Shown in pieces: positions 1 through 64,000 of a stretch of 64,000 nt of DNA. Numbering within the stretch: position 1 is the stretch's first letter; the number at the start of each line of letters is the position of its first letter. Under the pieces are notes generated by a model, which was given only the letters and a program-made list of their open reading frames with translations, had not been told where the DNA came from and made no database searches. Made by a program: the position numbers and the translations under genes. The DNA lies in contig JAJFFS010000012.1 of assembly GCA_021776515.1 (NCBI GenBank), positions 106,487-170,486 on the forward strand. The letters are read 5' to 3'. The stretch is from Robiginitomaculum sp. GTDB taxonomy: Bacteria; Pseudomonadota; Alphaproteobacteria; Caulobacterales; Maricaulaceae.

Positions 1-1241
1 AGATTGTCTATCTTTGTCTGCAAACCTGCGTTTTGTGACTTTTGCTCTTCGCTAAGCTGTTCTTTTTCAGCGCGAAGGCATTTGATCAATTTGTCTTTCT
101 CTTCCCCCAATGTGTTTAATTCAGCAACCTTTGTCTTATGTTGCGTAGCCAAACGCCGTTGAACGTCACGATCAGCAGCGCGTTTAGTGGCGAGCTGGTT
201 TTGCTCATCGCGGGCCTTGGTCAGTTCCTCAATCTGTGTTGCACGCTCAGTGGCGAGCTGGTTTTGCTCATCGCGGGCTTTAGTCAGCTCCTCAATCTGT
301 GCAGCGCGTTTAGTGGCGAGCTGGTTTTGCTCATCGCGGGCCTTGGTCAGCTCCTCAATCTGTGCAGCGCGTTTAGTGGCGAGCTGGTTTTGCTCATCGC
401 GGGCCTTGGTCAGTTCCTCAATCTGTGTGGCACGCTCAGTGGCGAACTGGTTTTGCTCATCGCGGGCCTTGGTCAGTTCCTCAATCTGTGTTGCACGCTC
501 AGTGGCGAACTGGTTTTGCTCATCGCGGGCTTTGGTCAGGGTTTCATTTTTGTTTGACCAGTCTTCAACTTGAACCAGCGCTTCTGATTTCCAGTTGCGG
601 GCGTAGACAACCAAGGCAATTGCCGAATTACGCTCCCCGAATTGTGACACAGGTACAAAATGGTGTGCAGAAAGAAAGTCATCCAACGCAGGTTTTCCTG
701 TGCTCTCACCATTCTTTACATACGATTCATCTAAAACCGTCCTTGCCAGCACAACATCCAAACCGTCTATAAAGTTCTTTGCGCCTTTCAAAATTCCCAG
801 TGCGGGAAGGCAATCGATATGGACCCAGTTGATGCGCTCAGCATATTTATACTTTTCGTTTTGCTTTAAAAAAGTGGCCAACGTTATGGAGGGGCGCTCA
901 TCTTGCGATACTGTCGCTAAATTTTGCCAGATTGGAGTAAGTGTATCCGGGCAGACGAGGCCGCTTTCATTGGAGTTGCTGGCATTATAGAACGCAGCAT
1001 CACCATCTTGAGGCCCAATCAAGGCATTGTGAACCAACCAGTTTTCGCGTTCTTGAATTGCCCCGCCTAATTTTTCAGCACGCACCTCATCTGCCTCAAT
1101 GAATGCGGCAAGTGGAAAGTTATCTAAACCAAGATTTGCAAGATCGAAATTTTGCCCGGCACCAATTTGCATTAAACCAGAGATCGGGAAGAGTTGCTGA
1201 AGCAGCTCTATCAGGGGGAGGTTTGGATTATATCTCAGCAT
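1..1241 (-). CDS. FkbM/methyltransferase-like N-terminal domain fused to a long coiled coil with 21-aa tandem repeats (partial, C-terminus beyond window)
   Basis: Manual minus-strand translation from ATG at 1241: MLRYNPNLPLIELLQQLFPISGLMQIGAGQNFDLANLGLDNFPLAAFIEADEVRAEKL...WVHIDCLPALGILKGA..., then six LTKARDEQNQ(F/L)AT(E/K)RA(T/A)QIEE units; open to position 1 with no stop, so missing from the ORF track. Confidence 0.75.
   Translation of the reverse strand, partial: MLRYNPNLPLIELLQQLFPISGLMQIGAGQNFDLANLGLDNFPLAAFIEADEVRAEKLGGAIQERENWLVHNALIGPQDGDAAFYNASNSNESGLVCPDTLTPIWQNLATVSQDERPSITLATFLKQNEKYKYAERINWVHIDCLPALGILKGAKNFIDGLDVVLARTVLDESYVKNGESTGKPALDDFLSAHHFVPVSQFGERNSAIALVVYARNWKSEALVQVEDWSNKNETLTKARDEQNQFATERATQIEELTKARDEQNQFATERATQIEELTKARDEQNQLATKRAAQIEELTKARDEQNQLATKRAAQIEELTKARDEQNQLATERATQIEELTKARDEQNQLATKRAADRDVQRRLATQHKTKVAELNTLGEEKDKLIKCLRAEKEQLSEEQKSQNAGLQTKIDN
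162..539 (-). repeat. 63-bp tandem repeat, about 6 copies, coding for a 21-aa (3-heptad) coiled-coil unit
   Basis: Near-identical ggcgaGCTGGTTTTGCTCATCGCGGGCctTGGTCAG.TCCTCAATCTGTG.. units recur every 63 bp. Confidence 0.9.
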
Positions 1242-1335
1242 TTTACATTATTCACACTTCCATTTTCCAAACGACACCAGAAGCAACCTGACTGATAACG
1301 TTTATATTCAATCTTGTTGTAAAACACCTTATCCA

Positions 1336-3444
1336 TCACTTTTTTACAAATCTCACCTTTCGAACACGCACCGCTAGGTCTCGAAAATCATCGGAGCCCT
1401 GGGTGGAGGGGGAGATTGTTTCAGGAAAGTTGAATGACAGTGTAAGTCCATCTTTGATGTCTGCAGATGTGATGTGAGCCTGGCTCGTAATCAAAAGAGG
1501 GTAATGAAGATTTGTTTTATCCAGTAGAGTTGCCAAAGGAGTCCATTGACTTGCATATGTTTTATTCAATAATTTTGCCAAGGGTGCCCACTGACTTGCA
1601 AGTGCTCCTTGCCACTTAAGGCTCAATGGTTTGTCGTTAAGGGAAATTTTCATTCCCCGCACAATATCTGGTGACATAGCGTCAACCACATCGACTTCCA
1701 GCCGATAATCCCCTTCGGCAATCTTATCTATGCGCAGTGCGCTTTGCATTTCTGGGCCGGCCCAGCGGCCATCATGCTCCGCATAATGCCAATTATCTCC
1801 ATCTACGAATTGCCGCAGATCAATAATTTTTTCAATTTTTACGTTAGCTTTATCATCTTCGCTATCGGTTTCCTGCTCATCCTCACGCTTTGTCGCCTCC
1901 TGGTATTTTTGGAAATACAGCTCCAGCTCTTCCTGAACCTGGTGCAATTGTAATAACTGTAATTCACTTTCCTGGGCCGTTTCATCAAGCTTGGCCTCAA
2001 GGCCTTTCACTTTCTTGGTATTTGCCTTGTGCTTGCCAACTTCAGCTTCTAATGATTTCAATTGTCCCTTGAATGCACCATTTTCTTTTCCCAGCTGTTC
2101 GCTTTTCTGGGCGGTTTCATCAAGCTTGGCTTCAAGGTCTTTAACTTTCTCGGTATTGGCCTTGTGCTTGCCAACTTCAGCTTCTAATGATTTCAATCGA
2201 CCCTTGAATACATCACTTTCTTTTTCCAGCTGTTCACGCTGCTTGGTCAGAGATCCGATTTTTGCTTGTAGTTCATTTTGAGAGTTTTCATTTTTCTGTA
2301 GTTTTATAAAAGTTTGTTCCAACTCTTCTTGAACTTGATGAAGCTGAAGAGTGAGCAGTTTGCCTTCCTCTTTTTGTTCATCCCCCTCGGCTATACTTTT
2401 CTCTAATTCCTGCTTTAGTTTTTCGTTTTTTTGCTTTTGTTCTTTCAGTGTCTTTTCAAGTTCATCAATCTGTTTCTTAGACATTTTTGATGCCTCTTCA
2501 GATTCTTTTTGCATTTGGTCGATTTGAGAGAGCAGTAAGTCGTTTTCCTTTTTTTGCTCTTCACGTTCCGTTTCTAGCTGGGATAGTTCATTTTCTTTTT
2601 GTTCGCCCTGCTTCTTCAATTCATTGAAATGTTCCCAGGATTTAAGCGCAAGCTCTAGTGGATCCAGCTTTTCACAATCATCCTGAGGTCCAAGAATATT
2701 GTGCCGGGAACTTGCACCAGAATCGCTAGTTTCGGATTGGATATAGTCCCCCGGTAAGTCGGCGGCGCTTTCTAATTCCTGATAAAGCGCGTAGGCATCA
2801 ACCGCATCTTCGACAAGCATCGGTGCAATTAAGTCGTGGATCGGGTCTCTTTTTGGAATAGCCACTGCATTATTTTTTATATCGATCAGGTCAGCGCCCA
2901 ACTGATCCCGGCTATAGTTGACAAAAAGGCTGGCGTCTCTGGAAAGAAAGTCAGAATTAAGCAGAATGCACCGCTCTTTATTTTTAAAATAAAACCGAAT
3001 TAACTCGGCATTGATTTTCTGCCAATCAGAAAGCGCCTGCTCCACATTTTTTGTGGAAAGCTCTCCCTCATTAGCCATTTCCGCTACAGCTTGATCGGGG
3101 GATGAATAGACCAGAACAAATTTGATTTGTGGATCAAAATCCCGCCAGTGTTCAAGCATATAAACCAGATTTGGATCAGCCCAGCCCCAATCAGACTCGG
3201 ATAAATTAGCCAGCATTAAATCTGTTGACAGTGCTTGCCAAACCTTGCCAGGCTCCACCTGATCAATCGAGACTAATTCATTCTTATCAAGCCCATAGGC
3301 GGAACATATACCGCTACTTATGTCTGTTGGTGAATAGTCTTCCCTTTTTGAGGGTTTGGCGCGTGCAAGCCCCGCTTTGATTAAAAAATCATAGGCTAGC
3401 TGATACCCTGAATTTTGCACCCCGCATACTAGAACAACTGCCAC
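1336..3444 (-). CDS. Sulfotransferase-like N-terminus, long coiled coil and C-terminal beta-type domain; 702 aa
   Basis: Intact ORF; N-terminus MAVVLVCGVQNSGYQLAYDFL resembles a nucleotide/PAPS-type loop; E/K/Q-rich coiled coil; C-terminal NWHYAEHDGRWAGPEMQSALRI motif. Confidence 0.65.
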   Translation of the reverse strand: MAVVLVCGVQNSGYQLAYDFLIKAGLARAKPSKREDYSPTDISSGICSAYGLDKNELVSIDQVEPGKVWQALSTDLMLANLSESDWGWADPNLVYMLEHWRDFDPQIKFVLVYSSPDQAVAEMANEGELSTKNVEQALSDWQKINAELIRFYFKNKERCILLNSDFLSRDASLFVNYSRDQLGADLIDIKNNAVAIPKRDPIHDLIAPMLVEDAVDAYALYQELESAADLPGDYIQSETSDSGASSRHNILGPQDDCEKLDPLELALKSWEHFNELKKQGEQKENELSQLETEREEQKKENDLLLSQIDQMQKESEEASKMSKKQIDELEKTLKEQKQKNEKLKQELEKSIAEGDEQKEEGKLLTLQLHQVQEELEQTFIKLQKNENSQNELQAKIGSLTKQREQLEKESDVFKGRLKSLEAEVGKHKANTEKVKDLEAKLDETAQKSEQLGKENGAFKGQLKSLEAEVGKHKANTKKVKGLEAKLDETAQESELQLLQLHQVQEELELYFQKYQEATKREDEQETDSEDDKANVKIEKIIDLRQFVDGDNWHYAEHDGRWAGPEMQSALRIDKIAEGDYRLEVDVVDAMSPDIVRGMKISLNDKPLSLKWQGALASQWAPLAKLLNKTYASQWTPLATLLDKTNLHYPLLITSQAHITSADIKDGLTLSFNFPETISPSTQGSDDFRDLAVRVRKVRFVKK
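1960..2230 (-). repeat. 135-bp (45-aa) tandem duplication inside the coiled coil
   Basis: ctgggc(c/g)gtttcatcaagcttggc(c/t)tcaagg... at 1972 and again at 2107; protein repeat FKG(R/Q)LKSLEAEVGKHKANT(E/K)KVK(D/G)LEAKLDETAQ. Confidence 0.8.
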
Positions 3445-3880
3445 CAGATATTACCTTTCTGTCTGTATTGTGTTTGGTGCTGGAGTTAGCCAGAAATAAC
3501 ATTCCGGTTCAACTCTGTTTCCTAAAATAAATCATGGTTTTATAATATTAGCCACCGTTAGGGTCCAGGCTCTTTCAATTCCAGAAGCAAATGAATGCTA
3601 CAAGGCATAATCCAGGGTCTTATGAGGGCCATACTCTGCTGGAGTATCGCGCTAGCGAAGCCCATTTTCACCGAATTGTTCCCGGTCATCGCTTATGGGT
3701 CTGATTTAGGTCTGAGCTAAGGGAGGTTTTGGTTCATCTCGATCACTTGGCTCTGTGGACTTTCCATATATTCCTTTACCCTGTTACAAAAAGGTAAATT
3801 AAAGCCCCCCCGTGCATCCCACTAAGGTGTAAACTTAATTGATCCACACCCTAGCCTGCATAAAATTTATGTAAGGCGAA

Positions 3881-3990
3881 GTAAAAAGCCCCCCGATGTT
3901 TCCACCGAGGGGCTATTTTTTGGACTTGTTCTTTGCAGAACGAATTCCTTGTTAACGGAAAGCCCACGTTTTCTGATCAGCTATAATCAG
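3881..3990 (-). ncRNA. tracrRNA of the type II-C CRISPR system
   Basis: Minus strand: CTGATTATAGCTGATCAGAAAACGTGGGCTTTCCGTTAACAAGGAATTCGTTCTGCAAAGAACAAGTCCAAAAAATAGCCCCTCGGTGGAAACATCGGGGGGCTTTTTAC. Anti-repeat (3951-3986) complementary to the repeat with a small internal bulge; hairpin GTTCT-GCAA-AGAAC; 12-bp terminator stem with GAAA loop and U-tract. Confidence 0.9.
3883..3917 (-). terminator. Rho-independent terminator of tracrRNA
   Basis: AGCCCCTCGGTG-GAAA-CATCGGGGGGCT followed by TTTTT on the minus strand. Confidence 0.85.
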
Positions 3991-3996
3991 TATTCC

Positions 3997-4025
3997 TGTA
4001 TACCCCTATTATTTCTGCGGTTCAA
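3997..4025 (-). promoter_or_regulatory. Predicted sigma70-type promoter of tracrRNA
   Basis: Minus strand TTGAAC - 17 bp - TATACA, predicted TSS near 3990 just upstream of the anti-repeat. Confidence 0.65.
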
Positions 4026-4066
4026 GTGCTTTAATCAATTTATGGTTGAGAAACAGGAGGTTTGTC

Positions 4067-7000
4067 ATGAAATGGCGACTTGGGTTGGATGTGGGGACAA
4101 ATTCACTGGGCTGGGTGGTTTATGAAATTATTGATGGACACGATGGTCACGGTAATTTTTTAGGAAAACCAAGGCGTTTGGTCGAAAGCGGCGTGCGGAT
4201 ATTCTCGGATAGCCGTTCAAAAAAAGCAAAAACAAGATATGAATCTCTGGCAATTCCCCGACGAGGTGCACGCGGGGCACGGCGCAATCGTGACCGCTAT
4301 TTGCGCCGCCGGGCCGAATTTATGGATCGGCTGGTTGAATATGGCCTGATGCCAGAAGATAAAACCGCCCGCAAAGCGCTTGAAACGCTAGACCCGTGGG
4401 CATTGCGGGTGCGCGGGCTGGACGAAGAGCTTTCCTTGCATGAACTGGGCCGGGCCTTGTTTCATTTGCAACAAAGGCGGGGGTTTAAATCCAACCGCAA
4501 AACCGACAAGGGCGATAAGGACACGGGCGCGATCAAGGATGCGACCAACAAACTTATTGCTGATATGAAGAAACAAAGTGCCCGAACCGTAGGTGAATTT
4601 CTGGCCCGCGACCGCGTGGATGACCCGAAAATGGCGGCGGTTAAACAGGTGCGCGCCCGCCCGACATCGGTCAAAAACAAAAACACTTATGACTTTTATC
4701 CCACCCGTAAAATGATCGAAGAGGAATTTAATGCGCTATGGGACAAACAAAAAGAATTTCATGGCGATGCGTTAAGCCAAAAGGCAAAAAAGGCACTGGG
4801 TGATAGGGATACCGGCACCTTGTTTTTTCAACGGCCGTTAAAGCCGCAACCGGTGGGCAAATGCACCCTCGACCCGGATCAGCAACGCGCACCCAAAGCC
4901 CTGCCCTCGGTGCAGGCTTTGCGTATTTATCAGGAGGTCAACCATTTGCGCCTGCGTCTGCCGGGGCAGGCAGAGCGCCCGCTTACCGTGGAGGAACGCA
5001 ATAAAATTGCCGATAAACTCCTGAGTGTTGGTAAATTGAGCTTTGATTCCATGCGCCATCTCATCAAACATCCAGGGGTGATTTTTAGCCACGAAAGCAA
5101 AAAACGCAAACATCTCGATGGCGACAAGACCGCCGCGATATTGGCACAAAAACCCAGCGCCAAGGTCAGCGGCCGCTGGGGGCCGCAATGGCGCGATCTG
5201 CCACGCGAGCAACAAGATGCCATTGTCGAGATATTGATAGGCATGGAACCGGCGTATTCCAACGATAAACCCAATCCGGCGTTTGAACCTTTGGCACAAG
5301 GCATTGCGGCGACATTGGATATGCCGGTTGAACGGGCCAAAAAACTGCTTTCTGCCAATGATGAAAAAGCCATCATTGATTGGCTGGTACAAGATTTTGG
5401 CTTTGACGAAACCCGTGCTGCCAGCATTGCCAATGTCTCTTTACCAGACGGGCATGGGGGTTTGGGCCGCGCCGTCACCGCAAAAGTGCTGCCATGGTTG
5501 ATGAGCGATGCGCAAAATATCGACGATCCGGACCCGAAAAAAGAGGCATTGATCTCGGCCCCCTTCACCTATGACCAATCGGTGCGTTTGGGCGGCTATG
5601 ACAGCCATTCTTCTTTTGATGATGGCGAGGTGTTTGATCAATTGCCCTATTATGGCGAGGTTTTAGGGCGTTCGGTGGCTTTTGGTACGGGCGAGCCCGA
5701 TGACATCATCGAAAAACGCATTGGCAAATTGGCCAACCCGACCGTGCATGTGGCGATGAACCAGATCAGAAAAGTCGTCAATTCATTGGCCAAACGATAC
5801 GGCACGCCAACGGAAATTGTGGTGGAGATTGCCCGTGACTTGCCCCTGTCGGCGAAGGGCAAAAAAGATCTGGAAAAACTGCAAAGCGACAATCAAAAAA
5901 CCAATGAGCGCCGCGCCAAGGAGTTGGAAAATCACAACCAGACCAACACCTATGATAACCGCATGCGTATGCGCCTGTGGGAGGAGCTAAACGAGAATGA
6001 GCCGCACAATCGCTGTTGCGTCTATACCGGCGAGCAAATTGGCATAGAGCGTTTGTTTTCTGCGGAAGTCGAGATCGAACATATCTTGCCGCGTTCAAAA
6101 ACACTGGACGACAGCTTTTCCAACAAAACCCTCTCTATGCGTGAGGCCAATCGCCTGAAAAAACAGGACACGCCATTTGAAGCCTTTGGACTGGATCAGC
6201 ACGCACCTAAATACAAGTGGGACGCCATATCCCAACGCGCCGATAATTTACCCAATAACAAATCATGGCGTTTTGGCCCCGACGCTATGGAGCGTTATGA
6301 GGATGAGGAAAAAGGCTTTCTGGCGCGTCAACTTGGCGACACCCGCTATATTGCCCGCCTCACCCGCGAATATATGAGCAAAATGGCGGGGCGCGGCCAT
6401 GTCTGGGTGGTTACGGGGCAGATGACCTCTGATTTGCGCCATGCCTGGGGGTTAAACTCGGTATTGGCCGGACATAACCGCATGGAGTCCGAGGCCGAAG
6501 ACGTCAAGAAAAACCGCAACGACCACCGCCACCACGCGCTGGACGCGGTGGTGATTGGTTTGATTGACCGCGCATTATTGCAAAAAGTTGCCACTGCTGC
6601 CGGGCGGGCAGAACAGCGCTTTAGTCGCAATTGGGCCAAAGACTGGCCAGATCCATGGACCGGCTTTCGTGATGATGTGATCCGTTCCATGGAGAAAATC
6701 ACGATTTCCCACAAGGCCGATCACGGGGTGGAGGGTGAACTGCACGAAGGTACCAATTATGGCGTTGTCGCCGATCCGGTAACCGGCGAGCCACGTTTGG
6801 CGTCCCGCAAGGCACTAACCGCCCTGACCGAGCCGGAAATGACCCGTATTGGTGATCTGAAAATTCGCGCCGAATTGGAAGAAAGAATGCGCGACATAGA
6901 CGATCAGGGCCTGCCTAACAAAGACCGCACCAAAGAAATTATCGCCATGCTGGCCGAATATGGCAAGGAGACTAGCGTGCGCCGGGTGCGGGTGCACAAG

Positions 7001-7468
7001 GTGCAGGCCGATTATGAAACCATCCGCCATAATGGCCATCAAAAAGCGGTTATCCCCGGCGAGAATTATTGCGTTGATCTGGTGCAAACCACCAATGGAA
7101 AATGGCACGGGGTCGGGGTCACCCGCTTTGCCGCCAACCGACAAAAACGCCTTGGGGCGACAACGCCGTTATGGAAACAACAATACCCGGACGCACAACA
7201 CATTATGCGGGTGCGCAAGGGCGACCTTCTGATGTTGGAAAAAGATGGCCGCGAGCAGGTGATGGTTGTTGTACAATTGCATTCAAGTGCTAATCGGTTT
7301 TTCTTGGTGGGCCATACCGAAGCAGGCACGTTGAATGATCGCCATAAAGATAAGGATGATTTATTTAGGTGGGATATGGCCTCTTTTAGCAAACTCAAAG
7401 ACCGCAAGGCTCGTCTTGTCTATGTCGACCCGGCGGGCAAAGTGCACGATCCGGGGCCGCCATCATGA
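4067..7468 (+). CDS. cas9: Type II-C CRISPR-associated endonuclease Cas9 (1133 aa)
   Basis: RuvC-I RLGLDVGTNSLGW; Arg-rich bridge helix RRGARGARRNRDRYLRRR; RuvC-II IVVEIARDL; HNH VEIEHILPRSKTLDDSFSNKTL; RuvC-III HHALDAVVIGL; AGGAGG 6 nt upstream of ATG at 4067 (the ORF track starts upstream at 4046). Confidence 0.97.
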   Translation: MKWRLGLDVGTNSLGWVVYEIIDGHDGHGNFLGKPRRLVESGVRIFSDSRSKKAKTRYESLAIPRRGARGARRNRDRYLRRRAEFMDRLVEYGLMPEDKTARKALETLDPWALRVRGLDEELSLHELGRALFHLQQRRGFKSNRKTDKGDKDTGAIKDATNKLIADMKKQSARTVGEFLARDRVDDPKMAAVKQVRARPTSVKNKNTYDFYPTRKMIEEEFNALWDKQKEFHGDALSQKAKKALGDRDTGTLFFQRPLKPQPVGKCTLDPDQQRAPKALPSVQALRIYQEVNHLRLRLPGQAERPLTVEERNKIADKLLSVGKLSFDSMRHLIKHPGVIFSHESKKRKHLDGDKTAAILAQKPSAKVSGRWGPQWRDLPREQQDAIVEILIGMEPAYSNDKPNPAFEPLAQGIAATLDMPVERAKKLLSANDEKAIIDWLVQDFGFDETRAASIANVSLPDGHGGLGRAVTAKVLPWLMSDAQNIDDPDPKKEALISAPFTYDQSVRLGGYDSHSSFDDGEVFDQLPYYGEVLGRSVAFGTGEPDDIIEKRIGKLANPTVHVAMNQIRKVVNSLAKRYGTPTEIVVEIARDLPLSAKGKKDLEKLQSDNQKTNERRAKELENHNQTNTYDNRMRMRLWEELNENEPHNRCCVYTGEQIGIERLFSAEVEIEHILPRSKTLDDSFSNKTLSMREANRLKKQDTPFEAFGLDQHAPKYKWDAISQRADNLPNNKSWRFGPDAMERYEDEEKGFLARQLGDTRYIARLTREYMSKMAGRGHVWVVTGQMTSDLRHAWGLNSVLAGHNRMESEAEDVKKNRNDHRHHALDAVVIGLIDRALLQKVATAAGRAEQRFSRNWAKDWPDPWTGFRDDVIRSMEKITISHKADHGVEGELHEGTNYGVVADPVTGEPRLASRKALTALTEPEMTRIGDLKIRAELEERMRDIDDQGLPNKDRTKEIIAMLAEYGKETSVRRVRVHKVQADYETIRHNGHQKAVIPGENYCVDLVQTTNGKWHGVGVTRFAANRQKRLGATTPLWKQQYPDAQHIMRVRKGDLLMLEKDGREQVMVVVQLHSSANRFFLVGHTEAGTLNDRHKDKDDLFRWDMASFSKLKDRKARLVYVDPAGKVHDPGPPS

Positions 7469-8373
7469 TCGGGCGGTTTGTGGACATTGTCGATGACGGG
7501 GTGCATTTATCCGTCACGCGGGGGTTTTTGAAAGTCAGCAAAGCCCACGAAGAAATTGGCCGTGTGGCGCTGGACGATATTGCCGCTTTGATCATCCACG
7601 CCCATGGGGCAACGTTTAGCGCCAATCTGGTCACCCGGCTGTCTGCGCGCGGCGCGCCGATTGTCATGTGCGCCGCCAATCACACGCCCATTGCCTTTGT
7701 TTTGCCAATGGATGGGCATTATGAGCAGGGCGTACGTATGGGCGCGCAAGCCAAGGCTACACCGCGCAAATGCGATGCCTTGTGGCGCGACCTCATCAAG
7801 GCAAAAATTATTGCGCAAGGCGATGTTCTTGATGCGTGCGGCTTGCCCGGGCAAGGGGTTCGCCATTTGCACCGGGCGGTCAAGGCGGGCGACCCGGCCA
7901 ATGTGGAGGCGCAAGCGGCGCGGCGGTATTGGTCGTTAATGTTGGGCAAGGGTTTTCGTCGGGATCGGGACATTGGCGGCGCCAATGCCTTTTTAAACTA
8001 TGGCTATACGGTGTTGCGGGCCGCCACGGCGCGCTCCATCCTTGGGGCTGGTTTGCACCCTTCGCTTTCGCTCCATCATATTAGTCGTGGTGCGGCCCTG
8101 CGGCTGGCCGATGATTTGATGGAACCGTTTCGCCCTTATGTTGATTTGGTGGTGCGCCGCCTTGGGCCCAAAGAAGGTGCCGAACTGGACCGCGAAGCCA
8201 AGGCGGCTTTGGCTGCCATTACTCTTTTTGACCTGACCGGGCCCAAGGGTGCCTCGCCGATACAAACCTGTCTGGATCGTTTGGCGGTTTCGTTGGCACA
8301 GGTATTTTTAGGCGAAATAAAAAAACTGGAACTGCCCGGGCCGCCTTTGCCATTGGGGGTCGCGGCATCATGA
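7465..8373 (+). CDS. cas1: Type II CRISPR-associated endonuclease Cas1
   Basis: 302 aa, type II Cas1-like (VDIVDDGVHLSVTRGFLKVS...GAGLHPSLSLHH...NYGYTVLRA); ATGA overlap with cas9. Confidence 0.95.
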   Translation: MIGRFVDIVDDGVHLSVTRGFLKVSKAHEEIGRVALDDIAALIIHAHGATFSANLVTRLSARGAPIVMCAANHTPIAFVLPMDGHYEQGVRMGAQAKATPRKCDALWRDLIKAKIIAQGDVLDACGLPGQGVRHLHRAVKAGDPANVEAQAARRYWSLMLGKGFRRDRDIGGANAFLNYGYTVLRAATARSILGAGLHPSLSLHHISRGAALRLADDLMEPFRPYVDLVVRRLGPKEGAELDREAKAALAAITLFDLTGPKGASPIQTCLDRLAVSLAQVFLGEIKKLELPGPPLPLGVAAS

Positions 8374-8702
8374 AAACATTAAGTGGGTATAGAATTATGT
8401 GGATGATCGTTTTTTTTGATTTACCTGTGGTGGACCCGGTCGAACGCAAACAGGCCAGCAAGTTTCGATTGTTTTTAAAAGACCTTGGTTTTGAAATGGC
8501 GCAGTTTTCCGTTTATATTCGCCACACCCCCGGCAAGGATGCGGTAGAGGCTTATCGACGAAAAATTGAATCGGCCTTGCCCTCCCAAGGCAAGGTTGAT
8601 ATTTTACAATTTACCGACAAGCAGTATGAGAATATTGTCAGCTTTCGAGGAACAAAGCGTGATTCACCGAATCAAAATCCGGAACAATTATTGCTTTTTT
8701 AG
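8370..8702 (+). CDS. cas2: CRISPR-associated endoribonuclease Cas2
   Basis: 110 aa, MWMIVFFDLPVVDPVERKQASKFRLFLKDLGFEMAQFSVYIR; ATGA overlap with cas1. Confidence 0.95.
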   Translation: MKTLSGYRIMWMIVFFDLPVVDPVERKQASKFRLFLKDLGFEMAQFSVYIRHTPGKDAVEAYRRKIESALPSQGKVDILQFTDKQYENIVSFRGTKRDSPNQNPEQLLLF

Positions 8703-8736
8703 CAAAAATGCGATCAATCATGTTCGTCGAAACAAC

Positions 8737-8762
8737 AAAAAAACCCTTGTTTTCAAGGGTTT
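8737..8762 (-). terminator. Rho-independent terminator at the cas2-proximal end of the array (minus-strand transcription)
   Basis: Minus strand AACCCTTG-AAAA-CAAGGGTT followed by TTTTT. Confidence 0.8.
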
Positions 8763-8774
8763 GATTGCAGGTCT

Positions 8775-9666
8775 GTTATAGCTGATTAGAAAACGTGGGC
8801 CAACCGCAACTCCGGCGTCTCGGACAAGTTCTTCAATCGCGTTATAGCTGATTAGAAAACGTGGGCCAACCGCAACCTCTCTTTTACAGACAGTAAACGC
8901 CTTTCCGTTATAGCTGATTAGAAAACGTGGGCCAACCGCAACGACCGCCAAGTCATCGAACGCGACAAGTAGTTATAGCTGATTAGAAAACGTGGGCCAA
9001 CCGCAACCATCTAGTACTCCAGATAGTAATCCAATATCGTTATAGCTGATTAGAAAACGTGGGCCAACCGCAACTCATCTCCGGCGATGCCACTGAATTG
9101 GGGGTTATAGCTGATTAGAAAACGTGGGCCAACCGCAACACAATGCCGCCAATGGTGCACTGGCCATTGGTTATAGCTGATTAGAAAACGTGGGCCAACC
9201 GCAACGGCTCCGTTTCCATCGAGGCAGACAACGCCGTTATAGCTGATTAGAAAACGTGGGCCAACCGCAACTGGCGGAAGCTTGTGGAGCAGATGCACCC
9301 TGTTATAGCTGATTAGAAAACGTGGGCCAACCGCAACTAGAGTTAGGTTAGAGGCGTTAAGACATCTGTTATAGCTGATTAGAAAACGTGGGCCAACCGC
9401 AACACCGAAGATATAGCTAAGAAATTCGGAGAGGTTATAGCTGATTAGAAAACGTGGGCCAACCGCAACGACAGTGACTTCCTATCTTGGTCGTCGTCCG
9501 TTATAGCTGATTAGAAAACGTGGGCCAACCGCAACGACAAGGCTGCTGAATTGTGGGCTGATTGGGTTATAGCTGATTAGAAAACGTGGGCCAACCGCAA
9601 CTTCATCCGGGCCTTGCTCATAGCTTGTATGTTATAGCTGATTAGAAAACGTAGCCCAACCGCAAC
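8775..9666 (-). CRISPR. CRISPR array: 14 repeats of 36 bp, 13 spacers of 29-31 bp; crRNA-sense repeat GTTGCGGTTGGCCCACGTTTTCTAATCAGCTATAAC
   Basis: Repeats start at 8775, 8841, 8907, 8972, 9039, 9104, 9170, 9236, 9302, 9368, 9434, 9500, 9566, 9631; the last repeat is degenerate (acgtAGCCcaac); strand set from tracrRNA pairing and terminator. Confidence 0.97.
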
Positions 9667-10453
9667 AAAAACGCTGTGCGGTATTCCCCAGGAAGACAAT
9701 GTGCACATTCACCAAATTCAGCTGGATCTCACTGATAAAGTTTCAATTGAAAATGCAGTTGCCAGTATTCTGGATGCCGAAGGCAGGATCGATGTCCTTG
9801 TCAATAATGCGGGTATTGTCAGAGGCAGTAATATTGAAGAAACCGACATGGATGCCGTTCGGGAAATGTTTGAAACCAACTTTTTCGGTACTGCCGAACT
9901 CATAAAGAACGTCGTACCAGGCATGCGCCAGCGCCGATCTGGGACCATTGTTAATGTAACCTCTATCGCCGGGCGGCTGGTTTCTGTGAGCGGAGGATAT
10001 TATGCGGCCTCGAAATATGCATTCGAGGCACTATCGGAATCCCTTACCATGCAGTTGGCACCGTTCGGTGTACGGGTGAAAATCATCGAGCCCGGGGCAA
10101 CAACCACATCCATGCTTTCAAATACGCAAAAGGCAACTCGCCCCGCCAACCCCAACTCCCCATACAAAACTCTGGCACGTCGTTTCGGGGCATATTTTGA
10201 TGCCCAGCTTAATCGTCCCAATGCCACGCCTCCCGATGCCGTAGCACAAGTTATTGAGAGGGCCATTGCCACCGATGACCCTAAATTGCGCTATGTTGTC
10301 GGCGATGATTCCGAAACCTTGCTGGCAGGGCGCCAAAGCATCACGGATGAGGATGCGGTGGCTTTCTGCCAGATCGAAGACGACGAAGAATACTATGACG
10401 CGATGCAAAAACTATATGGCCGTGACCTTTTCAGACGTCAAAACCTTTCTTGA
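9667..10453 (+). pseudogene. 5'-truncated short-chain dehydrogenase/reductase (SDR), N-terminal Rossmann motif missing
   Basis: Frame is open back to the last CRISPR repeat (..KTLCGIPQEDNVHIHQIQLDLTDKVSIENAV..LVNNAG...YYAASKYAFEAL); NNAG and YxxxK present, TGxxxGIG absent. Confidence 0.75.
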
Positions 10454-10654
10454 TGTGGCTAGGCTCAGGACCTATTCATCCATCCAAACAGAATTGAGAA
10501 GTAATATTGCGGGTCGAAAGACCAAACTTGAAGCGCACCCAAGGGCGTGACTGCGCCCCGGCGATCGTTCGCCGCCCCGTCGGAGGCGCTTCTTCGCACC
10601 GCGAGACAAGAAAATTAGTGTCCTCAAGCAGCAAAGCGGTAGGGCAGCTAAAAA

Positions 10655-10741
10655 TGGTGCGGGCGGGGGGAATCGAACCCCCACGATCTTTCGATCCCAG
10701 GATTTTAAGTCCTGTGCGTCTACCAATTCCGCCACGCCCGC
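10655..10741 (-). tRNA. tRNA-Leu (anticodon TAA)
   Basis: Minus strand GCGGGCGTGGCGGAATTGGTAGACGCACAGGACTTAAAATCCTG...GGTTCGATTCCCCCCGCCCGCACCA; 7-bp acceptor, long variable arm, encoded CCA. Confidence 0.95.
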
Positions 10742-10835
10742 AAAGATGTAACGTCTGTCGCGCACTATGGCAAAAGCGTGAGTAAAATAAAGCCCCTATT
10801 GCGGTGAATACTGATGCAAGGGCAGAATAACAGCC

Positions 10836-11534
10836 ATGCGATTCTCCGAACCCCTTATCCCCGCCCGACTGATTAAACGCTATAAGCGATTTCTGGCCGA
10901 TGTGCGCCTTGGCTCGGGCGAGGAAATAACCGTGCATTGCGCCAATCCCGGCTCCATGCTGGGCTTGAACACGCCGAACGCCCGGGTGTTTATCTCTGAC
11001 AGTAACAACCCAAAGCGCAAATTACGCTACAGCCTTGAACTGGTCGAGGCCGATGGCGCTTTGGTTGGCGTTCATACAGGCCGGGCCAATGCGCTGGCTG
11101 AAGAGGCCATCCTTGGCGGCATGATTCCCCCTCTAAACGATTATGACGAACTGCGCCGCGAGGTGAAATACGGTGAGGCCAGCCGGGTGGATTTTCTGCT
11201 TAACAGTGACGGCCGCCGCGCCTGCTATGTTGAGGTAAAAAGCGTTGCTCTGTCTCGTTCTTACCAATTGGCAGAATTCCCAGATTCGGTCAGTAAACGC
11301 GCCGCCAAGCACATGGATGATCTGACCAATGAAGTGCGAAAGGGCAATCGCGCCGTAGTCCTGTTTGTGGTGCAGCGTGGCGATTGCACCCGTTTTGCAC
11401 CGGCCAGCGATATTGATCCGGCTTATGGGCTGGCACTACAGCGCGCCCGCGATGAGGGCGTTGAAATACTGGTTTATGGTGCCAACATCACACCGGAAAA
11501 AATTTGCATTCAAAAACCGATATCGTTTGATTGA
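10836..11534 (+). CDS. sfsA: DNA/RNA nuclease SfsA family protein
   Basis: MRFSEPLIPARLIKRYKRFLADVRLGSGEEITVHCANPGSMLGL...DFLL...CYVEVKSVAL. Confidence 0.93.
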   Translation: MRFSEPLIPARLIKRYKRFLADVRLGSGEEITVHCANPGSMLGLNTPNARVFISDSNNPKRKLRYSLELVEADGALVGVHTGRANALAEEAILGGMIPPLNDYDELRREVKYGEASRVDFLLNSDGRRACYVEVKSVALSRSYQLAEFPDSVSKRAAKHMDDLTNEVRKGNRAVVLFVVQRGDCTRFAPASDIDPAYGLALQRARDEGVEILVYGANITPEKICIQKPISFD

Positions 11535-11567
11535 GATTATGGGTAAGGGCAGAGGGCGACAAAAAAT

Positions 11568-11963
11568 ATGAGTGATTTTATAGATGATGCCATTGAAAAT
11601 GCAGGTATAACTCTTAGTGCAGAAAAAACTGCGCCGGGCGTATTTCGCTGCACAATGGTCAGCCATTATGGTGAGATGGTACGTGATATTACTGTTAAGG
11701 AGGGCGTAGACGAGACCCCGGGTGTGGCCAATTTACTTTATCATTTCACCCTGCAAACCCAGAGCGTTGATATTTGTGATGATCTGGAAGATTGGGCCGA
11801 TGAATATAGTTATGATGCCTCTAATGAGGCCATTAAAGCCAAATACGAGCAATATTGCCGGGACGCCAAAGACCTGCGCGCCCTATTGGGCAATGATGCT
11901 TTTGAAAATCTGATGGGCGGGCTGGCTATTTCTCAAGCGATTGGTAATGCACGCCCCAGATGA
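11568..11963 (+). CDS. Hypothetical protein, 131 aa
   Basis: Intact ORF between sfsA and the thiolase gene. Confidence 0.6.
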   Translation: MSDFIDDAIENAGITLSAEKTAPGVFRCTMVSHYGEMVRDITVKEGVDETPGVANLLYHFTLQTQSVDICDDLEDWADEYSYDASNEAIKAKYEQYCRDAKDLRALLGNDAFENLMGGLAISQAIGNARPR

Positions 11964-11971
11964 TCTGGATA

Positions 11972-13159
11972 CTAAAGCATTTCCAGTGCCACGGCTGTGG
12001 CTTCACCGCCGCCAATGCACAGACTGGCTACGCCTTTGGTTTTGCCATTTTTTTCAAGTGCGGCCATCAGGGTTGCCATAATACGGGCGCCAGATGCCCC
12101 AATAGGATGACCCAGTGCACAGGCACCGCCATGTACATTAACTACATCATGGCTGAGGCCCAGCTCTTTCATGGCGATCATCGGCACCACGGCAAAGGCT
12201 TCGTTAATCTCCCACAGGTCAACATCGTCCACGTCCCAACCAGCCTTTTCCAGTGCTTTTTTCATTGCCGGAACCGGGGCAGTGGTAAACCATTCCGGCT
12301 CGTGCGCATGGGCCGCCGTCGCCGCGATTTTGGCAATGGGTTTCAGACCGCGCTTCTTGGCCTCTGAAGCGCACATCATCACCAGTGCCGCCGCACCATC
12401 TGATATGGCCGAGGCATTAGCGGCGGTTACGGTGCCGTCCTTATTAAACGCCGGGCGCAAATGCGGGATTTTTTCCGGGCGGGCGTTGCGGGGCAATTCG
12501 TCCGTCTTAATAATTTGCTCGCCTTTGCGGGTTTTTATGGTCACCGGCGTGGTTTCGCGGGCAAACGAGCCATCTTCTGCGGCGGCTTGCGCCCGCCTTA
12601 GGGTCTCCAGCGCGTAGGCATCCTGTGCCTCGCGGGTGAACTGATATTTTTGTGCGGCGGTATCGGCAAATTTACCCATAGGCTCATGGGCATAGGCGTC
12701 CTCCAGCCCGTCCAGTGCCATGTGGTCCAGTATTTGGGTGTGCCCATATTTAAATCCGGCGCGATGGCTGGGCAGCATATGCGGGGCGTTGGTCATGCTT
12801 TCCATACCGCCAGCAATAATAACATCAGCCTGACCGGCGCTTAGCGTATCGCGTGCCATAATGGCCGCCTGCATGCCGGAGCCGCACATTTTATTTAAGG
12901 TAGTCGCCTCGACGGATAAGGGAAGCCCGGCCTTTAGTGCCGCCTGACGCGCCGGGGCCTGCCCCTGCCCGGCTGGCAAGACGCAACCCATAAAGGCCTG
13001 CTCTACCGCTTCCTTTTCAAGGCCGGCATCTTCCAGTGCCGCCTTGATCGCAACGGCCCCTAATTCATTGGCGCTAAGGGGTGTCATTTCGCCCAGCAGG
13101 CCACCAATAGGCGTGCGTGCATAGCCAACAATAACGATGGGGTCGGTGACTTGAGACAT
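11972..13159 (-). CDS. Acetyl-CoA C-acyltransferase / thiolase
   Basis: NKMCGSGMQA active-site Cys motif, GGMESMTNAPH, NVHGGACALGHPIGASGARI, CIGGGEATA. Confidence 0.95.
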   Translation of the reverse strand: MSQVTDPIVIVGYARTPIGGLLGEMTPLSANELGAVAIKAALEDAGLEKEAVEQAFMGCVLPAGQGQAPARQAALKAGLPLSVEATTLNKMCGSGMQAAIMARDTLSAGQADVIIAGGMESMTNAPHMLPSHRAGFKYGHTQILDHMALDGLEDAYAHEPMGKFADTAAQKYQFTREAQDAYALETLRRAQAAAEDGSFARETTPVTIKTRKGEQIIKTDELPRNARPEKIPHLRPAFNKDGTVTAANASAISDGAAALVMMCASEAKKRGLKPIAKIAATAAHAHEPEWFTTAPVPAMKKALEKAGWDVDDVDLWEINEAFAVVPMIAMKELGLSHDVVNVHGGACALGHPIGASGARIMATLMAALEKNGKTKGVASLCIGGGEATAVALEML

Positions 13160-13241
13160 GACGGGCTCCGCTTTTGATGCACTGCAACATGGACATGAGT
13201 CAGCGATCCGTCAAGCGCGCGGTGCAAGGAAGGCAGTACCC

Positions 13242-13442
13242 CTATTTTACCTCAAAGGTGATCTGCATATTGACCCGGAACTTATCAACCTTGCCGTTGT
13301 CGACAGTGACCGACATATGATTGACGCTGGCCGAACGCACATGTTTTATGGTTTTGGAAAATCGCTCTACACCATTGGATACAGCATCTTCAAAAGACTC
13401 ACCGGATTCAGATAGAATTTGTGTTGATTTGAGTATGGTCAT
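13242..13442 (-). CDS. Dodecin family protein
   Basis: 66 aa; ESGESFEDAVSNGVERFSKTIKHVRSASVNHMSVTVDNGKVDKFRVNMQITFEV. Confidence 0.85.
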   Translation of the reverse strand: MTILKSTQILSESGESFEDAVSNGVERFSKTIKHVRSASVNHMSVTVDNGKVDKFRVNMQITFEVK

Positions 13443-13531
13443 GACTTCCCCCTACTTTACCAAGGGGATTATAAACCAAAAAGTTAACGATACGCCAGTC
13501 ACAAATTTGATGCTGTACTCAAAAGTCCAGT

Positions 13532-14800
13532 TTATTTGGATTTGGTAATGCCCAGCATGTCGAGTGCCATTTTCTCAAAGAACGGTTCGGAAACCCCGCG
13601 CCTTACTTTGCCAAGAAAGAATTTCTCAAAGGCGATCTTGCCCAAATGCACCCATTTGCCTTCCGAGGCCCAGTTTACATTACGCGGTGGAATTTGCGGC
13701 ATGGCGACAAAGGCAACCCCGCCATCGCCAAAGTCGGCCAGGCACACGGCATTCCATGACCCTTCATGTTGTGGCTCTTTGCCATCCAGAAGTGCGCGGA
13801 TGTTATGTGATGTGGCCCGCACCATGCTTTCGATCATAAAGCCGGTTTTAGGGACACCCACCGGCACCGGCGTTGACCCCACGGGCGGTATGGCGATGCA
13901 CACCCCGACCGAGAAAATATTGGGATAAGCCTGATTGCGCTGATGCTTATCCACCGTGACAAACCCGCGCGGGTTGACCAGGCCCTCCTGCCCCATCAGG
14001 GGTTTAATGCCACGAAAAGCGGGCAGCATCATGGAATGTTTGAACGGCAGATCATGTGTCGCCTTGACCGCGCCATCCTCGCCCATTTCCTCAACGATCA
14101 TCTGCCCGTCCATAACCTTTTTAACCCGGGCATTGGTGATCCAGTTGATATGGCGGTTGCGCATTTCACTTTCCAGTATGCCTTTGGTATCGCCAACCCC
14201 GCCAAGGCCCAAATGGCCAATATAGGGCTCAGCGGTAACATAGGTCATCGGCACCTTGTCCCGGATTTTACGTTTGCGCAGATCGGTATCCATAATCATG
14301 GCAAATTCGTATGCCGGGCCGTAACAGGATGCGCCTTGCGCCGCGCCAACAACAATGGGCCCGGGGTCTTCTACAAATTCCAGCCATTTTTTGCGCGCAT
14401 GGTCGGCATGATCGGTGGTACAGATGGACACCGTATGGCCATCCGGGCCAAGGCCCTCTACCTCATCAAAGGCCAGATCCGGCCCGGTAGCAATAACAAG
14501 GTAATCATAATTGATGGTTTGGCCATCGCTTAAGGAAAGTGTGTTTTTCTTTGGGTCGAGTGCCTCGGCACTGGCATGAATAAAATCAATGCGCTTTTTT
14601 TTGAACATTGGCGCCAGTTCAACCTTGATCTGATCCGCTGCACGCCAATCTACCGCCACCCAGGGGTTGGAGGGGGTGAAGTTAAAGGTTGGGTTATCAC
14701 AAATCACCGTGATCTGGTCTTCACTACGTGCCTTATTGCGCATTTCCAGCGCCATCGGTACGCCGCCAAGCCCTGCACCCAAAACAACAATATGCGCCAT
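13532..14800 (-). CDS. FAD-dependent oxidoreductase, sulfide:quinone oxidoreductase-like
   Basis: N-terminal VVLGAGLGGVPMALEMR dinucleotide fold; SQR-like architecture. Confidence 0.8.
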   Translation of the reverse strand: MAHIVVLGAGLGGVPMALEMRNKARSEDQITVICDNPTFNFTPSNPWVAVDWRAADQIKVELAPMFKKKRIDFIHASAEALDPKKNTLSLSDGQTINYDYLVIATGPDLAFDEVEGLGPDGHTVSICTTDHADHARKKWLEFVEDPGPIVVGAAQGASCYGPAYEFAMIMDTDLRKRKIRDKVPMTYVTAEPYIGHLGLGGVGDTKGILESEMRNRHINWITNARVKKVMDGQMIVEEMGEDGAVKATHDLPFKHSMMLPAFRGIKPLMGQEGLVNPRGFVTVDKHQRNQAYPNIFSVGVCIAIPPVGSTPVPVGVPKTGFMIESMVRATSHNIRALLDGKEPQHEGSWNAVCLADFGDGGVAFVAMPQIPPRNVNWASEGKWVHLGKIAFEKFFLGKVRRGVSEPFFEKMALDMLGITKSK

Positions 14801-14886
14801 GTTTTATCTCCCCAGACAAATCCTGTTTTGCGTACTTAACGCCTTTGAGGCGAAACTGGCAAGAGAAGGGGGCAACCAGCAGGAGA

Positions 14887-16077
14887 TTATTCCGTTTGCA
14901 TCTCTTGTCTTTTTTGCGTCTTTGTAATCCAACCACCACCCAAAACCCGTGAATGATCGCCTGTCGGTTCATAAAATACGCAGGCCTGACCGGGTGCCAC
15001 ACCTTCATCACCATCATCAAGAATAACCTGCAAAGCCCCGGCTTCATCACGGGCAAAATGCCCCGCCATTGGCGGGCGGGTAGAGCGTACTTTAACCGCC
15101 ACCGGCTTACCATCCAGTGCAGATTGGTCCCCATCGCCCAGCCAGTTCACTTCGCGCACGGACATGCTGGCAATCTGTAATGCCTCACGCGGGCCAACAA
15201 ATACTTGTGCGCTGGCGGCATCCAGCCTCACCACATAAAGCGGCTCCCCCAGCGCCACGCCAAGGCCGCGCCGCTGGCCCACAGTATAATGGATAACACC
15301 CTTGTGCTGACCCAGCACCCGGCCATCCACATGCACAATATCGCCGGGGCGCACCGCACCCGGGCGCAGGCGCTCGACAACAGCGGCATAATTGCCATCG
15401 GGGACAAAACAAATATCCTGACTGTCAGGCTTGTCAGCGGCGGCAAGGCCCAGCTCAGCGGCCAGCGCCCGTACCTCATCCTTTTGCAAACCGCCCAGCG
15501 GAAAGCGTAAAAAATCCAGTTGTTCAGCCGTGGTGGCAAACAGGAAATATGACTGGTCCTTGCTGGCATCCACAGCCCGGTACAATTGCGCCCCGGCAGA
15601 GGTTGTCACCCGCCTGACATAATGCCCGGTGGCCAGCGCCGCTGCGCCCAGATCCTTTGCCGTACGCAAAAGGTCAGCAAACTTGACGGTTTGATTACAT
15701 CGCACGCAGGGGATGGGAGTTTGTCCGGCCAGATAACTATCGGCAAAATCCTCCATAACGGCCTCTGAAAAGCGCCCTTCATAATCCAGCACATAATGAG
15801 GAAAGCCCAGACGCTCCGCCGCCTGGCGCGCATCATGAATATCATCACCGGCGCAACAGGCACCTTTACGAGCAATCGCTTCGCCATGGTCATAAAGCTG
15901 CAAGGTGATACCGACCACATCATAGCCAGCTTCTTTAAGAAGTGCGGCGGTAACCGTGCTGTCAACACCGCCGGACATGGCCACAACAACACGAATTTTG
16001 GATGGATCGCCGTCTGGTAGGTCCAGCACCGCAGGGTCCAGCGCCAGCGCCCGGGCGCGGCCAAGTATATCAGTCAT
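14887..16077 (-). CDS. mnmA: tRNA 2-thiouridine(34) synthase MnmA
   Basis: [53 protein letters not shown]. Confidence 0.95.
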
Positions 16078-16180
16078 TTCTCGCCTCCAGCGGGATCAAA
16101 GGCCCGCAGCAAACATCACAAGACGCGATATAGGCCCAATGCATCAGGCAAGAAAGGTCAGGACGCAGTCATAATAAATG

Positions 16181-17323
16181 CTAGTTCAAGCCAATATCGG
16201 CAAAGGCAATATTCAGTTCGCGCTGCACCTGACCATCCATGTCCTTAATCTTCCAGCTTAGCGCCCGGCCAGCCCAGTCTATGTCCACAAGACCAAAATT
16301 ATTGGGCCCATAGGCGGGCACCAATTGTTCCTTGTCCATTTCTCTGGCGTTCTGGGTGAAACTCATGTTCAGCGCAGAGGAGGTAAATTCATAAAGCGGA
16401 TAATCTGTATCACCTTCATGGCGGTAAAATGCGCCAATGTGTCGATCGCCGGAAATCACCACTACGCCTTTGGCACCACTGTTGCGTACCGTATCAAAAA
16501 AGCGTTGACGCTCAGGCAAAAATTCGGCCCAGGCTTCCCAACCATGGTCGGCGGCGATAACCTGTATAGAGGAGACCACAAGGCGTATATCGGCGGGCTT
16601 TTTCAGTTCATCAGCAAACCATTGCCATTGCGCCTCGCCCAACATGGTCATGGCCGGATCGTTTGATTTCAGATAGCGCTCCTTGCCGGGTGCGCCGCGA
16701 TCATCAGAGGGGATAAGCGGCGAAGAGCGAAAACTGCGCGTATCCAGCATTATGATCTGCACGCGCTTACCCTCTGGCCCGTAAATACGGCTATCATAAA
16801 GCCCTTCGCGGGTGCGATGTACGCTTGTCTCGTCTGCGCCCCAAAAGGTCAGAAATATTTCCTTGGCCCAACGTTTGAAGGCAAAATCACCACCGGCGTC
16901 ATTCAGGCCATAATCATGATCATCCCAGGTTTGCAGCATGGGGGTGGAGGCCCGCAGGCGGGCAAACTCTTCGCGATTGGCCAGATCAGCATATTGCTGG
17001 CGCAAATTGGGCAGGTCCGCATTGCCCCGGCGCGTATCGCCATAAACATTGTCGCCCAGATAGAGAAACAATTGTGCCTCTTCTTTTATCACCGCGTCCA
17101 GAATGGGAATGGGTTTCCAAGAGGCCTGACACGAGCCCATGGCAATTTTTGTTATCAGCGTATCCGCAGCTGGTTCGGCAAGACCGGGTGGGGCCTTGGG
17201 CAGATCAATATCCAGGCTGGCGTAATACTGATCCAGTGTCTCAAATGTGTTTTGCGGTTTTTGTTGTGAGACGCCAGTGCAAGCCGCGAGGCAAAGACAA
17301 AGCCCGATAGTTCCAATACGCAT
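16181..17323 (-). CDS. Alkaline phosphatase D (PhoD)-like lipoprotein/phosphoesterase
   Basis: LYLGDNVYGDTR, TWDDHDYGLNDAG, VISGDRHIGA; signal-like MRIGTIGLCLCLAACTG start at 17323. Confidence 0.8.
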   Translation of the reverse strand: MRIGTIGLCLCLAACTGVSQQKPQNTFETLDQYYASLDIDLPKAPPGLAEPAADTLITKIAMGSCQASWKPIPILDAVIKEEAQLFLYLGDNVYGDTRRGNADLPNLRQQYADLANREEFARLRASTPMLQTWDDHDYGLNDAGGDFAFKRWAKEIFLTFWGADETSVHRTREGLYDSRIYGPEGKRVQIIMLDTRSFRSSPLIPSDDRGAPGKERYLKSNDPAMTMLGEAQWQWFADELKKPADIRLVVSSIQVIAADHGWEAWAEFLPERQRFFDTVRNSGAKGVVVISGDRHIGAFYRHEGDTDYPLYEFTSSALNMSFTQNAREMDKEQLVPAYGPNNFGLVDIDWAGRALSWKIKDMDGQVQRELNIAFADIGLN

Positions 17324-17340
17324 TTTGTTTTCTCTCAGTT

Positions 17341-18006
17341 TTATTTCGGCAATCGTGTGCGATCCATCAGCCATGCACCACAGACCAGAACGGAATAGGC
17401 GACAAGCGCGGTGATGGCAAAGGGGGTAGTTGGCCCGTTTTCTTCGGCGGTACCCATATGGCTATAGGCCTGCACCAAACCCAGAAACAGCAAAAACACC
17501 CAGGGAGCAATGCGCCCTACGGCACCTTTGGGCGCGGTATGGCGCATATAAAGCCAAAACCCGCCCAATAGCAGGCCCATCTCTGCAACTTGCGACCATA
17601 AAAGCGAACGCCACAGACCAAAACCAAACTTAGGATCACCCGAGACAAGCGGCAGGTCCGGCGCGTGGACAAGTAAATCTGCAAACCAGTGCGACAGGAC
17701 CGCAGCGCCCACAATAATACTGGCTGCCCAATGGCCCGCACCCTTGCGCGCAGCGCCATAAAGAAGGGCCGCCGCCACTGCCCAGATAAACGCCCCAACA
17801 AGGCTATGGGTAAAGGGCATATAATACAGGTCCAGCGGCGAGGCCTCCATAAACCCCGGCACAATGCGGACCTTCTCAACACCGGCAATAACCAGCCCGG
17901 CCCAGATGAAATCCACCAATTGCACCGCCACAAACAACAGCCAGAGCGGCACCGCAGGTTTGAAGGCCCGTGCGGCAAAGGCGGCGCTATAATGACCAAT
18001 GAACAT
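17341..18006 (-). CDS. Integral membrane protein, 221 aa
   Basis: Multiple hydrophobic segments; MFIGHYSAAFAARAF start. Confidence 0.65.
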   Translation of the reverse strand: MFIGHYSAAFAARAFKPAVPLWLLFVAVQLVDFIWAGLVIAGVEKVRIVPGFMEASPLDLYYMPFTHSLVGAFIWAVAAALLYGAARKGAGHWAASIIVGAAVLSHWFADLLVHAPDLPLVSGDPKFGFGLWRSLLWSQVAEMGLLLGGFWLYMRHTAPKGAVGRIAPWVFLLFLGLVQAYSHMGTAEENGPTTPFAITALVAYSVLVCGAWLMDRTRLPK

Positions 18007-18008
18007 AT

Positions 18009-19391
18009 CTAGTCCCCAAACGATCCGGCTGGACCCGGAAACACAACCGGGCTTTCCGCACCGTCCCTGGCGACCGAGGCCACACCAAAATAATAATTAT
18101 CAATCACAATGTTTTTTAGCGTGTAATGATCAACCTTGCCGACAAAGCGCGAGAACTGCCATTGTGGTTGATCGGTCAGGCGCCAGTAAATTTTATAGCC
18201 TGCCAGGTTTTTCGCCGCTTTTCCTGTTGCTGCCGTCCAGCTAAGTTTCGTTGAAGGTTGCACCGCACCCTTGATCTTCACACCTGCCGGAAAGGGGGGG
18301 GCGGCAGCCATTTCGGCAAGAGCGACCACATTTAATGCGGTCAGTTTGCGCGCATAATCAAAGTTTACCCCCTCGATGACATCGCCAAACTCACGCCCGT
18401 CCTCGGTGCGGATATTCTGGTGCTGGCGATCATAATGCTCGTGGGTTTCCATCAGGCGCACGCCTGGTATGCCCACAGCATTAAATGGCCGGTGGTGGCC
18501 ACCCCGCCCAAAGCGGTCGAGGCGGTAAATCATCATCACATCAAGGTCGGGAATATACCGATCCGCCCGCACATCAATATAGCGGGCAAGATTACGCGAA
18601 GGCGAATCCACTTCGCCGCCGGTAAAGCGCCTGATGCGGGCCTCTTGCAGCGTTTCATTATCTCGCGTGCCTTCAGAAAACACCCGTGCCGTTGTGTTAT
18701 CAACCACGCCATCAATGCCGGTGATATTGCCAATCATATCGTTGTTTAGCACCGCCTTGATGCGCCATTTTTGCGCCAGCGCGTGGGCGGCAACAATCTC
18801 GCCGCCAAACAAGCCCTGTTCTTCACCCGAAAGACCGGCATAGATGATCGAGCCCGCAAATTTATGCTTTGATAGTACCCGCGCTGCCTCAATGACGCCG
18901 GCCATGCCGCTGGCATTATCATTGGCACCGGGGCTATCAGAGGTAAAATCCATAATGTCGGTCACGCGGCTATCTATATCGCCTGCCATCAACACATAGC
19001 GGTCCGTATCCAGCGTGCCGCGCTGAATAGCGATCACACTGACCACCTCAACCGGATCGGGAATGCGCGTCTTGCCTTCAATGGTGTCCGCGATAGTGAT
19101 GACCTCAAGGCAGCCACCGCACTCGGCGCTAATGCGCTCGAACTCTGATTGGATCCAGCGCCTTGCGGCACCAATGCCGCGTGTGTCAGATTTGGTATCA
19201 GACAGGGTGTGGCGGGTGCCGAAGCTGACCAGTTTTTCAATGTCGGTTTTAATGCGGGCCGCCGACACATCACCCGCCAGTTCGTGCATTAGCATGACCT
19301 CGCCCGCCGGGGCTGTTTCTGCGGCCAGCGTCGTTCCTGATAATGAAACTGTAGTCATTGAAATGACAAGCGTTGCAAAGCGAAAAAGCAT
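18009..19391 (-). CDS. M28 family metallopeptidase
   Basis: Signal peptide; SPGANDNASGMAGVIEAARVLS, GLSGEEQGLFGG. Confidence 0.85.
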   Translation of the reverse strand: MLFRFATLVISMTTVSLSGTTLAAETAPAGEVMLMHELAGDVSAARIKTDIEKLVSFGTRHTLSDTKSDTRGIGAARRWIQSEFERISAECGGCLEVITIADTIEGKTRIPDPVEVVSVIAIQRGTLDTDRYVLMAGDIDSRVTDIMDFTSDSPGANDNASGMAGVIEAARVLSKHKFAGSIIYAGLSGEEQGLFGGEIVAAHALAQKWRIKAVLNNDMIGNITGIDGVVDNTTARVFSEGTRDNETLQEARIRRFTGGEVDSPSRNLARYIDVRADRYIPDLDVMMIYRLDRFGRGGHHRPFNAVGIPGVRLMETHEHYDRQHQNIRTEDGREFGDVIEGVNFDYARKLTALNVVALAEMAAAPPFPAGVKIKGAVQPSTKLSWTAATGKAAKNLAGYKIYWRLTDQPQWQFSRFVGKVDHYTLKNIVIDNYYFGVASVARDGAESPVVFPGPAGSFGD

Positions 19392-19531
19392 GATGAAATT
19401 CCCCTGATTTTCTTTGCCTTACCTTAGGGGAGACAATGGATCGCAGCAAATTAAACTTGCGCCACAAAGGCATATCCTTGTTCCTCCCTCGTTGCTATAA
19501 GGGCGAAAAATATAATTACGGGAACTCCAAA

Positions 19532-20662
19532 ATGTTACAAATCGCATCCGCCTTTGATGCTGGCAATATCGAAGTCCTCAGCCTGGATGATCCACAGGAT
19601 ATTCGCCTTGAGATCAAAAAAGATAATGGCTCGGACTTTTATCAATGGTTTTATTTCCGCCTGACCGGGGCCAGGGGTGTACCTTGCCGCTTGCGCATCA
19701 TGAATGCAGGCGGTGCCGCCTATGCGCAAGGGTGGCCCGGATACCAGGCCGTGGCGTCAACGGATCGGGAACACTGGTTCCGCCTTGATACCGATTATGA
19801 AGATGGTGTTCTGGATATCCATCTGGTGCCCGAAGACGATGCCATCTGGGTAGCATATTTTGCGCCTTATTCCATGGAGCGCCACGGGGACCTCATCGCC
19901 AGCGCCCAAAGCTCTGACCGGGTGAATTTAAGTGTTCTGGGTAAAACGCTGGATGGGCAGGACATTGATCTGCTGCATGTCTCAGATGGCAGCGAAGCGC
20001 AGAAGAAAAGCTGTTGGATCATGGCCCGCCAGCACCCGGGTGAAAGCATGGCAGAATGGTGCATGGAAGGGATTATAGGCCGCTTGCTGGATGAAGCTGA
20101 CCCGGTAAGTCGCGCGCTATTAAAACGCGCAGATTTTTATCTGGTACCCAATATGAACCCGGATGGTTCACGCCGTGGGCATTTGCGCACAAATGCGTGC
20201 GGGGCAAACCTTAACCGCGAATGGGATAACCCAAGCATGGCGCGCTCGCCAGAGGTCTATCTGGTACGCGAATATATGCGCCAAACCGGTGTGGATTTCT
20301 GTCTTGATGTGCACGGCGACGAGGCCTTGCCATATAACTTTATTGCTGGTGCCGAAGGTACGCCGGACTGGTCAGAAACCCGCGCGGCTGAGCTGGCGGC
20401 CTATAAAAAAGCACTCATGACGGCCAGCCCGGATTTTCAGGTTAAGCACGGATACCCGGTCTCCGAGCCTGGCACCGCTAATTTGAGCATGGCCACAAAT
20501 TGGATAGCGCAGGAGTTTACCTGCCTGTCCATGACCCTGGAAATGCCGTTCAAGGACACGGTGGATAGCCCCGATGCAATCCAAGGCTGGTCACCGGAAC
20601 GCTCGGCGGCTTTGGGGCGGGCCTGCCTTGATGCCTTATGGACACGGATTGATGATGTGTGA
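19532..20662 (+). CDS. M14-type cytosolic carboxypeptidase
   Basis: ARQHPGESMAEWCMEG, NPDGSRRGHLRTNACGANLNREW, DVHGDE; likely start 19532. Confidence 0.87.
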   Translation: MLQIASAFDAGNIEVLSLDDPQDIRLEIKKDNGSDFYQWFYFRLTGARGVPCRLRIMNAGGAAYAQGWPGYQAVASTDREHWFRLDTDYEDGVLDIHLVPEDDAIWVAYFAPYSMERHGDLIASAQSSDRVNLSVLGKTLDGQDIDLLHVSDGSEAQKKSCWIMARQHPGESMAEWCMEGIIGRLLDEADPVSRALLKRADFYLVPNMNPDGSRRGHLRTNACGANLNREWDNPSMARSPEVYLVREYMRQTGVDFCLDVHGDEALPYNFIAGAEGTPDWSETRAAELAAYKKALMTASPDFQVKHGYPVSEPGTANLSMATNWIAQEFTCLSMTLEMPFKDTVDSPDAIQGWSPERSAALGRACLDALWTRIDDV

Positions 20663-20683
20663 GGGGGTTTAGGTTTTCACCCC

Positions 20684-20790
20684 CTTCGAGGCTACGCTGC
20701 GCTACGCACCTCAGGGTGAGGCAGCAACACACCACCCTCATCCTGAGGTGCCTGCTTCTTGGCAGGCCTCGAAGGATGGGTACCGAATAG
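20684..20790. repeat. Dispersed palindromic element (CCTCAGGGTGAGG / CCTCATCCTGAGG type)
   Basis: Inverted arms CGAGGCTACGCTGCGCTACGCACCTCAGGGTGAGG ... CCCTCATCCTGAGGTGCC...GGCCTCGAAGGATGGG; related to copies at 32.7, 45.8 and 47.8 kb. Confidence 0.75.
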
Positions 20791-20849
20791 GCATCATTTT
20801 TTCCGCAATGGCACAAAAATACGGATTTATTTTGCCGTATTAATGCTGG

Positions 20850-21941
<1,092 letters not shown>

Positions 21942-22040
21942 TCACCCAATTTGTTATCGATGAATCGTCGATTGATTTGGGTTTATCGCACATTAAAGAA
22001 CATAGTAAACAACGGGTTAAGGATTATGGTTAACTAAATC

Positions 22041-22637
22041 CTAATGCTGTGCGGCCAGCATCACCGGTCTGAACGAATACCGGTGGATCGGGCATGGCCC
22101 CAACCGTTCCAGCGCGGCCTTGTGGTGTGCGGTTAGATAGCCCTTATGCCGTGCGAAGCCATAATCAGGATACAGCACATCAGCCTGCACCATCAACGCA
22201 TCGCGCACCACCTTGGCCACAACGGACGCTGCCGCAATGGACAAGCTTTTACTATCGCCTTTGATGATTGTTTGGGCGGCGCAGGGCATGTTTTTGGGCA
22301 GACGGTTGCCATCAATAAGCGCCATTGCCGGTTCCATCGGCAAGGCATGAACCGCGCGGCTCATGGCCATCATGCTGGCATGCAGGATATTCAGCCGGTC
22401 AATTTCCTCTGGCTCGGCCATGCCAATACCTATGTGTGCAATACCTTGCAGTTCTCCAAAAAGCGCCGTGCGGCGTTTCTCGGAAAGCTTTTTGGAATCG
22501 TCGATACCCGCCGGAATATTTGCAGGGTCCAGAATAACCGCCGCGGCTACCACCGGCCCGGCACCCGGTCCGCGCCCCACTTCGTCAACACCACAAACCG
22601 GACCGGGGGAGGCATTTTCAAAGGAAAAATCTGGCAT
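22041..22637 (-). CDS. rnhB: Ribonuclease HII
   Basis: VCGVDEVGRGPGAGPVVAAAVIL, DDSKKLSEKRR. Confidence 0.94.
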   Translation of the reverse strand: MPDFSFENASPGPVCGVDEVGRGPGAGPVVAAAVILDPANIPAGIDDSKKLSEKRRTALFGELQGIAHIGIGMAEPEEIDRLNILHASMMAMSRAVHALPMEPAMALIDGNRLPKNMPCAAQTIIKGDSKSLSIAAASVVAKVVRDALMVQADVLYPDYGFARHKGYLTAHHKAALERLGPCPIHRYSFRPVMLAAQH

Positions 22638-22648
22638 GATGGGAAACC

Positions 22649-25600
22649 CTAACTGACACGCAAACCCATGCGCTTCCAAATCAAAAACACTGCCGGGATG
22701 ACCAGCAATGTCAAAACTGTGGCACTGAGCAAACCGCCGACCATAGGCGCGGCAATGCGGCGCATAACCTCTGATCCGGTACCTGTGCCAAACATAATGG
22801 GCAAAAGCCCGGCAATGGAAGCGGTAACCGTCATGATGATAGGGCGCACGCGCAAAAGCGCTCCGTTAATGACAGCACGGCGCACATCCGCCTGATCCAT
22901 TGTTCTGTCTTCCTTTTGTGCCACGATCTGTTGTGCCGCCAAAGCTTGTTCCAGATAGACAATCATCAACACGCCAATTTCAATGGATACACCGGCCAGG
23001 GCAATAAAGCCGACGCCAACAGCAACCGACATATTATAACCCAGCACATCCATCAGCCACAAACCGCCGACCAGCGCCAGCGGCAAGGTTCCCATAATGA
23101 TAAGTACTGGTGCCAAACGGCGAAAGTTTAAAAACAGCAATAGCAGGATGATCACCAACGTAACCGGCACCACCACGGATAATCGCTCTATGGCCCGTTC
23201 CATATATTCATACTGGCCGGACCAGCCCAGCGAATAGCCGGGCGGCAAGACAATACCCCTGGCCACAGCCGTTTTGGCGTCGGCCACATAAGAGCCAATA
23301 TCGCGTCCGGCAATATCAACATAAATCCAGCCATTCAGGCGCGCATTTTCACTGCGGATCATCCCTGGCCCGTCTGTAATGGAAATATTGGCTAGCCGCT
23401 CAAGTGGTATCTGCGCGCCCATAGGCGTCACAATGGGCAGGGTTTTTAGCGTGGCTATGCTGTCCCGGTAATCACGCGGATAGCGCAAATTTATCGGATA
23501 GCGTTCCAGTCCCTCAACGCTTTTAGTAATGGTCATGCCACCAATGGCGGTGCGCACAACGTCCTGCACATCGGCCACATTCAAACCAAACCGTGCCGCC
23601 TCGGCGCGGCGAATATTCACATCAATAAACCGCCCACCAGTAACCCGTTCGGCATAAACCGAGGCGGTGCCGGGAACGTCCTTGATGACGGCCTCAATAT
23701 CCTTGCCAATGCCGCTAATAACATTCAGATCAGGCCCGGCTATTTTGATCCCCACTGGAGTTTTAATGCCGGTAGCCAGCATATCGATACGGTTTTTAAT
23801 GGGCATAATCCACACATTGGTCAGGCTGGGCACCTGCACAAGGCGGTCCAGATCTGCTTTTAATTTAGCCATCGTCATGCCGGGCCGCCATTCAGACTTT
23901 GGCTTTAGCCGTATGGTGGTCTCTACCATGGTCAGCGGTGCGGGATCAGTGGCAGTTTCGGCGCGTCCGGCCTTGGCATAGGCGGTTTGTACCTCTGGCA
24001 CGGTCATGATCAACTTGTTGGTTTGTTGAATAATTTGCGCCATTTTACCCGCAGAAACCGCGGGAAAAGCACTGGGCATGTACAGCAAATCTCCTTCATC
24101 AAGGTCTGGCATAAACTCACCGCCCATGCGCGATAATGGCAAAGCGGCACTGGCCATTATCAAGCCGGCAATAACCAGCATCATGATGGGGCGTTTCAGC
24201 ACCAGATTGATAAAAGGCCGGTAGCTGGCAATCAATGCCCGGTTAACGGGGTTTTTGTGTTCGGGTAAAACCCTGCCCCGAATAAAATACCCCATCAGTA
24301 CCGGCACCAAAGTGACAGAAAGCCCTGCCGCCGCCGCCATGGCATAGGTTTTTGTATAGGCCAGCGGGTGAAACAGACGCCCTTCCTGCGCTTCCAGCGC
24401 AAAAATGGGCATAAAACTGAAGGTGATAATCAACAGTGAAAAGAATAATGCCGGGCCAACTTCTGTGGCTGCATCGCCGACAATGCGCCAGCGATTATCA
24501 CGGCTCAGCGGCTCGCGCTCTATATGCTTGTGCATATTTTCAATCATCACAATGGCTGCATCGACCATGGCACCAATGGCAATGGCAATACCGCCCAGCG
24601 ACATGATGTTGGCGTTTATGCCCTGCATATTCATAACAATGAACGCGGCAACAATGCCCAAAGGCAGGCTAAGCACGATGACCAGTGATGAACGCAAGTG
24701 GAAAAGAAAAATCGCGCACACGATGATGACCAGAATAAACTCCTCACCCAACTTTTCGCGCAAATTATCCACAGCCCGCTTGATCAATGCCGAGCGGTCA
24801 TAGGTGGTGACAATTTCCACCCCCTCGGGCAAAGCAGCTTGCAGGGCTTTCAACTTCTCCTTGACCCGGGCAATGGTACGCAGGGCGTTTTCGCCCGAGC
24901 GCATGATAATAACACCGCCAACCGCCTCGCCTTCACCGTTCAGCTCACCAATGCCCCGGCGCAGCTCTGGCCCCAGCCGTATCTGCGCCACGTCTTTTAA
25001 CAGGACAGGCGTGCCGTCTTTGGTCATTGTTAGCGGGATCAGGCGCAGATCCGCCATCGACTTTATATAGCCAGAGGCACGCACCATGTATTCGGCCTCG
25101 GCCATTTCAATGACCCGGCCCCCGGTTTCCTGATTACCGCGCTCTATGGCCCGGCGCACTTGTGCCAGCGGGATATTATAACTGCGCAGCTTATCCGGGT
25201 CGGCGATGACCTGATACTGCTTGACCATGCCACCAATGGTTGCCACTTCGGACACCCCCGGCACGCTTTGTAATTCAAATTTCAGGAACCAGTCCTGAAC
25301 AGAGCGTAATTGTGCCAGATCGTGCGTACCGGTGCGATCTACCAGCGCGTATTGATACACCCAACCTACACCGGTGGCATCTGGCCCCAGCGCCGGTGTC
25401 GCACCGGCGGGCAAGGTCGGGGCCACTTGCGAGAGATATTCCAGCACGCGGCTACGCGCCCAGTACAAATCCGTACCGTCCTTGAAAATAATATAGACAA
25501 AGCTGTCATTAAAAAACGAATAGCCCCGCACAGTTACCGCGCCCGGCACCCCCAGCATGGCCGTGGTTAAGGGGTAAGTGACCTGATCCTCCACCACCTG

Positions 25601-25774
25601 GGGTGCCTGACCGGGATAACTGGTTTTGATAATCACCTGCACATCGGAAAGGTCAGGAATGGCGTCCAGCGGCGTTTGGCGCAGCGTATACCCCCCCCAA
25701 CCCGCCAGTAATAAAGCCAGTACAACGACCAGAAACCGGTTGGTTATGGACCAGCGAATTAGCGCGGCAATCAT
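22649..25774 (-). CDS. cusA: Heavy-metal efflux RND permease (CusA/CzcA family)
   Basis: 1041 aa RND protein, PLDAIPDLSDVQVIIKTSYPGQAPQVVEDQVTYPL; adjacent to CusB- and CusC-like genes. Confidence 0.92.
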   Translation of the reverse strand: MIAALIRWSITNRFLVVVLALLLAGWGGYTLRQTPLDAIPDLSDVQVIIKTSYPGQAPQVVEDQVTYPLTTAMLGVPGAVTVRGYSFFNDSFVYIIFKDGTDLYWARSRVLEYLSQVAPTLPAGATPALGPDATGVGWVYQYALVDRTGTHDLAQLRSVQDWFLKFELQSVPGVSEVATIGGMVKQYQVIADPDKLRSYNIPLAQVRRAIERGNQETGGRVIEMAEAEYMVRASGYIKSMADLRLIPLTMTKDGTPVLLKDVAQIRLGPELRRGIGELNGEGEAVGGVIIMRSGENALRTIARVKEKLKALQAALPEGVEIVTTYDRSALIKRAVDNLREKLGEEFILVIIVCAIFLFHLRSSLVIVLSLPLGIVAAFIVMNMQGINANIMSLGGIAIAIGAMVDAAIVMIENMHKHIEREPLSRDNRWRIVGDAATEVGPALFFSLLIITFSFMPIFALEAQEGRLFHPLAYTKTYAMAAAAGLSVTLVPVLMGYFIRGRVLPEHKNPVNRALIASYRPFINLVLKRPIMMLVIAGLIMASAALPLSRMGGEFMPDLDEGDLLYMPSAFPAVSAGKMAQIIQQTNKLIMTVPEVQTAYAKAGRAETATDPAPLTMVETTIRLKPKSEWRPGMTMAKLKADLDRLVQVPSLTNVWIMPIKNRIDMLATGIKTPVGIKIAGPDLNVISGIGKDIEAVIKDVPGTASVYAERVTGGRFIDVNIRRAEAARFGLNVADVQDVVRTAIGGMTITKSVEGLERYPINLRYPRDYRDSIATLKTLPIVTPMGAQIPLERLANISITDGPGMIRSENARLNGWIYVDIAGRDIGSYVADAKTAVARGIVLPPGYSLGWSGQYEYMERAIERLSVVVPVTLVIILLLLFLNFRRLAPVLIIMGTLPLALVGGLWLMDVLGYNMSVAVGVGFIALAGVSIEIGVLMIVYLEQALAAQQIVAQKEDRTMDQADVRRAVINGALLRVRPIIMTVTASIAGLLPIMFGTGTGSEVMRRIAAPMVGGLLSATVLTLLVIPAVFLIWKRMGLRVS

Positions 25775-27252
25775 TGTTCTGCGCCTTTTTTATCTGCCAT
25801 TTTCTCTATGGCCGTAATGACAAAGTTGCCATTGTCATCGGCCAGTTCGCGCACGCTGAAATGCACCAGATCGCCAACCGTCATGCCTTCCAAATTTTGC
25901 GGAACGGTCATAAAATCCATACTCATGGCAGGCCAGCCAAAGTCCGCGACAGGCTCGTGCTGAATAGTGATCATGCCGTGATTGATCATCAGTGATTTTA
26001 TGATGCCCATAGCCTTGGCTTCGCTGATAGCCTTGGCCGGTAATGGCGCGCCCATGCGTAAAGTGGTGCCTTTCAGGCTGGCCTCACTATCAATCAAAAA
26101 CTGGCTGGATACGACTATTGTTTCGCCCTCGGTCAGGCCTTCAAGGATTTCCACCCTGTCGTTTGATTCCATACCTGCGACAACTTTGGCCGGTTGAAAT
26201 TGTCCATCGTCCAACGCCAGGATCACCCGCGTGGATTTGCCAGTGCGGATCAGGGCCTCACGATCAATATTTAGCACGTTCACCTGCGGGTCGGTCTTGA
26301 TCCGTACCTTGGTATACATATCCGGTTTTAGCGCACCATCCGGGTTATCAAAACGCAGACGCACCTGAAGGGTGCGGGCGCTGGCGTTCAGGCTGGGGTA
26401 GATATAATCCACCATGCCCGGCCAGATGCGGCCCGGCATTGCCTCAAGGCGCATTTTCACATCTTGCCCGGCCCTGACCCAATTGGCCTCGGTTTCAAAT
26501 ACCTCGGCCAGCACCCAGACGGTGGAAAGGTCAGCCAGCATCATAATTTGCCGTCCCGGTTTGACAAACGCACCCTCGCCAACACCAAGCATGGTAATAA
26601 TGCCATCCTGAGGGGCGGTGATGCGCACCAGACGACGCGCTTTGCCAGACTTTTTTATGCTGGCTATTTGTCGCCCACTCATACCCAGCGCATCAAGACG
26701 GCTTTTGGCGGCACGGATCAGTGTTTCCTTGCCAATACGGATGGCTTGCAAATATTCTTCCTGCGCACTGACCAGCGGACGCGAATAAAGATCAAACAGC
26801 GCTTGGCCTTTATGAACTTCCTCTCCCGGTGATTTTACGTAAAGCGTTTCAATCCAGCCCTCGGTGCGTACATCAACGATGGCGGTTTCCTCTTCATTGG
26901 TACGCACAAACCCGATGGTATCGATCATGCGGTGCAATGTGCTGCGTTCTACCGGCGCTGTGCGCACTCCAATGTTATTTTGCACAACGGGGTTGATACG
27001 CACCAAACGGGCAGCATCATCACCAGCACCTTCTTCGGCATAAACTGGCACCAGATCCATCCCCATAGGTGATTTTCCAGGTTCATCGCGGCGATAATCA
27101 GGATCCATCGGCGCTTTCCAGTAAAGGATTTCCCGTTGCGAACTAGCTGCGGGTTTTTCGCTGGTTGTACTGGTCATCTTTGCCAGAAAAAATCCGCCTG
27201 CAAGTCCGGCACCTAAAACCATAGCAACAAGGATGATTGTTGATCTATTCAT
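25771..27252 (-). CDS. cusB: RND periplasmic adaptor CusB-like with C-terminal CusF-like domain
   Basis: YWKAPMDPDYRRDEPGKSPMGMDLVPVY metal-binding motif; C-terminal GIIKSLMINHGMITIQHEPVADFGWPAMSMDF resembles CusF; likely start 27252. Confidence 0.9.
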   Translation of the reverse strand: MNRSTIILVAMVLGAGLAGGFFLAKMTSTTSEKPAASSQREILYWKAPMDPDYRRDEPGKSPMGMDLVPVYAEEGAGDDAARLVRINPVVQNNIGVRTAPVERSTLHRMIDTIGFVRTNEEETAIVDVRTEGWIETLYVKSPGEEVHKGQALFDLYSRPLVSAQEEYLQAIRIGKETLIRAAKSRLDALGMSGRQIASIKKSGKARRLVRITAPQDGIITMLGVGEGAFVKPGRQIMMLADLSTVWVLAEVFETEANWVRAGQDVKMRLEAMPGRIWPGMVDYIYPSLNASARTLQVRLRFDNPDGALKPDMYTKVRIKTDPQVNVLNIDREALIRTGKSTRVILALDDGQFQPAKVVAGMESNDRVEILEGLTEGETIVVSSQFLIDSEASLKGTTLRMGAPLPAKAISEAKAMGIIKSLMINHGMITIQHEPVADFGWPAMSMDFMTVPQNLEGMTVGDLVHFSVRELADDNGNFVITAIEKMADKKGAEQ

Positions 27253-28495
27253 GATTGTCTCCATCCAGATAAAGCAGCGCCGCATGGGCTTTTTCGCGGT
27301 CAATCTGCAAGCGCAGCATGGTCAGTTCAGTACCCAGTACCATCAGTTCTGCACGCACCAGTTCGGCAAAATCCGCCGTTTCATTCTCATAACCGTTTAG
27401 CGCCGCCTCAGCGGTGTCTTGTGCGCGGCTCAGCACATCTGTCTCGTAAAGCGTTATGCGTTCGCCCAGCCTCACCCACTGCGCATAGCTACGTCCCAGT
27501 TCGCGGTTTAGTTCCAGCAATTGTGCATCACGGCCCAGACGGGTTGAACTTTTCAGGCGCTTGGCGGCATTAAGGCTGCGGTCCTGCCGGTTAGCGGTAA
27601 AAAGTGGCATGCTTACGCTCACACCAATACTGCCAAAATCCGAGCGCCTGTCTCTGGCACCATAGGCACCCTCAACGGCGAAACCCGGCTTGTATTGTTC
27701 ACCGGCAATATCAATGTCGCGGTCCCGGGCGGCCAGCCGGGCATCAAATATTTTTACGCTGGGATGTTGTACCAGGCCTGATTGCATGTCTTGCGCCGCC
27801 GCAAATAGTGGCAAGTGTGGGAACGCATCCGGCAAGGGCCGGGCTGCATTGGCAATGCCAATGAGGCGGATCATATCGGTCCGTGCCACATCCATCTTGC
27901 GGTCTATCTCAACCAGACGAGCACCCAGCAAAGAGGCCTCCAGATCAATGCGCAGCACATTTTGCGCCCCGCCGCGCCCACTGGCAAATTGCATCTCGGC
28001 CACGCCGCCAAGGTCAATAATTTGTGCCTGACTTTGTTCTGTTATCTGGCGTGCGCCCTGCCAATAATACATTTCCAGCCAGGCATTGCGGGTTTGCAGG
28101 GCAATCTGGCGTAAGGCCAATTGTTTGCGCATCCGCTCGCCCATGGCCTCACTTTGGCGCTTGGCACGGGTCAGGGCGCGGCTTTTGCCTTTGGGAAAGG
28201 CCTGACGAATGCCAACAGATAATTGCGTCATGCCTTCGCGGTTTATATCAAACGAGGAAAGCGGCACGTTTTGCATCCGCGCCATGACCGTAGGGTCTGG
28301 CAACTGGCTGTCGGCAATTGCGCGTTCTTCCAGCGCCAAAGCCCGTTCTTCAAACAGCATGACGCTGGGGTCATTGGCCTGCACCGCAATGGTCACGCTT
28401 TCGCCAAGGCCAAGCGGCGTTTGTGCGACCACCGGGACCGCCAGAAACATACCGGCCAGCGCAGCAGGTATAAAAGTGGGTATTGATAAGGGCAT
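27245..28495 (-). CDS. cusC: TolC-family outer membrane factor (CusC-like)
   Basis: Signal peptide, TolC-like alpha-helical repeats, operon context; likely start 28495. Confidence 0.85.
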   Translation of the reverse strand: MPLSIPTFIPAALAGMFLAVPVVAQTPLGLGESVTIAVQANDPSVMLFEERALALEERAIADSQLPDPTVMARMQNVPLSSFDINREGMTQLSVGIRQAFPKGKSRALTRAKRQSEAMGERMRKQLALRQIALQTRNAWLEMYYWQGARQITEQSQAQIIDLGGVAEMQFASGRGGAQNVLRIDLEASLLGARLVEIDRKMDVARTDMIRLIGIANAARPLPDAFPHLPLFAAAQDMQSGLVQHPSVKIFDARLAARDRDIDIAGEQYKPGFAVEGAYGARDRRSDFGSIGVSVSMPLFTANRQDRSLNAAKRLKSSTRLGRDAQLLELNRELGRSYAQWVRLGERITLYETDVLSRAQDTAEAALNGYENETADFAELVRAELMVLGTELTMLRLQIDREKAHAALLYLDGDNHE

Positions 28496-28583
28496 AGCCG
28501 CCTCTCTGATAAAGGAAAACTTTCTTTTCAGGCGCAATGGCGCCTCGTGCTGACATCAGTCAGAGCACTAACAACAAGAAAAT

Positions 28584-28955
28584 TCAGCTTCGTGGAGGCG
28601 GCGCATCCAGCCAGGTTAAGCGGCTGACCATTTTTTGATTAGTCTTGGTGTGATTGCGGGCTTTGATAGCAATTTGTCCCGACCCGGCATCAGAAAGCAC
28701 CGCGACTATGCCAACCGACATAGCGCAGGCCAAAGCACAATCCAGACCATCCGCACATATCCCGTTATCGGCTTCATCGCAGCAATCATGCTGACCTTCA
28801 GCCATCATGCCTTGCGCATGTTCCTGGCAATCATGTGCTGAATTGGTGCTGGTTGCCTTTGCCATAGCAGAAGGTGATGCGGCAAACGAAATGGCCACCA
28901 TCAGCAATAATGCCATGGCGGCTTTCACGCTTTTTATGGCGTATGAAACATTCAT
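28584..28955 (-). CDS. Small secreted Cys/His-rich protein upstream of cusCBA
   Basis: Signal peptide; HDCQEHAQGMMAEGQHDCCDEADNGICADGLDCALACAMS. Confidence 0.65.
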   Translation of the reverse strand: MNVSYAIKSVKAAMALLLMVAISFAASPSAMAKATSTNSAHDCQEHAQGMMAEGQHDCCDEADNGICADGLDCALACAMSVGIVAVLSDAGSGQIAIKARNHTKTNQKMVSRLTWLDAPPPRS

Positions 28956-29037
28956 GCTTTCACCTTTATGCACCGGCATTATACACAAAAACAGGAGTGA
29001 ACACCACCCTGCTGACGGTACACTTTCACGAACATGG

Positions 29038-30507
29038 TTAGGAAACCCAGAACCGGGGCAGGAACAACACCAGTACGGTGAACAGCTCCAGCCTGCCGAC
29101 CAGCATGGTGAAGGCCATCACCCATTTGGCAAAATCAGGCAGAGGCGCAAAGTTCCCGGCCGGGCCAACAATGTCGCCAAGCCCGGGGCCGATATTACCA
29201 ATGGCACTGGCCGCGCTGGAAATGGCTGTTGTTGGCTCTAACCCGGCAAAAGACAGAACAATGGCGGCGGCGGCAAAACAGGCAAAATAGACAAAAAAGA
29301 AGTTATACACCGAGAAAAGTGCCGATTTTGGCAAGGGCAAGCCGTTATACCTCAAAGGCTTTATCAAGGTCGGGTGAAGCATACGACTGATATGGGCGCG
29401 CAGTCCCTCTATGGCGACCTGAAAGCGGAATATCTTGATCCCGCAGGTGGTCGAACCGGCACAGCCGCCGATAAACATAAAGATAAAAAACGCGGGCGTC
29501 GCCATGGTCCCCCATACCTGATAATCCCCCAGCGCATAGCCCGTACCGGTAACGATCGAGATCACATTAAAGGCGGCCAGACGCAGCGGATGTGTATCGC
29601 CCTGATAGCCCATCAATACCATATAGAGACCCATTGCCGCGATCAGCACCGCAAGCAAACCAACAAACCCGCGTACCTGTGCATTGCGAAATAATGCCGC
29701 CGGGTCGCCGCGCACGGCCAGAATGTAGGCAGCAAAAGGCAAGGACGCCATCACCATAAAAAGGCTGGCTGCCATGTCGGCACCATTGGCGGCATAACTG
29801 GCAAACGAAGCATCTGAATTGGCAAAGCCGCCAGTGGCAATTGTGGTCATGGACAGGCACATGGCATCAAAGGCCTCTACGCCCAGCATCCAGTAAACGC
29901 CGCCGCTTAAAATTGTCAGGCCCAGATAAGCCGCGCCAATACCAATGGCGATGGTTTGGGCGCGCGGCAACACCTTGCCCATGGGTTCAAACCATTCGGC
30001 CCGAAACAATTGCATCCCGCCCACTTTCAGCATTGGCAGAACCGCCATGGCCACCACAATAATACCAATGCCCCCGATCCATTGCAGCAATGCCCGCCAG
30101 AGCAAAATGCCCTTTGGCTGGTTTTCCAGGCCGCTCATCACCGTTGAGCCGGTAGTGGTCAGGCCGGACATGGCCTCGAAATAAGCATCCACCAGCGATA
30201 AAGGCACCGGGGCCAGCATAAAGGGAAGCGAGGCAAAGGCGGCCATCACCACCCATGAGAAACTGGTAAGAATAAAGGCGGCGCGTATATTCATACGCAA
30301 TTTCCCGCCCCTTGCGGCCAGCATTAATATAGCCCCGGCAAAGAGCGTTAGCGCAGATGCCGTACCAAAACTGCGCCATCCCTCCGCGCCAGAAACCGCA
30401 TCGGCAATCATTGGCCCCAGCATGAACACGCCCAGGATGATCAACAAAGCCCCCATCACCAAAAATATAGACCGGACGCTATTCATGGCGCTGCACGATG
30501 CGAACAA
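29038..30507 (-). CDS. TrkH family potassium uptake protein
   Basis: AMSGLTTTGSTVM, TTIATGGFANSDASF, GGCAGSTTCGIKIFR. Confidence 0.92.
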   Translation of the reverse strand: MFASCSAMNSVRSIFLVMGALLIILGVFMLGPMIADAVSGAEGWRSFGTASALTLFAGAILMLAARGGKLRMNIRAAFILTSFSWVVMAAFASLPFMLAPVPLSLVDAYFEAMSGLTTTGSTVMSGLENQPKGILLWRALLQWIGGIGIIVVAMAVLPMLKVGGMQLFRAEWFEPMGKVLPRAQTIAIGIGAAYLGLTILSGGVYWMLGVEAFDAMCLSMTTIATGGFANSDASFASYAANGADMAASLFMVMASLPFAAYILAVRGDPAALFRNAQVRGFVGLLAVLIAAMGLYMVLMGYQGDTHPLRLAAFNVISIVTGTGYALGDYQVWGTMATPAFFIFMFIGGCAGSTTCGIKIFRFQVAIEGLRAHISRMLHPTLIKPLRYNGLPLPKSALFSVYNFFFVYFACFAAAAIVLSFAGLEPTTAISSAASAIGNIGPGLGDIVGPAGNFAPLPDFAKWVMAFTMLVGRLELFTVLVLFLPRFWVS

Positions 30508-30630
30508 TAGTATTGTTTGTGGTCTTTTCCGGGCTCATAAACCTATCTATGTCCAAATCAGTACGTTCGGCAAGCACTTGCATCAATCAAAAGAATCGCC
30601 CAGCTTCTATTTGCAAGAGGCAAGGTAAAA

Positions 30631-31662
30631 ATGAGCACAACACAAATACTTCCCGATCACAAAATAAACCAGTGTGTTGATGATGGTATCATCAACTTTG
30701 AAACGCCGCTGGACGGCGATCAAATTCAACCGGCCAGCATGGATTTGCGTCTGGGAACACGGGCCTTTCGTTTGCGTGCCAGTTTTCTGCCCGGCAAGGA
30801 TACGCCGGTTAAGAACCGCCTGAAAGCCCCATTGGTGATGCACGAAATTGACCTTTCCCAGGGGGCGGTTCTGGAAACCGGGTGCATTTATCTGGTGCCT
30901 TTGATGGAAGCGTTACATCTGCCCGGTGATATTTGTGCCCGTACCAATCCCAAAAGCTCAACCGGGCGCATTGATGTATTTACCCGGGTTATTTGCGATG
31001 GTGCCATCGCTTTTGACACGGTTCCCTCGGGTTATGAAGGCGGCCTGTGGCTGGAGATTAGCCCGCGTACCTTCTCCATCCTTGTGCGCCCCGGTGACAG
31101 GTTATCGCAAATCCGTTTGCGCCAGACGTGCGCGGGGGTCGAGACCGCACCAACAAAATCCCTTGAGGTTTCACTGGCCCTGACACCTGGCGAAATGGTC
31201 GGCTTTCGCGCCAAACGCCACGCCGGTGTTCTGGATTTACGCACTATCGGCGCCCATGATCCGCGTGATTTCTGGGAGGCCTTATCATTGCGCGACGGGG
31301 CGCTGGTGCTCGACCCCGGTGAATTTTATATTCTGGCCTCCAAAGAAGCCATCTGCATCCCCCCCGGCGAGGCCGCCGAAATGGCCCCCATCGCCCCCGA
31401 AATTGGCGAATTTCGCGTGCATTATGCCGGGTTTTTTGACCCGGGCTTTGGCTTTGATGGTGCGGGCGGCGGCGGGGCCAAGGCGGTATTGGAAGTACGG
31501 GGCCGCGATGTACCGTTTATTTTGGAGGACGGCCAAACCGTGGCCAAACTGGTATTCGAGCCAATGGCTGAAACGCCCTCGGCGCTTTATGGCACCGCCG
31601 GTTCCAACTATCAGGGGCAAGGCCTGAAACTCTCCAAACTGTTTTCTGACTGGGAGGGGTAG
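30631..31662 (+). CDS. dcd: 2'-deoxycytidine 5'-triphosphate deaminase (long, tandem-type)
   Basis: QIQPASMDLRLG, ARTNPKSSTGRIDVFTRVICDG, YEGGLWLEISPRTFSILVRPGDRLSQIRL. Confidence 0.9.
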   Translation: MSTTQILPDHKINQCVDDGIINFETPLDGDQIQPASMDLRLGTRAFRLRASFLPGKDTPVKNRLKAPLVMHEIDLSQGAVLETGCIYLVPLMEALHLPGDICARTNPKSSTGRIDVFTRVICDGAIAFDTVPSGYEGGLWLEISPRTFSILVRPGDRLSQIRLRQTCAGVETAPTKSLEVSLALTPGEMVGFRAKRHAGVLDLRTIGAHDPRDFWEALSLRDGALVLDPGEFYILASKEAICIPPGEAAEMAPIAPEIGEFRVHYAGFFDPGFGFDGAGGGGAKAVLEVRGRDVPFILEDGQTVAKLVFEPMAETPSALYGTAGSNYQGQGLKLSKLFSDWEG

Positions 31663-31675
31663 GGCCTCCACTGTA

Positions 31676-31707
31676 TCATCCCGGCTTGATCCGGGGTCTA
31701 TGATTCA
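31676..31707. repeat. Dispersed TCATCCCGG-CTTGATCCGGG palindrome
   Basis: atcatcccggcttgatccggggtctatg; further copies at about 32622 and 32880. Confidence 0.7.
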
Positions 31708-31720
31708 GAGGTTTAAAATA

Positions 31721-32440
31721 TTACATAAAATTTTTGCGCCTTCGAAATGCGCGAATGTCTTTTGCTGAAAGGTCGAACCATTCACCCTTCTTGCATTTAT
31801 CTCGAAAACGATTGTGCCAATACGCCTCTATGCCACTTGGATCATCTGTTTCTATGCTGTGGATTGGCTTTATTGTCTCGGGAAGTTGCAGGCCAATTTC
31901 ATACCGGCGACGGTCGATAGAATTTGTTCTCCCAATTTTATAATATTTTCCAGATTTCATTAAATAAACATACCCAGTTTGGGAATCCCCAATTGCATCG
32001 TTGGTATGTTCTTTTTCTTCTATTTTTGCATTTTCAAGCATTTCAACAAGGTGGCTCGGAGCACCAATCTTTTGCGCATACTCTATTACTTTTGAGAGCG
32101 TTGCATTTTTCCTGCCAAGTCGTTTTTCAAACGTAGTGCGGGCTGGAAATGATTTGTCGTTCTTCGCTTTGAGCAATAAGTCACCTGCTGTTGGTGCTCG
32201 TCCTAATTGCTCCGCAAAATCTAGATAGGTTTGTAAAAGGCCTTCAAGCGGAAGCGCTGCCGTTTTGCTATTTGCTTTGAAACCAGCTTCAATGAGAACA
32301 TCGCTCCATTTGGCCCAATACCGCCCATACCAGCCACTTCTCGATATTCCTGTTTGTTTTTCAAATTTTTTATAACCAGGTGCCTTGCCCTCGATTGTTG
32401 CAATGCGCTTAACTTCTTCAATAATTTGATCGCGGGTCAT
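31721..32440 (-). CDS. GIY-YIG/T5orf172-type nuclease with N-terminal homing-endonuclease-associated repeats
   Basis: GYVYLMKSGKYYKIGRTNSIDRRRYEIGLQLPE ... EAYWHNRFRDKCKKGEWFDLS; two GxxPxxxxF...W-type helical repeats upstream. Confidence 0.78.
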   Translation of the reverse strand: MTRDQIIEEVKRIATIEGKAPGYKKFEKQTGISRSGWYGRYWAKWSDVLIEAGFKANSKTAALPLEGLLQTYLDFAEQLGRAPTAGDLLLKAKNDKSFPARTTFEKRLGRKNATLSKVIEYAQKIGAPSHLVEMLENAKIEEKEHTNDAIGDSQTGYVYLMKSGKYYKIGRTNSIDRRRYEIGLQLPETIKPIHSIETDDPSGIEAYWHNRFRDKCKKGEWFDLSAKDIRAFRRRKNFM

Positions 32441-32614
32441 GCCTATTAGTCTATGGCAATAGTTGGTGAATGCAATACACCCTCAAATCGTCATTGTGGC
32501 GAAGGCCACAATCTATTGTGATGCATCAAAACACCACCGGCCTGCGCCGGGGCGACGAGGTGGGAGGCGTGGGGCAATGTGCCGACGGTTTCATCTCTCC
32601 ACTTGCTGTTGTTT

Positions 32615-32912
32615 CTTCTTGTTATCCCGGGCTTGATCCGGGATCCATAGTGCGGTGCGCGTTGATACTGGACCCCGGGTCTGCCGCCCGGGGGCCCTGG
32701 GGTTTGTGTTATGCCATCTTTCGAGGCGACGCTGCGCTACGCACCTCAGGATGAGGCGGAGGTAATATAATTGCCCTCATGCTGAGCTTGTCGAAGCATG
32801 GAGGAACCCTACCCGTGTCACCCTGGCCCCCACTTTTGTAATGGTAAACTGGCCGGGGCCTATTTTGATGCCTCCCTTTCGTCATCCCGGGCTTGATCCG
32901 GGATCCATAGAG
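32615..32912. repeat. Cluster of dispersed palindromic elements
   Basis: TATCCCGGGCTTGATCCGGGATCCATAG (about 32622) and GTCATCCCGGGCTTGATCCGGGATCCATAG (about 32882), plus CGAGGCGACGCTGCGCTACGCACCTCAGGATGAGG and CCCTCATGCTGAGCTTGTCGAAGCATGG between them. Confidence 0.75.
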
Positions 32913-33014
32913 AATTGCCATTTGGTTCGGGCGTCCCCCGGCAAGCGTGCTAACCCATCTGTGCCTTACGCTGTAAATTAAGTAGAGAATGATCCGCATT
33001 TACGCTATGGTGGT

Positions 33015-33653
33015 ATGAACTTTCCGGAGAATATCATGACAAGCTCTTCTGACACACCAAGCCCGAAACGCCGTCGCGGGCTTTATGCGGGCATTGGCCT
33101 GACCACTGTGCTGGGCTTTGCCGGCATGGCTTATCTGGCGGTTATGGGCGGTGCAGTGGCCGCCGAAGGCTCGGCCTATGATTATCAGTTTACCTCGATC
33201 GATGATGCGCCGCTGCCGCTGGAGCAATATCGTGGCAAGACTGTTTTGCTGGTCAACACTGCATCCCAGTGCGGCTTCACCCCGCAATATGAAGGCCTTC
33301 AGGCATTGTGGGAAGAGTATCGCGATCAGGGCTTTGTGGTTCTGGGTGCCCCCAGCAATGACTTTGGTGGACAGGAACCCGGCGATGAAAGCGAGATCAA
33401 GCAATTCTGCGAAGTCAATTTTAACATCAATTTTCCGTTGACCAGCAAGGTCGTCACCAAGGGTGATGAAGCCCACCCGTTTTATAAATGGGCGCGGGGC
33501 GAGACCGGCTCCGGCCCGCAGTGGAATTTTCACAAATACCTGATTGACCCCGATGGCAAGCTGGTTGGTTCTTACCCGTCCATTGTCAAACCCATGTCTG
33601 CCAAATTGCGCAAGGCCGTGGAAAAGAGTTTGCCGAAAACGGTTGCGGGGTAG
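33015..33653 (+). CDS. Glutathione peroxidase
   Basis: GKTVLLVNTASQCGFTPQYEGLQALWEEY, FEVNFNINFPLTSKV-like segment, WNFHKYLIDPDGKLV. Confidence 0.92.
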   Translation: MNFPENIMTSSSDTPSPKRRRGLYAGIGLTTVLGFAGMAYLAVMGGAVAAEGSAYDYQFTSIDDAPLPLEQYRGKTVLLVNTASQCGFTPQYEGLQALWEEYRDQGFVVLGAPSNDFGGQEPGDESEIKQFCEVNFNINFPLTSKVVTKGDEAHPFYKWARGETGSGPQWNFHKYLIDPDGKLVGSYPSIVKPMSAKLRKAVEKSLPKTVAG

Positions 33654-33734
33654 CACTCACCGTCATTCCGATGACAATCGGAATCCAGAATGGGGTCATA
33701 ACTGGACCCCGGTTTTCACCGGGGTGACAGCCCC

Positions 33735-34532
33735 TTATTTTATCTCACCCTCACCGTTTTCCAGCTCCACACGCAATTCATCAATCAGCCTGAAAAACTT
33801 TCCCCTTACCCCGGCAGAATAAGGGTTTTCCCGCTCAATGGCGCGGAACAGCTCATCTGAATCGCCGCGTACCAATTGCATGGCGTTGACCAGATAATCA
33901 AAGCTAAGCGTCGTTTGGCGGCGCGGCAGTGGCTCCATTTCGTCCAGCACCTTGGCAATCAAGTGGGTCAAACCCTGTACCATGGCCATGTCTTTATCGT
34001 GGCTGTCCGGATCACTAAGGAAGGCATCCAGGTGCAGCTCATTTTGCAAAAAATCAATCAGTCGCCGCGTACGTGTCGCCCCGGCCCCGCGCACCGGGCA
34101 GATAGCAATCTTTAGCCCCTCAAGACCGTCAAGCGCACTTTGAGGACCAAACAGGGGATGGGTGCCAATAATACGAACGGTATCGGGCAGCGCAGCAGAC
34201 ATTTCGCGTGCCGGACCAAGTTTAACCGAGGCCACATCCAGCACTGTTGCGCCCGGTAGCACATGAGGCGCGATAGCGCTGGCAACCGGGCCAACTTGTA
34301 ATACAGGCACGGCCAGTACCACATAGCGGGCGCTGGCGCATTCGCTTATACTACCAAGGTTAACCCCTTCTTGTGCGGCAAAAGCGGCAGCCTCAGGCGA
34401 AGGGTCGTATGCCGTAATGGCAAAGTAAGGGCGCAAATGTTGCACCAGTAATTGCCCGAAAGCCCCAAGCCCGATCACCCCCATACTTTGCACGTTTATT
34501 CTCCGCCATGGGGATATATGGGCTTTGGTCAA
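33735..34532 (-). CDS. Prephenate/arogenate dehydrogenase-like protein
   Basis: MGVIGLGAFGQLLVQHLRPYF; IIGTHPLFGPQSALDGLEGLKI. Confidence 0.82.
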   Translation of the reverse strand: MTKAHISPWRRINVQSMGVIGLGAFGQLLVQHLRPYFAITAYDPSPEAAAFAAQEGVNLGSISECASARYVVLAVPVLQVGPVASAIAPHVLPGATVLDVASVKLGPAREMSAALPDTVRIIGTHPLFGPQSALDGLEGLKIAICPVRGAGATRTRRLIDFLQNELHLDAFLSDPDSHDKDMAMVQGLTHLIAKVLDEMEPLPRRQTTLSFDYLVNAMQLVRGDSDELFRAIERENPYSAGVRGKFFRLIDELRVELENGEGEIK

Positions 34533-34556
34533 TCATCACCAAAGCCCGCTTAGACC

Positions 34557-36296
34557 CTAATCGTCCGCATGCATCCATTTTTTGATGATCGGCGAGATAA
34601 GCAACATGCCTACGCCTACGCCCATCGCCACATATGCAACATTGGAATAGACCGTTACATAGGTTGCCTTGGCCGCCACAACGTCAGTTAGCTGCCCGCC
34701 AATGGTTTCCGCGCCGGTGCCCCGGGCGATGACGCCAGCAAGATAATTCGATAAACCAGAATATAAAAACCAGGCTCCCATGCTCATGCCAACGGCCCGC
34801 GCCGGGGCCAGCTTGGTCACCGCAGATAAACCCACCGGCGATAACATCAACTCACCCATGGTGTGGATCCAGTAAATCAGGAAAATGAAATAAACGGCGA
34901 TGAGACCCGCACCGGAAGCGGCAATGCCAGCAACCAGAGACAAGAAGCCCAGCCCGGCAAGAAAAACGCCGAAGGCAAATTTCACCGGTGCTGATGGCTC
35001 CATCTTACGTTTGGACAGCGCAATCCACATCCACGCAAACAGCGGCGCGAAAAGCACAATAAAGCCAGCGTTCAGGGATTGAAAAACAGGCGTTGGTACA
35101 GAAATGCCAAACACCGTCCGGTCCACAAGCCGCGCCGTCAGCAAAGTAAGCGATGAACCGGCCTGCTCAAACAAGGCCCAGAACGGAATTTGGGCGAGGA
35201 TAAAATAAATCGCCGCAAGCATGCGGTCGCGCTCTTTGCCCGCCAGTTTGGTCATGGCGTATCCCACAAGATATATAAATACGGCAATGCCCAGCATGCC
35301 GACAAACCATTCTGGCACCAAATGGGCATTCATGACCGTAATCATAGCAAAAACGATAATACCAATGCCGGTAAGATAGCACGCCCACTCAACATTGATC
35401 GGACCCAGAACTTTCTCTTTCAGTTTTTCAACACTTGGCGGATCCGCCCGGCCTTCAAGCCAGGGCTGGAAAACAAGGAATGTCATAAGGCCGGCAAGCA
35501 TGCCAATACCGGCAAGGCCAAACCCGTAATTCCACCCGTATTTAATGCCGATAGTGCCGACAAATATGGTCGACAATAATGATCCAAGATTGATCCCCAT
35601 ATAGAAAATCGTAAAGCCAGAATCCCGTCTTGTATCGCCGAGGTTATATAACGCCCCAACGATTGTAGAGATGTTGGCTTTCAAGAAACCAACGCCGGCA
35701 ATAATCAACGCCAGTGCCAGATAGAGGGTTTTGACGTAAAGCGCCTGTTTTTCAACCCGCGTTGTATAGGCGCTTGTTTCTATGGTCGCAGGCAGCCCAA
35801 CCGCTTCGGGGTCTGCAATGATCATCTGTGTTGCGCCTTCATTGAAGCTGATTAATGTGCGCCCGCTTTCCGACACCAACACCTGCGACACATCACCGCC
35901 GCGCCCATCCAGAGTAATCTGATAGTCCTGCCCCTCAAAAGTGAGATATTCTTTAGAACCCGCACCTTCAAAGGCCATCAGGCCATGACCCATCACCAGC
36001 AGGATGGCACCAAAGGTCACTGCTTTGCGCTGACCAAGGTATTTGTCAGCCAGCGAGCCACCAATGATCGTCATCACATAAACCAGCGCCGTATAAGCGC
36101 CGTACATCACCGCAGAGCGTTCATCTGAAAACAAAAAGTGCTGCGTCAGATAAAGCATTAGCAAGGCGCGCATGCCGTAATAGGAAAACCGTTCCCACAT
36201 TTCGGTCATGAACAAGATGGCCAGTCCGCGTGGATGACCAAAAAATGATGTGTCTGTTGATGCGGCGCCAGGCGCCCCGGCTTCTTCTGCTGCCAC
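34557..36296 (-). CDS. Peptide MFS transporter (POT/PTR family)
   Basis: FFGHPRGLAILFMTEMWERFSYYGMRALLMLYL; GGSLADKYLGQRKAV; likely GTG start near 36296. Confidence 0.9.
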   Translation of the reverse strand: MAAEEAGAPGAASTDTSFFGHPRGLAILFMTEMWERFSYYGMRALLMLYLTQHFLFSDERSAVMYGAYTALVYVMTIIGGSLADKYLGQRKAVTFGAILLVMGHGLMAFEGAGSKEYLTFEGQDYQITLDGRGGDVSQVLVSESGRTLISFNEGATQMIIADPEAVGLPATIETSAYTTRVEKQALYVKTLYLALALIIAGVGFLKANISTIVGALYNLGDTRRDSGFTIFYMGINLGSLLSTIFVGTIGIKYGWNYGFGLAGIGMLAGLMTFLVFQPWLEGRADPPSVEKLKEKVLGPINVEWACYLTGIGIIVFAMITVMNAHLVPEWFVGMLGIAVFIYLVGYAMTKLAGKERDRMLAAIYFILAQIPFWALFEQAGSSLTLLTARLVDRTVFGISVPTPVFQSLNAGFIVLFAPLFAWMWIALSKRKMEPSAPVKFAFGVFLAGLGFLSLVAGIAASGAGLIAVYFIFLIYWIHTMGELMLSPVGLSAVTKLAPARAVGMSMGAWFLYSGLSNYLAGVIARGTGAETIGGQLTDVVAAKATYVTVYSNVAYVAMGVGVGMLLISPIIKKWMHADD

Positions 36297-36477
36297 GATA
36301 ATACTCCCCAATATATGTTCGCGCCATTTTGAAACGCGTTGGCGCGCACCAAAGCATGACCATGCAATGCACTCAAGAGGGGAACGGGAAACTATGGCTG
36401 TTGATGGCACTTGTCAGGTGCCTGGGTGGACCCGGATCAAAACCGGGACCTCACCCGTGAAGCTATGTCTGCCTAGG

Positions 36478-37260
36478 TTACCGCGGAGGCATGCGGGCAC
36501 CCGCATCAAGACGAATGCTTTCGGCATTAATATAATCGTTCTCAACAAGAGTTGCAGCAAATTCACCATATTCTTCAGGTTTGCCAAAGCGTGCCGGAAA
36601 TTGCACGTGGGCGCGCAAACTGTCTTTGACCTCTGATGGTAAAGATTCGTAAATCGGTGTTTCAAAAAACCCCGGCAAGATAACATTGCAACGTATTCCT
36701 TCGCGGGCCAGATCGCGGGCTATGGGCAATGTCATGCCAACAATGCCGCCTTTGGAAGCCGAATAGGCCACCTGGCCAATTTGTCCGTCCTGGGCCGCGA
36801 CCGAGGCCGTGTTGATAATCACGCCGCGTCCTGAATCGCCCAGCGGGTCAAGGCTCATCATCCCGGCCGCAGATTTTGCCAGGCACATAAATGTACCCAC
36901 AAGATTGATATTGATCACCAGTTGAAAATCACTGATCCTATGGGCTTGTATTTCGCCGGTTTTACGGTTGCGCCCGGCAGTTTTACCGGCCCAGCCAATA
37001 CCGGCACAGTTGACCATGATCCGTTCCTGACCGTGGGCCGCCCGTGCCAGGGCAAAACCCGCATCCACACTGGCTTCATCGGCGACATTCACTTTGGCAA
37101 AAGCACCACCAATATCGCCAGCAACCGCGTTGCCGCGTTCTTCGTTGAGATCAAAAAGGGTAACTTTTGCGCCTTTGGCGGCCAGAACCCGTGCTGTCGC
37201 TTCGCCAAGACCCGATGCACCACCGGTAACAATTGCAGATATTTCAGAACTGATTTTCAT
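36478..37260 (-). CDS. SDR family 3-hydroxyacyl-CoA dehydrogenase (type II)-like
   Basis: IVTGGASGLGEATARVLAAKGAKVTLFDLNEERG; NCAGIGWAGKT; YSASKGGIVGM. Confidence 0.88.
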   Translation of the reverse strand: MKISSEISAIVTGGASGLGEATARVLAAKGAKVTLFDLNEERGNAVAGDIGGAFAKVNVADEASVDAGFALARAAHGQERIMVNCAGIGWAGKTAGRNRKTGEIQAHRISDFQLVININLVGTFMCLAKSAAGMMSLDPLGDSGRGVIINTASVAAQDGQIGQVAYSASKGGIVGMTLPIARDLAREGIRCNVILPGFFETPIYESLPSEVKDSLRAHVQFPARFGKPEEYGEFAATLVENDYINAESIRLDAGARMPPR

Positions 37261-37329
37261 AAATTGTGCCTTCTCTTTGCCGTATTCACTTGGTCAGATA
37301 AGCTGACCTTCTGGAGGTATGTTATCGCA

Positions 37330-37725
37330 ATGAACGAAGAACCCAACCGCTTAGATGCAGGTGATCGCGCAGAAATTGCCTCAGGTTTACCGCTTGCATT
37401 GGATACACCACAACGCCGGGTACCCCGTCGTTTCTGGCCAAAATTCTGGGCGACGTTAGGCAAAGTACCGTTCTCAGAGGAATTGGGAGCGGCTTATTAT
37501 TGCGCCAGCGACAGCCAAACCCCAACCCGGGTTAAAGGCATATTATTTGCGGCTCTTGCCTATTTTGTGGTGCCCACCGATATGATACCGGACTTTATAG
37601 CCGCGCTGGGCTTTAGCGATGATGCAACCGTGCTGGCCACCGCTATGGGCATGGTTGGCGCGCATGTTAAACCCCGCCATAGCGATGCCGCGCGGATTTT
37701 GTTGCGTCGGCAGGTTAAGCCTTAA
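37330..37725 (+). CDS. YkvA family (DUF1232) protein
   Basis: TRVKGILFAALAYFVVPTDMIPDFIAALGFSDDATVL. Confidence 0.85.
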   Translation: MNEEPNRLDAGDRAEIASGLPLALDTPQRRVPRRFWPKFWATLGKVPFSEELGAAYYCASDSQTPTRVKGILFAALAYFVVPTDMIPDFIAALGFSDDATVLATAMGMVGAHVKPRHSDAARILLRRQVKP

Positions 37726-37845
37726 AACAGATAAACAAGATCAAAATGCTCGTTTCAGGACGGGGAAACATCACTGATCGGATTTTCCGTTAAGCCTGGG
37801 TTAAGCTGTGATGCGCTTTGATATAGTGATGAAAGAGGATAAATT

Positions 37846-38358
37846 ATGCGCCCGTTTAATTTTCTGATTATCGCCCCCGTATTTATCTTGCTTGGGGCTC
37901 AAGGTTCATACGCCCAGGCTGGGCCAAAACTGCACCAGACCATAAGGGACTGGGCAGTTTTCACCATGCCTAGTAATGGCGATACAGTTTGTTATGTGCG
38001 CAGCTTTGCCCAGGATAAAGCGCCCAAGAATGTTAATCATGGAGATGTGATTTTTTTCGTTACCTCTTGGAAATCCGGTATTGCTAAACACCAGCCCAGT
38101 CTGATGACTGGTTATGCGTTTAAAGCCGCACCGCCACCAAAAGCCAAGGTCGGTTCCACCCAGATCACCATGTATCCAGACGGCAATGAAGCTTTCATAG
38201 AAGAGGCGCGTGATGAGAAAAAACTGGTCACGGCCATGCGCAAAGGCTCAGTAATGCGTGTCGATGCGCGGTCCGCACGCGGCACGAGCACAACTTATGA
38301 ATTTTCATTATCCGGCATTACGGCGGCACTGCAAAAGGCTGACGCACTTTGTAAATAG
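37846..38358 (+). CDS. Invasion-associated locus B (IalB) family protein
   Basis: Signal peptide; [19 protein letters not shown]...[19 protein letters not shown]. Confidence 0.8.
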
Positions 38359-38374
38359 GGGTTATAACCCCAGC

Positions 38375-39514
38375 ATGACAGATAAAGCCATCATTACCTC
38401 CCTTGCCGGTCTGGACCGCACTGAGCTGCGCGAGATTGTTCTGGCCGTGGGCGTACCTGAAAAACAGGCGCGGATGCGTGTGGCCCAACTTTGGCGCTGG
38501 ATATACTATTCCGGCGTTACTGATTTTGCAGCCATGACCGATATTGCCAAACCTTTACGTGCAACACTGGCAGAACACTATAATCTTGCCCGCCCTGCAC
38601 TGGCCGAGAGGCAAATTTCTAAAGATGGTACGCGGAAATACCTCATCGAACTTGGTCCGGGTATTGAGGTTGAAGCTGTTTATATTCCGGGTGTTGGTCG
38701 ATCGGGCGCCTTGTGTATTTCCAGTCAGGTGGGGTGTACTTTGAACTGTACGTTTTGCCATACCGGCACACAAAATCTGGTACGCAATTTAACTGCCGCC
38801 GAGATTGTTACGCAGATCATGATTGCCCGCGATGATCTGGATGACTGGCCACAATCATCCAACGCGCAAGCTAGTCGCGCCATCACCAATATTGTGTTTA
38901 TGGGCATGGGCGAGCCGCTCTATAACCTCGATAACGTCGCCGATGCCATGTCGATATTAAGTGATGGTGAGGGCATTGCCATATCGCGCCGCCGCATCAC
39001 TGTTTCCACCTCGGGCGTGGTGCCACAAATGCACGATCTTGGCACGCGCACCCAGGCCATGCTGGCCATATCCCTGCATGCGGTTAATGACGAGCTGCGC
39101 AATGAACTGGTGCCAATTAACAAGGCCTACCCGCTAAAAGAATTACTGAACGCGTGCCGCAATTACCCCGGCGCCTCCAATGCCCGGCGGATCACTTTTG
39201 AATATGTCATGTTAAAAGACGTGAACGATACTGATGCTGAGGCGCGCGAACTGGTACGCCTGCTGGCCGGCATTCCAGCAAAAATAAACCTCATCCCGTT
39301 CAACCCCTGGCCAGGTACGCCCTATGAGTGTTCCAGCTGGGAACGGATTGAGGCCTTCGCCGAAATTGTCAACAAAGCGGGCTATGCCTCTCCCATTCGC
39401 ACACCAAGGGGCCGCGATATTGATGCCGCCTGCGGCCAGCTACGCTCAACCAGTATCAAAAAACGCGCCAGCGAACGGATGAAAGAACGCCTCGCCGCGC
39501 AAATGCCGTTATGA
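38375..39514 (+). CDS. rlmN: 23S rRNA (adenine(2503)-C(2))-methyltransferase RlmN
   Basis: [16 protein letters not shown] radical-SAM motif; [11 protein letters not shown]; start at 38375. Confidence 0.95.
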
Positions 39515-40038
39515 AAATACCACCGCCGGTTTTGAAAACGGATCGCCTCGTCCTGCGCCCATTAAAGTCAACAGATGCCCCGGATTTGTTTGAGGTGTTT
39601 TGTGATGAAGAAGCCTGCTTGTACTGGTCCCATGCGGCCCACAAAACGATTGCAGAAACCCAGGCTCGCGTTGATGAGCTCATGGAAAAAACAGATGGTT
39701 TTCTTTGGATTATTACCGAAGGTACTGATGGCCCTTCCTTAGGATGGGTGGTGTTAATGCCTCGCAAGGAAGGCATTGCTGAACTGGGTTATATCTTGAG
39801 CCGAACTGCCTGGGGCCGGAGTATAATGGCCGAGGCTGCCAATGCGGTGGTTAATTATGGTTTTCAAACAGAAGGCTTACGCCGTATTTTTGCGGATATG
39901 GACCCGGACAATATCGGCTCCATTCGCATCGCGGAAAAATGCGGCATGACCTATGAAGGTCGTTTGAAAGGCAATTGGCACACGCACATTGGCGTGCGCG
40001 ATAGCCTTATCTATGGCCGGGTTGAACTGCCAGATTAG
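39511..40038 (+). CDS. GNAT family N-acetyltransferase
   Basis: [44 protein letters not shown] overlap with rlmN. Confidence 0.9.
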
Positions 40039-40078
40039 CGTGTTTTATGTTTTAGAAAGTCCGGAAATAACACCAAGT

Positions 40079-40160
40079 GTCATTGCCTGACTGGTTCAGG
40101 CAATCCAGATATGAAGCAATGCAAAACTGGATTACCCGAATAAATCGGGTAATGACACAA
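40079..40160. repeat. TGTCATTGCC/GGTAATGACA-type dispersed palindrome
   Basis: TGTCATTGCCTGACTGGTTCAGGCAATCCAGAT...CTGGATTACCCGAATAAATCGGGTAATGACA; second copy at 48477-48558. Confidence 0.8.
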
Positions 40161-40175
40161 TGGGAGTGTTCTCAA

Positions 40176-41990
40176 TCAGACGAGCGCGCACACGTCACGC
40201 AGCCAGCCTAATTCTTCGTCATTTAACGCCATTTCATGTATTGCCAGAACCCGGGCATGGTAATCATTTAACCAGTCGCGCTCTTCCTTGTTCAACAAGT
40301 CCGGATTGATCAGGCGGCTCTCTATGGGGGCCAGTGTTAGTATTTCAAAACCCAGCATGGGCGTGTCGCCGCCATCAATGGCTTCAGCCTCCGTCACCAC
40401 CTGCAGGTTTTCAATGCGAATACCGTATTCCCCGGTTTTATAATAACCGGGCTCGTTAGAGACGATCATGCCTGGCATAAGCGGCGTATCATTCCAGGCG
40501 CGTGCGATGCGCTGCGGCCCCTCATGAACGCCTAGGTAAGAGCCAACACCATGGCCCGTGCCATGAGCATAATCGAGCCCCGCCTCCCACAAGGCGGCCC
40601 GCGCCAGCGTATCCAGATGCGTTCCTGTTGTGCCAGCGGGAAAGCGCACACGACTTAGGGCAATATGGCCTTTGAGCACGCGGGTGAAGCGATCGCACAT
40701 TTCATCGGTGGGATTGCCAATGGCAATAGTGCGGGTGACATCAGTTGTGCCGTCCCGGTATTGCCCGCCAGAATCAATCAGATAAAGCGTCCCCTGTTCC
40801 AGTTTGATGTTACTGGCATTGGTGACCCGATAATGCACAATGGCACCATTAGCCCCGGCACCGGAGATAGACTCAAAAGATAAATCTGTCAGTGCGCCCG
40901 TGTCAGCGCGAAAGCTTTCCAGTTTTTGCGCGGCGCTGATCTCGTCCATCTGCCCGCTCTGGCCTTCTTCGCCAGCCATAAAACACAAAAACCGCGTCAG
41001 CGCGGCCCCGTCGCGGATATGGGCGCGGCGCGCACCCTCCACCTCTGTTTCGTTCTTGCATGCCCGTGGCAAGGCACAAGGGTCAGGAGCGCGATACACC
41101 GTGCCACCCGATTTTTTTACCTGCTCAAATATCCATGCCGATGCTGTGCCGGGGTCCAGACTGACGTTGGCATTTTTCAATTTTTTTAGTGCACCGGGTA
41201 AATTTTCTTCGGTATGGATTGCCACACTGTTGCCCAAATGCGCCTGCACCTCGTCAGTAACTTTGACCGGATTAACAAACAGCTCTGCTGTGCCGTCCGC
41301 ACGCACCAAAGCGGTGCTAAGCGGTAGGGGCGAGCACGCCACATCCTGTCCTCGAATATTAAATAACCAGGCAATAGACGCTGGTGAAGTAATAACGGCA
41401 GCATCGACGCTGGTTTTTTTTAAAGTTTCGGCGATTTGGGCAATTTTTTCGCCGTGCGGTTTGCCAGCAAATTCAAGTGCGTGAACGGATAAGGGGGCAT
41501 CCGGCATGGACGGCTGGTCGTCCCAGACCATATCGATGGGATTGCTATCCTGCGCAAGCAGTTCTGCCCCCGCCACCCTGGCCGCATTTTCAATAGCCCC
41601 AAGAGAATCGGGACTATGCAAACGCGGGTCATAGCCAAATTTATCACCTTTTTTGGCATTTTCTCTTAGCCAGCCCGCTATGCCGGTTTCTACCAGATCA
41701 GCAAAGGCAAACAGCGCATTGTCTACTTGATCGCGTACCTGCAAGGTATAGCGCCCGTCCACCAAAACGACCGCTTTGGTCTTCATGACAACCGCCGCAC
41801 CGGCAGAGCCGGTAAAGCCGGTCAACCATGCCAGACGGTCCGTTGCCGCTGGCAAATATTCGTTTTGATATTCGTCCTCATGAGGAACAATGAAGCCATC
41901 CAGCCCGCGCAGCGATAACGCGCTTCGCAAGAGGGGCAAATGAGCGCGGCCCGCTTCAGGCCCGCCTTTAACGGTAAAGTTCTGTATCAT
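40176..41990 (-). CDS. Aminopeptidase P family (M24) protein
   Basis: LYLIDSGGQYRDGTTDVTRT; GTGHGVGSYLGVHEGPQ; SNEPGYYKTGEYGIRIENL. Confidence 0.94.
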   Translation of the reverse strand: MIQNFTVKGGPEAGRAHLPLLRSALSLRGLDGFIVPHEDEYQNEYLPAATDRLAWLTGFTGSAGAAVVMKTKAVVLVDGRYTLQVRDQVDNALFAFADLVETGIAGWLRENAKKGDKFGYDPRLHSPDSLGAIENAARVAGAELLAQDSNPIDMVWDDQPSMPDAPLSVHALEFAGKPHGEKIAQIAETLKKTSVDAAVITSPASIAWLFNIRGQDVACSPLPLSTALVRADGTAELFVNPVKVTDEVQAHLGNSVAIHTEENLPGALKKLKNANVSLDPGTASAWIFEQVKKSGGTVYRAPDPCALPRACKNETEVEGARRAHIRDGAALTRFLCFMAGEEGQSGQMDEISAAQKLESFRADTGALTDLSFESISGAGANGAIVHYRVTNASNIKLEQGTLYLIDSGGQYRDGTTDVTRTIAIGNPTDEMCDRFTRVLKGHIALSRVRFPAGTTGTHLDTLARAALWEAGLDYAHGTGHGVGSYLGVHEGPQRIARAWNDTPLMPGMIVSNEPGYYKTGEYGIRIENLQVVTEAEAIDGGDTPMLGFEILTLAPIESRLINPDLLNKEERDWLNDYHARVLAIHEMALNDEELGWLRDVCALV

Positions 41991-42049
41991 GGGCGCACGC
42001 TATGTCAGCTGTCATAGCGGCGCAAGATCATGAAGGCGGCGGCTAGCAC

Positions 42050-43948
42050 CTATTGACAGGCGAGGCATTCCTCATAGTCGGTTGGTGCTACCATTTGCAG
42101 GTCATTTTCTTTAACCGCAGCTTTAGTGCCATTGGCAAAGGCGGTACGTTGCACAGATTTCGAGCGACAATAGTAAAGTGACTTCACGCCCTTTTCCCAG
42201 GCCGACCAGTGCAGCATGTGCAAATCCCATTTGCTGACATCGCCCGGCAAAAACACGTTGACCGACTGGGATTGGCAAACCAGCCCGGCCCGATCCGCTG
42301 CGTGTTCAATAATCCACCTTTGGTCTATCTCAAAGGCGGTGCGATAGAGGTATTTTTCATCATCATCCAGCATTTCCAGGTGTTGGACAGACCCTTCATG
42401 CTCCAAAATACTGGCCCACACTTCTGTCGTATTCGCGTTTTTGCTCTCAAGAATGCTTTCCAGGTTTGTATTGCGTACCGTGAACGATCCCGAGAGCGTT
42501 TTATGAGTGTAAATGTTGGCAGGGATCGGCTCAATACCGGCTGAGGCACCACCGCAAATAATGGAAATTGAGGCTGTGGGTGCAATCGCCATTTTATGAG
42601 AAAACCGCGCCTTCAAACCGGCGTCTTCGGCATCAGGACAAGCACCGCGTTCCTCGGCCAGTTTAACCGAAGCCGCATCAGCACCGCGACGAATATGTTT
42701 GAAAAGGCGCAAATTCCAGGATTTGGCCAAGGCCGATTCAAACGGCGCCTTTTGCGATTGCAAAAATGAGTGAAAACCCATCAGGCCAAGCCCGACAGAG
42801 CGCTCACGCTGGGCCGAGTACACCGCCCGTTCCATTTCTGATGGCGCCCGGTCGATAAAGTCTTGCAAGACGTTATCCAGGAACCGGTAGATGTCCTCGA
42901 TAAAGTGTTCATCCTCACGCCATTCGAGGAATTTTTCGGCATTGACAGAGCTAAGGCAGCATACTGCCGTGCGCTCATTGCCCAGATGATCCGGCCCGGT
43001 GTGCAACATGATCTCGGCGCACAAATTGGATTGTTTTACTGAAAGACCAAGATCGCGCTGGTGGCGTGGCATGGCCTTGTTTACCGTGTCGGAGAAAATA
43101 ATATAAGGCTCGCCGGTCTGAACGCGCATCTCAAGAAGCTTTTGCCATAACAGGCGCGCATTCACCTGACGTACTGGTTCGCCGGTTTTGGGGCTAAGGA
43201 GGTCAAACTCGGTATCATCGCGCACCGCCTCCATAAAGGCATCGGTGATATTCACCCCGTGATGCAGGTTAAGCGCCTTGCGATTAAAATCACCGGACGG
43301 TTTGCGGATCACCAGAAACTCTTCGATCTCCGGATGGTGAATATCCAGATAAACGGCGGCTGAACCCCGGCGCAGCGAGCCCTGGGAAATAGCCAAAGTG
43401 AGCGAATCCATAACCCGCACAAAAGGGATAATCCCTGCGGTATGGCCTTTTTGCCCGACTTTTTCACCAATAGAGCGTACCCGGCCCCAATAAGTGCCAA
43501 TCCCGCCGCCATTGGACGCCAGCCAGACATTTTCATTCCAGGTTTCTACAATGCCATCAAGCGAATCACTAACCGAGTTCAAAAAGCACGAGATGGGCAA
43601 ACCGCGCTTGGCACCGCCATTGGAAAGCACAGGTGTTGCCGGCATGAACCATAGATCAGACATATAGTTATAAAGGCGCTGGGCGTGTGCCAGATCGTCA
43701 CCGTATGCCATGGCAACGCGGGCAAACATATCCTGATAGCTCTCGCCAGGTAAAAGGTAGCGATCACGCAAGGTGGTCTTGCCAAACTCGGTTAAATTGG
43801 CGTCCTTGGCGTAATCCAGTTGAATGCCTTCAACAATGCGTAAACCAGCTTGTTTGTCGTTGTCCTCTACCACCTTACCGGAGGCCGGAGCGCCCTTGAA
43901 TGCCTTTACTTCACTAGCCGACATTGTCTTGTTCATCGTGTATTCCAC
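42050..43948 (-). CDS. nrdA: Ribonucleoside-diphosphate reductase, alpha subunit
   Basis: FMPATPVLSNGGAKRGLPISCFLN; NLCAEIMLHT; ERSVGLGLMGFHSFLQ; C-terminal ECLACQ. Confidence 0.92.
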   Translation of the reverse strand: MEYTMNKTMSASEVKAFKGAPASGKVVEDNDKQAGLRIVEGIQLDYAKDANLTEFGKTTLRDRYLLPGESYQDMFARVAMAYGDDLAHAQRLYNYMSDLWFMPATPVLSNGGAKRGLPISCFLNSVSDSLDGIVETWNENVWLASNGGGIGTYWGRVRSIGEKVGQKGHTAGIIPFVRVMDSLTLAISQGSLRRGSAAVYLDIHHPEIEEFLVIRKPSGDFNRKALNLHHGVNITDAFMEAVRDDTEFDLLSPKTGEPVRQVNARLLWQKLLEMRVQTGEPYIIFSDTVNKAMPRHQRDLGLSVKQSNLCAEIMLHTGPDHLGNERTAVCCLSSVNAEKFLEWREDEHFIEDIYRFLDNVLQDFIDRAPSEMERAVYSAQRERSVGLGLMGFHSFLQSQKAPFESALAKSWNLRLFKHIRRGADAASVKLAEERGACPDAEDAGLKARFSHKMAIAPTASISIICGGASAGIEPIPANIYTHKTLSGSFTVRNTNLESILESKNANTTEVWASILEHEGSVQHLEMLDDDEKYLYRTAFEIDQRWIIEHAADRAGLVCQSQSVNVFLPGDVSKWDLHMLHWSAWEKGVKSLYYCRSKSVQRTAFANGTKAAVKENDLQMVAPTDYEECLACQ

Positions 43949-44047
43949 CCCCGGTAATGCGGCACAAATCTGCCCGGTGCGTGATCAGCATTCGCTTCTC
44001 ACGCGTTTTATATTTATTTCGTTGAATAGCCAGAAATTTCGCCCCTG

Positions 44048-44095
44048 ACACCACATATAGTGTTTCGCTTCGCAAGCAGGGTCAATATGTAGGAA
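44048..44095 (-). promoter_or_regulatory. Candidate NrdR box pair upstream of nrdA
   Basis: ACACCACATATAGTGT (44048-44063) against consensus-like ACACNATATATNGTGT; weaker GGTCAATATGTAGGAA (44080-44095) exactly 32 bp away. Confidence 0.6.
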
Positions 44096-44248
44096 GGAAG
44101 AAAAGTGCTTTTTTTGTTTACAAACCGTTAAGAGCCGAAAATTGCTTGAGAAAAAATTTACTTTCATAGAAAAACAGGCATGGATTTTCCTGACTATTTG
44201 ATCCGGTTTTGCTCTACAATGTTTTGGTCAATGTTAGGAAAAACACGA

Positions 44249-44271
44249 AACCCCTTTTGGCACAAGGGGTT
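44249..44271 (-). terminator. Probable terminator downstream of pyrF
   Basis: Minus strand AACCCCTT-GTGCCAA-AAGGGGTT then TTCGTGTTTTT. Confidence 0.55.
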
Positions 44272-44371
44272 GGCCAGTTTCGCCAAAAAATTGAAAAAAA
44301 TTGAGCGCTTGTCGGCTAATCAATGCCATTTTTCACTGAATGATAAAACCACCAGCATTTCCATGCAGAAA

Positions 44372-45241
44372 CTAGCGCATCTTCATTGCAACATTTAAAT
44401 CATCACGCGCTTTAGTAAGGGCAGCGTCAAAAATGCACTCCCACTCTGCGGCGTTATCCGCCTCAAAAGCACCTGGTGCAAAAAGAATACCACGAGAGGA
44501 ATTGACCACCACACCCTGGCCATCCATGGCAGCTGTGACAGCATCGGCGGCACTGGCCCCTTGCGCCCCATACCCTGGCACCAAAAACGGGCTGTGCGGT
44601 AACGCCAAACGCAAATGACGCGCTTCAACCGGCGCGGTGGCCCCCACCACAACCATCAATGATGACCAGCCGCTTGATAGCCCGCGCCGTTCCCGGGCAA
44701 AGGGCGCCAGCGCATCGGCAATATGTTGATAAAGCGGTTTGTCCTCAACAATTAATTCTTCAAAATCTGCCGCCCCCGGATTGGAGGTGCGCACCAGCAC
44801 AATCACGCCCTTGTCCCGCTCATCAGCCATGCCCAGAAACGGCTCCAGCGTATCCATGCCCATATAGGGATTTACGGTAATGGCATCGCAATGCACCCAG
44901 GCATCAGGGCCAAGGTAGGCGCTGGCATAAGCGCTGGCGGTTGAGCCTATATCGCCGCGTTTGGCATCCATAAGCACGATAAGCCCCGCATCACGGGCCT
45001 GCGCGCACAAACGCGCCAACACAGCAAGGCCTTCCGGGCCATAGCGTTCAAAAAAAGCAATCTGTGGCTTGATAATACCGCAATGTCCGCCAAGACGTTG
45101 CAAAACAGCACTAAAGAAGGCCTCGACACCTACCAGCCCTTGCCCGAAAATTGCCGGGATACTGTTTGGATGAGGGTCAAGCCCGACGCAAAGCGGGCCG
45201 TATTTTTGGATGGCCCCGGCCAGTCTGTCACCAAAATGCAT
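44372..45241 (-). CDS. pyrF: Orotidine 5'-phosphate decarboxylase
   Basis: LCVGLDPHP; VLMDAKRGDIGSTASAYASAYL; VTVNPYMG-like TVNPYMGMDTLEPF. Confidence 0.93.
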   Translation of the reverse strand: MHFGDRLAGAIQKYGPLCVGLDPHPNSIPAIFGQGLVGVEAFFSAVLQRLGGHCGIIKPQIAFFERYGPEGLAVLARLCAQARDAGLIVLMDAKRGDIGSTASAYASAYLGPDAWVHCDAITVNPYMGMDTLEPFLGMADERDKGVIVLVRTSNPGAADFEELIVEDKPLYQHIADALAPFARERRGLSSGWSSLMVVVGATAPVEARHLRLALPHSPFLVPGYGAQGASAADAVTAAMDGQGVVVNSSRGILFAPGAFEADNAAEWECIFDAALTKARDDLNVAMKMR

Positions 45242-45277
45242 GGAATGTTCTCGCGCTTGCAGGTTGTGCGCAGCAGC

Positions 45278-45715
45278 TTATCCAAAGGCAAGAAATCCGC
45301 AAGCCGCCAACAGAGCCAAATATTGCAAGGCATTGGCGCGAATGGCCTGACCGCGTGCTTTGCGAAAATCAACCAGCGCCAGCTCATCGCCCGCCCGGGC
45401 GGCATCGCGTGCCTGTTCCAGTGTTGGCGTGATGGACCAGCCTGCCCACAAAAATGCGCACGCCGCAATGATGAGAACCGCAGCACCTGACGTCTGGCCA
45501 CCAAAGGCGGAGAAGAGCGCCGCAAGGGCGCTAAGAAGTGCAAACAAGTCAAAGGCCCGGGGAAATACCGCCCGGCTCAGTAAAAGAACCGTCTTTGAAG
45601 ACCCGGCGCGACCAGCGGCAGGCGCGACAAAAAAAGCAAAAAACGACATGGCGCCAAGAATGGCAGCCGTCAAAGATAAAGCGAGCGCGATCAAAACGAA
45701 CCTCCAGCGTATCAT
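45278..45715 (-). CDS. DUF4149-like membrane protein
   Basis: Four hydrophobic segments, MSFFAFFVAPAAG...LSRAVFPRAFDLFALLSAL. Confidence 0.65.
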   Translation of the reverse strand: MIRWRFVLIALALSLTAAILGAMSFFAFFVAPAAGRAGSSKTVLLLSRAVFPRAFDLFALLSALAALFSAFGGQTSGAAVLIIAACAFLWAGWSITPTLEQARDAARAGDELALVDFRKARGQAIRANALQYLALLAACGFLAFG

Positions 45716-45812
45716 TTCGGCGCGGTTTTGAAGAATTTACGCCGTTTCGCCAGTGACTTCGCAAGTCTTGCGCCGGAATGAACCGGGGTGCCACAGATAT
45801 GATTTTGGTTTC

Positions 45813-45976
45813 CCTCATCCTGAGCTTGTTCTATTTCCTCATCCTGAGCTTGCTTTATTACCTCATCCTGAGCTTGCTCTATTTCCTCATCCTGAGCTTG
45901 TTCTATTTCCTCATCCTGAGCTTGTCGAAGGATCAGAGGGCGCTGATAATCACCCTTCGACAAGCTCAGGGTGAGG
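45813..45976. repeat. 24-bp minisatellite grown from a dispersed palindromic element (intergenic)
   Basis: CCTCATCCTGAGCTTG(t/c)TcTATTt units at 45813, 45837, 45861 and 45885, then an intact arm CCTCATCCTGAGCTTGTCGAAGG at 45909 and inverted arm CCCTTCGACAAGCTCAGGGTGAGG ending at 45976. Confidence 0.9.
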
Positions 45977-46032
45977 GCCGCTCTTTCTTCTTTGTCATTG
46001 CCGGGACAAGTCGGAAACCCTGGGTATGTTGA

Positions 46033-48375
46033 TCACTTCACCCAGTTTTCTTTGGGATTGGCCAGTTGTGCCTCAATGGCGGCGCGGTGTCTGGCGACAT
46101 TTTCTGCCATGCGCTTTTCCCGTGCCGCAAATTCCGGCGTGTCGCGCAGGTCGTCAAAGGCGGGATTTCGCAAAAATGTATTATCGGCAAAGCCGCGGTC
46201 TAAAAACGCATCAATCCAGTCATAAGCCTTTTTGGGTTTATTTTTAACCATCTGCACAATGGCCCCGGCTTGTAATTCTTCCACCAAGAGGTTGTCCACC
46301 GGGCCATTCGTGCCAAGATGGGCGTCAAATTTTTCAACCAAAACTTCCGCCTCAGCATCACCCGCGTGCTGGTAAATAAACGCAACACTGGCAAAGGTAG
46401 TCAGATAAGACGGGTCGAGTTGTCGTTCCGCCCAGTTAATTTGCGCTTTGCGCGCTTGTATATCAGCATAGGCGGCAGAATAATTACCCATAAAATAAAG
46501 GAAAAACCCCTTGATTGCGTTGTCGGGATCAGCATCAAAGAGCGCCAATGCGGAGCTGTTGTCACCACGCAAAAAATAATTGAGCGCCCTGTCGTCGGTT
46601 GAACGGGCCACGGCCTCTGCCTTGTCCAGAAGACCGACATACCCATAAATCTCCACAAGAGTGGATTGCACCTGGGCAGCATCCGGGTTCAGGGCTTGCG
46701 CATCCTTGTACAGGCTGTGGGCACCAGCGAGATCACCGTCTTCAAACAACATGCTACCCAGCCCGCCCTGCCCAAACGGGCTATCGGGGTTCCATCGCGC
46801 AAGGTCCCGATATATCTGTTTTGCCGCGCCTCTATTGCCCAGTGCTAAGTGAACGTCGGCAATATTGGCCAGAATGACGGGGGATAGCGGATCCAGTGCC
46901 CGGGCTTTTTGAAATACGATCAGTGCTTTATCAAGATCGCCCAAAGCACTATACGCATTACCTTTCCTAAGAAAAGCATCGGCATAGTTTGGATTCGCGA
47001 CAATGGCGCGTTCCGCCAGAGCCACCGCCTCTTCAGGGCGTATTTCAGCGTTGGCGAAAAGGGCCGCCGAGGTTAAGGCTTCGGCAGAGTCTGGCGCCAG
47101 TTCAAGGGCGCGGGCCACATGAGGTTTGGCCAGAGACAAGCTCTCTTCCTCGCTCATATCCGTATAGTACCTCATAAGAAGGTAGGTATCAGCCAGACCC
47201 GCATAAGCCGGGGCAAAACCGGGGTCCAGCGCGATCACCTGTTGGAAACCTTCCACGGCAGCGCGTAACGTATCGGGCAGGCGCTTTATCATTTGCTCTC
47301 TGGCACGCAGATAAAGCTCATAGGCCTCTAATGATGCCGTTTTTGCGGCTTCGCTGGTTTGCGCAACAGACAGGCGACCCTTGATATTACCAACGATAGC
47401 GGCGGCTATTTCGTCCTGAATGGCGAAGATGTTCTCCGCCGTTAGTGGCCGGTCATAGGTCTCTGACCAGAGGTGTTCGTCATTGGCAGTGTCGATAAGC
47501 TGCGCGGTGATGCGCAAGGTAGCTCCGGCCTTGCGGATGCTGCCTTCCAGAATATGGCCCACATTCAATGCCTCGGCGATCTCGTCCATGCTGGCGTCAC
47601 GATCTTTAAGGGCAAAGGATGAGGTGCGCGAAGCCACCCGCAAACCATCAATGCGCGCCAGTACGTTCAACAGCTCTTCGGATATGCCCTTGGCGAAGTA
47701 TTCCTGATTGCCTTCTGAGGAGAAATCCTCAAACGGCAGCACGGCGATGGAGGGTCCGGGGGTTGTGTCTGCATCCTTCGAGGTTCCCTCTGATCCTTCG
47801 ACAAGCTCAGGATGAGGGTTTTCTTCTGCAACCACCCCGACCTTATCCTGAGCTTGACCTCCCACCTCATCCTGAGCTTGACCTCTGACCTTATCCTGAG
47901 CTTGACCTCCCACCTCATCCTGAGCTTGACCTCTGACCTTATCCTGAGCTTGACCTCTGACCTTATCCTGAGCTTGACCTCCCACCTCATCCTGAGCTTG
48001 TCGAAGGATGGGCGCAGAACGTGTCCCCTGCCAGATGACCAGTGCCGCGACCAGTACGAGCCCGGCAACAATCACATAATCCAGTCTCCGCCCCGTCTTG
48101 GCCGTTACACTCTCACCCTCAGCCACAATTTCGGTGCGCTTCATCCCCTCCGGGGTCATTTCAAACGCCCAGGCCAACAGCAAGGCAATCGGGAAACCGA
48201 TAAGCAGCAAAATAGCAAAAAAGCTGTCTACCCAGTCCGGTAAAGCCAAAGCAGGGGTCATCACCGAGACGACCTGCATCAATATCCAGCCAACCACCGC
48301 ATAAACACCCGCAACGCGGAAGATATTACGGCGGCGCAGTTCTGTGAAAAGCGTGTTCATCAACGGTGTCCCCAC
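46033..48375 (-). CDS. Membrane-anchored FlgO/TolB-N-like domain plus TPR repeat protein
   Basis: N-terminal TM region; SIAVLPFEDFSSEGNQEYFAKGISEELLNVLARIDGLRVASRTSSFALK; TPR helices downstream. Confidence 0.85.
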   Translation of the reverse strand: MGTPLMNTLFTELRRRNIFRVAGVYAVVGWILMQVVSVMTPALALPDWVDSFFAILLLIGFPIALLLAWAFEMTPEGMKRTEIVAEGESVTAKTGRRLDYVIVAGLVLVAALVIWQGTRSAPILRQAQDEVGGQAQDKVRGQAQDKVRGQAQDEVGGQAQDKVRGQAQDEVGGQAQDKVGVVAEENPHPELVEGSEGTSKDADTTPGPSIAVLPFEDFSSEGNQEYFAKGISEELLNVLARIDGLRVASRTSSFALKDRDASMDEIAEALNVGHILEGSIRKAGATLRITAQLIDTANDEHLWSETYDRPLTAENIFAIQDEIAAAIVGNIKGRLSVAQTSEAAKTASLEAYELYLRAREQMIKRLPDTLRAAVEGFQQVIALDPGFAPAYAGLADTYLLMRYYTDMSEEESLSLAKPHVARALELAPDSAEALTSAALFANAEIRPEEAVALAERAIVANPNYADAFLRKGNAYSALGDLDKALIVFQKARALDPLSPVILANIADVHLALGNRGAAKQIYRDLARWNPDSPFGQGGLGSMLFEDGDLAGAHSLYKDAQALNPDAAQVQSTLVEIYGYVGLLDKAEAVARSTDDRALNYFLRGDNSSALALFDADPDNAIKGFFLYFMGNYSAAYADIQARKAQINWAERQLDPSYLTTFASVAFIYQHAGDAEAEVLVEKFDAHLGTNGPVDNLLVEELQAGAIVQMVKNKPKKAYDWIDAFLDRGFADNTFLRNPAFDDLRDTPEFAAREKRMAENVARHRAAIEAQLANPKENWVK
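47793..48010. repeat. 24-bp minisatellite from the same palindromic element, in frame inside the TPR-protein gene
   Basis: Six units CCT(T/C)ATCCTGAGCTTGACCTC(CC/TG)A from 47841 to 47984, flanked by arms ATCCTTCGACAAGCTCAGGATGAGG (47793-47817) and CCTCATCCTGAGCTTGTCGAAGGATG (47985-48010); encodes (G)QAQD(E/K)V(G/R) octads. Confidence 0.92.
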
Positions 48376-48476
48376 ACAGTGTATTCCTGCGTTTGGATGT
48401 TCCTACCGCATGACATGGCTGATGGGCAAGTAGAGAAGCGACCAGGGTATGAATGACCAAGAATAAACAACCTGAT

Positions 48477-48558
48477 GTCATTGCCGGGCTTGTCCCGGTA
48501 ATCCAGCTCTCATTTTGCACTACATCTGGATTGCCTGAACAAGCCCGGCAATGACATT
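48477..48558. repeat. TGTCATTGCC/GGCAATGACA-type dispersed palindrome
   Basis: TGTCATTGCCGGGCTTGTCCCGGTAATCCAG...CTGGATTGCCTGAACAAGCCCGGCAATGACA. Confidence 0.85.
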
Positions 48559-48637
48559 GAGAGAATTATGTTTCAACAGTTTGGACGATCAGGCTTAGCG
48601 TAACTCTGTCTTAGGGTCCAAAAGCCCGGGCCGAATA

Positions 48638-49225
48638 CTAATCAGCGGCATCAGCCGTTTTAGCCGTTGATTGCGCATCAGCGGCAGGGCGGCGAACGCG
48701 GCGGCGCGGGGTGCGCGCCGGTTTGGCGGGAACTGGCTCAGAGGCCGCCTTGGGGGCAGGGCTGGCTTTTGGTGTGACAACATCCATCGGCCCGGTGCCG
48801 CCATTATTATCCGGGGCGGGCGCTGCGGTCTCTGGTTTTGGTGCAGGTTGCCCCTCGGTTTGCTGTGCTGCCGGGGCAGGTTGTTGTTGCGGTTGCTGAT
48901 TGCGTTCTTGCTGTTTTGCCTTGCGGGCATCGTACTCTGCCTGGCGGGCAGCGCGCTGGGCGGCCTGCTCTTCTTCGCGTTGTTCGCGCTGTTCCTGCTG
49001 CGCCCGTATAATTCGAAAATAATGTTCGGCAAACTGAAGGTAGTTTTCAGCCATAACCGGATCACCCGAAAGAGAGGCATCACGGGCCAATTGCTGGTAC
49101 TTTTCGTGAATGGTGGTAACGGCACCCCGAACTTTAACGCCGGGTCCGTTGCTCTCCATCGCCCTGTTGGGGTTATGAGACTTGTTATGATTGTTATTCC
49201 GACTGCGGCCTCTTTGGCGTTTCAT
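48638..49225 (-). CDS. DUF4167 domain-containing protein
   Basis: MKRQRGRSRNNN...NGPGVKVRGAVTTIHEKYQQLARDASLSGDPVMAENYLQFAEHYFRII; start 49225. Confidence 0.9.
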   Translation of the reverse strand: MKRQRGRSRNNNHNKSHNPNRAMESNGPGVKVRGAVTTIHEKYQQLARDASLSGDPVMAENYLQFAEHYFRIIRAQQEQREQREEEQAAQRAARQAEYDARKAKQQERNQQPQQQPAPAAQQTEGQPAPKPETAAPAPDNNGGTGPMDVVTPKASPAPKAASEPVPAKPARTPRRRVRRPAADAQSTAKTADAAD

Positions 49226-49455
49226 GCCTGTTGTCCTTGAAGTTTCTCTTGTTTGCATTAGCTCGGCCCAAATGGCATGGAGCTTTTTCATGCGTTACAA
49301 TCTGCAATTCAGCAGGGTTATCAGCGCGCACAAACCTTTTCCAAAAAACTCCAGGAATGTGCGTGGTTCAGACGGAAAGTCTTTTGACCTTCGTGCGCCT
49401 TGGGTAAGACCCTACCCCCCCTTGTGGTGCATTCCAAGCGTTTTTTGCGGCACAG

Positions 49456-50331
49456 TTAGCAATGCGTTGCACAAAACACCCTGTCTCGCCCCGCAAGATC
49501 AGCAAAAAGGCTTATTTTATTTAAAAAATCATGGCCTTGCGCCAAATCCATTACAGCATCACCCTGATCGGCACCGATCTCGAAAATAAACCGCGCACCG
49601 GGTTTAAGGTAGTGCGCCATCAAGGGAAGAAGTGCGCGATAGGCATCCAGACCGTCCGCACCGCCATCAAGGGCCAGCATTGGCTCGAACTGTCTGACCT
49701 CCGGCTCCAGCGTCTCAATAACATCGCTCACAATATAGGGCGGGTTGGAGACCACCAGATCAAACGGGGCGTATGCCAGGGCGCTATCCCAATTGCCCTG
49801 AATAAATTCTGCCCGGTCATCAAGTTTCAGGTTTTCGGCATTGGCCCTGGCGACGGCAAGTGCGGCAGGTGAAAGGTCAACGCCCACACCTTTGGTATTT
49901 GGGCATTCAGCCAGTAACGCCAGCAAAATCGCGCCGGACCCGGTACCAAGGTCAAGAATATGCGCCGGTTTCGGCCCCAGAGTTTCAAGCGCAATTTCCA
50001 CAAGACGCTCGGTCTCCGGGCGCGGGGTCAGCACGTCCTTGCTGACCTTCAAATCCAGCGACCAAAACCCCCACTCGCTTAAGATATGAGACAAGGGCTC
50101 GCGGGCTTCGCGACGCGCGCACATAGCTTCAAGCTGTGCAGCCTGCGCATTATCAAGAGACTGGTCCGGGTCCAGCCAGTGACCAGAAGCCTCAGTGTTG
50201 AACAGCGCATCCAGCATATGGCGAGCCTCAATCGGGGCTTCTTTAATGCCGGCATCATGCAAGCGATCTGTCACAGTACGCCGCACAATGGCCAGTTTTG
50301 CCCCGGCCCATGAGGGCGTATCTGCGATCAC
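49456..50331 (-). CDS. prmC: Peptide chain release factor N(5)-glutamine methyltransferase
   Basis: [28 protein letters not shown]; downstream of prfA. Confidence 0.95.
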
Positions 50332-51419
50332 GAAAGGTTCTCGTCTTCCATAGCGGCCAGCTTCGCGGCCTGATCTTCGGCCAATAGCGCATCAATAACC
50401 TCGCCCAGCGCTTCACCGGCGATAACCTTGCCCAGATTATAAAGTGTCAAATTGATCCGGTGATCGGTTACGCGCCCTTGCGGAAAATTATAGGTGCGAA
50501 TGCGCTCCGAGCGATCGCCAGAACCAATTTGTCCTTTACGGTCTGCGGCCCGGATAGAATCCACCCGTTGCCTCTCGCGCTCATAAAGCCGCGCCCGCAG
50601 CACCATCATCGCTTTTGCCCGGTTCTTGTGTTGGGATTTTTCGTCCTGTTGAGAAACCACCACACCTGTAGGTATATGAGTAATGCGTACCGCTGAATCG
50701 GTGGTGTTTACCGACTGCCCCCCCGGCCCGGATGCGCGAAATACGTCCACACGCAGATCACTGTCGGCGATCTGAATATCCACATCTTCGGGTTCGGGTA
50801 AAACCGCCACAGTGGCTGCCGAGGTATGTATGCGCCCTTGCGTTTCCGTATCGGGAACCCTTTGCACCCGGTGTACACCGGATTCAAATTTCAAACGCCC
50901 AAAGGTGTTATCGCCCTTGATCGAGGCAATGACCTCTTTATAGCCGCCCATTTCACCGTCGGAAGCCGAAACCAGTTCCATCTTCCAGCCCTGAAGCTGG
51001 GCGTAGCGTTGATACATGCGAAAGAGATCACCGGCGAACAAGGCCGCCTCATCCCCGCCGGTACCCGCACGCACCTCCAGCATCACCGGGGCCGCATCAT
51101 CCTTGTCCTTGGGCAGCAACAATATCTGCATGGCGCGTTCGCGTTCCGGCAATTTTGCTTTTAGCTCATCAAGTTCTTCGCGCATCATGGCCAGCATCTC
51201 GGCATCTTCACCGCCTTCGGTGACCATGCTTTGCATATCGGCCAGCTCACTACGCAGGGTATTCAGCTCACGCGCCGCTTCGGCGACTGGCTGCAAGGCG
51301 GCATGTTCCTTGGCCAGAGCGACGATCTCGGTGCCATCTGTGGCAGCACCCATGCGCGCCTCGATCTGCTCAAAGCGATCAATAACCATATCCAGACGGG
51401 TTTGGGGAATGTGGGCCAT
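50328..51419 (-). CDS. prfA: Peptide chain release factor 1
   Basis: [25 protein letters not shown] (GGQ); [21 protein letters not shown]; start 51419. Confidence 0.96.
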
Positions 51420-51420
51420 A

Positions 51421-52539
51421 TTATTCCTTGGCCTCGCGTAGGCTGGCAGCGCGCGCTTCAACCAGTTCTATAATATGTTCAACCATGGTTTCATTACTGC
51501 GTTTATGATCTGTTTTGCCAGCAAGATAGACCATGCCATGACCGGCACCGCCGCCGGTATATCCAATATCGGTATAGGCCGCTTCGCCGGGTCCGTTAAC
51601 CACGCACCCGATAATGGACAAGGACACTGGCTCGGCTATATGGGCCAGGCGCTCCTCCAAAGTTTGCACCGTCTTAATCACATCAAAGCCCTGACGAGAG
51701 CAGGACGGGCAGGCGATGATATTCACCCCTCGGGAACGTAAATTTAGTGATTTAAGAATATCAAAGCCAACCTTGATCTCTTCCACCGGGTCCGCCGACA
51801 GCGACACCCGTATGGTGTCGCCAATACCAGACCAGAGCAACATACCCAGACCGATAGACGATTTCACCGTGCCGGTGCGCAAGCCCCCGGCCTCGGTAAT
51901 GCCAATGTGCAGCGGGCAGTCAATGGCGGTGGCAAGCTGCTGATAAGCAGCAACAGTCAAAAACGGATCCGAGGCCTTTACCGAGATTTTATAGTCACGA
52001 AAATCATGATCTTCCAAAATAGCCGCATGACGCAGTGCGCTTTCCACCATGGCTTCCGGGCAAGGCTCGCCATAGCGCTCAAGCAGTTCCCGCTCAAGTG
52101 AACCACCGTTAACGCCGATACGTATGGAACAGCCATGATCCTTGGCAGCCTGAACAACATCGCGGACACGATCATCACTGCCAATATTGCCAGGATTAAT
52201 GCGCAGGCAGGCTGCCCCGGCTTTGGCAGCCTCAATGGCGCGTTTGTAATGAAAATGAATATCGGCCACAATTGGCACGCTGGCGGCACGGGTAATGGCC
52301 CTTAACCCTTGTGTCGATTCCACATCAGGGCAGGAAATGCGGATAATATCCGCCCCGGCTTCTTCCAGCGCACACACTTGTTTCAAAGTTGCCGCAACAT
52401 CAGGCGTCGGCGTGTTGGTCATGGATTGTACGCTAATGGGGGCATCACCCCCAACAGGAACATCACCAACCATGATTTGACGCGAGACGCGCCGTTCAAT
52501 TGCGCGCCAGGGACGAAGCGCACTCATGGCGTCAGTCAT
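51421..52539 (-). CDS. ispG: (E)-4-hydroxy-3-methylbut-2-enyl-diphosphate synthase
   Basis: [29 protein letters not shown]-like [35 protein letters not shown]. Confidence 0.95.
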
Positions 52540-52600
52540 CGCAATACTGCCCAGTTTCAATTTAAGGTGATGTCAGGTTTGGCTCGTGTAAGGGCTGTCG

Positions 52601-53152
52601 TCAACTGTCATCAAGGCTGATATGTGAGCCGGGAAGGTTTGGTACGCTGTTCAGGTCTTGGGATTTTGCCCAACCTTCCAGCGCTTCAGGCACCGCAGGG
52701 ACCGCAGCCATTGATTGGGACGGGGCCCGTAAGCCATACCATGTTGCCAGGCTAAGGGCACAGACAACCACCAAAACAATGCCGGTACCCCGTGGCAAAC
52801 GAAAATCTACCCATGCCGGTGCCGGGCGTGGTGACAGATCACCCAATGGCGACAGACCATCATAAAACTGCGTTTTAAAATCGCTGACCATTTCATCAGC
52901 CTGCAGGCCAAGATGGTTCGCATAGCACCGCACAAAACCAAGTGCATAGGCACGAGGCGGCAATGCTGCCCTGTCCATGGATTCTATAGCTTCCAGGTAT
53001 TCACTGTTGATTTTGGTCGCCGAAGCAACATCATGAAGGCTGAGGTCAGCGCGCAGACGCGCAAGTTTCAATGTGTCACCAACGCCATGAGAAGCGGTTT
53101 CAACCGCATTGTCCATGTCAGTCTGATGCAGGATCGCCCCCGAAGCGTCCAT
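52601..53152 (-). CDS. Helix-turn-helix membrane protein (RodZ-like)
   Basis: GVGDTLKLARLRADLSLHDVASATKINSEYLEAIE; single TM GIVLVVVCALSLATWYGL. Confidence 0.75.
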   Translation of the reverse strand: MDASGAILHQTDMDNAVETASHGVGDTLKLARLRADLSLHDVASATKINSEYLEAIESMDRAALPPRAYALGFVRCYANHLGLQADEMVSDFKTQFYDGLSPLGDLSPRPAPAWVDFRLPRGTGIVLVVVCALSLATWYGLRAPSQSMAAVPAVPEALEGWAKSQDLNSVPNLPGSHISLDDS

Positions 53153-53304
53153 TATAATATCCCTTCAAATCAACGTTATAACCCGAATCACAGAAATAAA
53201 AGGGTTTTTTCAACGCGATATTTTTGCCGCAATCAACATAAAAACCCAAGTTTCGTCCAAGATCAAGAAGATTTCCTAAATATGTTTACCCAAATGCAGA
53301 CGGA

Positions 53305-55566
53305 TTACAAAGAAAGTCCCTTGACCTGTGCATAGGCCATCAGGTTTTCTCTCACTCGCGCCTGCGGTTCCACGACCCATTTTGCAAGTTTGGTGCCAAG
53401 GTCTTTTTGATCCAAAGAGAGAATCATCCGCTTTATCGGACCTATGGCTGCGGGCGGAATGGAAAGTTCGGTAAAACCCAGGGCAATCAGTATTGCCGCT
53501 TCTACGCTTTGCCCGGCTATTTCTCCACAAACTGAAACCGGGCGTTTTGCTTTGCGGCATATAGTGGCAACATGCCCCAACATATTTAAACTTCCCGGAT
53601 TGAGGATGTCATAACGCTCTGCCACTCTGGGGTTTTCACGATCAGCAGCAAAGAAATATTGCATCAAATCATTTGCCCCTACCGAAACAAAGTCGGCTTC
53701 CTTAAGCAAGCCTTCAAGTTGCCAGACAATAGCGGGCGTCTCGACCATGGAGCCCACGCGTACCTTTGCCGGCATCTCATAGCCGAAACGTGTCATGCGT
53801 TTGATCTCTTCATCCAGCAAATTCCGCGCAATACGAAACTCCGTCAAAGTGGTAATCAAGGGGAACATGATGTTCAGTTCCCGTCCGCCGGTGGCATCAA
53901 TGAGAGCGCGAAACTGGTAACGCAGCAGGCCAGGGCGATCGATTGCCATACGCATGGCTCGCCATCCCAGAGCAGGGTTGCTTTCGCGTTCATGGGCGAC
54001 GTAGGGAAGAATTTTGTCGCCGCCAAGATCAAGGGTGCGAAAAACAACCGGGCGTGTTCCTGCAGCATCCAAAACAGCCCGATAAAGTTGGGCCTGTTCA
54101 TTGAGACGGGGTAAGTGATCAGAAAGCAAAAATTGAAATTCAGTACGGAACAAGCCAATGCCTTCAGCACCGGATTCTTCCAATTGTGGCAGGTCAACCC
54201 GCAATCCGGCATTCATGGTAAGCGTAATGCGCTGACCATCTCTGGTGCGGGCGGGTTTTTCACGTAATCGCGCATAGGTGGCCCGGCGCTGGCGGCGTTC
54301 ATCAACGCGTACCCGAAAAAGGTCTTCTGTATCTGTATCGGGGCGAATGGAAACAATACCTTCCTCGGCATTCACCATAATCGTATCATCAGGGCTGATG
54401 CGATCCAGCAGCCCGGTTACCTGTCCCACAACCGGCAAACGCAATGCCCGTGCCACGATGGCAGCATGGGAGGTGGGCGAGCCTTCCTCCAGCACCAGCG
54501 CTTTCAGGCGGGACCGATCCAGCTCAAGAAGTTCTGCCGGACCAATTGTCCGGGCAATGAGAACAGCATCTTCTGGTAATTCCACCAGTTCATCAACGGC
54601 ACCAAGATGACGCAGTAATCGATTGGCCAAGTCCTCCAGATCATGCAGACGTTCGCGCAAATATGGGTCTTTGGCGCTCAGCAAACGTGCACGATGTTCC
54701 CCGCGCACACGCTCAACAGCGGCCTCAGCACTCAGGCCAGAGCCAGCGGCCTCGCATAAACGGTCCAGCCAACCCTGATCATTGGCAAACATACGGTAGG
54801 CTTCCAGAACCTCCCGTGATGGTCCGCCAAGACGATTTCCCTTACCTTGGTACAGAGCATCCACGGCATGCCGCAACTCTGTGATCGCTGTTAGTAACCG
54901 TGTTTTTTCTGCCTCCGGGTCTTCGGCAATGAGTATGGTTTTTAATCTAGCCGGATCGTGCAATACAGCGCTGCCAACAGCCAAACCATCAGAAATACGC
55001 CGCCCCGACAAAGTTTCTGCCCGGCTGGGGCGCAGAGCAACATTTTCAAGCTCATGGGCGGTGAGAAGGTCGCCTGAAGATACAATTTCAGCCAGAATCA
55101 TGGAGACGTTTTGCAAAGCTTCTATATCATCATTGCTATAATGCCGGGCTTCGCGGCTTTGCACTGCCAGCACGCCAAGCAAACGTCCTCCGCGCAAAAC
55201 CGGAACGCCAAGAAAGCCGTGGAACGGATCTTCTGCTGTTTCCGGATGAAAAGAAAAAGCTGGATGTGATGGTGCTTCGGTTAAGTTAAGTGGCCGGGCG
55301 AGGCGTACAATCTCACCGACCAGCCCCTCACCGGCACCAAGCCGGGTAATGTGGACAGCGTTCGGGTCCAGGCCATACGTTGCCCACAATTCCATGCTGG
55401 TATCCGGGCGACGTAAATAGAGTGAACACACGTCTGCGTGCAGATTTGATGCAATGGCTTTAACCAGTGCATCAAGACGGTATTGCGCCGTACCTTCTGC
55501 CGCCATAATTTTGCGAATATGACTGAGCAGTTTGCGATGCCCGGGATGTCGATTTGAGTCTGGCAA
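53305..55566 (-). CDS. ptsP: Phosphoenolpyruvate-protein phosphotransferase PtsP (GAF + EI)
   Basis: N-terminal GAF region; EEGSPTSHAAIVARALRLPVVG; GIGLFRTEFQFL; SVGANDLMQYFFAADR; VCGEIAG. Confidence 0.94.
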   Translation of the reverse strand: MPDSNRHPGHRKLLSHIRKIMAAEGTAQYRLDALVKAIASNLHADVCSLYLRRPDTSMELWATYGLDPNAVHITRLGAGEGLVGEIVRLARPLNLTEAPSHPAFSFHPETAEDPFHGFLGVPVLRGGRLLGVLAVQSREARHYSNDDIEALQNVSMILAEIVSSGDLLTAHELENVALRPSRAETLSGRRISDGLAVGSAVLHDPARLKTILIAEDPEAEKTRLLTAITELRHAVDALYQGKGNRLGGPSREVLEAYRMFANDQGWLDRLCEAAGSGLSAEAAVERVRGEHRARLLSAKDPYLRERLHDLEDLANRLLRHLGAVDELVELPEDAVLIARTIGPAELLELDRSRLKALVLEEGSPTSHAAIVARALRLPVVGQVTGLLDRISPDDTIMVNAEEGIVSIRPDTDTEDLFRVRVDERRQRRATYARLREKPARTRDGQRITLTMNAGLRVDLPQLEESGAEGIGLFRTEFQFLLSDHLPRLNEQAQLYRAVLDAAGTRPVVFRTLDLGGDKILPYVAHERESNPALGWRAMRMAIDRPGLLRYQFRALIDATGGRELNIMFPLITTLTEFRIARNLLDEEIKRMTRFGYEMPAKVRVGSMVETPAIVWQLEGLLKEADFVSVGANDLMQYFFAADRENPRVAERYDILNPGSLNMLGHVATICRKAKRPVSVCGEIAGQSVEAAILIALGFTELSIPPAAIGPIKRMILSLDQKDLGTKLAKWVVEPQARVRENLMAYAQVKGLSL

Positions 55567-55568
55567 AA

Positions 55569-56825
55569 TTACGTCCTGTCCAGATCAAAGGCGTTGTGCA
55601 AAGCACGAACAGCAACTTCCACATGATCAGCGGGGATCAATGCGCTGATACGTGTTTCCGATGTTGCCACAGCCCCGATCGAAATACCTTTTGTATAGAG
55701 AGCTTCAAACATTGTATGTGCCATTTTCGTTTGTGAACGCAGTCCGATACCAATCACTGATACCTTGGCCATTTCCTGATCAAGTTGAACATCCTGAAAC
55801 ACAAGATTATGACAGGGATTGGTCAGAAGGTCCAAAGCCTCCTGTGCATCAGCGCGGCGTAATGAAAAAACCAGTGTACTTTCACCGGCCCTTTTACCAG
55901 GGCTTTGCACGATCAGGTCAATTTGTAAGCCAGCTCTACTTAAAACGGCAAAAACATCCTTTAGGGCTTTTGGCCCGGTCGGCATGGCATGTACCATAAT
56001 TCGGGCTTCATCGCGGCTGTAACTAACGGCACGGACTATGGCGCGCTCCAGACCAGCTTGCTGATCAATCATTGTCCCTGTGGTTAGCTCATCACCGTCA
56101 TGAAAGCTGGAACAAATTCGCAAAACCACCTTTTCTGCCATCGCCAGTTCAACCGAGCGGCTTTGCATTACCTTTGCCCCTTGCGAGGCCATTTCCAAAA
56201 GTTCGTCATAACTGAGGCGTTTGATTGGTTTGGCATGTGTTTCTATGCGTGGATCTGCACTGTAAACACCCTGGACGTCCGTATAAATTTCGCACGCCTC
56301 TGCTTTTAATGCGGCGGCCAGCGCGACGGCGCTAAGGTCAGAGCCACCTCGGCCCAGCGTGGTGATGCGCCCGTCCGGGCCAAGCCCCTGAAAGCCCGCA
56401 ATAACGGCAATTGTACCTGTATCAATAAGTTTACCAAGACATGTTGCATCGACATTCTGAATTTTAGCCTGACCGTGCTTTTCATTTGTTAAAACACCAG
56501 CCTGCCACCCGGTAAGTGAACGTGCATCCAACCCTTGTCTGCGTAAAGCCATCGCCAGAAGCGCCGCATTGATTTGCTCACCGGCGGCCAGCACAGCATC
56601 ACCTTCATCAGGCCATTGTTCTTTTGGGTCAGCTTTTTTTACGTCCTGAGATAATTGATCTGTCATGCCAGCGGGGGCCGAAACCACTACAGCCAGACTG
56701 ACGCCCTGTTTATACCTGGCCGCAATGAGTGCGGCACAGGCATCCAGTCTCGACTGATCTGCACTGGACGTGCCACCAAATTTCATCACCAGACGTTTCA
56801 TCTGCGCCCTGTTCGTGCCTGTCAT
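55569..56825 (-). CDS. lysC: Aspartate kinase
   Basis: VMKFGGTSSADQSRL; GRGGSDLSAVALAAALKAEACEIYTDVQGVYSADPR; ACT-type C-terminus. Confidence 0.95.
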   Translation of the reverse strand: MTGTNRAQMKRLVMKFGGTSSADQSRLDACAALIAARYKQGVSLAVVVSAPAGMTDQLSQDVKKADPKEQWPDEGDAVLAAGEQINAALLAMALRRQGLDARSLTGWQAGVLTNEKHGQAKIQNVDATCLGKLIDTGTIAVIAGFQGLGPDGRITTLGRGGSDLSAVALAAALKAEACEIYTDVQGVYSADPRIETHAKPIKRLSYDELLEMASQGAKVMQSRSVELAMAEKVVLRICSSFHDGDELTTGTMIDQQAGLERAIVRAVSYSRDEARIMVHAMPTGPKALKDVFAVLSRAGLQIDLIVQSPGKRAGESTLVFSLRRADAQEALDLLTNPCHNLVFQDVQLDQEMAKVSVIGIGLRSQTKMAHTMFEALYTKGISIGAVATSETRISALIPADHVEVAVRALHNAFDLDRT

Positions 56826-56873
56826 GTCGGTGTAGGTAAGGGGCAGAAACGCAAACGTCTAGGGTTCCTGTTC

Positions 56874-57641
56874 ATGTCTCGACCGTCCAGCGCCACCTCT
56901 TCACGCACCATCAGCATCGATCCTGATGAAGTTGCTAAATTCACAGCCATGGCCGCAGAATGGTGGGATCCACATGGCAAGTTTCGTCCCCTGCACCAGT
57001 TTAATCCGGTACGCCTGCGCTTTATTCGTGATACCATTACTGATCATTTCGGGCTCAGCGCAAATGTGCGCAAACCATTTGAGAACTTACGGATTTTGGA
57101 CATCGGGTGCGGCGGCGGGTTGCTGAGTGAGCCCATGTGCCGCCTTGGTGCCAACATGGTCAGTGTTGATGCCTCCGGTGCCAACATAAATACCGCCAAA
57201 ATTCATGCGCAAGAGCAAGGGCTTGGCATTGATTATCGTCATGGAGCGGCAGAAAACCTGTTACCGGGCGATGCGAACAGTTTTGATGCGATCCTGAATA
57301 TGGAAGTGATCGAGCACACGGCAAATCCTGCGCAATTTCTACAATCCTGTACGGCACTATTGCGGCCCGGCGGCGTGATGATTATTGCCACCATAAACCG
57401 CACTCCCAAAGCCCGGCTTTTAGCGATTTCCATGGCTGAACGAGTGCTACGCTGGCTACCCGCAGGAACTCATGATTATGAGAAACTGGTAAAACCACAG
57501 GAAATTCGCACCCCGCTGGAGGAGGTCGGTATACAGGTTACCGGCCCCTTCGGGGTAAGTTACAACCCGCTTGGTGGCAATTGGCGCCTGAGCCGCGACA
57601 GTGCTGTTAATTATATGATGGTCGCCAAAAAAGAAGTTTAG
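56874..57641 (+). CDS. ubiG: Bifunctional ubiquinone O-methyltransferase UbiG
   Basis: AAEWWDPHGKFRPLHQFNPVRLRFI; LDIGCGGGLLSEPMCRLGA; start 56874. Confidence 0.94.
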   Translation: MSRPSSATSSRTISIDPDEVAKFTAMAAEWWDPHGKFRPLHQFNPVRLRFIRDTITDHFGLSANVRKPFENLRILDIGCGGGLLSEPMCRLGANMVSVDASGANINTAKIHAQEQGLGIDYRHGAAENLLPGDANSFDAILNMEVIEHTANPAQFLQSCTALLRPGGVMIIATINRTPKARLLAISMAERVLRWLPAGTHDYEKLVKPQEIRTPLEEVGIQVTGPFGVSYNPLGGNWRLSRDSAVNYMMVAKKEV

Positions 57642-57649
57642 GCGTAATT

Positions 57650-58459
57650 TCAGGCCTTGCCAGCAGGTGTGCCAATTGCGTCGCCTTGAGCTGGGTTTTT
57701 CATTTCCTGGGTAACCAGACGCTGCCAGTTAGCCTGAGAGAGCATTTGCGCATAAACAGCCATCAAGCCTCCATTGTCGCGCAATTCCATAATTTTCTCA
57801 GCAGGCAGTTTATTGAGTTTTTCCTGGGACAAGCCAACAAATTCACCAATTTTTTGTTGAACGACGGATTTACCATCTTCGCCCTGTTGCGGGATGGTAA
57901 CATCCTGTGTCTCGAACAAATCAAGATCAGTCATGACCTTGATGAAGTTGCGGGCACCTTGTGTTTCCATTTCATAGTTTTGTATGAACTCAATGGCGCG
58001 ATTGGTGAAGTCAGACGGTTTCCCATCAACAAAAAATGGTTGTTCTGGGTTTTCAGTTACAACCGAGGCTTCACGGTCAATACAAACCATCAGGTTTTCC
58101 TGGTCACCATTATTAGTGGCAGGAACAAACGGATAGCGACGGAGAAAACCAGGAACATAAGCACCATCTGCCATTAGCCCGTCTGCATCAATATACGCAT
58201 TATGATCTTTTTGCAGACCCATAACCACGGCAGGCGTGCGTTCCGTGCCGGCAAAGATAATTGGATAGCAGAGCGCGGAGGTGGCAAACTCAGCAACAGT
58301 AATGGGAATAAGCTGCGTACCTTTTGCAAAGGCAAAGGGCGTTTTGGTGTCAGACGTAATGCCCAGTTTGCCATGGACATCGCTGTTTAGCGGTTCTGGC
58401 TTTTTGTAAAAAAGAAGATTGCCTGTGGTTTCAATCGTACCAGTATTGGTGTCCGCCAT
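57650..58459 (-). CDS. SapC family protein
   Basis: FAKGTQLIPITVAEFATSALCYPIIFAG; YVPGFLRRYPFV. Confidence 0.85.
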   Translation of the reverse strand: MADTNTGTIETTGNLLFYKKPEPLNSDVHGKLGITSDTKTPFAFAKGTQLIPITVAEFATSALCYPIIFAGTERTPAVVMGLQKDHNAYIDADGLMADGAYVPGFLRRYPFVPATNNGDQENLMVCIDREASVVTENPEQPFFVDGKPSDFTNRAIEFIQNYEMETQGARNFIKVMTDLDLFETQDVTIPQQGEDGKSVVQQKIGEFVGLSQEKLNKLPAEKIMELRDNGGLMAVYAQMLSQANWQRLVTQEMKNPAQGDAIGTPAGKA

Positions 58460-58558
58460 AATATTCCCCAAATGAGTTGTGGTCTGTGCAGCGGGCGTCT
58501 TACCGGATCATATCTTGTCTGCCAACTGTGCACATGTATATAGTTGTCTGTGGACGCA

Positions 58559-58595
58559 TAAAAAAACCGGCTCATGCCTTACACAAACCGGCTTT
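58559..58595 (-). terminator. Possible terminator downstream of the ompW-like gene
   Basis: Minus strand AAGCCGG...CCGGTTT hairpin followed by a T-tract. Confidence 0.5.
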
Positions 58596-58614
58596 CTATA
58601 AAATTCGATATGGA

Positions 58615-59253
58615 TCAGAAGCGGCGGCCAACCCCAATACCCACAATCCACGGGTCAAGGTCTACGTCAGCATTGACTATGCCAAGTCCACCGGCATCAA
58701 TTCTGACATCGGTGTTCAGGAATATTTTCTTGACATCGAAATTCCAGAACCAGTCATCATTGATATCAACATCAACACCTGCGTTCAGAGCCAAGCCAAT
58801 TTTGTCCTTATAATGAATGTTGGCCAGAGGTGATGTATTGGGCAGACCTGAACTGTAGGTCACGGTATAATTCACCCCGGCCCCAATATAAGGGTTGATC
58901 ATAGCATCAGGCGCAAAATGATACTGCAATACCAAAGTTGGTGGCAGCAACCACACATCTCCCAGATCAAGATTACCCAAAGCCGTGGCCTTGGCCGATA
59001 CATCATGATTGGTCGTGGCCAGAACCAGTTCCATTGAGACATTGTCATTAAAGAAATAAGAAATATCCAGCTCAGGTACATAGGCCTGATCTACTGAGGC
59101 TCGTCCACCAATGGGTGAAACTACTGAATCCACATCAGGCAATACGGCAATGGCACGCACCCGCACCTGCCACGGCCCATCCTGGGCCACGGCAATGCCA
59201 GAACTTAAAAATGTTGCGGCCAGAGCCGCAATAGCGATTTTAGAAAATTGCAT
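58615..59253 (-). CDS. OmpW family outer membrane protein
   Basis: Signal peptide; WQVRVRAIAVLPDVDS; PTLVLQYHFAPDAMINPYIGAGVNYT; C-terminal RF. Confidence 0.9.
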   Translation of the reverse strand: MQFSKIAIAALAATFLSSGIAVAQDGPWQVRVRAIAVLPDVDSVVSPIGGRASVDQAYVPELDISYFFNDNVSMELVLATTNHDVSAKATALGNLDLGDVWLLPPTLVLQYHFAPDAMINPYIGAGVNYTVTYSSGLPNTSPLANIHYKDKIGLALNAGVDVDINDDWFWNFDVKKIFLNTDVRIDAGGLGIVNADVDLDPWIVGIGVGRRF

Positions 59254-59389
59254 CGCCTATCTCCCTATCTATGCAGTCAGCCCAGTCATCTGGAGCCGTT
59301 CATCCTGTCACATCGCATTACCACATAACTAATGTGGGTAATAGCGGCAGGTTGTCGCATGTGGAAATGAAGAAACTAATAAGTCAGGA

Positions 59390-61396
59390 TTAAAAATCCG
59401 CCACTACACGCGCTCTTAATGAGCGCCCGGCGGCAGGTACCCGTTGTTTGAGGAAGGAGGCATGGGTGCGATGAACCGCATTGGTAAGGTTATCCAGTTT
59501 AAAAACCAGGCGTACACCTTCCTTGGCGGCTATCGGCCTTATCGTGGTGCTTAGGTTAATGATCGTCGAACCTTTGGTTGAGGTTTCAAAAGCTGCTGTT
59601 CTGGTTTGATGATTGGTCCAGATGAACTCGGCACGGCTTTTAACCCTGCCGGCAAGAAGTGTAAGTCCACTGGTGATTTCCAATGGTGGTATGCGGGGAA
59701 GGTTGCCAAAGCTGTCAGCACGGGCCCGCACATATTCCAGTGCAGCATCCCCATCCAGGTTCCATGAACCTTGTGTCCACAAATGCCGCTCAACAGAAAT
59801 TTCTGTGCCATAAAGTTTGGCGTTGTCTTGTAGATAAACAAACTCTGTCAGCCCATCAATGGTAGCCCCGGTTGGGCTGAGAAAAACAAAGTTGTCAAAA
59901 TTGGAATGAAAAAGATTGATGTGCGTATCCCAGCCTTTGGCATGGAAGCGGGCAATGCCCTCAAATGACAAGGCGCTTTCCTTTTTTAAGGCAGGGTTGC
60001 CGTGCTCAAACGTACTTTCTGCCAAATGCGGCCCATCAGAGAACAGTTCAATATCTGTAGGCGCCCGCTCTGTTCGTGAAGCAGACAGAGACAAGAATAT
60101 ATCAGCGCCCGGGCGCACAAAAGCCCCCCCTGAAAAACTGGTCGTGGTAAAGTCGCGTACGGCAAAATCAGTGCGCAAATTGCGTGTTTCTATACGTCCG
60201 CCAACTTCCACCCCCCAGGTTTTATAGTCGAGACGCTCGGCGATAAAGGCACCCAGATTGCGTGTTCTCGTTTTAGGTAAAAAGGCTTCATCACCCAGGG
60301 CTGAAAATGTTCGGCGCACGGCATCAAACCCTAATGAGCCGGACCACCCTCCGATCTCACCTTGCCGGACGCGAGAGCGCATTTCCCAGCCTTCATTATC
60401 AAAGCGCGTGCCAATAGTGCCATCTTCCAGCTCAAAATGTCGGTAGTCCGAAATACCAAAATCAACGCTGAACTGATCGAATGCAGCAAAAGGAAGGTCG
60501 GTGACGGTGCGTGCATCAAGGCGCGTTTGCGCCATATCAATGCGTGCGGCTTCTTCCTGTGGCAAACCATAATTGGCTGTACTGCGCTTTAAAGAAACGC
60601 CGCTAAACCCCCAATTGCCCACATAAGAACCGCCAAGCGCTCGGGTGTTGAATGTCAGATCTGAATTGGGCAAGCGGCCTTGGGGACCATCCCCTTCAAT
60701 AGCCCGCAATGCCGGTGTGCGGGCAAAACCGGGAATACGCTCGACCCCGCTATGGCGGTGTACTGCCTCCGCATTAAAGACCAATGGCCCGGCGTTGGTG
60801 CGCAAACGTAAAGCTTCGACATTACCGCCATCTACAGAAGAAACACCAGCTACCAGCCGACCCTCTATGGTGGCATCCAGCCGTGTTTCAGGAATGCGGC
60901 CATCAATGACATTAACCACCCCGCCAATGGCGTTACCACCATAGACAATCGCGGCTGGCCCACGGACCACTTCGATCCTTGTGGCCTCAAGGGCTTCGGC
61001 AGCAACGGCATGATCCGGACTGGCCGTTGAGGCATCCATAATGCCCACGCCATTAATCAGCATTCTTACACGATCACCGCCAAGTCCGCGAATGATCGGG
61101 CGACTGGCAGCAGGTCCAAAAGCTGTTGTAGACACCCCTGCCATGGAATCCAGTACATCGCCGAGACCTGCGGAGGCATCTTCAGCAAGAGCACTTTGCC
61201 CCATCACTGTCACGCCTTGCAACAGCTCATCGGCGCGTGCACCAACCGGTGATGCCGTAACAATAATGGTTTCTTCTTCTGCATTTGCCTTTTGGTTATT
61301 CACCACGCTGTCCGGGGTTTGTGCCAGGGCAAAGCTAGTGAAACCGAGGGCAAAGCCGGCACTAAAAATAAAAATTTTAACACGCATAAACGTCAT
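59390..61396 (-). CDS. TonB-dependent receptor, ZnuD-like
   Basis: Plug SRPIIRGLGGDRVRMLINGVGIMDASTASPDHAVAAEAL; GPAAIVYGGNAIGGVVNVIDGRIP; divergent from a Fur/Zur gene; likely start 61396 or 61387. Confidence 0.87.
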   Translation of the reverse strand: MTFMRVKIFIFSAGFALGFTSFALAQTPDSVVNNQKANAEEETIIVTASPVGARADELLQGVTVMGQSALAEDASAGLGDVLDSMAGVSTTAFGPAASRPIIRGLGGDRVRMLINGVGIMDASTASPDHAVAAEALEATRIEVVRGPAAIVYGGNAIGGVVNVIDGRIPETRLDATIEGRLVAGVSSVDGGNVEALRLRTNAGPLVFNAEAVHRHSGVERIPGFARTPALRAIEGDGPQGRLPNSDLTFNTRALGGSYVGNWGFSGVSLKRSTANYGLPQEEAARIDMAQTRLDARTVTDLPFAAFDQFSVDFGISDYRHFELEDGTIGTRFDNEGWEMRSRVRQGEIGGWSGSLGFDAVRRTFSALGDEAFLPKTRTRNLGAFIAERLDYKTWGVEVGGRIETRNLRTDFAVRDFTTTSFSGGAFVRPGADIFLSLSASRTERAPTDIELFSDGPHLAESTFEHGNPALKKESALSFEGIARFHAKGWDTHINLFHSNFDNFVFLSPTGATIDGLTEFVYLQDNAKLYGTEISVERHLWTQGSWNLDGDAALEYVRARADSFGNLPRIPPLEITSGLTLLAGRVKSRAEFIWTNHQTRTAAFETSTKGSTIINLSTTIRPIAAKEGVRLVFKLDNLTNAVHRTHASFLKQRVPAAGRSLRARVVADF

Positions 61397-61448
61397 TATT
61401 AGAAGCCTAAACCAATACCCATTATATAGGCAAAGCGCCCATTCCGGA

Positions 61449-61463
61449 TGTGATAACATAACA
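61449..61463. promoter_or_regulatory. Candidate Zur box between the znuD-like and fur-family genes
   Basis: Imperfect palindrome TGTGATAACATAACA in the divergent intergenic region. Confidence 0.45.
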
Positions 61464-61587
61464 AAATGCAAAAAAACAAGTGTACTTTCTGTTAGATTGT
61501 GGCTCACTTCTGGTGGGTCAAACTCAGGCTCTGGTTACAAGGTGACATCGATAGTGGAGCTGCTATCCTGATTCTACGGGAGAAGAC

Positions 61588-62007
61588 ATGAACGCACCAG
61601 ACATACTTGAAGACGCCGAACGCCATTGTAGCAAAACCGGAGTGCGCCTTACGCCGTTAAGGCGGCGCGTGCTGGAATTGGTGGCCCGTGCCAATGCGCC
61701 GGTAAAGGCCTATGATTTATTGTCTCAAATTGACCGTGCCAACGCCAGTGCCAAACCACCTACTGTTTATCGCGCCCTTGATTTTCTCATTGATGCCGGT
61801 TTGGTTCACCGGGTTGAAGCCCTCAATGCCTTTGTTGCCTGTCCGCAAGCCGGGCATGGCCATGCGGCGGTTCTCTACATTTGTGAAGCGTGCACCAAAG
61901 TCACAGAAGTGCAGGGTGCGCGTCCCGGTCAGGAGCACAAACCCCGCAGTTTTACCGTCAAGCGTAGCGTCATAGAGCATTATGGGCGGTGTGCGAATTG
62001 CCAATAA
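61588..62007 (+). CDS. Fur family transcriptional regulator (probably Zur)
   Basis: GVRLTPLRRRVLELVARANAPVKAYDLLSQI...KPPTVYRALDFLIDAGLVHRVEALNAFVAC; two Cys pairs (ICEAC, CANCQ). Confidence 0.88.
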   Translation: MNAPDILEDAERHCSKTGVRLTPLRRRVLELVARANAPVKAYDLLSQIDRANASAKPPTVYRALDFLIDAGLVHRVEALNAFVACPQAGHGHAAVLYICEACTKVTEVQGARPGQEHKPRSFTVKRSVIEHYGRCANCQ

Positions 62008-62096
62008 GCTAAAATTTGTACGCCGACATTTACCTGATTTTCAGCATTCTTGTATATGACCTTCCACAAACAATAAGACGCGAAAAGCGCACGGGG

Positions 62097-62621
62097 ATGG
62101 AAATGGTCAGAAAACAGCAGTATCCTGATGTTCGGGTTTTACTTGTCGAGCGGCAATCACAAAATTCATCGCTCTATCAGTTTGCCCTTGAAGATATGGG
62201 CTTTGGGAAGATTATATTGGCTTCCAACACCGAAGAAGCGCTTGATCAAATGTATTTTAATGGTCCTAGCCTGATTATTCTAGGTGACGACCTTACGCCC
62301 AAACCGGTTGATGAATTTTTGCAGGATATTCGGTCTGGAAATACTGGCGCTGTCAAAGATGTGCCCGTCATAGTCATTAGCTCAAAGAAAACCAAAGCGG
62401 CGATTGAAGCCATACGTGATAGCGGTGTGACAGAAGTTGTCAGCATGCCGCTTTCAGCAAAAAGTCTGCGTTTGCGGGTCGACGCAGCCCTGAAAGCTTC
62501 TCGTGAATTTATTGATACAGAGGTTTATCAAGGACCAAGTCGCCGTCGTCGTCATGTTGAGAATGACAAGACCGGTAAACGCCGTATCAAAGACCAGATT
62601 GGCGAGCATATTGAAATATAA
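62097..62621 (+). CDS. Response regulator receiver-domain protein
   Basis: VRVLLVERQSQNSSLYQFALEDMGF; VPVIVISSKKTKAAIEAIRDSGVTEVVSMPLSAKSL. Confidence 0.75.
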   Translation: MEMVRKQQYPDVRVLLVERQSQNSSLYQFALEDMGFGKIILASNTEEALDQMYFNGPSLIILGDDLTPKPVDEFLQDIRSGNTGAVKDVPVIVISSKKTKAAIEAIRDSGVTEVVSMPLSAKSLRLRVDAALKASREFIDTEVYQGPSRRRRHVENDKTGKRRIKDQIGEHIEI

Positions 62622-62633
62622 ATGCCAGCAGCC

Positions 62634-63566
62634 CTAGCGGCACTGCATAACCTTGCCAAAGCGTTCAAAACATTCCTCTGAAGCACCAAGCGCCCCGGGT
62701 ACCAGCCCGGTGAGCGAAATAAACCCGTGCGGCATGGCCTTGAAATGAAGACTTTGCACAGCAATACCCGCAGCGGTAAGTTTATCGGCATAGGCACGGC
62801 CCTCAGCCTTTAAGGGGTCCAACCCGGCGGTAATCATCAGTGTTGGTGGGACGCCCTGAAAATTATTGCAAAATAATGGAGACAGGCGGGGGTCTGCCGG
62901 GTCCGCATCGGCCACATAAAGAGTGCGAATAGCGGTTAGCGCCTGGCTACTTAGCACATGGCCATCCGGTGATTTTCTTTGCTTTGATTTAATTTCCACC
63001 AATTGCAGTAAAGGAAAAATCAGTAATTGCCCCGCAAGAGACAGTCCTTCTTCGCGCGCATAATGGGTTAGCCAGGCGGCAAGAGTGCCCCCGGCTGAAT
63101 CGCCGCCAACAGCAATACGGTTTACGTCCATGTCCAGATTATCAGCGTTTTCCATGACCCATTTTAGCGCGTGCTGTGCATCATCATGAGCTGCTGGAAA
63201 AGGGTGTTCCGGGGCAAGGCGGTAGTCCACCGAAAGTACCCGCAAACGTGAATGCGCAGCCAGACGCCGACAGGCGCTATCATAACTGGCCACATCCCCG
63301 ACAATAAAACCGCCACCATGAAAATAAAGCAGTCCTGGACCCGGAGCCACGCCGGCACCCAGTGGCGTATAAAGGCGGGCTGGAATGGTTCCCTCAGGTG
63401 AGGGAATACTTACCGCACGGACAGTGGCAATGGGTGGTGCGGGTTTTTGCCAATTGTCTTTTCCACCAGCAATGGCGGTGCGGGCAAAGGCTACGGCGTG
63501 CGCCGGCGTATCCGTGGAAAATCGCGTCACGGCTTTGTCAAAAAGGTCGCGAAAATACTTGTCCAT
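62634..63566 (-). CDS. Alpha/beta hydrolase, hormone-sensitive-lipase type
   Basis: LLYFHGGGFIVGD; VGGDSAGGTLAAW. Confidence 0.93.
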   Translation of the reverse strand: MDKYFRDLFDKAVTRFSTDTPAHAVAFARTAIAGGKDNWQKPAPPIATVRAVSIPSPEGTIPARLYTPLGAGVAPGPGLLYFHGGGFIVGDVASYDSACRRLAAHSRLRVLSVDYRLAPEHPFPAAHDDAQHALKWVMENADNLDMDVNRIAVGGDSAGGTLAAWLTHYAREEGLSLAGQLLIFPLLQLVEIKSKQRKSPDGHVLSSQALTAIRTLYVADADPADPRLSPLFCNNFQGVPPTLMITAGLDPLKAEGRAYADKLTAAGIAVQSLHFKAMPHGFISLTGLVPGALGASEECFERFGKVMQCR

Positions 63567-63597
63567 AGTTTTCAGTTAGCGGCCTTGCTGCTTCTGG

Positions 63598-63810
63598 TCA
63601 ATGCAAAGACAAGCCCTGGTCGCGCTGAATACGCCCATCCAGCGCATCCTCAATGACAGACTGCAACGCCAACCACGCACTGGTCCGTGGCTCATCCCCC
63701 AGGGCGCGCATTTCATCAACGGCCTGCCCGGCTAATACCGCAGCGTTATCGCCATGCCGGTCAACCATGGTAAAAGCCATAAAACACAAGTCATTTGGAC
63801 TGATCGACAT
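63598..63810 (-). CDS. Hypothetical protein, 70 aa
   Basis: MSISPNDLCFMAFTMVDRHGDNAAVLAGQAVDEMRALGDEPRTSAWLALQSVIEDAL. Confidence 0.55.
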   Translation of the reverse strand: MSISPNDLCFMAFTMVDRHGDNAAVLAGQAVDEMRALGDEPRTSAWLALQSVIEDALDGRIQRDQGLSLH

Positions 63811-63902
63811 GAACGGTTTCCTTCTGCGTGCCCTTTCACAGTTAAAATGCAAAAGTCGGGCGGTAATACCCCCCTTTATAGAGGGCATCGTAAGTAGAAC
63901 GG

Positions 63903-63998
63903 TTATGCGGCTATGGACATGTCCATGGCCGATTTCTGTTTTGGCGTGATACCGCCGATAGCCATATTGGGTCTTTCGTTATTGTAAGTCCAGAGCCA
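63903..63998 (-). mobile_element. C-terminal end of an IS3-family-like transposase (rest beyond window)
   Basis: Minus-strand translation WLWTYNNERPNMAIGGITPKQKSAMDMSIAA*, typical integrase-core C-terminus. Confidence 0.8.
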
Positions 63999-64000
63999 GT

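Follow-up and report, generated by a model that had tools for sequence, protein, structure and literature searches.

In type II-C CRISPR-Cas systems, Cas1-Cas2 captures new spacers, RNase III matures the crRNA:tracrRNA duplex, and Cas9 cuts DNA next to a PAM. The solved II-C structures nearest by sequence to the Cas9 described here are those of ThermoCas9/GeoCas9 and NmeCas9. By description, the system can also be likened to EHCas9, a metagenomic clade IX II-C system related to Alphaproteobacteria that has been shown to function and characterized for guide design and PAM (NGG) (PMC10281378), and to the Sulfitobacter donghicola Cas9 cited in the same study. Our analysis of a 64,000-nucleotide stretch of DNA (the window) indicates that the locus near its start almost certainly encodes an alphaproteobacterial adaptive immune system, a CRISPR-Cas9 of subtype II-C that is complete and probably functional; the alphaproteobacterial host is indicated by an alpha_tmRNA match of 255 bits. 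Like EHCas9, the locus combines a cas9-cas1-cas2 order, 36-nt repeats, a small Cas9 with HNH and RuvC residues, and a tracrRNA of about 100 nt encoded upstream of cas9 and against the operon. In contrast, EHCas9 has 1070 aa and an Asp-His pair in its HNH domain, while the window Cas9 has 1133 aa and Glu-His. The features of the locus and its edge are as follows.

3881-3990, minus strand: tracrRNA gene, with anti-repeat (3987-3962), TAACAAG, nexus-like hairpin, and terminator (3914-3887) plus T-run; predicted start
3997-4025, minus strand: putative, weak tracrRNA promoter, TTGAAC (4025-4020), 17-nt spacer, TATACA (4002-3997)
4067-7468, plus strand: cas9, type II-C, 1133 aa, from ATG 4067 to stop TGA 7466-7468
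7465-8373, plus strand: cas1, type II (NMENI), 302 aa
8370-8702, plus strand: cas2, 110 aa
8741-8762, minus strand: 3' terminator of the array transcript, on the cas2 side
8775-9666, minus strand: CRISPR array of 14 repeats of 36 nt and 13 spacers of 29-31 nt
9631-9666, minus strand: first (oldest, "extra") repeat of the transcript, mutated from GGCCCACG to GGGCTACG
9668-10453, plus strand: short-chain dehydrogenase gene, matching PF00106 from profile position 46

The three cas genes are open reading frames free of stops and frameshifts, and both junctions, cas9/cas1 and cas1/cas2, are ATGA overlaps on the plus strand. An AGGAGG lies upstream of the cas9 start. Family assignments were made with NCBIfam models for Cas9 (TIGR01865, 628 bits against a cut-off of 100), Cas1 (TIGR03639, 201.5 bits against a cut-off of 120; PADLOC Cas1_II, E 9.9e-88), and Cas2 (TIGR01573, 60.3 bits; PADLOC Cas2_II, E 1.1e-40), and Pfam and PADLOC agreed with NCBIfam. 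Assignment to type II-D (Cas9d) was rejected, as the score of 147.5 bits falls below the NCBIfam cut-off of 375. Neither csn2 nor cas4 was found in the locus, where cas9, cas1, and cas2 are the only cas genes, and the next open reading frame past the array encodes the dehydrogenase rather than a further Cas protein. Subtype II-C is supported by this gene content, by the type II Cas1 and Cas2 models, by the array and tracrRNA gene that run against the operon, and by the sequence and fold neighbors of the Cas9.

The repeat, in the crRNA sense, is GTTGCGGTTGGCCCACGTTTTCTAATCAGCTATAAC, and 13 of the 14 copies are identical; the last one (by coordinate) differs at 2 positions. No further copy with 3 or fewer mismatches was found elsewhere in the 2.57-Mb genome, leaving this array as the sole one. 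It is predicted from sequence to run against the cas operon, with its only mutated repeat transcribed first. Both changes affect the half of that repeat whose pairing adjoins the guide, and its predicted duplex with the tracrRNA drops from -49.2 to -42.5 kcal/mol. About 60% of II-C arrays are described as having a mutated first repeat, one possible means to curb spacer-less crRNAs, and the acquisition end in II-C is the last repeat (PMC12080349). The mutated oldest repeat is predicted to weaken the extraneous crRNA in the pattern described there, and from the II-C precedent, together with the position of this repeat at the far end, we infer that spacers are inserted on the cas2 side. Hairpins stand at the position matching the array terminator in two congeneric loci (L048 and L085), with stem sequences that differ from that of the window. 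The final bases of the repeat are TATAAC, preceded at a distance of 17 nt by TTGGCC, and a strict promoter scan gave no match there.

The dehydrogenase gene beyond the array is the boundary of the locus and lies outside the system. It lacks about the first 45 positions of its family, and its reading frame directly abuts the oldest repeat of the array, so that the edge of the locus coincides with a truncated gene; translation of the frames preceding the tracrRNA gene did not reveal the missing N-terminal part. On that side, the window also holds in-frame tandem repeats at 138-573, with a unit like SGELVLLIAGLGQFLNLC when read on the plus strand, and, at 1336-3444 on the minus strand, a 702-aa coiled-coil-like open reading frame with no Pfam match.

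The tracrRNA is about 110 nt long and ends in a terminator of 12 pairs followed by a T-run. Its anti-repeat and the repeat agree at 24 of 25 positions, compared with at most 19 of 25 for the best match of any of 60 shuffled repeats over the whole window. Pairing between repeat and tracrRNA is predicted to span the whole repeat (-49.2 kcal/mol): a lower stem of 7 bp with a single-base bulge is followed by a 2x2 internal loop and then by a long upper stem. We compared this guide RNA layout across 14 related loci by eye on individual folds rather than by formal covariation. The lower stem, internal loop, upper stem, TAACAAG, nexus hairpin, and terminator-like hairpin are present in most of the 15 loci, although the repeat sequences differ. 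TAACAAG or a close variant is common to the related loci (the pattern was not found in L067), a short nexus hairpin occurs in most of the 14, and CACAAAAT in many. The nexus of the window is unusual, with an extra 5-bp hairpin and CAAAAAAT as its linker. This recurring layout fixes strand and extent. The promoters here are weak consensus matches: a stricter scan did not pick up TTGAAC-17-TATACA, and a similar TTGAAC-17-TATTGA stands at the corresponding place in the congener locus L048.

The original prediction thus holds for the architecture of the locus. Its cas9-cas1-cas2 operon with ATGA overlaps on the plus strand was confirmed almost to the base, and the AGGAGG and the TGA stop bear out a Cas9 of 1133 aa that starts at a ribosome-binding-site-supported ATG. 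Its placement of a convergent array on the minus strand agrees with the 14 repeats and their minus-strand terminator, its minus-strand tracrRNA with the anti-repeat match and the 12-pair terminator, and its reading of the missing cas4 and csn2 as a fit to II-C with the three-gene locus next to a dehydrogenase. That all guide RNA parts could be read from the DNA is corroborated by 14 relatives, where the same elements (repeat, tracrRNA, nexus, and terminator) return and the pairing is conserved.

The RuvC residues (D8, E587, H823, and D826) and the HNH residues (H672 and N695) of the Cas9 are present and aligned with those of relatives, as had been predicted. One minor detail needs correcting: a Glu (E671) serves as the first metal ligand of HNH, where NmeCas9 and SpCas9 have an Asp. 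Residues 388-424 form a 37-residue insertion in the helical lobe that is present in no more than 3 of 17 relatives. An AlphaFold model built from 18 sequences reached a pLDDT of 75.9 and a pTM of 0.50, and because of this pTM the relative positions of its domains are uncertain. NmeCas9 was the first fold match, and both NmeCas9 and GeoCas9 were matched over the length of the model. Among solved structures, NmeCas9, GeoCas9, and ThermoCas9 are the best sequence and fold matches; they share about 21% identity with the window Cas9 over the fold alignment, and its PAM-interacting end is not matched to theirs by sequence.

Among 385 Alphaproteobacteria genomes searched, 61 had a Cas9 match. The best relatives over the protein were those of G206 (62% identical) and G327 (53%); identities of 40 to 50% were common, and the Cas9 of a member of the same genus, G386, was 50% identical. 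The plasmid Cas9 of Azospirillum thermophilum, annotated in its record as two overlapping open reading frames, is 42% identical. The cas gene order of the window is kept in most relatives, and the loci of G206, G327, G386, and A. thermophilum share with it the gene order, the repeat ends GTTGCGGTTGG...GCTA, and the tracrRNA architecture. Identity in the PAM-interacting end ranges from 64% in G206 down to 28 to 34% in G386, L054, and L066. A scan with the single Cas9 sequence returned two distant matches in the genome collection and none in the viral collection. In a Cas9 tree, which was built without sequences labeled by published clade, the window protein groups with Cas9s of several alphaproteobacterial families. 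The original prediction had left novelty to such a search and tree, and the nearest relative found is not near-identical. Given that relative at 62% and the related EHCas9 already characterized, the window protein is an unexceptional new ortholog within a known type of Cas9. A group that already has a characterized NGG member thereby gains another Cas9 of medium size, which would be useful only if its PAM were new or the enzyme strong.

One member of the clade of the window Cas9 deserves separate mention. In L060 (G420:C17:8000-21000), a full-length open Cas9 (4353-7601, plus strand) carries Glu for the RuvC-I Asp and Tyr for the HNH His (ELNYILP). No cas1 or cas2 adjoins it; upstream (near 4259) lies a tracrRNA-like stretch, and downstream (about 7680-7810) are one or two degenerate repeats. 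Judged by these residues, it is a candidate naturally nuclease-dead Cas9, or else the locus may be decaying.

That the window holds a complete, compact type II-C locus, as originally predicted, is shown by its genes, catalytic residues, array, predicted pairing, terminators, and family membership; we infer expression, processing, cutting, and acquisition. Cas1-Cas2 would extend the array with new spacers next to cas2, crRNAs would be transcribed from the array on the minus strand, and each would base-pair along its entire repeat with the tracrRNA encoded upstream of cas9. RNase III would then trim the duplex, and the guided Cas9 would cut DNA with its HNH and RuvC domains next to a PAM, while the mutated first repeat may limit spacer-less crRNA. 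Weighing against a working system are the weak promoter matches, the spacers, none of which matched a target in the collections searched, and the Glu in place of Asp at E671.

Two departures from this scheme concern how its parts operate, and both appear very improbable, the first slightly more so. If crRNA and tracrRNA were both made from the plus strand, the anti-repeat would be complementary all the same, and a TATAAT lies at about 3982-3987 on the plus strand of the anti-repeat. However, anti-repeat, TAACAAG, nexus hairpin, and terminator follow in order only on the minus strand, in the window and in most relatives; the array ends with a terminator on that strand, and the published relative EHCas9 works with the corresponding polarity (PMC10281378). 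The same TATAAT was considered as a cas9 promoter and rejected; the anti-repeats of relatives do not keep it, and we therefore claim no cas9 promoter there. A II-C system with a nonstandard effector, acting in RNA targeting or regulation or as a nickase rather than by DNA double-strand cutting, could be read from E671 at the first HNH metal site and from the insertion in the helical lobe. The Glu is natural in the clade: about half of the close relatives have Glu at this site together with full HNH motifs, and RuvC and HNH are otherwise intact.

It is less far-fetched, though still unlikely, that an intact sequence conceals an idle locus, one that is not expressed or has stopped acquiring spacers, as a fossil on the way to loss such as congeners display. 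Searches of the array against phage and plasmid collections found no protospacer from which to read a PAM, and an exact search of IMG/VR with PAM-side 20- to 22-mers of 7 of the 13 spacers gave no match. When all spacers were compared with 200 genomes of the order, nothing rose above chance level; two weak matches, one of 25/30 within a gene resembling that of an efflux-pump adaptor and one of 24/30, were rejected as protospacers. No self-targeting was found beyond the array itself. Just 4 of 18 congeneric genomes show a cas1 match, and the congener G589 has kept an array without its cas9 and most of its cas1. Against idleness stand the three open reading frames, the retained catalytic residues, the 13 identical repeats, and the preserved tracrRNA pairing, and we favor a working system.

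Within the genus, cas1-cas2-repeat and cas9 have different histories. The G386 locus (L048) shares 33 of 36 repeat bases with the window, along with 73% identity in cas1 and 78% in cas2, while its Cas9 is 50% identical and the PAM-interacting end 34%; the corresponding Cas9 values for G206, from another family, are 62% and 64%. The Cas1 tree unites the window with G386 (100/99), and the Cas9 tree separates them. In AU tests, grouping the window with G386 was rejected for the N-part (p-AU 8e-4) and the C-part (2e-8) of Cas9, and grouping it with G206 was rejected for Cas1 (p-AU 9e-4), giving p < 0.001 in both directions; the tested clades were chosen after the identities had been seen, which makes these values somewhat flattering, but both directions still agree. 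In G589 (L085), nine copies of a repeat identical to that of the window accompany a cas2 product identical at 97 of 110 residues and a cas1 of which the final 93 codons are left; the expected cas9 site is taken up by a different II-C system with its own cas9-cas1-cas2-array.

L085 (G589:C52, 1-6911) runs from an orphan array with the exact repeat of the window through an intact cas2 and a cas1 remnant to the second II-C system, with a partial copy of the first repeat past the second array (at 6876). In L048 (G386:C25), the terminal repeat and about 100 bases of flank are present twice, at 9817 and 12242, bracketing three open reading frames, an arrangement that would fit the insertion or duplication of a segment at the old end of the array.

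A 2013 survey found Cas9 and Cas1 trees to be largely in agreement (PMC3936727), to which the genus of the window is a fine-scale exception, based on few genomes that are all draft assemblies. Tentatively, and with somewhat more doubt than confidence, we suggest that the genus keeps its memory (cas1, cas2, and an array with nearly the same repeat) and exchanges its cas9, with a Cas9 from another lineage and a different PAM-interacting end in one species and a foreign II-C system in another. Because three sister species carry near-identical repeats, related Cas1-Cas2, and Cas9s of different descent, a change of effector and PAM without a change of memory becomes testable in II-C. If this reading is true, one kind of array would over time have worked with Cas9s that differ in PAM, which may offer an escape from phages that have lost a PAM.
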